A DNA stretch of 39,452 nucleotides, taken from the NCBI GenBank assembly GCA_030053925.1, contig JASGCX010000033.1:1-39452 (forward strand), in the 5' to 3' direction. Origin of the DNA: Flavobacterium sp. (GTDB lineage: Bacteria > Bacteroidota > Bacteroidia > Chitinophagales > Chitinophagaceae). Of the stretch, positions 1 through 39,452 are shown one piece after another; positions within the stretch are counted from its first letter, which is position 1; each line of letters begins with the position of its first letter. The notes below the pieces were generated by a model. The model was not told the DNA's origin and made no database searches. It was given only the letters and a program-made list of their open reading frames with translations. The translations under genes and the position numbers were made by a program.

Positions 1-169
1 AATTCGTGTAATTGCCTTAAAATTCGTGTAATTGCCTTAAAATTCGTGTAATTGCTTTTTAAAATTCGTGTAATTACTTTTTAAAATTCGTGTAATTGCC
101 CTTTAAAATTCGTGTAATTCGTGTAATTGCCTTAAAATTCGTGTAATTACTTTTTAAAATTCGTGTAAT
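1..169. repeat. Tandem array of approximately 20-22 bp units, core AATTCGTGTAATT + (G/A)C-T-rich spacer + TTAA; continues off the left edge
   Basis: About 8 consecutive units such as aattcgtgtaattgccttaa, aattcgtgtaattgctttttaa, aattcgtgtaattactttttaa; the last partial unit ends a few nt before the ATG at 173. Confidence 0.9.
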
Positions 170-172
170 AAA

Positions 173-742
173 ATGAAAAAATATTTACTTGCTTTTATTT
201 CGTGTTGTGGTTTGTTGCTGTCTTGCGAAAATGATGTGCAAGACGTGAAAGATTTGGGCAAACGCAACCCTGGTATTGAAGAAGGAAAAAACATAGAAAG
301 TTTTTTAAGCAACGATGGCAAAGTAAAGGCCAAGCTGGTTGCGCCAATTTTATTTAGATACACCAACGATAGCGGCAAAATAGAGTTTCCTAAAAGCTTA
401 CATGTAGATTTTTACGACAGTTTGGCCATCGTTGAAAGCCAACTAAATGCCAAATACGGCAAATATTTAGAGAACGATAACAAGGTATTTTTAAAAGATA
501 GTGTGATGGTTTTTAACCGCCATAGAGATACGCTTTGGTGCGACGAACTTTGGTGGAACCAACTAACGGGTACTTTTTACACCGATAAACCTGCTACCAT
601 TTACAAATATGGGCAGCAAAAAATTAAGGGCCAAATGGGGCTTGTGGCCGATCAAAACTTTAAATGGTTTACACTTAATAAAGTAGGTAGGGTAAATACA
701 GGAACAGATAATTTTATTAATGTGCCCGATAGTAGTTACTAG
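173..742 (+). CDS. lptC: LPS export ABC transporter periplasmic protein LptC (lipoprotein-like)
   Basis: Signal/lipobox-like N-terminus (LLLSC), followed by KVKAKLVAP..., VHVDFYDS-type LptC beta-strand repeats typical of Bacteroidota LptC. Confidence 0.8.
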   Translation: MKKYLLAFISCCGLLLSCENDVQDVKDLGKRNPGIEEGKNIESFLSNDGKVKAKLVAPILFRYTNDSGKIEFPKSLHVDFYDSLAIVESQLNAKYGKYLENDNKVFLKDSVMVFNRHRDTLWCDELWWNQLTGTFYTDKPATIYKYGQQKIKGQMGLVADQNFKWFTLNKVGRVNTGTDNFINVPDSSY

Positions 743-823
743 GTTCGTTAAACGTAAAAACGTATATCGATAGTACAACACAAACATTCGTGTAATTCGA
801 TAAAATTAGTGTTATAAGCATCT

Positions 824-1507
824 CTAAAATGTTAGGCCCAATTTTTTCTGCATCTTTTTATAGTAAGGGCAAATACTTGATAAACCACAGTTTTGGCATT
901 TTGGGTTACGTGCTGTGCAGGTATATCTACCATGCAATATTAACCAATGGTGTGCTTTATGTACTAGTTCTGTTGGTATATACTTTATCAGTTGTTTTTC
1001 TGCGGCTAATGGTGTGGTTGCTTTGGTAGTTAAGCCAAGCCTTGCACTTACTCTAAACACATGTGTATCTACAGCCATATTGGGTTGTGCATCTATTACA
1101 CTTGTAACCACATTGGCGGTTTTTCGGCCTACGCCTGGCAGTTGTACCAATTCGTCTACCGTCATTGGTACTTGGCCATTAAATTTATCAAGCAGCATAT
1201 TGGCCATGCCAATTAAATGCTTGGTTTTGTTGTTAGGGTACGAAATACTTCTTATCAGTTGAAAAAGCTCGTCAAATGTGGCTTTTGATAATTGTACTGG
1301 TGAAGGGTATTGCTTAAAAATAGCTGGTGTGGTAAGGTTTACACGCACATCGGTGCATTGTGCAGATAAGATAACCGCTACTAGTAATTGGTAAGGATTA
1401 TCGTACAGAAGTTCTGTTTCAGGATTGGCTACTGCTGTTTCAAAATATTGTAAAACCTGTTCGTAGCGTTGTTTTTTAGTCATAATAAATACTTGCCGCA
1501 AAGGCAC
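824..1507 (-). CDS. nth: Endonuclease III; the ATG for MTKKQRYE lies slightly downstream of the ORF start
   Basis: LLVAVILSAQCTDVRVN, HhH LVQLPGVGRKTANVV, AVDTHVFRVSARLGL, C-terminal 4-Cys FeS cluster CTARNPKCQNCGLSSICPY. Confidence 0.95.
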   Translation of the reverse strand: MPLRQVFIMTKKQRYEQVLQYFETAVANPETELLYDNPYQLLVAVILSAQCTDVRVNLTTPAIFKQYPSPVQLSKATFDELFQLIRSISYPNNKTKHLIGMANMLLDKFNGQVPMTVDELVQLPGVGRKTANVVTSVIDAQPNMAVDTHVFRVSARLGLTTKATTPLAAEKQLIKYIPTELVHKAHHWLILHGRYTCTARNPKCQNCGLSSICPYYKKMQKKLGLTF

Positions 1508-1607
1508 AGAAACACAGAATTTATAAAATTTCAGTTTTTTGCAAATACATAATACTTAGAGTATGCTATTTAAACTTCTAAACTATTAAACCCAAAACTA
1601 TAAACTT

Positions 1608-2171
1608 CTAAATGGTCATCATTTCTTTTTCTTTTGCAGCTAAATGCTTTTCTACCAAAGCAATGTGCTTATCTGTAAGGTCTTGCGTGGCTTTTTCTGC
1701 ATCTTTTGCTGCGTCTTCGCTTAGGCCTTCTTTTTGTAGTTTTTTAAATTGTTCAATGGCATCTCTACGAATATTTCTAATAGCAACTTTGGCTTGTTCG
1801 CCTTCGGCGGTTGCTTTTTTAAATAATTCACGTCTTCTTTCTTCGGTAAGTGGTGGCATAAACAAACGAATTTGTACACCATCGTTTTGCGGCGTTACAC
1901 CAATATTTGCACCCATAATTGCCCTATCTATTTTAGGTAACATGGCTTTTTCCCAAGGCTGAATGGTTAATGTTCTTGCATCTTGTACGGTTACATTTGC
2001 CACCTGATTAATAAGTGTTGGCGTACCGTAATATTCAACAGTAATACCGTCTAGCATAGTAGGCGAAGCCTTGCCAGCACGCACTTTTACCAGTTCTACT
2101 TCCAAATGGTTGATGGCTTTTTGCATTGTTTCTGCTGCATCATCTAGTATTAAATCTACCTCTTCTTGCAT
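1608..2171 (-). CDS. frr: Ribosome recycling factor
   Basis: VRAGKASPTMLDGITVEYYGTPTLINQVANVTVQDARTLTIQPW, VRLF/IRLFMPPLTEERRREL. Confidence 0.97.
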   Translation of the reverse strand: MQEEVDLILDDAAETMQKAINHLEVELVKVRAGKASPTMLDGITVEYYGTPTLINQVANVTVQDARTLTIQPWEKAMLPKIDRAIMGANIGVTPQNDGVQIRLFMPPLTEERRRELFKKATAEGEQAKVAIRNIRRDAIEQFKKLQKEGLSEDAAKDAEKATQDLTDKHIALVEKHLAAKEKEMMTI

Positions 2172-2316
2172 AATAATGTTGTTGATTAGCTGCGGCGAAT
2201 TTAAGGAATGAAATTAAAAATTGCTACCGTTTAGAATTATCGCTTGTTTATGGCTTGGTATAAATATCATGTTTGTAATTAGATTTGCGCTACATTTTCA
2301 TAGAAAACAAAAAACA

Positions 2317-2956
2317 TTAGGCGGCTCTTTTATAATAATTCAATGCTTTTTGCACTTGATTGTTAGAAATGTAGTATAAACAGCTAACTCTTGCTATTGT
2401 TTCGCCACCTTCTATCAATTTTTTAATTGTAGAAACCGTAATATTTCTTCCTGAAATTGTAGGCTAACCAAACTGATGTTGTGGGCCTACAACTATCAAT
2501 TTTGTAGTAGCCAAGGGGTAAAAACGCTTTGCCAAATTATTGGAACCAAAATCAATTTTGTGAAGAAACTCTTTTATTGCTATCTGCATTTTTCCATCCA
2601 CACAAACTAAATTTCCTAAGCTCTGGTACCAGCGTTTTTGCTCATCGGTTTTAATACCAAACAATGCAAAAGGATGCTTAACCCCTTGTTGTTTTACTAA
2701 AAAACTGTGTGCTTTCTTAATTTCACTTGCTGTTACGCCTAGTTCTCTAAGTTTAAAAAAGGTATAAAATTCAATTAAAGCATAAAAATTTATAGCCTTG
2801 TTTTTTCGTCACAAAAAAATTTTTATGCCAAAAACCTTTCATTAGATGCCTTACCTTAGTATATGGTAAAGACAAAATACTAGCAACCTGTTTTGTTAAA
2901 AAGATGCCATCGCCAATTTTAGGAAGAATTACAGCTTGTTTTTTAGTTATTACCAT
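2317..2956 (-). pseudogene. DUF433-family (antitoxin-like) gene disrupted by a frameshift (near 2800-2815) and an in-frame TAG (2464-2466)
   Basis: Manual minus-strand translation: N-terminus MVITKKQAVILPKIGDGIFLTKQVASILSLPYTKVRHLMKGFW; after the frame change ...AINFYALIEFYTFFKLRELGVTASEIKKAHSFLVKQQGVKHPFALFGIKTDEQKRW...; then VGPQHQFG*PTISGRNITVSTIKKLIEGGETIARVSCLYYISNNQVQKALNYYKRAA*. Confidence 0.75.
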
Positions 2957-3192
2957 GCTTTGTGCAAAAATATTTAATAGAAACAAAAAATATCAATACA
3001 AAAATTACATTTTTTTGCATTAATCAGTTTTCTATAAAAGCCCTCGTTACTATTACCTTTATTCACAAGTATAATTGTAAACACTTTGAAATTTTAGGTA
3101 TTAACCGAACTTTAGTTGAAGATGTTACACGAAAACTAACCCTTTTACGGACAAAAAATTTATACTAGCATAATTATAAAGAACTAGAAACT

Positions 3193-4209
3193 ATGAACTT
3201 AGAAAATAAAATACTTTTATATACCACACCGCAAGGCAATATCAACATAAGTGTACGATTTGAAAACGATACTTTTTGGCTAAACCAAAAGGCAATGGCA
3301 ACACTTTTTGGAGTAGAAGTACCAGCAATTAGTAAGCATTTAAAAAATATTTATACAGAAGGCGAATTATCAGAAAATGCGACTATTTCCAAAATGGAAA
3401 CAGTCGTAAATAGAGGTTTTAGAGGCGAGGTTTCAGAACCAATTGATTTTTACTCACTAGATGCTGTAATTGCCGTTGGATACCGAGTAAACAGCAAACA
3501 AGCCACTGCGTTTAGAATTTGGGCTACCAATACGCTTAAAGAATTTATTATTAAAGGTTTTGTGTTAGATGATGAACGATTAAAACAAGGCAAAACTTTT
3601 GGTAAAGATTATTTTGATGAATTACTGCACAGAATTAGAGAAATTAGGGCAAGTGAAAAACGCTTTTATCAAAAAATTAAAGACTTATTTGCATTAAGCA
3701 ACGATTACCAAACTACCATAAAAGAAACCAACACCTTTTTTGCTTTTGTACAAAACAAATTATTGTTTGCTGTTACTAAACAAACAGCAGCGGAATTAAT
3801 TATTAGCCGTGCCGATGCAAAAATGCTAAATATGGGTTTAACCACCTTTAAAGGCAGTAGAGTAAGAAAAGAAGATATTTTTATTGCCAAAAATTATTTA
3901 TAAGAAAAAGAAATAGATACTTTAAATAGATTGGTTTCGTTGTTTTTAGACACAGCAGAGTTGCGAATACAAAACGAAGAAATACTGACTTTGGATTATT
4001 GGAAAGCCGAAACCGATAATTTGTTAGCATTTAGTAAAAAGCCAATATTAGAAGGAGCAGGAAACATTAGCCACGACAAAATGGAAAAAACAGTTGGTAA
4101 AATATATGCCGATTTTGATGCAAACAGAAAAAAAATGGAAGCACTAGAAGAAGACGAAATAGAACAACAAGCCATTAAAAAATTAATGCAAAAAGCAACA
4201 AAAAAATAA
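3193..4209 (+). pseudogene. RhuM-family (virulence protein RhuM/Fic-like neighbourhood) gene split by an in-frame TAA at 3901-3903
   Basis: ORF 3193-3903 (TPQGNINISVRFENDTFWLNQKAMATLFGV...IFIAKNYL*) continues in the same frame as EKEIDTLNRLVSLFLDTAELRIQ...; 3193 and 3931 share the frame. Confidence 0.8.
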
Positions 4210-4305
4210 TAAGGTAATTGAACTTAAAAAAATAACAGTTAAAAAATTATAATCGGTTCAACTTAATTATGCGGGAGATTAGAAGCACAAATGTTAAATA
4301 GAAAT

Positions 4306-4361
4306 ACAAATGCTCAATTTAGCACTTCAGCCCCCATTTTGCCAAATCCCTTTTAGGCGAT
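4306..4361. repeat. Dispersed island-edge element, copy A
   Basis: acaaatgctcaatttagcacttcagcccccattttgccaaatcccttttaggcg; resembles 38191-38250 and 39273-39340. Confidence 0.55.
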
Positions 4362-4496
4362 TGTCATTTTTTCGGTCTGTCTGTTTTTCGTTTTTGTTGG
4401 CGTGTTGTGGTGTGTTGGGTTGGTTGCTCTTTTGCATTTATTTGTGTTGGTTTTGTGCGTTAGCAAAAAATGCAAAAGAGCTATCAAAAGCGTTGG

Positions 4497-6185
4497 CTAT
4501 TTCCTCTTTATTTCAATTAGTTTGTCCAATAAAGTTTTAAAACCATTAAAATGATTGTCGTTAAATAATGGGTCTTGGCATTTTGTAGGTAAGTCAGCTT
4601 TTAATTTGTCTTTTACTTTGTTAGGGAACATTTTAAAAGTTTCGTCAGCACCTTTAATGATTTTAAGAGCTTCCTTAAAAATTAAATTCTTTTTAAAATA
4701 GTCTTCAACTACAAAGTTTGTGGTTTTCCAATTTTTTATTTTTGGGTACAATAGAAAATATATGTCTTTCTTTTTTTCAAAATCGAATGTCAGGTCTAAT
4801 GATTTACCTAATGCTTTTTCTATTGGGTTTTTCCCTTCACTATCTCTATCCAACAAAGCAATTATTTTTTGACCTGCTTTAGGTGTAAATTTATTCATAA
4901 AATTTTCTAACCCTTCAGCTCCGCCCATTGGAAAATATTCAAACTCCAAATTTTTATATTTATTGAATTTTGGTTTTAGCCTTTTTAATGCTTCAGAAAT
5001 GTAGATTTTGTCATATTTACCTTCAACAAGTAGAATGTCTTTATTTGAATTTAGAAAAATATTTTGGTCTTGATAAGTCCATACTCCTTTTGTCAATTCG
5101 TAAACAATTTCCTGTTTTGCCTTTGCTTCAATTTGTGCATCATTATTTGGCTTTTTGGTTAGCATTGTAATATGCTTTAAGTCAAAATTATGTGTCAATG
5201 TTGGCGAATGTGTGGTAATTATATTTTCTCGGTTGGTGTACTTTGAAAGAAGTTTTTGAATTTCTTCTTTTCTTGAAAGATGAATATGACTGTCAGGTTC
5301 GTCCAATAAAATCAAAGAATTTTCATCACCTACAACTTCTAGAATAAGCATTATTAAAAGCAATTTCTTTTCTCCTTCGCTTAAACATTCTGCATTAAGA
5401 TTTGTGTTGTAATTTATTTCAATTTTTGTAATGAGTTTATCGTTTTTGGGCATAAAGGATGCCGATAAGTAACGGAAAACTTCAATTTCTGAAAGATTAT
5501 TTAAAAGGTCTTTGAAAGTTGCTAAATCAATTTCAATTGTGGCTTCTTTTGCAGGATTTAATGACATTACAAAATTGGTGACTGGATTTGGGGATTTTAA
5601 AAAATCATTCAGTTTTGCAATGTCAAAAGTAAATTTAACTTTATTAAATGTTGTAATATTTAAAGTGTTTTGGCAAAAATCTCTAATGTCGGTAAAAACC
5701 GAAAAATCATAAAAATGAAGTGTAATTAAAGCAATGTCCCAATAGTATTTGTTGATGTAAATTAAATTAGAATTTGGAATAGTTGCTCCACGAATTGCCT
5801 TTATATATTCTTCATAAAAAGGCCAATAATATTTATCCCACAAACGTGTTTCTTCGCCACTATACGAACTTATCACTTGACTTGGCAAGTGTTCGGGTTT
5901 CAAATTATCTACTACATCGTTGATTTTGAAAATATACGTTCCGTTTTCATAATTAACTTCTACTTTGTAAGTGTCTTTGTTGTATTCAAGTTCGTAGTTA
6001 AATGCTGGATTGTATTTTCTGTCATAAAGACCTGCAAATATTCCGCTAATGGCTTCTAAAATGTTGCTTTTGCCACTTCCATTGTTTCCAATGAGTACCG
6101 TGATGCCTTCTTTGGTCGAAAAATCAATTTCAAAAGCTTCAAGGTTTTTAAACCGTGTGTTTATGTTTAATTTTTGTAATCTCAT
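4497..6185 (-). CDS. OLD-like AAA/ABC ATPase with C-terminal TOPRIM/DUF4435-like region, RM-linked
   Basis: Walker A GNNGSGKSN, signature LSEGEKKLLLIML, Walker B LILLDEPDSHIH, H-switch TTHSPTL; C-terminal ILLVEGKYDK ... IIALLDRDSEGK as in TOPRIM motifs. Confidence 0.85.
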   Translation of the reverse strand: MRLQKLNINTRFKNLEAFEIDFSTKEGITVLIGNNGSGKSNILEAISGIFAGLYDRKYNPAFNYELEYNKDTYKVEVNYENGTYIFKINDVVDNLKPEHLPSQVISSYSGEETRLWDKYYWPFYEEYIKAIRGATIPNSNLIYINKYYWDIALITLHFYDFSVFTDIRDFCQNTLNITTFNKVKFTFDIAKLNDFLKSPNPVTNFVMSLNPAKEATIEIDLATFKDLLNNLSEIEVFRYLSASFMPKNDKLITKIEINYNTNLNAECLSEGEKKLLLIMLILEVVGDENSLILLDEPDSHIHLSRKEEIQKLLSKYTNRENIITTHSPTLTHNFDLKHITMLTKKPNNDAQIEAKAKQEIVYELTKGVWTYQDQNIFLNSNKDILLVEGKYDKIYISEALKRLKPKFNKYKNLEFEYFPMGGAEGLENFMNKFTPKAGQKIIALLDRDSEGKNPIEKALGKSLDLTFDFEKKKDIYFLLYPKIKNWKTTNFVVEDYFKKNLIFKEALKIIKGADETFKMFPNKVKDKLKADLPTKCQDPLFNDNHFNGFKTLLDKLIEIKRK

Positions 6186-7540
6186 TAGCTAAAAATTGCT
6201 TTTTCAAATCCTTCTTCTGCTTCCAACAAGATTTTGGTCTTAAGCTCTTTATTTTTGACTATGCTGGATTTTATCAATTTTATTTTTTCAATAACTTCTT
6301 TTTGTAAATTGATTGGTGGTATTATTACAGGATAATCTTTAATCATTTGTGCATTAAGATTTGGTTGATTATTTCCACTTGCCATTTCTCGTAATCTATG
6401 ATATTCTCCAATTAAATAAGCCCAAAGAAAATCGGTTAAAATTATAGAATTATCAATATTGAATAAAACGGCACAAGCTTGATTTGTAGAAGCATCAATT
6501 CCTAATTTAGCCGTTCTTCCTCTTGTTAAACCTTGACCGTACATCGCAATTATTAAGCTATCTTTCGGATAAATTTTTGCACTACTATTTTTTATAGCTT
6601 CTTCTGTTATTTTTTCTTCGGTGTCATATATTATGTCATTAATAACTTCACCAGTTTTTATCCAAGGAATATTTCCATTATAATATTCGCTTCGTGCTCT
6701 ACTTGGCGTGCCACCGCTACTTACAGTGCATAATTCCTTGATTTTTCTGAACTCAAATGAACTGGTTACATTTAAATTGTTAGGTGTTTTATTCTGTTCA
6801 ACACCCCATTTATTCAATGTAGAATAATCTACTAATTGCAAGTATTCGCCAAGCTTATTCTTATTTTGAACCTTGTTTTCCTGATAACCTAAAATATCAA
6901 ACAAGTACTTTTCAATTTCTCCGCCTAAGTCAATTGATTGTTTAGATAAAAATTCAGCATCCTCTATCTTTTGATAGTATGTATTTACTAAAATTTCTTG
7001 CTCAATAAGTGAGGGTAATGGTATTTGTATATCAAGAAATTCGTCCTGTTTAACTCTTGCCTTTGAAATTCCTGTTGTTTTATTATTGAGTAGTTTTTTG
7101 AATGCACTGCTCCTTAGAATTTTATGAAGAAACTTACCACTAATTCTATTTTCATCAAACTTGAATGTAGGATATTCAGAACTGACACCAAATGGAACTA
7201 ACCCTTCTTCGTGAAAGTAAATACAACCGTGTCTTACATTTATCTTAGAATAAATTATTGCATTTTCGGGAACCAAATTAACATTGCCTTTATAGCTATG
7301 TATTTCTTCAAATGGCCTTAAAAAGAGCTCACCTGAAAAATTGATTTTAGAAATGATTTGCCATTTATTTTTAATCAACCCCTCTTTACTAATAGGTTTC
7401 CTATATGGTATTAAAATATCTCTAAGTGTTACAACTTTTTTAAATTTTAACTCGCTGGTTGTATAATAGCGTTTAACATCCCAAAGGTTTATATCAGAGA
7501 AAGGTATTAGCTTCAAATATGTATTTGTCAACTCTTGCAT
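6185..7540 (-). CDS. hsdS: Type I-style restriction specificity subunit S, two target recognition domains
   Basis: Two TRD halves; second has FRKIKELCTVSSGGTPSRARSEYYNGNIPWIKTGEV...; conserved IPLPSLIEQE and IPPINLQKEV helices; TAATG overlaps at both ends. Confidence 0.92.
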   Translation of the reverse strand: MQELTNTYLKLIPFSDINLWDVKRYYTTSELKFKKVVTLRDILIPYRKPISKEGLIKNKWQIISKINFSGELFLRPFEEIHSYKGNVNLVPENAIIYSKINVRHGCIYFHEEGLVPFGVSSEYPTFKFDENRISGKFLHKILRSSAFKKLLNNKTTGISKARVKQDEFLDIQIPLPSLIEQEILVNTYYQKIEDAEFLSKQSIDLGGEIEKYLFDILGYQENKVQNKNKLGEYLQLVDYSTLNKWGVEQNKTPNNLNVTSSFEFRKIKELCTVSSGGTPSRARSEYYNGNIPWIKTGEVINDIIYDTEEKITEEAIKNSSAKIYPKDSLIIAMYGQGLTRGRTAKLGIDASTNQACAVLFNIDNSIILTDFLWAYLIGEYHRLREMASGNNQPNLNAQMIKDYPVIIPPINLQKEVIEKIKLIKSSIVKNKELKTKILLEAEEGFEKAIFS

Positions 7541-9813
7541 TAATGGTTTGATTTGCTGTAAAACACTTCTGGCTCTGAAACGATATTATCGATTATTCTT
7601 ACTCTACCGATTTCATCATTTGCAATTTGGTAATTGATTTCCTTGATATAATTTGGCCACAGTTTATTTTCTTCACGATATTTTCTAAACTCTATTGCTA
7701 ATGGTTCTAGTTCATTCTCTATTTGTGCACCAGTTGTACTAATACCTGCTTTTTTCACTTCAGCAATTGGTATTTGATAATTAAACTCCCTTTTTATTTG
7801 TGCTTTAATTTCATAGAGTATATTTTCTTCAATTTGTTTTAATTCTGCTCTTAGTTTCTTTTTTTCTTCTGTGCTTGGGGCTTCCTTTCCTTTCAATTCA
7901 AGTTTTGCAAGAATTGGTTTTGTTTTTGGCTCATACTTTTTGGTAACATCTTTTTCTGCTTTAGTAGAAACTGATTTCCATTTTTTGACTTCTTCCTCTG
8001 TAAATTTTTTGAAAAATAGCAAACTTGGTTTCACAGTCGCACCACTTGCAATAAATACATCTTGCGGAATTGAAGTTATGAGTATAATTTTTGCCCTGCT
8101 TTCCACAAAATCTCTTATTTTTTGCAAATTGGTATTATTCAAAACGCCTTCGGGCAATACAATACCCATTCTACCGCCTGGCTTCAACAAGTTCAAACAG
8201 CGTTCTATAAACAGCACTTCGGTAAGCGAACTCATACTTCCGGTTTCGTATAAGTCCAACAGTGGTTTATCGATATTATCGTTTACTTGTTTTAGTGCTT
8301 CATCGTAATCACTTCCGTATCTTTTACGGTACTTTTTAATTCTTTCAATGTCTGTGTATTTGTCGGCTTCTGTAATTTTCAATGATTTCTCAACCCTGCT
8401 TCCAAACGGTGGATTGGTGAGGATAATATCAAAACGATTTTCAAAAATTCCATTTACATTTAAAAGTCCGTCATTGTGATGTACTCCACCGTGTCCGTCC
8501 CCGTGCATAATCATATTCATTTTTGCAGTTCGGCTCATTCTTGGATTAGCATCTGTTCCGAAAATGCAATCATAACTTAATTCCCTTATTCTGCTCTTTG
8601 AGTTGTTGATGTCTAGTTCTGCATTAAGTTTAGAAAACAAATCATTTACAGTTTCGTCAATTTCGGCTTTCTTTTTATCGCTTAGTTTTTCGTAGGCATC
8701 ATTATAATAGTCTTTTTTGATTTTTTCCTTTGCAAGATGGATTTCGTTTTCAATTTTTGCTCTTACATATTCAAAAGCCTTAATTAAAAATCCACCGCTA
8801 CCGCAACAAGGGTCGCAAATTATTTCGCTTTCTTGTGGGTCTAAGACATCTACAATAAAGTCTACTATTGTTCGAGGTGTAAAGAATTGTCCTAATTCTC
8901 CTCTAAATGTTTTACCAAGGAATTGCTCAAAGGCAATACCTTTTACATCGTCAGATGTTGTGGAAAGGTTGTAAATCTGCAATTCTTCAACGATTGCTTC
9001 AAAACTATTTTCTCTTACTCTGATAATTTCCGTTTGTTCAAAAAGGTCATCATCTTTGAAATCTTCTTTTGTTTGCTCAAACAAAAATTGATAGAAGTCT
9101 TTGCCGTCTTTTGGTTTGTATTTCTCGTAGCTAGCTTTATCATTCTTGAAAGCTTCCTTTGAGAAAATTTGGTTTTCTGAATTGCTTCTTTCGTAACGAA
9201 TTTTTATAAAAAGGATTTTGCTTATTTCGTCAAAAGCCGCTTCTGGTGAAAGTTTATCGTTGTTACGAATAATGTTGTGGCACTTAAAAAGTAGTTTTGA
9301 GAACTCATCTCTTGTGAAAGCTTTTGTTTGCTTTAATAACTCGTTTATTTTCTTTTCGTCAGTAACTGTTTTGGCATCAGGAATATTTACAACTTCTTCA
9401 AGTTTCTTTGGGATTTTACCTTTAACAACCTTGAAAATTCTTGTTTCTTTTAAGTTAGTTGTTACGAAAAAGTCAGCACCCGCCCAAGAAGCGTAATTAT
9501 AACCTTGAAAATAATCTTCTTCACGAACTGTAATGTGTTCGGCTTTACATTCTACAACTATTATTGGGCTATTGTTTTCTCTCTTGTCTTTTACATTTTT
9601 CCAAATTACAATGTCCGCCATTGCTCTGCCTTGTCCACGTTGCGAATTGCTCACTTGGATTTCTTGAGCCATTTGCTCTAAGTCAAAGCCGTAATTATTT
9701 ACAAGTCTGCAAATATATTCTTGACGAACTTGTTCTTCTGGTTTCAGTACTAACCATTCGTCATTTCCTTTTAGCGGTACTTTTATTTTATTGTTTTTGA
9801 TTTCTACTTGCAT
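7540..9813 (-). CDS. N6-adenine DNA methylase fused to an N-terminal HsdR_N-type PD-(D/E)xK-like nuclease domain
   Basis: N-terminus ADIVIWKN...PIIVVECKAE (D...ExK); methylase motifs DPCCGSGGFLIKAFEYV and ILTNPPFGSR; LLKPGGRMGIVLPEGVL. Confidence 0.9.
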   Translation of the reverse strand: MQVEIKNNKIKVPLKGNDEWLVLKPEEQVRQEYICRLVNNYGFDLEQMAQEIQVSNSQRGQGRAMADIVIWKNVKDKRENNSPIIVVECKAEHITVREEDYFQGYNYASWAGADFFVTTNLKETRIFKVVKGKIPKKLEEVVNIPDAKTVTDEKKINELLKQTKAFTRDEFSKLLFKCHNIIRNNDKLSPEAAFDEISKILFIKIRYERSNSENQIFSKEAFKNDKASYEKYKPKDGKDFYQFLFEQTKEDFKDDDLFEQTEIIRVRENSFEAIVEELQIYNLSTTSDDVKGIAFEQFLGKTFRGELGQFFTPRTIVDFIVDVLDPQESEIICDPCCGSGGFLIKAFEYVRAKIENEIHLAKEKIKKDYYNDAYEKLSDKKKAEIDETVNDLFSKLNAELDINNSKSRIRELSYDCIFGTDANPRMSRTAKMNMIMHGDGHGGVHHNDGLLNVNGIFENRFDIILTNPPFGSRVEKSLKITEADKYTDIERIKKYRKRYGSDYDEALKQVNDNIDKPLLDLYETGSMSSLTEVLFIERCLNLLKPGGRMGIVLPEGVLNNTNLQKIRDFVESRAKIILITSIPQDVFIASGATVKPSLLFFKKFTEEEVKKWKSVSTKAEKDVTKKYEPKTKPILAKLELKGKEAPSTEEKKKLRAELKQIEENILYEIKAQIKREFNYQIPIAEVKKAGISTTGAQIENELEPLAIEFRKYREENKLWPNYIKEINYQIANDEIGRVRIIDNIVSEPEVFYSKSNH

Positions 9814-9815
9814 AA

Positions 9816-10061
9816 TTACTTTGTCGTTTTAGTTGAGTTAATTAAATCTCTTACATCAACTTTAAAGAGTGAAGCAATTGCCACAAGATTGTCCATTGAA
9901 GGCTGAACTTCATTTGTACACCAACGAGAAACAGTCGTTTCGTTTTTGTCTAATTGCTCTGCAAGCCATTTGTTTGTCTTGCCTTGTTCAGCTAGAACTG
10001 CTTTTAATCTGTTAATTGCTTTCTTACTCATATTAATCGGCATTTGGTGCAAATATATCAA
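9816..10061 (-). CDS. XRE-family helix-turn-helix regulator heading the RM operon
   Basis: KKAINRLKAVLAEQGKTNKWLAEQLDKNETTVSRWCTNEVQPSMDNLVAIASLFKVDVRDLI; stop 2 nt before the methylase ATG. Confidence 0.9.
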   Translation of the reverse strand: MIYLHQMPINMSKKAINRLKAVLAEQGKTNKWLAEQLDKNETTVSRWCTNEVQPSMDNLVAIASLFKVDVRDLINSTKTTK

Positions 10062-10171
10062 CTTTTTGTTACTATTTCACTATTTCGGTTTGGTTGTCTG
10101 TAAAAAATGAAATTTTTCCTGTCCGCTTATAGGGTGGTGGGTGGGCTTGGGTGCGTTGGGGTAAAATTAAA

Positions 10172-10187
10172 TCCCGAATAGTCGGGA
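10172..10187. other. Short inverted repeat TCCCGA-ATAG-TCGGGA
   Basis: Perfect 6-bp arms with a 4-nt loop, just outside the RM operon. Confidence 0.6.
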
Positions 10188-10349
10188 CAAGTTGTGGTGC
10201 AAAAGCGTTGGATTTTCTGTCTATTTTTTGTGGGACAGTTATATGTTCGCAGGGTGTATTTAGGGTGTTGGCTAACTATAACTACCTGCAACCCAACACA
10301 CCTTACATACTAGTTAAACTGCGTGGTTTTTGTGTTACAATTAGTTGGT

Positions 10350-10856
10350 TTATCTTTTTTTGTAGATGGGTACTGTGCTGCAAGGCTCGCCGTACATAAT
10401 GCTTTTGGCAAATGGCCGCAGTTTGTTTGTAATATCTACATAGGCTGTTTCGGGTATGGCTATATCGCCGCAACCTTTTACCACTACTCGTTTATCGGTA
10501 TATGCTTCTCCTTTTACGGTAGCTAAATTTTTGGTTATTATATTGGTTATTAATTGCTGTTTGTTACCAAAAACCACATCTTTTGCTACTGGCTGCAAAT
10601 AGCTAGCTGCAAGCATATTGGCCCACATGGGTATTATGGCATCGGCTGTGCAAGTAATGGCTACGTATTTATCTTGGTATTGCGCCCAATTGGTGGCTAA
10701 CAAGGCGGCTCGATACTCTTTTTCTTTTAAAATTAAACCCATAAACAGATATTCTTTTAGGTCGAAAACCACTATTTCTCCTTTGGGATAAAATTCTTCT
10801 AAGTCTAATGTAATTAATCCGCTTTCGGCTACTTTATTTATAATAATGTTAGACAT
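10350..10856 (-). CDS. DUF2480-family protein
   Basis: Start chosen at MSNIIINKVAESGLITLDLEEFYPKGEIVVFDLKEYLFMGLILKEKEYR; WANMLAASYLQP; the longer ORF to 10973 has an unlikely leader. Confidence 0.75.
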   Translation of the reverse strand: MSNIIINKVAESGLITLDLEEFYPKGEIVVFDLKEYLFMGLILKEKEYRAALLATNWAQYQDKYVAITCTADAIIPMWANMLAASYLQPVAKDVVFGNKQQLITNIITKNLATVKGEAYTDKRVVVKGCGDIAIPETAYVDITNKLRPFAKSIMYGEPCSTVPIYKKR

Positions 10857-10953
10857 AACTGTGTTTTTACAATTAGCTGGCAATAATACCAACCAATAAA
10901 AGTGGGTAAAACTACAACATAATGTGGTGTTGCAAGTTTCGGTATAAGAAACT

Positions 10954-10985
10954 AAAAGCCCACAGTTGCGCAACTGTGGGCTTTT
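10954..10985. terminator. Perfect 32-bp palindrome, probable bidirectional terminator
   Basis: AAAAGCCCACAGTTGC|GCAACTGTGGGCTTTT between the ppiD-like 3' end and the DUF2480 gene. Confidence 0.85.
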
Positions 10986-11010
10986 TTAAACACCTTAAAA
11001 ATAGTATCTA

Positions 11011-13146
11011 CTAATAAAATTGGGCTCTATTATCTTTAATAGTTGCTGCTTTCTTTAAAGCCGCCGGACTACTGGTGTAAGCAGCCATTTTTTGCGCTTG
11101 CAATATTGAATGTTTTACCGAATTAGCATTGCTAGCTGCTGGTTTTATAGCAATGTTTTCTACACGTACTGCAAACACACCACCGTTGCCGGCAATTGCC
11201 TCGCTTACTTTACCTTTTAAGCTTGGGTTAAATGCTGCACCTACCACTTTTAACTCCATACCAATACTTGGAATAAATGGATTGCTAAACAATATGCTAT
11301 CTACTCTTTGTACTGCTGTTGCAGCGTTGGTAGCTATGGCTTCTAAAGTTGCACCTTTAAACTTGGTATCAATAATTTGTTTTGCTTTTTTCTCGTTGCG
11401 TACTTGTGCTTCTACAAGTGGGCGTAAAGTGGCTACCGATGGTAAACCTATTTTATTAACATTTGTAACCACAGCTACTACATATTTATCGTTCATTTCA
11501 AATGGTTCAGAAATATCGCCTGTGTTTGCATCGTACACCCATCTTACCATTTTACGAGCATCGTTACCTGCACCTACACTTGATACAGAAAAATCCATTT
11601 TTTTAATTTCGCCCGATGGTAAAGGTTGTTTATTAAGTTTCAATGCGTTTTCGTCAAATGCTTTTTTGTTTTTGCTAGTAGCTGCAAACTGAGACGCCGC
11701 TGTTTGTGCTGCTGCAACCGTTTCGTTGCTTGCAATAATAGGTTTAGATAAGTATGCTACATTTAATGCTTCATCTAAATTTTTTTGTTCTGTTATTTCT
11801 ATATAATGATAACCAAATTTTGTTTTTACAATCTTCCGCTCGCCTTTTTTGCCATCAAACAAAATAAATTTTGCAAAATCTGGGTCAAATTTTTCTTTTT
11901 GTTGTATTTCGGTAGATGTATATTTCATTAGCCCACCATCTGGGGCTGCGGTAGCGGCCTTATCGTCAGAAAATTGTTCCATTGCTTTTCTAAAATCTAA
12001 TCCGTTTTGTATTGCTAAAACAATACTATCAATAGTTTTTTTAGCAACACTATCGGGTTTTGCATTTTCACCATTTGTATTTATCAGTATGTGGCGACAA
12101 AAAACGCTATCTGCCAAAGTTCTTTTCTTAATCATTTTGGCAACAGTATAGTTAGAAGCATCTAAATAAGGACCAAATATTTCTCCTTCTTTTAGTTGCT
12201 TTATTGTATCTGCATTTGGAACTTTAATTTTTGATTTAATTGTAAATTGCTCGTTATCGTAAGGTAACTCACTACCCACTTTTGATAAGTAAGCTTTTGC
12301 ATCTTGTGTAGCTGCAAAGTCGGCTTTTAAATCTGTAATTTGTTTTAATATATCGGCAGTATCTGCACCGCTTGGTGTAGTTGAAAAACCTATATAATTA
12401 ATGGTTCTACTTTCTTCATCTTTATCAAATTGTTTGTGGTGTTTTTTAGCATACGCTAAAATATCTTCTTCGGTAAGTTTAACAGTGCTATCTACAATAG
12501 AAGAATATGGTACAGATACATAAGTAATAGAAGCCACTGCGGCATTATCTGCTTCCATTTTTTCTACAAGCCATTTAGGTGCATAAGCGGCGGCTTGTAA
12601 AAGGGCTGCATATTTTTGACTCAAAGATTGCTGTATTAATGGCTCTAAGTATCCTTTATTAACTTTTTCTATTAATTCTAAATCTTGTACGCTTTTACCT
12701 TTTTTAATTCGTGCAAAAGCAGTTTTGGCTTCTGCCACTTTAAACTCGCCTGTTTTAGAATCTGTAAATTCTCTTTTTAATGGAGACGTGTTTGGGTCAA
12801 ACATAATTTCATTAAATTCTTTATCGCCAATAACAAGACCTAATTTATCGTACTCTTGTTGATTGATGATTTTTTCAACTTCTTGAGACCATACGCCGCT
12901 AATTAGCTGGTCTCTAGAGCTAGCTTGCTGCCCATTCATTTTTTCGATGAATGTGATTTCATCATCAAATTCGGTTTTGTTTATGGTAACACCATTTACT
13001 TTACCTAAAGTAGTGGTATTACTAAAAATACCGCCACCTCTTTTACCATTTTCAAATGCTGATTGAATAACGAAAATAATCATTACCAATCCAATAGAAG
13101 TAATCATAATCCACCCTTTGTTACGAATAGTTTGAATAACAGACAT
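11011..13146 (-). CDS. ppiD: PpiD/SurA-like membrane-anchored peptidylprolyl isomerase
   Basis: N-terminal TM anchor IRNKGWIMITSIGLVMIIFVIQSAF; SurA_N-like region; parvulin motif CRHILINT...PDGGLMKY...GYHYIEI. Confidence 0.85.
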   Translation of the reverse strand: MSVIQTIRNKGWIMITSIGLVMIIFVIQSAFENGKRGGGIFSNTTTLGKVNGVTINKTEFDDEITFIEKMNGQQASSRDQLISGVWSQEVEKIINQQEYDKLGLVIGDKEFNEIMFDPNTSPLKREFTDSKTGEFKVAEAKTAFARIKKGKSVQDLELIEKVNKGYLEPLIQQSLSQKYAALLQAAAYAPKWLVEKMEADNAAVASITYVSVPYSSIVDSTVKLTEEDILAYAKKHHKQFDKDEESRTINYIGFSTTPSGADTADILKQITDLKADFAATQDAKAYLSKVGSELPYDNEQFTIKSKIKVPNADTIKQLKEGEIFGPYLDASNYTVAKMIKKRTLADSVFCRHILINTNGENAKPDSVAKKTIDSIVLAIQNGLDFRKAMEQFSDDKAATAAPDGGLMKYTSTEIQQKEKFDPDFAKFILFDGKKGERKIVKTKFGYHYIEITEQKNLDEALNVAYLSKPIIASNETVAAAQTAASQFAATSKNKKAFDENALKLNKQPLPSGEIKKMDFSVSSVGAGNDARKMVRWVYDANTGDISEPFEMNDKYVVAVVTNVNKIGLPSVATLRPLVEAQVRNEKKAKQIIDTKFKGATLEAIATNAATAVQRVDSILFSNPFIPSIGMELKVVGAAFNPSLKGKVSEAIAGNGGVFAVRVENIAIKPAASNANSVKHSILQAQKMAAYTSSPAALKKAATIKDNRAQFY

Positions 13147-13727
13147 AATAATATTATTAATGAAATTTTTAAGGATGGCAAAAATAAGGAAATAATGCGT
13201 TTACACAAATTGTGGAAAAAATAGTCAAAACAAATAGTGTAACGCATTATATATGTGTACAAAGTTTTGGCTTGTTTTTTAAAATTTACAGGGCATACAA
13301 AACAAAAAAAACTTTAAAAAAATTACCCACAATATGGTTGTTAATAATTGCATAACACCGTGTATAACTCCATTTTTTTAAAAAAATTTTGTGAGTAGAA
13401 ATAGATTAACTGGGTTTGGTAAAACAGAAAAAAAGTTTAAGAGGCATTTTTTTATCCTTATTTATCCCTGTTAGTCTCGTATTGATAACCTGTTAATTAC
13501 CAAATGTGTGTAAACTTAATAACCATCATCCACAAATGTTAAAAAGGCAGTTTTACATAACAGCAGTAAGCATTTGGTAATGTTAATTGTTTGTGGGTTT
13601 AAGTGCATAAGCCCAAGCTAATTAACTTTGCAGCGTGGGGATAAGTAAGTTATCCCGAAATCCACACTCGTAATAGTAATAGTGGGTTTTATAAATAAAG
13701 TATTATTAAAAGAATATTACGGTAGTT
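13147..13727. other. Candidate oriC-like region: AT-rich divergent intergenic with several DnaA-box-like 9-mers
   Basis: One mismatch to TTATCCACA (either strand): 13211-13219 tgtggaaaa, 13323-13331 ttacccaca, 13526-13534 tcatccaca, 13636-13644 tggggataa; two mismatches: 13658-13666 aaatccaca; A/T tracts around 13300-13390. Confidence 0.45.
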
Positions 13728-14735
13728 ATGAACATTGAAATAGCAACACAACAAATTTCTGAAAAAGGATTTTTAGATATAGCTTTAGATGCAAGGTTAG
13801 ATTTGTTTGCAGAGATTGAAAAATTGAAAAAAGAAAAGAACGCCATTGTATTGGCGCATTTTTATCAAGAACCCGATATTCAAGATGTGGCAGATTATAT
13901 TGGCGATAGTTTAGGGCTTGCGCAAAAAGCACAAAGCACAAATGCTGATATGATTGTTTTTGCAGGCGTGCATTTTATGGCTGAAACTGCTAAAATACTA
14001 AACCCTACAAAAAAGGTTTTACTGCCCGATTTAAGGGCTGGATGTTCGCTAGCTGACTCTGCCCCCGCTAACTTGTTTAAAGCCTTTAAAGAGAAGCATA
14101 AAGGCCATTTAGTAATATCGTACATTAACTGCACAGCCGAGATAAAAGCCCTTAGCGATATTATTTGCACAAGTAGCAATGCCGAGAAAATAATTGACAG
14201 CTTGCCAAAAGATCAACCCATCATTTTTGCGCCCGATAAAAACCTTGGTGCTTACTTAAATAAAAAGATGGGTATAAACATGCTACTTTGGAACGGTGCT
14301 TGTATGGTTCACGAAATTTTTAGCTTAGAGAAAATTACCAAATTAAAAATTCGCCATCCAAAAGCGCAACTTATTGCACACCCCGAATGTGAAGAAGCAG
14401 TATTGCAAATTGCAGATTATATTGGCAGCACCACACAGTTATTAAAATATGCGGTTGCAAGCAATGTTCAAGAATTTATTGTAGCAACCGAAACAGGCAT
14501 TTTGCACCAAATGCAAAAAGAAGCACCCAAAAAAACATTTATTGCTGCGCCTCCAAATAATAATTGTGCTTGTAACGATTGCCCTTACATGAAACTAAAT
14601 ACACTAGAAAAATTGTATTTGTGTATGAAGTACGAACTGCCAGAAATTTTAATGGAAGAAAATTTGCGCCTAGCTGCTAAAAAGCCAATGGATAGAATGA
14701 TGGAAATTAGTAGAGCTGCTGGTTTGATTGGATAA
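13728..14735 (+). CDS. nadA: Quinolinate synthase
   Basis: [66 protein letters not shown]. Confidence 0.97.
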
Positions 14736-14747
14736 TAGCAACCGCAA

Positions 14748-14851
14748 CCGCTGATAAAAAATGATTGAATCATTTACTATGATTATAGAAGCGAAGGTTA
14801 AACTATCTGAACAATCATAGTAAATCATAAACTATCAAAAATAATCAGCGG
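14748..14851. terminator. Long imperfect inverted repeat between convergent nadA and metF
   Basis: ccgctgataaaaaatgattgaatcatttactatgatt ... aatcatagtaaatcataaactatcaaaaataatcagcgg; approximately 40-nt arms. Confidence 0.65.
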
Positions 14852-15805
14852 TTAAAACACTTCTTTCACTGCGTTGTAAATTACTTTAGGCTTACCTAAA
14901 GTATAGTAATGCAATACGGGTACACCAAAAGCTTTTAATTGTTTACTTTGTGCTATTAACCATTCTGTGCCCACTTGTTCACATTCAGCATCGGTTTTGC
15001 ATTTCATTATAGCATTGCTTAAATCTGTAGGAATATCTACATGAAATATTCTTGGTAAAACAGACAATTGCTTTTTATTGGTTAATGGTTTTAAACCTGG
15101 AATAATTGGTACAGTAATGCCCATATCTCGGCATTTTTTTACAAAATCAAAAAACTTTTGATTGTCAAAAAACATTTGAGTCATAATATAATCTGCGCCA
15201 GCATCTACTTTTTCTTTCATGCGCTGCAAATCAATTTCTAGGTTTGGTGCTTCAAAATGTTTTTCGGGGTAGCCCGCAACGCCCGAGCAAAACTTGGTTT
15301 TTCCGCCATTTTTTATTTCTTCATCAATATAAATACCATGATTCATGTTGGTTACTTGTTTCAATAAATCAATACCGTATTTATGGCCATCTGGTTCTGG
15401 CTCAAAGCTAGCTTCGTTTTTAGCGGCATCGCCACGTAATACGAGAACGTTATCAATACCTAAAAAATCAAGGTCAATTAAAGCATCTTCGGTTTCTCTT
15501 TTTGTAAAGCCACCGCAAATAATATGGGGCACAGCATCAATTTGGTAGTGGTTCATTACCGCTGCGCAAATGCCCACCGTACCTGGTCTTTTTCTTACTT
15601 CCACTTTTTCAAACGTACTATCCAATTTCTTTTTAAACATGGTTTCGCTGCGGTGATAAGTTACATTTATCCAACTAGGTTTAAAATCCATTAAAGGATC
15701 TAAATGGTCGTAAATTGTAGTAATGGTTTTACCTTTTAATGGTGGTAATACCTCAAACGATACTAAGGTTTTTTTTGCTTGTGCAATGTGGTCTGTTACT
15801 TTCAT
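14852..15805 (-). CDS. metF: Methylenetetrahydrofolate reductase
   Basis: SFEVLPPLKG, NVTYHRSE, NVLVLRGDA, ADYIMTQMFFDNQKFFDFV, PIIPGLKPL. Confidence 0.95.
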   Translation of the reverse strand: MKVTDHIAQAKKTLVSFEVLPPLKGKTITTIYDHLDPLMDFKPSWINVTYHRSETMFKKKLDSTFEKVEVRKRPGTVGICAAVMNHYQIDAVPHIICGGFTKRETEDALIDLDFLGIDNVLVLRGDAAKNEASFEPEPDGHKYGIDLLKQVTNMNHGIYIDEEIKNGGKTKFCSGVAGYPEKHFEAPNLEIDLQRMKEKVDAGADYIMTQMFFDNQKFFDFVKKCRDMGITVPIIPGLKPLTNKKQLSVLPRIFHVDIPTDLSNAIMKCKTDAECEQVGTEWLIAQSKQLKAFGVPVLHYYTLGKPKVIYNAVKEVF

Positions 15806-15840
15806 CTTGTAAATTATAGGGCTGCAATATAAACCAAAGA

Positions 15841-15960
15841 TTAAAATATTGTGGCTATTGTAACCAAATAAGCTGCTAAAAAGCCCATAAATGCTGCATA
15901 ATTTGGTATTTTACTGGTTTTATACAATTGGTAAACAATCTTTAAAGTGGCTATAATCAT
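15841..15960 (-). CDS. Putative 39-aa membrane microprotein upstream of metF
   Basis: Manual minus translation MIIATLKIVYQLYKTSKIPNYAAFMGFLAAYLVTIATIF*; below the ORF-track cutoff. Confidence 0.35.
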   Translation of the reverse strand: MIIATLKIVYQLYKTSKIPNYAAFMGFLAAYLVTIATIF

Positions 15961-16007
15961 TTTACTTAGTAGTGTAGAACGTTTATTTTTGTTAAAATAT
16001 ATTTTTT

Positions 16008-16808
16008 GTGAGCTTAACCATTCATACTACTAATTTACAAAAAAGTTATAAAGGCCGTACCGTTGTTAACAAGGTTTCGGTAGAAGTAAAACAAGGTGAA
16101 ATTGTGGGTTTATTGGGCCCAAACGGTGCTGGTAAAACCACTACTTTTTACATGGTGGTGGGTTTAATAAAGCCCGATGATGGTAAAGTATTTTTAAATG
16201 AAATAGACATTACCAAATTGCCCATGTATAAACGAGCACAAATGGGTATTGGTTATTTACCACAAGAAGCTAGTGTGTTTAGAAAATTAAGTGTTGAAGA
16301 TAATATTATGGCCGTGCTAGAAATGACGAAACTAAACAAGCATGAACGCCATGAAAAATTAGAAACTTTATTAAGCGAATTTAATTTGCACCATGTGCGT
16401 AAAAATAATGGCGATAGTTTAAGCGGTGGCGAAAGGCGTAGAACTGAAATTGCACGTGCTTTAGCCGTAGATCCCAAATTTATTTTATTAGATGAACCCT
16501 TTGCTGGTGTAGATCCTATTGCCGTTGAAGATATACAAGCAGTAGTTGCAAAATTGAAGTATAAAAACATTGGTATTTTAATTACCGATCACAATGTAAA
16601 CGAAACCTTATCTATTTGCGATAGAGCTTATTTGCTTATTGAAGGAAAAATATTTAAACACGGCACCGCAGAACAATTGGCAGATGATGAACAAGTTCGT
16701 AGGTTATATTTAGGTACCAATTTTGAGTTAAAAAGGAAAGATTGGATTATTGATATGGTACGTGAAAATGCCGAGCAGCAAGAATTTGCAAAAGAAGATA
16801 GTTTATAA
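16008..16808 (+). CDS. lptB: LPS export ABC transporter ATP-binding protein
   Basis: GTG start; [82 protein letters not shown]. Confidence 0.95.
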
Positions 16809-16812
16809 ATGT

Positions 16813-16850
16813 AAGTAGGCTAGTTCAACTACAACTAGCCTACTTTTTTA
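16813..16850 (+). terminator. Rho-independent terminator after lptB
   Basis: AAGTAGGCTAGTT..AACTAGCCTACTT followed by a T run. Confidence 0.85.
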
Positions 16851-16870
16851 CAGGGTATTTAGCTATTAGC

Positions 16871-17428
16871 TTAATGTTTTTCGCCCTCTTTATATTTTTG
16901 CTCGGCTGCTTTTGCTTTTTCAAAATCTAGTACTACACCGTTAATACAATAACGCAAGCCTGTTGGTGGTGGGCCATCTTCAAATACATGGCCTAAATGC
17001 GATTTGCATCTGCTGCACGCAACTTCTGTACGTTTCATGCCGTGGCTATTATCTGGCAAATAAATCATTGATGATTTACTAATGGGTTCGTAAAAACTTG
17101 GCCAACCGCAACCACTTTCAAACTTTGCATCGCTTTTAAATAAGGCATTACCACATACTGCACAATAAAAAGTACCTACTTCTTTAGAACTTTCAAATTT
17201 ACTGGTATATGGTCTTTCTGTACCTTTTTGCCTTGCTACTTGGTACACTTCTGGACTTAATATTTTTTTCCATTCTTCATCTTTTAGAGTCACTTTTGTA
17301 CTGTCTGTAGTACTGTACACTGGATTTTTTTTATTGTTTTCCATAATTTCTTTTTTGGTATTACTGTTTTGCGAATAGCAACTTTGAAAACTTAAAGTTA
17401 CTAATAAGGCTAATTGATATAGTTTCAT
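16871..17428 (-). CDS. msrB: Peptide-methionine (R)-S-oxide reductase with lipoprotein-like leader
   Basis: YCAVCGNALFKSDAKFESGCGWPSFYEPI, CSRCKSHLGHVFEDGPPPTGLRYCINGVVLDF. Confidence 0.96.
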   Translation of the reverse strand: MKLYQLALLVTLSFQSCYSQNSNTKKEIMENNKKNPVYSTTDSTKVTLKDEEWKKILSPEVYQVARQKGTERPYTSKFESSKEVGTFYCAVCGNALFKSDAKFESGCGWPSFYEPISKSSMIYLPDNSHGMKRTEVACSRCKSHLGHVFEDGPPPTGLRYCINGVVLDFEKAKAAEQKYKEGEKH

Positions 17429-17609
17429 ATTGTTGTTTTATTGATGTACGCTTTTTTGGGTTAAAATACCTGCCAATTAATGTGGTTGTTGCTTTTTATT
17501 TATGACGTAGCAGTTGTAGTTACTTACAAAATACTTAGTTTTTAACATTTTGGAAACAATTTTAGTAGCAAGATGTATATTTGCTTCTCAAGCAACTCCT
17601 TTACTTACA

Positions 17610-18185
17610 ATGTTTAATATTATTTTGTTTGGTCCTCCAGGTAGTGGCAAAGGTACCCAAAGTGAAATGTTAATTGCAAAATATGGCTTAATTCATTTAT
17701 CTACAGGTGATATTTTGCGTAAAGAAATTGCAGCAGGTACGCCACTAGGTTTAGAGGCTAAAAGTATAATGGATAAAGGCGAATTAGTACCAGACGAAGT
17801 AGTAATTGCTATGATAAGTTCGGCTTTAGAAGCAAATCCTGAAGCGAAGGGTTTTTTGTTTGATGGTTTTCCTAGAACAAATGCACAAGCATCTGCTTTA
17901 GATAAATTGTTACAACTTAAAGGTACCGATATTGGTATTGTACTAGCCCTTGAAGTAAGTGAAGAAGAACTTGTAAAACGCCTTTTAAATAGAGGATTAA
18001 CAAGCGGACGCAGCGATGATACCAACGAAATTGTTATAAAAGCTAGAATTGCTGAATATCGCAAAAAAACTTCTGCCGTAGCAGATTATTACCAACAATT
18101 TGATAAAGTAAAAAACATACAAGGCGAAGGCTCTGTAGATGAAATTTTTACTTTATTGAGTAGCAAAATTGATAGTCGCTTATAG
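17610..18185 (+). CDS. adk: Adenylate kinase
   Basis: MFNIILFGPPGSGKGTQSEMLIAKYGLIHLSTGDILRKEI, FDGFPRTNAQA; ATG at 17610 preferred over the TTG ORF start at 17550. Confidence 0.96.
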   Translation: MFNIILFGPPGSGKGTQSEMLIAKYGLIHLSTGDILRKEIAAGTPLGLEAKSIMDKGELVPDEVVIAMISSALEANPEAKGFLFDGFPRTNAQASALDKLLQLKGTDIGIVLALEVSEEELVKRLLNRGLTSGRSDDTNEIVIKARIAEYRKKTSAVADYYQQFDKVKNIQGEGSVDEIFTLLSSKIDSRL

Positions 18186-18211
18186 AGATTTGGCAGCCAA
18201 AACCAACCGCT

Positions 18212-18240
18212 AATCCCGCATATTTTGCGGGATTTTTTTT
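18212..18240 (+). terminator. Rho-independent terminator after adk
   Basis: aatcccgcatattttgcgggatttttttt. Confidence 0.9.
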
Positions 18241-18305
18241 GGTGTATAACCCTTAATTTACAACGCTTAAACGTGTTTTGCAAATTTTGTAAACGCCCTT
18301 TAGTG

Positions 18306-19511
18306 CTAGGGCGTTAAATTTTTAATAGCAGCTTTAAGTGCTGTTAAAAATTCATCGGCTTGTGCTTTAGTTAATGCCAAAGAAGGCAATAACCTAATAA
18401 CATTTGGTTTAGCTTCGCCAGTAAATACTTTAAACTCAGTTAGCAAAGTTTTCTTTAAATGTTTTAATGGTTCAGGCACATCAAAGCCAATTATTAAGCC
18501 CTTGCCACGTACATTTTGTATGGCTGAAATTTTCTTTAATTCTTCTTGTAAATAGTTGCCTACAGTTGCGGCATTGGCTATTAAATTAGTTTGTTCAATA
18601 ACTTCTAACACTGCTAATGCTGCTGCACAAGCCAATTGATTACCCCCAAATGTAGTACCTAGTAAACCGTGTTTTGGTTTTATGGGTGGTGCTATTAAAA
18701 TACCACCAATAGGAAAACCATTGCCCATACCTTTTGCCATTGCGTAAATATCTGCGTTTACACCAGCATAATCATGTGCAAAAAATAAACCGCTTCTACC
18801 ATAACCACATTGTACGCTATCTGCAATAAATACAGCATTATATTGGTTGCACAAAGTGCGTATTAATTGTAGAAAACTATTATTAGCTTCAATAATACCG
18901 CCAACGCCTTGTACACCTTCAATAATAACAGAAGAAATTTGATGACCCTGTTTTTCAAAACAAGTTTTTAAGGCAGCCTCATCATTAAACGGCAAGAAGA
19001 TAACATTTTCTGTTTGGTTAATTGGTGCTACTATAAAAGGATTATCTGTAACAGCTACCGCTAAAGAAGTACGACCATGAAATGATTTACTAAAGGCAAT
19101 CACTTTTTTTTTGCCATTATGAAAGCTTGCTAATTTTAAAGCATTTTCGTTGGCTTCTGCACCGCTATTACACAGAAATAGCTGATAATCTTCTTTGCCA
19201 CTAAGCTTACCTAATTTTTCTGCCAATTGCTTTTGTAAGGGAATAATAACAGAGTTTGAGTAGAAGGCAATTTTTTCTAATTGCGCCTCAATGCTTTTTA
19301 CCCAATGAGGATGTGTGTGACCAATACTTATTACCGCATGACCGCCATACATATCTAAGTATTGTGTACCATTCTCATCCCAAACATAACTGCCCAATGC
19401 CTTGGTAATGGTAATATTATTAAGAGGATAAACATCGAACAAGATAGCCCCCCTGCCTGCCTTTGTGGGCTTGTGTGTAGAAGTTTGTTCAGGTACATTT
19501 TTATTTTCCAT
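18306..19511 (-). CDS. argD: Acetylornithine-type aminotransferase
   Basis: YLDMYGGHAVISIGHTHP, SGAEANENALKLA, FHGRTSLAVAVT, ADSVQCGYGRSGLFFAHDY, GTTFGGNQLACAAALAVL; in an arg cluster. Confidence 0.92.
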   Translation of the reverse strand: MENKNVPEQTSTHKPTKAGRGAILFDVYPLNNITITKALGSYVWDENGTQYLDMYGGHAVISIGHTHPHWVKSIEAQLEKIAFYSNSVIIPLQKQLAEKLGKLSGKEDYQLFLCNSGAEANENALKLASFHNGKKKVIAFSKSFHGRTSLAVAVTDNPFIVAPINQTENVIFLPFNDEAALKTCFEKQGHQISSVIIEGVQGVGGIIEANNSFLQLIRTLCNQYNAVFIADSVQCGYGRSGLFFAHDYAGVNADIYAMAKGMGNGFPIGGILIAPPIKPKHGLLGTTFGGNQLACAAALAVLEVIEQTNLIANAATVGNYLQEELKKISAIQNVRGKGLIIGFDVPEPLKHLKKTLLTEFKVFTGEAKPNVIRLLPSLALTKAQADEFLTALKAAIKNLTP

Positions 19512-19553
19512 TTTCTAATTTTTTTTTATTTCCCCGTTGGGGATTTTGAGGCT

Positions 19554-20612
19554 TTAAAAACAAGCAGCTTTTAATTTTAAACCAGTCATTTCATCAAAGC
19601 CAAACATCAAATTCATGTTTTGAACAGCCTGACCAGAAGCTCCTTTTAATAAATTATCGATAACTGAATGAACAACAATAGTGTCTTCTACAATTTCAAT
19701 ATTGATAACGCATTTATTGGTATTAACTACTTGTTTTAAATGAATAGCTGAAGTAGATTTTTTGGTAAATGGTTCGTTTTTATACGCTGCTTCAAATGCA
19801 TTTATAAGTGCTTGTTTATTGCCTTTAAATTTAAAGGTTGAACTGGTAAAAATACCTCTTGTAAAATTGCCACGCCAAGGCACAAAGTTAATTGTAGCCA
19901 GCGGTGCATTACTACCTGCTTCTTGCTGTAAAGATTGCATAATTTCGCCCAAATGCTGATGGGTTAAGGTTTTGTACGGCGAAATATTATTGGCTCGCCA
20001 GCTAAAATGCGATGTGGCACTTAGGCTTTGGCCAGCTCCTGTGCTTCCTGTAATACCGGTAGTATAAACCTGTACATTGTTTAGCAAACCAGCTTTAGCA
20101 AAAGGCAATAAACCTAATTGTATAGCAGTTGCAAAACAACCAGCATTGGCAACACTATCTGCTTGCTTAATAGCTTCTCTATTTATTTCTGGTAAGCCAT
20201 AAACAAAGTTTCTGCCTTTAATAGAAGCATCTGCCGCTAGGCGAAAATCGTTACCAATATCTATCAATTTTATATGGCTTGGTATATTGTTTTCTTGTAC
20301 AAATTTTTTTGCCTCGCCATGCCCTGCACAAAAGAAAATAACATCTACACCGCTAGCCCCTAAAGAAGGGCATTGTGCCGAAAATTTTAAATCGGTTTCT
20401 CCTATCAAGTCTGTATGAACACTCGATAACAAGTTGCCAGCATTGCTGCCGCTTTGTACAAAAGCTATTGTTACTTTTGGGTGATTGATTAATAAACGAA
20501 TTAATTCGCCACCTGTATAGCCTGCAGCACCTATTATACCTGCTTTAATACCAGCCCCGCCGCCCCCAAAAGATGGAGTTTGAGAAAAGCTTTTTATAAT
20601 TAAGTTGTTCAT
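19554..20612 (-). CDS. argC: N-acetyl-gamma-glutamyl-phosphate reductase
   Basis: IKAGIIGAAGYTGGELIRLLINHP, VANAGCFATAIQLGL, GITGSTGAGQS; ATGA overlap with argG. Confidence 0.95.
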   Translation of the reverse strand: MNNLIIKSFSQTPSFGGGGAGIKAGIIGAAGYTGGELIRLLINHPKVTIAFVQSGSNAGNLLSSVHTDLIGETDLKFSAQCPSLGASGVDVIFFCAGHGEAKKFVQENNIPSHIKLIDIGNDFRLAADASIKGRNFVYGLPEINREAIKQADSVANAGCFATAIQLGLLPFAKAGLLNNVQVYTTGITGSTGAGQSLSATSHFSWRANNISPYKTLTHQHLGEIMQSLQQEAGSNAPLATINFVPWRGNFTRGIFTSSTFKFKGNKQALINAFEAAYKNEPFTKKSTSAIHLKQVVNTNKCVINIEIVEDTIVVHSVIDNLLKGASGQAVQNMNLMFGFDEMTGLKLKAACF

Positions 20613-21823
20613 TTGCTAGGGTTTAGTGGGCTATTAACCTGGTGCCATATAGAAGTTTGGTTGCCAAAAATTTTACTAAATCCTCTAACATCTTCACCGG
20701 TAAAGCCAGTGTTCATTTCGCCGTATTTACCAAACTTAGCGCTCATTAAATCGAAGTTGCTTTCTATACCAATTATTTGAAAACGGTAAGGCATTATTTG
20801 TACAAAAACATCGCCGGTTACGTTTTGCTGCGAATTGGTTAAGTAGGCTTCAATATCACGCATTACTGGGTCTAAAATTTGACCTTCATGTAACCAGTTA
20901 CCATAAAATTGTGCTAATTGATCTTTCCAGTTTAGCTGCCATTTTGTAAGCACATGTTTTTCTAAAGCATGGTGTGCTTTTAAAATAACCATTGGTGCTG
21001 CGGCTTCAAAACCCACACGGCCTTTTATGCCAATAATGGTATCGCCTACATGAATATCTCTACCCACACCATAAGCACCAGCTATTGTTTGTAAGTATTG
21101 TATTGCTTTTACAGGATGATTGAACAAATGACCATTTATAGCCGTTAATTCGCCTTTTACAAAGCTTAGTGTTAGTTCTGTGCTATCTGTTTTTGTTACT
21201 TGGGTAGGCCATGCAGTTTCTGGCAACATGCCTTTGCTTTGTAGGGTTTCTTTGCCGCCTACACTAGTGCCCCACAAACCTTTATTAATGCTGTACATGC
21301 TTTTTTCAAAGTTCATGTCAACGCCTTTTTTCTTTAAATACGCAATTTCTTCTTCACGGCTTAATTTTAAGTCACGAATAGGGGTAATAATTTCAACACC
21401 AGGAATCATAATGTTAAAAATCATATCAAAACGCACCTGATCGTTACCGGCACCAGTGCTGCCGTGGGCTACAGCTAGGGCATTTAGTTTTTTTGCGTGT
21501 TCTGCAATGTGTAATGCTTGGCTTAAACGCTCTGCACTTACACTTAGTGGGTAAGTATTGTTTTTTAAAACATTACCGTAAATTAAGTATTTAACAATGC
21601 TATTGTAGTAGCTTTCTACAGCGTTTACGGTTGTGTGGGTTTTTACGCCTAGTTTGTAGGCATGTGCTTCTATTTGTGCCAATTCTTGGTTGGTAAAACC
21701 GCCAGTGTTTACAATTACACTGTGTACGTTAAAACCTCTGTCTTCTGTAAGATATTTTACGCAGAAGGTAGTATCTAAACCGCCACTAAATCCTAAAACA
21801 ACGTTTTTGCTTGCTTGTGCCAT
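20609..21823 (-). CDS. argG: Argininosuccinate synthase
   Basis: KNVVLGFSGGLDTTFCVKYL, AVAHGSTGAGNDQVRFD, NKGLWGTSVGG. Confidence 0.95.
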   Translation of the reverse strand: MAQASKNVVLGFSGGLDTTFCVKYLTEDRGFNVHSVIVNTGGFTNQELAQIEAHAYKLGVKTHTTVNAVESYYNSIVKYLIYGNVLKNNTYPLSVSAERLSQALHIAEHAKKLNALAVAHGSTGAGNDQVRFDMIFNIMIPGVEIITPIRDLKLSREEEIAYLKKKGVDMNFEKSMYSINKGLWGTSVGGKETLQSKGMLPETAWPTQVTKTDSTELTLSFVKGELTAINGHLFNHPVKAIQYLQTIAGAYGVGRDIHVGDTIIGIKGRVGFEAAAPMVILKAHHALEKHVLTKWQLNWKDQLAQFYGNWLHEGQILDPVMRDIEAYLTNSQQNVTGDVFVQIMPYRFQIIGIESNFDLMSAKFGKYGEMNTGFTGEDVRGFSKIFGNQTSIWHQVNSPLNPSK

Positions 21824-21840
21824 GTTTTTGGGTAAATTAT

Positions 21841-22545
21841 TTAAGTAGAAAAAATTTTAAAAATAGATTTTAGCTTGCCATTTTTTTGGGGTTCGTTTTT
21901 TTTATTAAACCACTGCAATAATTTCGATTGCTTAAGCCTATTAAAACGCTCGTATAAACTAGAGTTTTGTTTAAAATCTGCTGCTGTTTGTTTTGGTTCG
22001 GCTTTATCTGCAGGGTCAAATAGCATGGCTGTACACATACAATTTTTGCGAGCCTTGCTCATTAATATATCGTAGTTAACACAGCTTTTACAGCCGGCCC
22101 AAAATTCTTCATCATCTGTTAGTTCGCTGTAGGTAACGGGTTCGTAGCCAAGGTCGCTATTAATTTTCATAACAGCTAGGCCCGTAGTAAGACCAAATAT
22201 TTTGGCACTTGGGTATTTCTCTCTTGATAGTTCAAACACTTTTTTCTTAATCAATTTTGCAACACCACTTTTTCTAAATTCTGGCAAAACAATTAAACCG
22301 CTATTAGCCACAAATTTACCATGGCTCCATTCTTCAATGTAACAAAACCCCACCCATTGGCCACTAGGCATAAGGGCTATAACGGCTTTGCCTTCTAGCA
22401 TTTTTTTAGCGATGTATTCTGGGCTACGTTTAGCTATACCAGTACCACGGGCTTTTGCCGATGCTTCCATCTCATCTGTAATACGAAGCGCATAATGGGT
22501 ATCTATATGGTTAGCTACACGAACAATAATATGCTGTTGTTCCAA
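21841..22545 (-). CDS. GNAT-family N-acetyltransferase in the arginine cluster, with Cys-rich segment
   Basis: VANSGLIVLPEFRKSGVAKLIKKKVFELSREKYPSAKIFGLTT (GNAT AcCoA site); C-terminal CKSCVNYDILMSKARKNCMCTAMLFDP. Confidence 0.8.
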   Translation of the reverse strand: MEQQHIIVRVANHIDTHYALRITDEMEASAKARGTGIAKRSPEYIAKKMLEGKAVIALMPSGQWVGFCYIEEWSHGKFVANSGLIVLPEFRKSGVAKLIKKKVFELSREKYPSAKIFGLTTGLAVMKINSDLGYEPVTYSELTDDEEFWAGCKSCVNYDILMSKARKNCMCTAMLFDPADKAEPKQTAADFKQNSSLYERFNRLKQSKLLQWFNKKNEPQKNGKLKSIFKIFST

Positions 22546-22671
22546 CTTAAAAAATTAATTAAATGAGCTATACTTGTTAAAACGGTTACACTTTTAATAA
22601 GTGTTTGTAAGTGGGGGAAAGGTTCACTGATAGGGGCAACTGCCAACTGCTCGTCCTACCAGCAACCACGT

Positions 22672-22690
22672 CGTGGTTGCGGTTTAAAAG
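22672..22690. other. Inverted repeat GCAACCAC-GTC-GTGGTTGC
   Basis: 8-bp perfect arms in the GNAT/recR divergent intergenic region. Confidence 0.6.
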
Positions 22691-22992
22691 CAGGCATTAC
22701 AGGTAAAAACTGTATTACTGTTTGATACGAAGTAGTGTTTTTCAACAGCTTTTAGATTTGTTGTTGTTATTTGAAAGCGTAAAAGTATAAACATTCAACA
22801 GATTATCGCATAAATATTTAAGAAAGTTTGGTTAAGGTTTAATTTCTTACAAAGACAAAAAGAATAGCAAGCACACTAAAAGATATTGCAAATTGCTACA
22901 TCAATTTGTACGAGAAGATTACGGCTTATACATTTATTTCTTTGTGACCCGTTGTATCCTTTGTTTCTTTGTGTGAAATTTTTTAAAATAAC

Positions 22993-23607
22993 ATGCAATT
23001 ACCGTCTACTTTATTAGAAAATGCTGTGGCTCAATTTGCCAAATTACCTGGTATTGGTAAAAAAACAGCCTTGCGTTTGGTATTGCATCTATTAAAACAG
23101 GATGTAGATGACGTGCAATATTTTGGTGAAACCATTGCCAAAATGCGTAGAGATATTCAGTTTTGCCAACGATGCTTTAATGTAAGCGATGGCCCATTGT
23201 GTAGCATTTGTAGCAATAGTGCCCGAAAACAAAACTTAATTTGTGTAGTTGAGAATATTCGTGATGTAATAGCCATCGAAAGTACGCAACAATTTAATGG
23301 TACTTACCATGTATTAGGTGGTATTATTTCGCCGTTAGATGGTATTGGACCGCATCAACTAAATATTGAAACCTTGGTAAATAGAGTAGAGGCCGAGCAA
23401 ACAGAGGAACTATTATTTGCCTTAAACCCAAATATTCAAGGCGATACAACCGTTTATTATATTCAACGAAAAATAAGCCACTTGCCATGTAAGGTTACTA
23501 CTATTGCACGTGGTATTGCCTTTGGTGGCGAATTAGAATATGCCGATGAAATGACATTGGCAAGAAGTATTGCTAACCGCCTGCCAATTGATCAATATGT
23601 AAAATAG
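22993..23607 (+). CDS. recR: Recombination mediator RecR
   Basis: FAKLPGIGKKTALRLVLHLL, C4 zinc finger CQRCFNVSDGPLCSIC, TOPRIM ICVVENIRDVIAIE, YHVLGGIISPLDGIGP. Confidence 0.97.
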   Translation: MQLPSTLLENAVAQFAKLPGIGKKTALRLVLHLLKQDVDDVQYFGETIAKMRRDIQFCQRCFNVSDGPLCSICSNSARKQNLICVVENIRDVIAIESTQQFNGTYHVLGGIISPLDGIGPHQLNIETLVNRVEAEQTEELLFALNPNIQGDTTVYYIQRKISHLPCKVTTIARGIAFGGELEYADEMTLARSIANRLPIDQYVK

Positions 23608-24150
23608 ACCACTGATTAAAATGATTTGAATGATGCTTTTGATTTAGCTAAGGGAAGGCTCTACCCAAGCACCACTTTCTTTTAACAGGTTGATGAGTTC
23701 GGCAACCGCAATCTCGCTATCAATATTTTTCTTTACTACGTCTTTACCGCGGTACAAGGTTATCTTGCCCACACCACTCAATATGTAAAATAGGCGACTG
23801 TTTAAAATGCTTTGAATGATGCTTTTGATTTAGCTAAGGGAAGGCTCTACCCAAGCACCACTTTCTTTTAACAGGTTGATGAGTTCGGCAACCGCAATCT
23901 CGCTATCAATATTTTTCTTTACTACGTCTTTACCGCGGTACAAGGTTATCTTGCCCACACCACTCAATATGTAAAATAGGCGACTGTTTAAAATGCTTTG
24001 AATGATGCTTTTGATTTAGCTAAGGGAAGGCTCTACCCAAGCACCACTTTCTTTTAACAGGTTGATGAGTTCGGCAACCGCAATCTCGCTATCAATATTT
24101 TTCTTTACTACGTCTTTACCGCGGTACAAGGTTATCTTGCCCACACCACT
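23593..24150. repeat. Exact 186-bp tandem triplication covering the recR 3' end and ispG 3' end
   Basis: Copies 23593-23778, 23779-23964, 23965-24150; copies 2 and 3 appear identical, copy 1 differs at about 4 positions near its recR-proximal end. Confidence 0.95.
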
Positions 24151-26070
24151 GCCTACATAACCAAAGTCTGCATCTGCCATTTCGCCGGGTCCATTTACAA
24201 TGCAACCCATAATGGCAATTTTTACACCTTTTAAATGGTTGGTTACGGTTCTAATTTTTGCGGTGGTTTCTTGTAGGTCAAACAGGGTTCTACCACAACT
24301 AGGGCAAGAAATATATTCGGTTTTAGAAATTCTAGTACGTGTTGCTTGTAAAATAGAAAAGGCTGTAGAATTTATAAATTGCTCTACAGAAGTATTGATA
24401 CTATAATTTCTTCCTGTTGACTGTTGACTGTTTTCTGTTGACAGCTTGTAGCTTGCTTCTATCATGCCAAAACAAACACCATCGCCAAAGCCATCTAATA
24501 GCAAAGCACCTGCTTCTGTGGCGTAATGAATTAAGTGTTCATCGGTTGTTTGCCAATTGCTATCTGTGGTAATAATTACAGGGGTTTCTATTTTAGCATT
24601 AATCATTTCTACCATCATTCGCCTTATTGACTGCATGGAGTTTTTATTCTTTGAACTTAGACAGTAAACTATTTTAGGAAAGTTTCCAAATTTCTCAAGC
24701 CATGCAATATTTGCTGCATTTGGATTAGAAAAACAATCAAGCATCACGAAGTTTAAAATAGGGCTGAAATAATCGTCATTATTTGCACCAAGTGGCAAAG
24801 TCTTTAAAGTATTTACATACTCAGCCACATCGTAAATAGGAAAGTATTTCTCTTTATCGTTTGCATTTTGCCAATAATTTGGCCATGTAATAACTTTTAG
24901 CGTTCCTGGCAATGCAAAATCTAATTGGGCCATACCTGTAAAAATATAATCTGCGGCGGCATCGCTAATATTCCATTTGTCGCTTGGTTCGTCGTATTTG
25001 TAACCAATGCTTTCTAGCGATGTTGGCGTAATGGTTTCTAACTTGCTCAAGTCTGCAATTACCACAGGCACTTGCGTACCGCCAATATTATTTACTGCAA
25101 ATGTTTTTCTACGGCTATAAGTAAATGGTGAGTAAGGTAGTTTTTCTATATTAGGTACATTACAATGGTCTGTTGACTGTGGACCGTTGACCGCATATCT
25201 CTTCACCAAATCTTTACATACAGGTATTTCAAATTCAGGGTCTTCGGTTAACGATACTCTAATGGTATCGCCAATGCCATCTTCTAATAAAGTACCAATA
25301 CCAGCGGCGCTTTTTACACGCCCATCTTCGCCGTCACCAGCTTCTGTAACGCCAAGGTGTAAAGGGTAACATTCGCCAAACTCGGCATCCATTTGCTGAA
25401 TTAATAGGCGATAAGCTTGCACCATTACCTGTGGGTTACTCGCTTTCATGCTTAGAATAATGTTGTGATAGCTTTCGCTGCGGGCAATACGCAAAAATTC
25501 CATGGCACTTTCTACCATACCATTTGGGGTATCGCCGTAGCGGCTCATAATTCTATCACTCAAGCTACCATGATTGGTGCCAATACGCATAGCGGTACCA
25601 TACTGTTTACAAATTTTTACCAAAGGTGTAAAGCGGTCTCTAATTCTATCTATTTCTTCGGCGTATTCAAGGTTGGTATAGTCTATTTGTTCAAACTTCT
25701 TTTTATCTACGTAGTTACCGGGGTTTACACGAACCTTCTCTATTATTCTAGCTGCAATTTCTGCTGCGTTTGGCGTAAAATGAATATCGGCAATTAAGGG
25801 TGTGTTGTAACCCCGTTTGCGTAATTCGTTTTTTATGTTGCCTAAGTTTTCCGCTTCTTTTTTAGATGGTGCTGTAATGCGTACTAGTTCTGCACCTGCT
25901 TCTATACAACGTATCGATTGTTCTACCGTGGCAATGGTATCCATGGTATCGGTTGTTGTCATAGTTTGCAAGCGAATAGGATGATTATTACCTAATAATA
26001 AATCGCCAATTTTTACTTCTTTGGTTATTAATCGGCTGTATTGTGTTAATGAATTACAGTATAGTTGCAT
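24016..26070 (-). CDS. ispG: 4-hydroxy-3-methylbut-2-enyl-diphosphate synthase, long Bacteroidota-type
   Basis: PIRLQTMTTTDTMDTIATVEQSIRCIEAGAELVRITAPS, GTNHGSLSDRIMSRYGDTP, ISCPSCGRTLFDLQ, AIMGCIVNGPGEMADADFGYVG. Confidence 0.96.
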   Translation of the reverse strand: MQLYCNSLTQYSRLITKEVKIGDLLLGNNHPIRLQTMTTTDTMDTIATVEQSIRCIEAGAELVRITAPSKKEAENLGNIKNELRKRGYNTPLIADIHFTPNAAEIAARIIEKVRVNPGNYVDKKKFEQIDYTNLEYAEEIDRIRDRFTPLVKICKQYGTAMRIGTNHGSLSDRIMSRYGDTPNGMVESAMEFLRIARSESYHNIILSMKASNPQVMVQAYRLLIQQMDAEFGECYPLHLGVTEAGDGEDGRVKSAAGIGTLLEDGIGDTIRVSLTEDPEFEIPVCKDLVKRYAVNGPQSTDHCNVPNIEKLPYSPFTYSRRKTFAVNNIGGTQVPVVIADLSKLETITPTSLESIGYKYDEPSDKWNISDAAADYIFTGMAQLDFALPGTLKVITWPNYWQNANDKEKYFPIYDVAEYVNTLKTLPLGANNDDYFSPILNFVMLDCFSNPNAANIAWLEKFGNFPKIVYCLSSKNKNSMQSIRRMMVEMINAKIETPVIITTDSNWQTTDEHLIHYATEAGALLLDGFGDGVCFGMIEASYKLSTENSQQSTGRNYSINTSVEQFINSTAFSILQATRTRISKTEYISCPSCGRTLFDLQETTAKIRTVTNHLKGVKIAIMGCIVNGPGEMADADFGYVGSGVGKITLYRGKDVVKKNIDSEIAVAELINLLKESGAWVEPSLS

Positions 26071-26079
26071 GGGGTTAAT

Positions 26080-26295
26080 GTGATGATGTGATAATTTGAT
26101 GATGTGATAATGTGATGATTTGATGATGTGATAATGTGATAATGTGCTGATGTGCTGATGAGCTAATGTGATGATTTGCTGATTTGCTGATGTGCTGATT
26201 TGCTAATGTGCTAATGTGCTGATGTGCTGATGTGATGATGTGATGATGTGATGATGTGATGATGTGATGATTTGCTGATTTGCTGATTTGCTGAT
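26080..26295. repeat. Degenerate 8-bp tandem array, 27 units of (G/T)TG(A/C)T(G/A)AT
   Basis: Manual parsing gives 27 consecutive octamers, one off-consensus (gagctaat). Confidence 0.92.
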
Positions 26296-26327
26296 GTAAT
26301 TTTCGTTGTGAGCCGTTGTAGCGTTGT

Positions 26328-26374
26328 GCCGTTGTGGTTCAAAGCCGTTGTGGTTCAAAGCCGTTGTGGCTAAA
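26328..26374. repeat. 16-bp tandem repeat gccgttgtggttcaaa, approximately 3 copies
   Basis: gccgttgtggttcaaa x2 + gccgttgtggctaaa. Confidence 0.85.
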
Positions 26375-26377
26375 ACA

Positions 26378-26974
26378 CTACCAATCTTTTTCGGTTTTAC
26401 TAGGTTTATTCTTTTGTTGTTGTATTTCTTTTTGTAAACGCTTTTCTTCGTTTTGTAGCATTTCTAGTTGTTTGGCTGCTTCTTTTTTGCTTAATGGTTT
26501 TTCTTTTGGTGGTTTTTCTTGTTTTTGCTGCTGCTGTTGTTGCTGTTTTTGTTTGTTTATTTCTGTTAAAAGTTTTTGTAAATTTTCTCTTGCCTGTTCA
26601 TCGCTATTATTCAGTTTTAGCGATTGTTTTAGCGATTGTATGGCTTGCACATATTGTTGCTGTTTAATTTCGGCAAGGGCTTTGTTGTAATAGGCGTTGG
26701 CTTGTAATTGAGCATCTGTGCTAGTTTCGGCGGTTGTTTGATATTGCTTTGCTGCATCGTTGTACTTGTTTTGTTTAAACAAAGTATTGCCTTTGTTAAA
26801 TAAGGCTGCTGTGTTTTTGCTATCTATTTTTAAGGCTTGGTTGTAAACATTTTCAGCGTTTTTTACATCGCCTTTTTTGTACAGTTCGTTGGCTTTAATA
26901 ATGGTATTATTTGCTTTTTGGGCAAAGGTTACGCTACTAAGCAAGCACCCTAATATGGTATAAGTTATTCTCAA
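26378..26974 (-). CDS. TPR protein, BatC-like, with Gln-rich/charged C-terminus
   Basis: TPR pattern ANELYKKGDVKNAENVYNQALKIDSKNTAALFNKGNTLFKQNKYNDAAKQY; ATGA overlap with VWA gene. Confidence 0.8.
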   Translation of the reverse strand: MRITYTILGCLLSSVTFAQKANNTIIKANELYKKGDVKNAENVYNQALKIDSKNTAALFNKGNTLFKQNKYNDAAKQYQTTAETSTDAQLQANAYYNKALAEIKQQQYVQAIQSLKQSLKLNNSDEQARENLQKLLTEINKQKQQQQQQQKQEKPPKEKPLSKKEAAKQLEMLQNEEKRLQKEIQQQKNKPSKTEKDW

Positions 26975-27966
26975 CTGAATTGTAATTTTGTTTCGCTTAC
27001 AAATGTTTCTACTAGTAACAATATTACGCCAATGGCTAAAAATAGCGTATAGTACGATTGATAATCTACAAAACCATTGCTGCTAATAGGCTTTGTTTCC
27101 ATTTGGTTTAAGGTATGTATCAATTGTGTACTTACTTGGGTGGTATTGGTTAGTGTGTGGTAAGTACCACCTGTTGTTTTTGCAAGTTGTTGTAGTAATT
27201 GGGCGTTTAATTTGGTAATAATGGTTTGCCCGTCAATATCTCTTTTATAATTGTTGGTACCGGCTTCTATTATGGGTGTGCCTTGTACACTACCTACACC
27301 TACTGTGTGCAATACCACGCCTGCATCGGCTAGTGTTTTAGCGGTTTCTACAGCTTTTTCGTCGTGGTCTTCGCCATCGGTTATTAATACGGCAGCTTTG
27401 TATTTTTTGTCTTGTGTTTCTAAGCTATTGTTACAAAGTGTAAGTGCTTCGCTAATAACGGTGCCTTGAAGATTTACCACATCTGTATTGGCATTACTTA
27501 CAAACATTTTTGTTGCCGCAGCATCTGCTGTTAATGGCATTTGTAAATAGGCCTCGCCAGCAAATACAATTAAGCCAACTCTATTGCCTTGCAATTGGTT
27601 TGTTAGTTGATAAATTAGTTGTTTAGCCTTATCTAGTCTTGTTGGTTTTTCATCTTCACTCAACATACTTTTACTCACGTCAAGTAGTAGCATTACATCA
27701 ATACCTTTTGTTGCAGAACCCTTTGGTGGTAATGGTTTGCGCAAATTAGCGGCAGCAATTATTAACAACCCTATTGTTATAATTATACCAACAATTTTGA
27801 GTTGATATTTTTGATGCGAATAATTGTTTGTTAATTGATTAATCAATCTACTATTACCAAGTTGTTGTTGTTTCTTTTTTTTGAAGCGCAGCACCAATAG
27901 CAATAAGCCTACAAGGGGCAAAAGAATGCCCAAGCCAAATAAAAGTTCTATGTATTGAAATTGCAT
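26971..27966 (-). CDS. VWA-domain membrane protein, BatB-like
   Basis: MIDAS LLLDVSKSMLSED, VGLIVFAGEAYLQMPLT, AAVLITDGEDHD; N- and C-terminal TM segments. Confidence 0.87.
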   Translation of the reverse strand: MQFQYIELLFGLGILLPLVGLLLLVLRFKKKKQQQLGNSRLINQLTNNYSHQKYQLKIVGIIITIGLLIIAAANLRKPLPPKGSATKGIDVMLLLDVSKSMLSEDEKPTRLDKAKQLIYQLTNQLQGNRVGLIVFAGEAYLQMPLTADAAATKMFVSNANTDVVNLQGTVISEALTLCNNSLETQDKKYKAAVLITDGEDHDEKAVETAKTLADAGVVLHTVGVGSVQGTPIIEAGTNNYKRDIDGQTIITKLNAQLLQQLAKTTGGTYHTLTNTTQVSTQLIHTLNQMETKPISSNGFVDYQSYYTLFLAIGVILLLVETFVSETKLQFS

Positions 27967-27970
27967 TAAA

Positions 27971-28306
27971 CTATTTAGTAGATTTAAAATGACCCCTAAG
28001 TACAATAAACGATAAACCTAAAACATTTAAAGTTGTTGTTCCCAAGAGTGAAATCAACACAGAATCTGATAAGTGTAAAAATTTGTTGTTAGTAATTAGC
28101 ATTGAAAGAACAGCAAGTAGCCAAATAGACACTGTTATTGCTGTCCAAATGGCTAGCCATTTTCTATCTTTTGTATCAGAACCGTATCTGATAGCTTCTA
28201 ATTTTTTTACTTGAATTGGAAGATTGTCCGAATCAATATCTAAATCATCCTGCGAACTAGATTGAACTTTAATTAAATCAACTAAATCTTTTGACTTGCT
28301 AGACAT
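27971..28306 (-). CDS. Small two-TM protein overlapping the Panacea gene; candidate PanT-type membrane effector
   Basis: WLAIWTAITVSIWLLAVLSMLIT and LHLSDSVLISLLGTTTLNVLGLSFIVLRGHF; 8-nt overlap with upstream gene. Confidence 0.7.
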   Translation of the reverse strand: MSSKSKDLVDLIKVQSSSQDDLDIDSDNLPIQVKKLEAIRYGSDTKDRKWLAIWTAITVSIWLLAVLSMLITNNKFLHLSDSVLISLLGTTTLNVLGLSFIVLRGHFKSTK

Positions 28307-28763
28307 TAACTTCTAAAAAATAATTGGTGATGAAATTATCTGGTATCTGTTGATTCCAGTCAAAACCAGGTTGCTTAATTGTTTTGTCCCAAGGGCTTCC
28401 TTTCATGTGCGACCAATCGGATAATTGTGATGCCGTATAACCTGAATATTTATTAATAATATCTGTAAATACTTCTGTAACAAGTTCATCGTTGGCAATT
28501 TCTAAAAAATCGTTATCAGCAATTGAAATGATTGTGCCATAATTTATTTTATTTCTCGTTCTTGGAAAAACAGGGCCATACGGCCAAGCTTTTGGTGATT
28601 CTTTTAATAAAACATGGTTGTACTTCGATAAAAAATAACCATAGGCAATAAAGAGCATCTTTTGCACCTTAGTTACGTTTAGCACAATACCCTGCTTATT
28701 GGCTAAAGCCATTAAATATTTTGCAGCAATAACGCTATCATATTGTTTTAAAGTAGGCAACAT
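28299..28763 (-). CDS. Panacea (SocA-like, DUF4065) domain protein, probable antitoxin
   Basis: AAKYLMALANKQGIVLNVTKVQKMLFIAYGYFLSKYNHVLLKESPKAWPYGPVFP...YSGYTASQLSDWSHMKGSPWDKT. Confidence 0.88.
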   Translation of the reverse strand: MLPTLKQYDSVIAAKYLMALANKQGIVLNVTKVQKMLFIAYGYFLSKYNHVLLKESPKAWPYGPVFPRTRNKINYGTIISIADNDFLEIANDELVTEVFTDIINKYSGYTASQLSDWSHMKGSPWDKTIKQPGFDWNQQIPDNFITNYFLEVNV

Positions 28764-28817
28764 GTTTCTAAAAGTAAGTAAAATTATTAAACCTCAAAAA
28801 AAACATAAAGTTAAGTT

Positions 28818-29663
28818 CTATTTTTTTCCTTCAAAAAAGCCATAACCCTTTAAAATGCGTTTTAGCATATCAATACGTAAGTTGGCCATTGGTACATTTT
28901 TAGGGGCTTCTACATTTAATACAAAAAAGTAGGGGTGTCTATTTTCTTCTATCCAACCAACAACCCAACCTAGTTGGGTATTTTTTTCTGTGGTACCAAG
29001 CCCTGTTTTATAAGCCAAAGTATAGTTGGTATTATTTTCACGCACCATCATTTTTCTTACAATCTCTTGACTTCTACGTTGAAAACCTAATTGATAAAAG
29101 TACAGTTTCTTTACAATGCCTAGTTGTTCATCGGCAGTTATTTTTAAAGAATTATCTAACCAAAAAGTATCAATTGCTGTTTTAATTTTTGCAGTGCCAT
29201 AGTGCATGGTATCTAAGTATTCTTGCATGGTGTCTTTGCCTATTCTTTTGGCTAGTTCTTGGTAGTAAGGTACTGCCGAGTATTCAAAAGCCTCGGACAT
29301 GGTAAGGTCTTTGTTCCAGTTTTTGGCGGTATCGCCGTTGGCAAAAGTTCTAATTTTTCCATCCCATTTTATCACCATTTTTTCGTTTGCCACTTTACCG
29401 GTTTCTATACCTATTAGGCTGTTTACAATTTTAAAAGTAGATGCTGGTAAAAATCCCGTGTCTTTGTAACGATTAAGGTTGTAAATAGTAAATTGCCCTG
29501 TACCATTATCAAACATGGCAAAGCTGCCTATTACTTTATTGCTATCGAAAATGGGTTTTAAGTTGTTATCAATTGTAACATTATTAGGGCTACAAGCTGC
29601 TAATACGCTTATTAGTGTTATACTTGTAACTATTTTTAACAGTGTGAATGACGTGTATCTCAT
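28818..29663 (-). CDS. Class D (OXA-type) beta-lactamase, predicted lipoprotein
   Basis: Lipobox LAAC; S-x-x-K in LPASTFKIVNSLIGIE; S-x-V in EYSAVPYYQELAKRIG; KTG in LAYKTGLG; LGWVVGWIE. Confidence 0.92.
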   Translation of the reverse strand: MRYTSFTLLKIVTSITLISVLAACSPNNVTIDNNLKPIFDSNKVIGSFAMFDNGTGQFTIYNLNRYKDTGFLPASTFKIVNSLIGIETGKVANEKMVIKWDGKIRTFANGDTAKNWNKDLTMSEAFEYSAVPYYQELAKRIGKDTMQEYLDTMHYGTAKIKTAIDTFWLDNSLKITADEQLGIVKKLYFYQLGFQRRSQEIVRKMMVRENNTNYTLAYKTGLGTTEKNTQLGWVVGWIEENRHPYFFVLNVEAPKNVPMANLRIDMLKRILKGYGFFEGKK

Positions 29664-29714
29664 TTAAAAATTTTAGTGGTGCAAATGTAACTGTTACAAC
29701 AAAGATTATTACAC

Positions 29715-31064
29715 ATGTCAACAACAGATAAGCAAATACCAGCAATAACATCAACCAAGCTTTTTAAGTATGGCTTTGGTTTGGTAAACAATCCTTTAAA
29801 AGCCATTTCCGATATTGTAGATGCCTACGGCGATATTGCTTCGTTGAAGATTTCTAAAATTGGTTCTATTGTTTTCTTAAATCATCCAGATTATGTAAAG
29901 CATGTTTTAAAAGATAATCAAGATAATTATTCTCGGCGCAAAGCCGTTAAGCAACCATCTTTTAGTGCCCTGCAAGATTTGCTTGGTAATGGTATTTTTA
30001 TGAGCGATGGTGCGCAATGGGAACAACAACATACCATGTTGCGCAATTTATTTTCGCCCACATCTATTGCAAGCACTTTACCCATAATTGATGAAGAATT
30101 AACCCTACTAACCAAACGTTGGCAAACACAAATTACCAAGAAGCCAATTATTGATGTTGAGCAAGAACTGCATTTGCTGATGTTGCGCATCATGTTACGT
30201 ACACATGTTTGTAGCAATTTTCTTTTTCCGTTTAGCGATATTTTGGCAACGCTTAAAAACTTCATGAATGTGTCTAATTCAAAAAAAATATTTTTGGCAC
30301 AGTTAAAAGCCTTTGTACTAAAGCCTTTGGGCATAAAGTATCATTACAACAAGCCGCAGCAATCGCTTAAATGGTTAATGGCTTTTGTAGATGAATTGAT
30401 AGAAGCCTTGCTGCAACGTGCTTTTATACCAAATGGTTTGTTTGCTACAATGTTGGTTGATTATAATAATGGTAAGGTTTGTAAGCAAGATATTAAAGAC
30501 CAATTGCTCAATTTTTTATTTGCTGGTTTCGATACTACTTCTACAGGCATCACCTTTACGTTGTACAATTTAGCCGCACACCAGCCTATTCAACAATTGG
30601 TAAAAAATGAAATTGTAGATACCGCCACAAAACAATTTCCGGTACTTGAAAAGGCAATTAAAGAAACCTTACGATTGTATCCACCCGTGTGGTCGTATGC
30701 TAGAGAAGCCATTGCCAACGATGTAATAGATGGTTATTGCATACCAGCTAAAACCCTTGTGCTTATTAGTTCTTATGCCTTGCACAGGCATAAAAATTTT
30801 TGGCAAAATGCCAACGAATTTAACATCGATAATTTTGAGAAAGAAAATTTTAAAGGCAAAAATTTTGTGTACATACCTTTTGGGCAAGGCAAGCGAATGT
30901 GTATTGGTAGGGCTTTGGCCGATTATCAAATGATGACCATTGTACCACACTTGCTTAGGGTATTTCATTTTGCAACTGTAGATGATAAAAAGCCAATTAT
31001 TAATCCCAACATCATCATCAAAGCCACCAAATCAATTAAATTACGAGTAAGTTTGGCATCTTAA
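29715..31064 (+). CDS. Cytochrome P450 (A)
   Basis: I-helix AGFDTTSTG, ExxR KETLRLYPP, heme loop YIPFGQGKRMCIGRALA. Confidence 0.95.
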   Translation: MSTTDKQIPAITSTKLFKYGFGLVNNPLKAISDIVDAYGDIASLKISKIGSIVFLNHPDYVKHVLKDNQDNYSRRKAVKQPSFSALQDLLGNGIFMSDGAQWEQQHTMLRNLFSPTSIASTLPIIDEELTLLTKRWQTQITKKPIIDVEQELHLLMLRIMLRTHVCSNFLFPFSDILATLKNFMNVSNSKKIFLAQLKAFVLKPLGIKYHYNKPQQSLKWLMAFVDELIEALLQRAFIPNGLFATMLVDYNNGKVCKQDIKDQLLNFLFAGFDTTSTGITFTLYNLAAHQPIQQLVKNEIVDTATKQFPVLEKAIKETLRLYPPVWSYAREAIANDVIDGYCIPAKTLVLISSYALHRHKNFWQNANEFNIDNFEKENFKGKNFVYIPFGQGKRMCIGRALADYQMMTIVPHLLRVFHFATVDDKKPIINPNIIIKATKSIKLRVSLAS

Positions 31065-31089
31065 ATTTCATCTTCCGAATTGTATAACA

Positions 31090-31857
31090 ATGTCTAACAA
31101 AAAGTTTACTGTTAAACGCTTTCCTATTGATAAAAAAATTGTAGCAGATATTGCGGCATTTAATAAGTATGTCAATTTAATGCACGGGCTTTTTCAAATA
31201 GACATTGCCCACATTAGGCAGCAAATAAAAATTGCCAAGAAAGAACAGAACCTAAATGTTTCAATTTTAGCTTGTTTGCTGTACTGTTTTGCGCAAGCAT
31301 TAGATAAATACAAAGATGCTTTTGCTATGGTGGGCAAAGGCAGCAAATACTATCAGTTTGAAGAGGCAGATGTGTTTTTTCCTTTTGAATTACAGCAAAA
31401 TGGCGAGAAAATAATTTGGTACAAAATAATTAGGCGAGTTAATAAAAAAACCATTGTTGAACTAGAAGATGATTTAAAGAAAATGCTACAAATGCAGAAA
31501 ACCTTTACAAAAGCCGAGCGTTTTTTTATGCGTTTTCCTGGTTTTTTAAGACGCTTGTTTTATGGTAGAACCATGCGTAACCCTTTAATACGAAAGAGTT
31601 ATGTAGGCAACGTGTATTTTAGTTCTACTATTCATAGTGGCAATACACGTGTTATTTCGTATGGTTTACCTTCGCATTTTCATTCGGTTGGTATGTTTAT
31701 TGGTACGTTTATAGATGTTAAAAGTATGGAGCCACAAAAGCCCAATGCCAATATTGTAGGCGCTACATTATCGCTAGATCATTTAATAAGCGATGGATCA
31801 ATGCTTGCAAGATTAATTCGTGAGTTCGTTTTTCAAGTTGAAAACTTTAAACTTTAG
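31090..31857 (+). CDS. Stand-alone 2-oxoacid dehydrogenase E2/CAT-like acyltransferase
   Basis: C-terminal LSLDHLISDGSMLARLIREF resembles the DHxxxDG catalytic motif; no lipoyl domain. Confidence 0.7.
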   Translation: MSNKKFTVKRFPIDKKIVADIAAFNKYVNLMHGLFQIDIAHIRQQIKIAKKEQNLNVSILACLLYCFAQALDKYKDAFAMVGKGSKYYQFEEADVFFPFELQQNGEKIIWYKIIRRVNKKTIVELEDDLKKMLQMQKTFTKAERFFMRFPGFLRRLFYGRTMRNPLIRKSYVGNVYFSSTIHSGNTRVISYGLPSHFHSVGMFIGTFIDVKSMEPQKPNANIVGATLSLDHLISDGSMLARLIREFVFQVENFKL

Positions 31858-31859
31858 TA

Positions 31860-33218
31860 ATGGTACATCCGCCTAAAAATATTCCTTGGTATAAAATTCC
31901 CTACCATTCTTTTAGTATCCTTAAAAATCCGTTGAAAGCCATTTATCAAATGGTAGAAAGCTACGGCGATATTTTTGCTTTTAAGATTGGCAACATGCGC
32001 AGCATCATCTTTTTAAACCATCCCGATTATGTTAAGCATGTGCTTAAAGATAACGTAGATAACTATTCTAGAGGAAGCGCCTTAAAAATGTCTACTACGG
32101 GTTTAGAAGAAATGCTTGGCAATGGTATTTTTATAAGCGAAGGCGACGATTGGGAATTTCAACATAAGCTATTAAAGCGTTTGTTTTCGCCTGCTGCAAT
32201 AGAAAGTACCTTACCTGTTTTGCAAGAAGAAATTGATAAGTTTATACAAAAATGGGCTAATGCAGTGGTTAATAATCCTGTTGTGAATATTGAATACGAT
32301 ATTCATTTACTGATGTTGCAAATTATGCTACGCAGCCATGTTTGTAAAAATTATCCATTCAATTACAAAGAAATTTTTGACACCTATAATGCACGTATTG
32401 AAGCTTCAAGTTGGAACGTTGGTGCGGTTTCGGAAGCCAAATCTTTTTTTTTAAAACCACTTGGTATTAATTATGCTTACAATAAGCACCAGCATCACAT
32501 AAATAAGCTAAACGCATTTTCTAATAAACTTGTACAAGCGTTACTTAATGGCGAGTTTGAACCCGTTGGTTTATTTGCTCTTATGCTTGGCGAGTTTAAA
32601 GAGGGGCGTGTTACACAAAAAGACATCCGTGACCAACTCTTCAATTTTTTGCTTGCAGGCTTTGAAACCACCGCTACTGCTATTTCTTGGCTATTGTACA
32701 ATATTGCTGCGCAGCCAAATTTGCAAGCACTTTTAAAAGATGAATTAAAGGTTACAGCCACAGCAAATGACGATGTTTTAAAGCAAGCATCTTTATTGCA
32801 ATTGGCAATTAAAGAGTCGCTACGGTTATATGCACCTGTTTGGTCTACCGCCCGTGTTGCAGTTAGAGACGATATTGTTGGAGGTAAGTTTATAAAAGCT
32901 AAAAGTATTGTGGTTATTAACTCTTACGCATTACATAGGCACAAAGCGTTTTGGCCATCGGGCAATAAATTTAACATTGCCAACTTTGAGAAAGATAATT
33001 TTAAAGGTAAAACATTTGCCTATATACCTTACAGCCAAGGAAAGCGAATTTGTCTTGGTATGGCTTTAGCCGATTATCAAATTCAAACTATAACAAGTGC
33101 TTTGTTAAAGGCTTTCAATTTTGAAACTACCTCTAACAAAGCACCAGAAATTAAAGCAAACATTATTATTAAGGCTAGCCCATCTTTACAATTAAAAATT
33201 AGTAAGGCGGGTGCTTAA
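31860..33218 (+). CDS. Cytochrome P450 (B), paralogue of A
   Basis: AGFETTATA, KESLRLYAP, YIPYSQGKRICLGMALA; shares LNHPDYVKHVLKDN.DNYSR with P450 A. Confidence 0.94.
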   Translation: MVHPPKNIPWYKIPYHSFSILKNPLKAIYQMVESYGDIFAFKIGNMRSIIFLNHPDYVKHVLKDNVDNYSRGSALKMSTTGLEEMLGNGIFISEGDDWEFQHKLLKRLFSPAAIESTLPVLQEEIDKFIQKWANAVVNNPVVNIEYDIHLLMLQIMLRSHVCKNYPFNYKEIFDTYNARIEASSWNVGAVSEAKSFFLKPLGINYAYNKHQHHINKLNAFSNKLVQALLNGEFEPVGLFALMLGEFKEGRVTQKDIRDQLFNFLLAGFETTATAISWLLYNIAAQPNLQALLKDELKVTATANDDVLKQASLLQLAIKESLRLYAPVWSTARVAVRDDIVGGKFIKAKSIVVINSYALHRHKAFWPSGNKFNIANFEKDNFKGKTFAYIPYSQGKRICLGMALADYQIQTITSALLKAFNFETTSNKAPEIKANIIIKASPSLQLKISKAGA

Positions 33219-33220
33219 AC

Positions 33221-34408
33221 TTATTTTAAAACGTTAAGTTGTTTACCAACTTTTATAAACGCAGCAATAGCTTTATCCAAATGTTGTTGGTTGTGTGCTG
33301 CACTCAATTGTACACGAATACGAGCTAGCCCTTTTGCCACAACCGGATAGAAAAAACCAATCACGTATATACCTTCTTCTAACAAAGCGGCTGCAAACTG
33401 TTGGGCAACTGTTGCTTCGTACAACATAATAGGTACAATGGGGTGGTCGCCAGGTTGTATATTAAAACCCGCTTCGGTCATTTTGGTTCTAAAATATTTG
33501 GTGTTGTTTTCTAGTTTATCTCTAAGTTCTGTGGTTTCTGTAAGCATATCAAGTACAGCTATCGATGCGCCTACAATGCTTGGTGCCAAAGTGTTTGAGA
33601 ATAAATAGGGCCTTGAACGTTGACGTAAAAGTTCTATAATTTCTTTTCTACCCGATGTAAAGCCACCACTAGCGCCGCCTAATGCTTTACCTAAAGTGCC
33701 GGTAATAATATCTATTCTCCCCATCACGTTTCGGTACTCATGTGTACCTCTACCGGTTTTGCCTAAAAAACCTGATGAGTGACATTCATCTATCATCACA
33801 ATTGCATTGTATTTATCTGCAATATCACAAATTTTATCAAGCTGTGCAATGGTGCCATCCATACTAAAGCTGCCATCTGTTACAATTATTCTGCTACGCA
33901 AATGTGCGGTTGCTTGTAGCTTTTGTTCCAAGTCATCCATATTATTATGCTCGTAGCGATAGCGTTGCGCTTTGCACAATCGTACACCATCTATAATGCT
34001 TGCGTGGTTTAGTGCATCGCTTATAATAGCGTCTTCTTCATTAAACAAGGGTTCAAATACACCACCATTCGCATCAAAAGCGGCAGCATATAGTATGGTA
34101 TCTTCTGTACCTAAAAAGCTGGCAATCTTCTGTTCTAGTTCTTTATGAATGTTTTGCGTACCGCAAATAAAACGCACGCTACTCATGCCATAGCCATGTG
34201 TATCTATTGCTTTGTGTGCTGCTTCTATTACTTTAGGATGAGACGATAAACCCAAATAATTATTAGCGCAAAAGTTTAAAACCTTTTTGCCATTTACTAC
34301 TATTTCAGCACCTTGTTCGCTAGTAATGATGCGTTCTTTTTTAAATAATCCAGCGTCATCTATTGTTTGTAATTCTTCAGCAATTCTTGCTACAAATTTT
34401 TCATTCAT
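33221..34408 (-). CDS. kbl: Glycine C-acetyltransferase (2-amino-3-ketobutyrate CoA ligase)
   Basis: FCANNYLGLSSHPKVIEAAH, DALNHASIIDG, MIDECHSSGFLGKTGRGTHEY, TGTLGKALGGASGGFTSG. Confidence 0.93.
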   Translation of the reverse strand: MNEKFVARIAEELQTIDDAGLFKKERIITSEQGAEIVVNGKKVLNFCANNYLGLSSHPKVIEAAHKAIDTHGYGMSSVRFICGTQNIHKELEQKIASFLGTEDTILYAAAFDANGGVFEPLFNEEDAIISDALNHASIIDGVRLCKAQRYRYEHNNMDDLEQKLQATAHLRSRIIVTDGSFSMDGTIAQLDKICDIADKYNAIVMIDECHSSGFLGKTGRGTHEYRNVMGRIDIITGTLGKALGGASGGFTSGRKEIIELLRQRSRPYLFSNTLAPSIVGASIAVLDMLTETTELRDKLENNTKYFRTKMTEAGFNIQPGDHPIVPIMLYEATVAQQFAAALLEEGIYVIGFFYPVVAKGLARIRVQLSAAHNQQHLDKAIAAFIKVGKQLNVLK

Positions 34409-34548
34409 GGTTTGTAATTTTTGTTTGGCAAAATTATTTTAGTTCTTGTATTGCTTCACACCCTTTGGCACAATATATACTTGTATGTTAAAGTTTGTAT
34501 GGCTTTTAGTAAACGATACATTATTTTTGTTGCCCCACAATTGTAACA

Positions 34549-34635
34549 GGTGAGTTGTCCGAGTGGTTGAAGGAGCACGCCTGGAAAGTGTGTATGCGGG
34601 AAACTGTATCAAGAGTTCGAATCTCTTACTCACCG
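34549..34635 (+). tRNA. tRNA-Ser (GGA anticodon)
   Basis: Acceptor GGTGAGT/ACTCACC, anticodon loop CTGGAAA, long variable arm, T-loop GAGTTCGAATCTC; CCA not encoded. Confidence 0.93.
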
Positions 34636-34636
34636 C

Positions 34637-34662
34637 AAAGCGTCCATACTTGGGCGCTTTTT
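34637..34662 (+). terminator. Terminator after tRNA-Ser
   Basis: aaagcgtccatacttgggcgcttttt. Confidence 0.75.
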
Positions 34663-34792
34663 ATTTTGCTTTATAAGCCATTGTTACATTACCAGTTAAA
34701 TAGCCTAGTTCTGCTAAACCATAATTTATTTGTTTAAAATTATAACAGTTACCAGCATTGTTTTACTTTGTACAAAGGTATTACGTGTAGCC

Positions 34793-35365
34793 CTATTTGT
34801 AATACCCGTTTTTTTCAATTTCTTCTCGCACCTTGTCTGTTACCAAGTACGCAATACTTTTCTTTTGTTTGATGTGCTGTCTAATAGTTGTTGCCGAAAT
34901 GTTTAATAGGGGCGCATTTAGAACGGTTATATTTTTATTAGTGGGATGGTTTGTTATTGCAAATTCGGGTCTTTGGTAAATGATAAGATGGTAGTTTTTC
35001 TGTAGAATAGCTGCATTTTTCCATTTGCCAATATTGCTAAAACTATCGCCACCGAGTATAATACTAAACCGATGATGGGGATATTTCTCTTCTAAATAAA
35101 CGAGGGTATCTATGGTATAAGATGGTTTTGGTAACTTAAATTCTACATCCGAAGCCTTTAGTTGCGCATTGTTTTCTATTGCTAATTGTACAAGGTGCAA
35201 TCTTTGATATTCGTTTAGTAAGCTTGCGGCAGGCTTTAATGGATTTTGAGGACTCACTACTAACCAAACTTGCTCTACATCTGTGTACTCAACTACGTGG
35301 TTGGCTATTATTAAATGGCCAATGTGAATGGGGTTAAAAGAACCAAAGTATAAACCAACCTTCAT
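34793..35365 (-). CDS. nadD: Nicotinate-nucleotide adenylyltransferase
   Basis: VGLYFGSFNPIHIGHLIIANHV, GGDSFSNIGKWKN, ISATTIRQHIK. Confidence 0.95.
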   Translation of the reverse strand: MKVGLYFGSFNPIHIGHLIIANHVVEYTDVEQVWLVVSPQNPLKPAASLLNEYQRLHLVQLAIENNAQLKASDVEFKLPKPSYTIDTLVYLEEKYPHHRFSIILGGDSFSNIGKWKNAAILQKNYHLIIYQRPEFAITNHPTNKNITVLNAPLLNISATTIRQHIKQKKSIAYLVTDKVREEIEKNGYYK

Positions 35366-35388
35366 TTGTGTATGCGTTTTTTAATGTT

Positions 35389-35616
35389 TTATACAACATC
35401 TTCTATAAAAATACTGTTGGCTTCGCTTAGTCTTAGGCTAAGGTTATAGCCCGAAACGGCAATTGAAATAGGGTCTCCAAGTGGTGCTACTTGAATTACC
35501 TTTACCACTTCTCCAGGTACACAACCCATTTCCATAAGTTTGATGACTATCTCATCTTTCTCAAAAGAATGAATTGTTGCTTTTTGACCAACCGCTAAAT
35601 CACTTAATCTTTTCAT
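35389..35616 (-). CDS. feoA: FeoA-domain protein
   Basis: LSDLAVGQKATIHSF...KLMEMGCVPGEVVKVIQVAPLGDPISIAVSGYNLSLRLSEA. Confidence 0.88.
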   Translation of the reverse strand: MKRLSDLAVGQKATIHSFEKDEIVIKLMEMGCVPGEVVKVIQVAPLGDPISIAVSGYNLSLRLSEANSIFIEDVV

Positions 35617-35696
35617 CTTGTCTATTGTAGTGCAAATGTAAACTTGTACGATAGCTTTTTGTTACGAAATTTGATATAACAAACCACACACTCATT

Positions 35697-36128
35697 ATGC
35701 AACTAGTATCGTTTAACACGGCAGATAAACCGCTAACACTTAAAAACAAGACACGCTTAAAACAATTTATTGCCGGCATTTTTAACCACGAAAATAAGTT
35801 GCTAAAGAAAATTGATTATGTTTTTTGCTCCGATGATTATTTGTTGCAACTGAATAACAAGTTCTTGCAGCACGATTATTATACAGACATTATCACATTT
35901 CCCTTATCTGACAAGCACCAGCCCATTGTTGGCGAGGTTTATATAAGTTTAGATAGAGTTAAAGACAACGCATCGCAACACAACACCACCTTGCTTGACG
36001 AGACATTAAGGGTGCTTTTTCACGGCGCACTACACCTTTGCGGCTATGGCGACAAGTCGGCAAAAGACATTAAAACCATGCGGGCAAAAGAAGATTTTTA
36101 TATCAAGTTGTTTCACGTGGAACATTAA
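35697..36128 (+). CDS. ybeY: Endoribonuclease YbeY
   Basis: DIITFPL, VGEVYISLDRV, HGALHLCGYGDK. Confidence 0.93.
   Translation: MQLVSFNTADKPLTLKNKTRLKQFIAGIFNHENKLLKKIDYVFCSDDYLLQLNNKFLQHDYYTDIITFPLSDKHQPIVGEVYISLDRVKDNASQHNTTLLDETLRVLFHGALHLCGYGDKSAKDIKTMRAKEDFYIKLFHVEH
36109..36124. promoter_or_regulatory. parS-like ParB binding site 1 (overlaps ybeY 3' end)
   Basis: TGTTTCACGTGGAACA, exact reverse complement of the canonical TGTTCCACGTGAAACA. Confidence 0.88.
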
Positions 36129-36173
36129 TAACCAACAGCCTCCGCTCTCAATCTTGCCCATTCCACTGTTTTA

Positions 36174-36189
36174 TGTTTCACGTGGAACA
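36174..36189. promoter_or_regulatory. parS-like ParB binding site 2
   Basis: TGTTTCACGTGGAACA, second exact copy 65 bp from the first. Confidence 0.88.
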
Positions 36190-36258
36190 TTGGTTTTTTT
36201 AGAAGTTTCACATGTCGTCAAAGGCTTGTTTTATCTTTGTTCTTCAATTGAAATAACA

Positions 36259-38127
36259 ATGTTTCCAGATTATGATGTTATAGTGGTGGGTGCAGGTCAC
36301 GCAGGTTGCGAGGCTGCTGCTGCCGCCGCTAACCTTGGCAGCAAGGTGTTGTTGATTACTATGAATATGCAAACCATTGCCCAAATGAGTTGCAACCCAG
36401 CAATGGGTGGTATAGCCAAGGGGCAAATAGTAAGAGAGATAGATGCCATGGGTGGCTACAGCGGTATTGTGTCAGACAAGAGTATGATACAGTTTCGCAT
36501 GTTAAACGTAAGTAAAGGTCCTGCCATGTGGAGCCCTCGGGTACAAAGCGATAGAATGATGTTTGCTGCAACTTGGCGTGAAATGCTTGAGCAAACACCT
36601 AATGTTGATTTTTACCAAGACATGGTAAGCTCGCTAATTATTAATAACAACAAAGCCTGTGGCGTAGTTACAGGTATGGGCAACAAAATAAAAGCCAAAG
36701 CGGTAGTGGTAACTAGCGGCACGTTTTTAAATGGCGTTATCCATATTGGCGAAAAACAGTTTGGTGGCGGTCGTGTAGGCGAGAAGGCGGCAACAGGTAT
36801 TACCGAACAATTGGTGGCTTTTGGCTTTGAAAGCGATCGTTTAAAAACAGGTACCCCACCTCGTATTGATGGTAGAAGTTTGGATTATTCTAAAATGGAA
36901 GAACAAAAAGGCGACGATGTAATTACCGGCTTCTCGTATTTAGACATTGAAAAGATAAAACCAGCGCAGCAAAGAAGCTGTCATGTTACTTACACCAATC
37001 AAATAGTACACGATATTCTTAAAACGGGTTTCGATAGAAGCCCAATGTACCAAGGTAGAATTGAAGGTAGGGGCCCAAGATATTGCCCAAGTATTGAGGA
37101 TAAGATTAACCGTTTTGCTGAAAGAGACAGACATCAACTATTTGTAGAGCCCGAAGGATGGAATACCTGTGAGATATATGTGAACGGATTTTCTACCTCT
37201 TTACCCGAAGACGTACAAATAAAAGCCTTACGCACTGTGCCAGGTTTTGAAAACTGTAGACTATTTAGACCAGGTTATGCTATTGAGTACGACTATTTTC
37301 CACCTACACAATTAAAGTATTCGCTTGAAACCAAATTAATGGACAACCTGTTTTTTGCAGGTCAAATTAATGGCACAACAGGATATGAAGAAGCCGCTTG
37401 CCAAGGTTTGATGGCAGGTATTAATGCGCACCAAAAAGCAAAAGAACTTGAAGCCGTTGTACTTAAAAGGAGCGAGGCTTACATAGGTGTATTGATAGAT
37501 GACCTAATAAGTAAAGGCACAGACGAACCTTACAGAATGTTTACAAGCCGTGCCGAGTACAGAACATTGTTGCGTCAAGATAATGCAGATTTGCGCTTAA
37601 CCGAAATGAGTTACAACCTTGGTTTAGCATCAAAAGAGCGATTAGACAAAGTGCATAAAAAGCTAGATAGTGTAAAGCAAATCACGGCTGTTTTAAAAAA
37701 CTTTAATGTAGAAGCCAACGATATTAACCCATACTTTCAAACCATTCTATCAACGCCAATAACCGAAAAACAAAGGGCTAATAAAATTATCCTACGACCA
37801 AATGTGGGCTTAAAAGAAATGATGACGGCAATACCGGCACTAGCAACACACCTAAATGGCTTTGATGAAAAAGAGTTAGAACAGGCAGAAATTCAAGTTA
37901 AATACGAGCGCTATATAGAGAAAGAACAAGAACTTGTAAATAAAATGGGGCAGCTAGAAAACATGATTATTCCAGATTCTTTCAACTACGATAAGGTGAA
38001 TGCGTTGTCTAACGAAGCATTGCAAAAGTTCAAAAAAATTCGCCCTCACACACTTGGTCAAGCAAGCCGTATAAGCGGTGTAAACCCAAGTGATGTACAA
38101 ATATTAATGGTGTACATGGGCAGATAG
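36259..38127 (+). CDS. mnmG: tRNA uridine-5-carboxymethylaminomethyl modification enzyme MnmG (GidA)
   Basis: YDVIVVGAGHAGCEAAAAAANLG, CNPAMGGIAKGQIVREIDAMGG, FTSRAEYRTLLRQDNADLRLT; ATG at 36259 chosen. Confidence 0.97.
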   Translation: MFPDYDVIVVGAGHAGCEAAAAAANLGSKVLLITMNMQTIAQMSCNPAMGGIAKGQIVREIDAMGGYSGIVSDKSMIQFRMLNVSKGPAMWSPRVQSDRMMFAATWREMLEQTPNVDFYQDMVSSLIINNNKACGVVTGMGNKIKAKAVVVTSGTFLNGVIHIGEKQFGGGRVGEKAATGITEQLVAFGFESDRLKTGTPPRIDGRSLDYSKMEEQKGDDVITGFSYLDIEKIKPAQQRSCHVTYTNQIVHDILKTGFDRSPMYQGRIEGRGPRYCPSIEDKINRFAERDRHQLFVEPEGWNTCEIYVNGFSTSLPEDVQIKALRTVPGFENCRLFRPGYAIEYDYFPPTQLKYSLETKLMDNLFFAGQINGTTGYEEAACQGLMAGINAHQKAKELEAVVLKRSEAYIGVLIDDLISKGTDEPYRMFTSRAEYRTLLRQDNADLRLTEMSYNLGLASKERLDKVHKKLDSVKQITAVLKNFNVEANDINPYFQTILSTPITEKQRANKIILRPNVGLKEMMTAIPALATHLNGFDEKELEQAEIQVKYERYIEKEQELVNKMGQLENMIIPDSFNYDKVNALSNEALQKFKKIRPHTLGQASRISGVNPSDVQILMVYMGR

Positions 38128-38190
38128 CTTTAGCATACTTGCATGTATTGTGTAACTTTTTTGGGGTTGGTGAGGTGGGCTTTAGAAAGT

Positions 38191-38250
38191 GCAAATGTTC
38201 AATTTAGCACCAAAGTACAGGTTTTGCAAAACCGGTTTGTAGGCTGTTAT
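38191..38250. repeat. Dispersed island-edge element, copy B
   Basis: gcaaatgttcaatttagcaccaaagtacaggttttgcaaaaccggtttgtaggctgttat. Confidence 0.55.
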
Positions 38251-38264
38251 TTTCAATCTTTAAT

Positions 38265-38678
38265 TTGAATTTTTGTTGCTTTAAAACTGAAAAATTGGAA
38301 AGAATTACAAAAGAAATGATTGTTGAATTTATAAGTAAAAATGAAATAGAATTAGCCTCAACTCACACAAGGTTGTCAATGCCAATTATTAATAGAATTT
38401 TCAAGAAAATGTCTGCTAATATAAAAATTCCTGCCATAAAAGTAGAAGGGAACTTTATATGTGACGGTCATCATCGATACGTTGCATCGCTTTTAGCCAA
38501 ATATCCGCTTGAAAGAATTTCGTGGGTTATAACTTCTGCAACCTCTGTAATTGATTGGAAAACAGTTAGTTTTGATGATGGCGATTGGGATACCGAAGAA
38601 GAAGTTAATCTTAGAAATAGACAAGATGCCGACTATAACAATATTTCAATAGAGAAAATTGTTGAATTGCTGAAATAA
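38265..38678 (+). CDS. ParB/sulfiredoxin-like fold protein (TTG start uncertain; first ATG 38316)
   Basis: IPAIKVEGNFICDGHHRYVASLLAKY resembles the ParB N-terminal DGHHR motif. Confidence 0.6.
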   Translation: MNFCCFKTEKLERITKEMIVEFISKNEIELASTHTRLSMPIINRIFKKMSANIKIPAIKVEGNFICDGHHRYVASLLAKYPLERISWVITSATSVIDWKTVSFDDGDWDTEEEVNLRNRQDADYNNISIEKIVELLK

Positions 38679-38697
38679 AATTGTAATTTTGTCCATT

Positions 38698-39162
38698 ATG
38701 TTATTCTTTTTAGATATAGATGGTGTTATGGTGCCTGCCAAAGGTTGGAAAAGTCCTGAGTTTTTGAATGATGGATTTCCGGCTTTTAGTAGTAAAGCAA
38801 CTATTACACTTCAAAATTCGATTTCGGAAGAAGACACTATTATGCTTACAACGTCTCATAAGGCAAAGTTTAGCATTGAAGCGTGGAAAAATATTTTCAA
38901 GAATAGAGGGATTAACATTGAAAAGATAAAATCACTTCCTGAAAACATCAATAACCTTAGTAGGAAAGATGAAATTGTCAATTGGTTTAATGTCAATAAT
39001 GTCGATGAAAATTTTGTTATTATTGACGATGATAAGTCTTTAAATGAACTTCCTAATTTTTTAAAAGCGAATTTGGTACAAACAAGCCCTTATATTGGTC
39101 TTACAGAAGAAAATTTAGCTGCTATAAAATCTATCACACTTAAAGGTTTACAACCTGCATAA
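38698..39162 (+). CDS. HAD-like protein of the SAK (Swiss Army Knife RNA repair) HAD type
   Basis: N-terminal LFFLDIDGVMVP; LTTSHK; VIIDDDKSL acidic motif. Confidence 0.7.
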   Translation: MLFFLDIDGVMVPAKGWKSPEFLNDGFPAFSSKATITLQNSISEEDTIMLTTSHKAKFSIEAWKNIFKNRGINIEKIKSLPENINNLSRKDEIVNWFNVNNVDENFVIIDDDKSLNELPNFLKANLVQTSPYIGLTEENLAAIKSITLKGLQPA

Positions 39163-39189
39163 AAATACTTTGCAATTTCAAATTATATG

Positions 39190-39217
39190 ACACCTCACTC
39201 TTTAAACAGTGGGGTGT
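39190..39217 (+). terminator. Stem-loop downstream of HAD gene
   Basis: acacctcactctttaaacagtggggtgt followed by T-rich sequence. Confidence 0.65.
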
Positions 39218-39272
39218 TTCGTTTTAATAGCATAGAACTGGTTTTGGGCTTGGCGAAGAAGCGTATTTCGAT

Positions 39273-39340
39273 GCACAAAGCTTCGTTTAACCACAGAACC
39301 CGCCATTTTGCCAAACCTGTGTTATAGGCTGGCGTTTTTG
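39273..39340. repeat. Dispersed island-edge element, copy C
   Basis: gcacaaagcttcgtttaaccacagaacccgccattttgccaaacctgtgttataggctggcg. Confidence 0.55.
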
Positions 39341-39452
39341 TCTGTCGATGGTTACAAGCATTTTTATGCCATCCGCTTGTGTCATTTGCCGAGTGCTTTT
39401 TTGACTGGCTTATGTGTTGAGTGTTTTATTTTTTTTGAAGCGTTGGAAATTT

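What the first reader, a model, noticed from the sequence alone, without database searches (positions are those of the whole stretch)
36109..36189. Two exact parS-consensus palindromes at the ybeY/mnmG junction
Both sites read TGTTTCACGTGGAACA, the reverse complement of the canonical ParB site TGTTCCACGTGAAACA, 65 bp apart. The first encodes the last YbeY residues (FHVEH). A degenerate half-site (gtttcacatg) follows near 36205. Established: chromosomal parS sites cluster near the replication origin and gidA/mnmG is a classical origin-proximal neighbour.
Basis: partly seen in the sequence, partly recalled or inferred. Interest (0 to 1): 0.7.

Follow-up and report, generated by a model that had tools for sequence, protein, structure and literature searches.

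The report
Chromosomal centromere sites beside mnmG
Two copies of the standard bacterial centromere sequence (parS), which the cell's ParB protein should bind to pull new chromosome copies apart, sit between the ybeY and mnmG genes; relatives across the Bacteroidota keep it at the same place, and in the four complete relatives examined it lies at the compositional mark of the replication origin, so the find is real but of a well-known kind.

Summary
Two exact copies of TGTTTCACGTGGAACA lie at 36109-36124 and 36174-36189. They are the only matches with 0 or 1 mismatch in the 3.9 Mb genome, where about 0.003 would be expected by composition. The genome encodes ParA, a full three-domain ParB with the parS-specific residues, SMC and ScpB. 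The core 14-mer recurs in 12 of 13 congeners. In the family, 73 of 150 genomes have the strict 16-mer (reversed-pattern control 1 of 150), and 22 of 27 lacking it have a near-match beside mnmG. Across the phylum, 223 of 299 genomes have it. Of 80 named mnmG loci, 62 carry the core within 10 kb (control 1). In four complete relatives parS lies 10-18 kb from a local GC-skew minimum, whereas dnaA is 0.75-1.94 Mb away and parB 1.3-1.8 Mb away. These are therefore chromosomal parS sites at the replication origin, held at the ybeY-mnmG junction across much of the Bacteroidota. The sites have also entered coding sequence: the ybeY 3' end (FHVEH/FHVEQ or VSRGT) and a fixed codon of mnmG. The third 'half-site' is not supported. 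ParB binding was not tested. New member of a known kind.

The parts
36109..36124 (+). parS site 1, TGTTTCACGTGGAACA; doubles as the last codons of ybeY (LFHVEH)
   Evidence: Exact; one of two in the genome; same place and frame in sister L250 and in many relatives
36174..36189 (+). parS site 2, TGTTTCACGTGGAACA, intergenic, 69 bp before the mnmG start codon
   Evidence: Exact; conserved in congeners while the DNA between the two sites diverges
35697..36128 (+). ybeY, rRNA maturation RNase; 3' end overlaps parS site 1
   Evidence: TIGR00043, 84.9 bits, cut-off 45
36259..38127 (+). mnmG (gidA), tRNA uridine-5-carboxymethylaminomethyl synthesis enzyme; start codon ATG at 36259
   Evidence: TIGR00136, 850.8 bits; start read from the sequence
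36232..36239 (+). TATCTTTG, matches the Bacteroidota -7 element TAnnTTTG; probable mnmG promoter between parS site 2 and mnmG
   Evidence: conserved as TAnnTTTG in the ten congeners aligned; consensus recalled from the literature, not tested
36205..36214 (+). 'Degenerate half-site' GTTTCACATG; judged not to be a parS site
   Evidence: 5 mismatches over 14 bp; not conserved beyond the sister species

Best explanation
The two sites are chromosomal parS sites, the centromere of this Chitinophagaceae chromosome. By established ParABS biology, ParB dimers load at parS, clamp and slide outward in a CTP-dependent way, recruit SMC-ScpAB, and are moved by ParA so that sister origin regions separate. 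Shown here: exact sites, uniqueness in the genome, presence of parA, parB, smc and scpB, conservation of the site and its place, and coincidence with the skew-defined origin in relatives. Inferred: ParB binding, segregation function, and origin proximity in this particular genome, which is a 134-contig draft.
For: Only two 0-1 mismatch sites in 3.9 Mb. One parA-parB locus; ParB has the ParB_N, HTH_ParB and ParB_C domains. Aligned to the numbering in PMC7383237, it carries R173, N178, G201 and R204, i.e. the RXXG class described there as parS-specific. SMC at 997.7 bits and ScpB at 115.5 bits are in the same genome. Core 14-mer in 12 of 13 congeners. Family 73 of 150 with control 1 of 150; 22 of 27 genomes lacking the strict 16-mer have a <=2-mismatch site at mnmG, against 0.2 of 27 in shuffles. 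Phylum 223 of 299 with control 1; 62 of 80 named mnmG loci with control 1. Skew sign change at parS in complete relatives. The densest DnaA-box cluster in 200 kb around parS lies 3.9-7.3 kb from it in four genomes, and about 3.6-4.5 kb from the mnmG start in many Cytophagales.
Against: No binding data. The contig ends 3.3 kb past parS, so the origin itself is not seen here; TTATCCACA is rare in this genome (25, against 70 for the reversed control) and shows no cluster. In G119 the coarse skew fit misses parS by 140-320 kb. In some order- and class-mates (f2, f9) parS is not at mnmG.
Confidence: 0.95

Rival explanations
1. The palindromes are operators of a transcription factor that controls mnmG or ybeY; ParB is not involved.
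For: Site 2 lies about 43 bp upstream of a conserved TAnnTTTG element, with near-constant spacing in congeners.
Against: In Flavobacteriaceae and Chryseobacterium a site also lies just beyond the 3' end of mnmG, and 16 loci have one or more inside mnmG. Copy number ranges from 1 to 13 and spacing differs widely. The sequence is the known ParB target, and the genome has a ParB of the matching specificity class.
Confidence: 0.03
2. The inverted repeats act as RNA hairpins, such as a ybeY terminator.
For: Near-palindromic, and site 1 spans the end of ybeY.
Against: The terminator scan found nothing at either site. Sites inside mnmG and in differing frames of ybeY do not fit. Strict conservation of CACGTG suits a DNA-protein site.
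Confidence: 0.01
3. Chance, or a local repeat copied in assembly.
For: Two identical 16-mers 65 bp apart.
Against: Expected 0.003 per genome. The same pair occurs in the sister L250 and, with substitutions, in other congeners, while the sequence between them diverges.
Confidence: 0.01

Closest known systems
Chromosomal ParABS parS sites (consensus TGTTNCACGTGAAACA, Bacillus subtilis / Pseudomonas / Caulobacter type)
   Same: Same 14-16 bp sequence, few copies clustered within kilobases, near the skew-defined origin, with a ParB of the RXXG parS-specific class in the genome
   Different: parAB and dnaA lie far from parS in the four complete relatives (parB 1.3-1.8 Mb, dnaA 0.75-1.94 Mb)
Origin predictions at mnmG in Flavobacteriaceae (PMC11278836, PMC12843772)
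   Same: The origin is placed next to mnmG by Ori-Finder and GC skew, and in PMC11278836 dnaA did not fit the skew plot
   Different: The passages read there do not mention parS sites; here parS is shown at the same junction in Chitinophagaceae and other families
Intragenic parS sites of Pseudomonas aeruginosa (PMC4368675)
   Same: Nine of ten parS sites there are predicted to lie within coding sequences
   Different: Here the same gene ends (ybeY 3' end, a fixed mnmG codon) host parS repeatedly across families

Membership tests
Chromosomal parS site | Match to the 14-16 bp ParB-site consensus | tested here: met
   Two exact copies
Chromosomal parS site | Few copies, clustered, not scattered | tested here: met
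   Two in 3.9 Mb, 65 bp apart
Chromosomal parS site | A cognate ParB with parS-type specificity residues, and ParA, in the genome | tested here: met
   L022 parA-parB; ParB_N/HTH_ParB/ParB_C; R173 and G201 equivalents
Chromosomal parS site | Located near the replication origin | tested here: inconclusive
   Met in complete relatives; cannot be shown in this draft genome
Chromosomal parS site | Conserved across relatives at an equivalent place | tested here: met
Chromosomal parS site | ParB binds the site in vivo and it supports segregation | not testable with these tools
   Needs ChIP-seq and mutants

The most novel reading that the evidence does not exclude
The ybeY-mnmG junction is an old, lineage-wide fixed address for the centromere and origin in Bacteroidota. 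It has stayed with the origin while dnaA and parAB moved away, and ParB-site selection has repeatedly rewritten the end of ybeY in different reading frames, as well as a fixed internal codon of mnmG.
Probability: 0.6. Interest if true: 0.5.

Novelty: new member of a known kind. Interest (0 to 1): 0.33.

Why it matters
It gives a simple sequence landmark (ybeY-parS-mnmG) for the replication origin in draft Bacteroidota genomes, where dnaA misleads. That helps replication-rate estimates and the orientation of assemblies, and it names an exact site for ParB experiments in a phylum where few have been done, as far as I could find.

Tried and rejected
The 2007 parS survey by Livny et al. is not held, so whether it already lists mnmG-linked parS in Bacteroidetes could not be checked. 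The operator, terminator and chance readings were rejected as described under the rivals. The third half-site was rejected. Literature searches for ParB-parS work in Bacteroidota found no direct study. A search for exact DnaA boxes in the window's own genome gave no cluster.

Full report
Observation. Two exact copies of TGTTTCACGTGGAACA lie at 36109-36124 and 36174-36189. The start-to-start distance is 65 bp and the gap 49 bp. By composition, 3e-5 matches to the degenerate 16-mer are expected in the window and 0.003 in the genome. The window is an entire contig (C92) of a 3.9 Mb, 134-contig assembly. In that genome these are the only sites with 0 or 1 mismatch; the next best has 2. The neighbouring genes are ybeY (TIGR00043) and mnmG (TIGR00136); mnmG starts at ATG 36259.

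The protein side. The genome has one ParB above cut-off, directly after parA (L022), with ParB_N, HTH_ParB and ParB_C domains. The HTH segment GKERSTVTNYIRLLK...SLSMGHARAL aligns without gaps to ParB proteins of known structure. Counted by the numbering of PMC7383237, it has R173, N178, G201 and R204, the RXXG class that paper describes as parS-specific and distinct from Noc. The counting is mine. SMC (997.7 bits) and ScpB (115.5 bits) are also encoded. ScpA was not searched.

Conservation. In the genus, 12 of 13 genomes carry the core GTTYCACGTGRAAC within one mismatch, mostly as close pairs. In an alignment of congeners both sites stand out while the sequence between them diverges. In the family, 73 of 150 genomes have the strict 16-mer, with the reversed-pattern control in 1 of 150. 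Of the 35 family loci examined (30, 5 more), all but one show mnmG within the 3 kb stretch; the exception (L033) shows ybeY. Thirty family genomes without the strict 16-mer were searched for mnmG; 22 of the 27 usable loci have a site with at most 2 mismatches there, against 0.2 of 27 in shuffles. In the phylum 223 of 299 genomes match, control 1. In 80 named mnmG loci, from Chitinophaga, Pedobacter, Flavobacterium, Chryseobacterium, Roseivirga and others, 62 have the core within about 10 kb of mnmG, control 1. Members of two other families of the same order or class (f2, f9) have sites that are not at mnmG. Saprospiraceae loci show none at mnmG. That the window's family is Chitinophagaceae is inferred from its nearest named mnmG relatives.

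Position on the chromosome. In four complete relatives GC skew was sampled in twenty 20 kb stretches each. The best-fit origin interval contains parS in G117, G109 and G019; in G119, which is noisy, it misses by 140-320 kb. In contiguous 200 kb around parS, the cumulative skew minimum lies 10-18 kb from parS in all four. dnaA is 0.75-1.94 Mb and parB 1.3-1.8 Mb from parS. The densest DnaA-box cluster in that 200 kb lies 3.9-7.3 kb from parS, best in G019 with 12 boxes, 5 exact, in 600 bp. In many Cytophagales a similar cluster lies about 3.6-4.5 kb from the mnmG start, intergenic in L293. Many other loci, Flavobacterium among them, show no such cluster. In this window the contig ends 3.3 kb past parS, so the equivalent place is not covered, and no TTATCCACA cluster was found elsewhere in the draft. 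Origin proximity in this genome is therefore inferred.

Sites inside genes. Among 169 loci with mnmG or ybeY, sites fall mostly in or upstream of the ybeY-mnmG gap (283 sites), but 41 lie in or over the ybeY 3' end and 18 inside mnmG. The loci overlap in part between searches, so these are counts of loci, not of independent events. In ybeY two frames dominate, giving FHVE(Q/H/L) or V(S/P)R(G/E)T endings. In mnmG the site is at the same codon (about 128) in 16 loci, read VSR(G/E)T or VPRGT. Use of different frames at the ybeY end points to selection on the DNA, not the peptide. Intragenic parS is known from Pseudomonas aeruginosa (PMC4368675).

Rivals. An mnmG operator is the only one with some support: site 2 stands at near-constant spacing from a conserved TAnnTTTG element in congeners. 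It does not explain sites beyond or inside mnmG. A terminator is not supported. The third half-site is shared only with the sister species and is not counted as parS.

Literature. Origin predictions at mnmG exist for two Flavobacteriaceae (PMC11278836, PMC12843772). A study of intestinal bacteria including Bacteroidetes used parS clusters and skew to place origins and noted that dnaA is unreliable (PMC10197239). The kind is known. What this adds is the breadth of the ybeY-parS-mnmG association, and I could not exclude that the 2007 parS survey already reports part of it.

Noticed in passing
window 4497-9813, strand -: A type I-like restriction gene set: a methylase with an HSDR_N nuclease-like N-terminus fused to N6_Mtase, a specificity subunit, and an AAA ATPase with an OLD-like TOPRIM hit (PtuA/GajA-like); no helicase subunit was seen among the listed ORFs.
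   Followed up: partly
window 3193-3903, strand +: RhuM-family protein, matching PADLOC candidate PDC-S05 strongly.
   Followed up: no
window 28818-29663, strand -: Penicillin-binding transpeptidase-domain protein that looks like a class D beta-lactamase by eye; only the Pfam Transpeptidase domain was tested.
   Followed up: no
window 29715-33218, strand +: Two similar cytochrome P450-like genes flank a protein with a weak acyltransferase-fold hit, an apparent small cluster; only the first P450 was scanned.
   Followed up: no
L206 and L207: In family f9, where parS is not at mnmG, the site lies near a DciA gene, and in L207 also near a gene that looks RecF-like by eye.
   Followed up: partly
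L313: A Flavobacterium locus carries 13 parS-like sites within about 3 kb around mnmG, many at 40-120 bp spacing.
   Followed up: no
window 38689-39162, strand +: HAD domain of the Swiss Army Knife RNA repair type (PF18143) downstream of mnmG, preceded by an ORF without a Pfam match.
   Followed up: no
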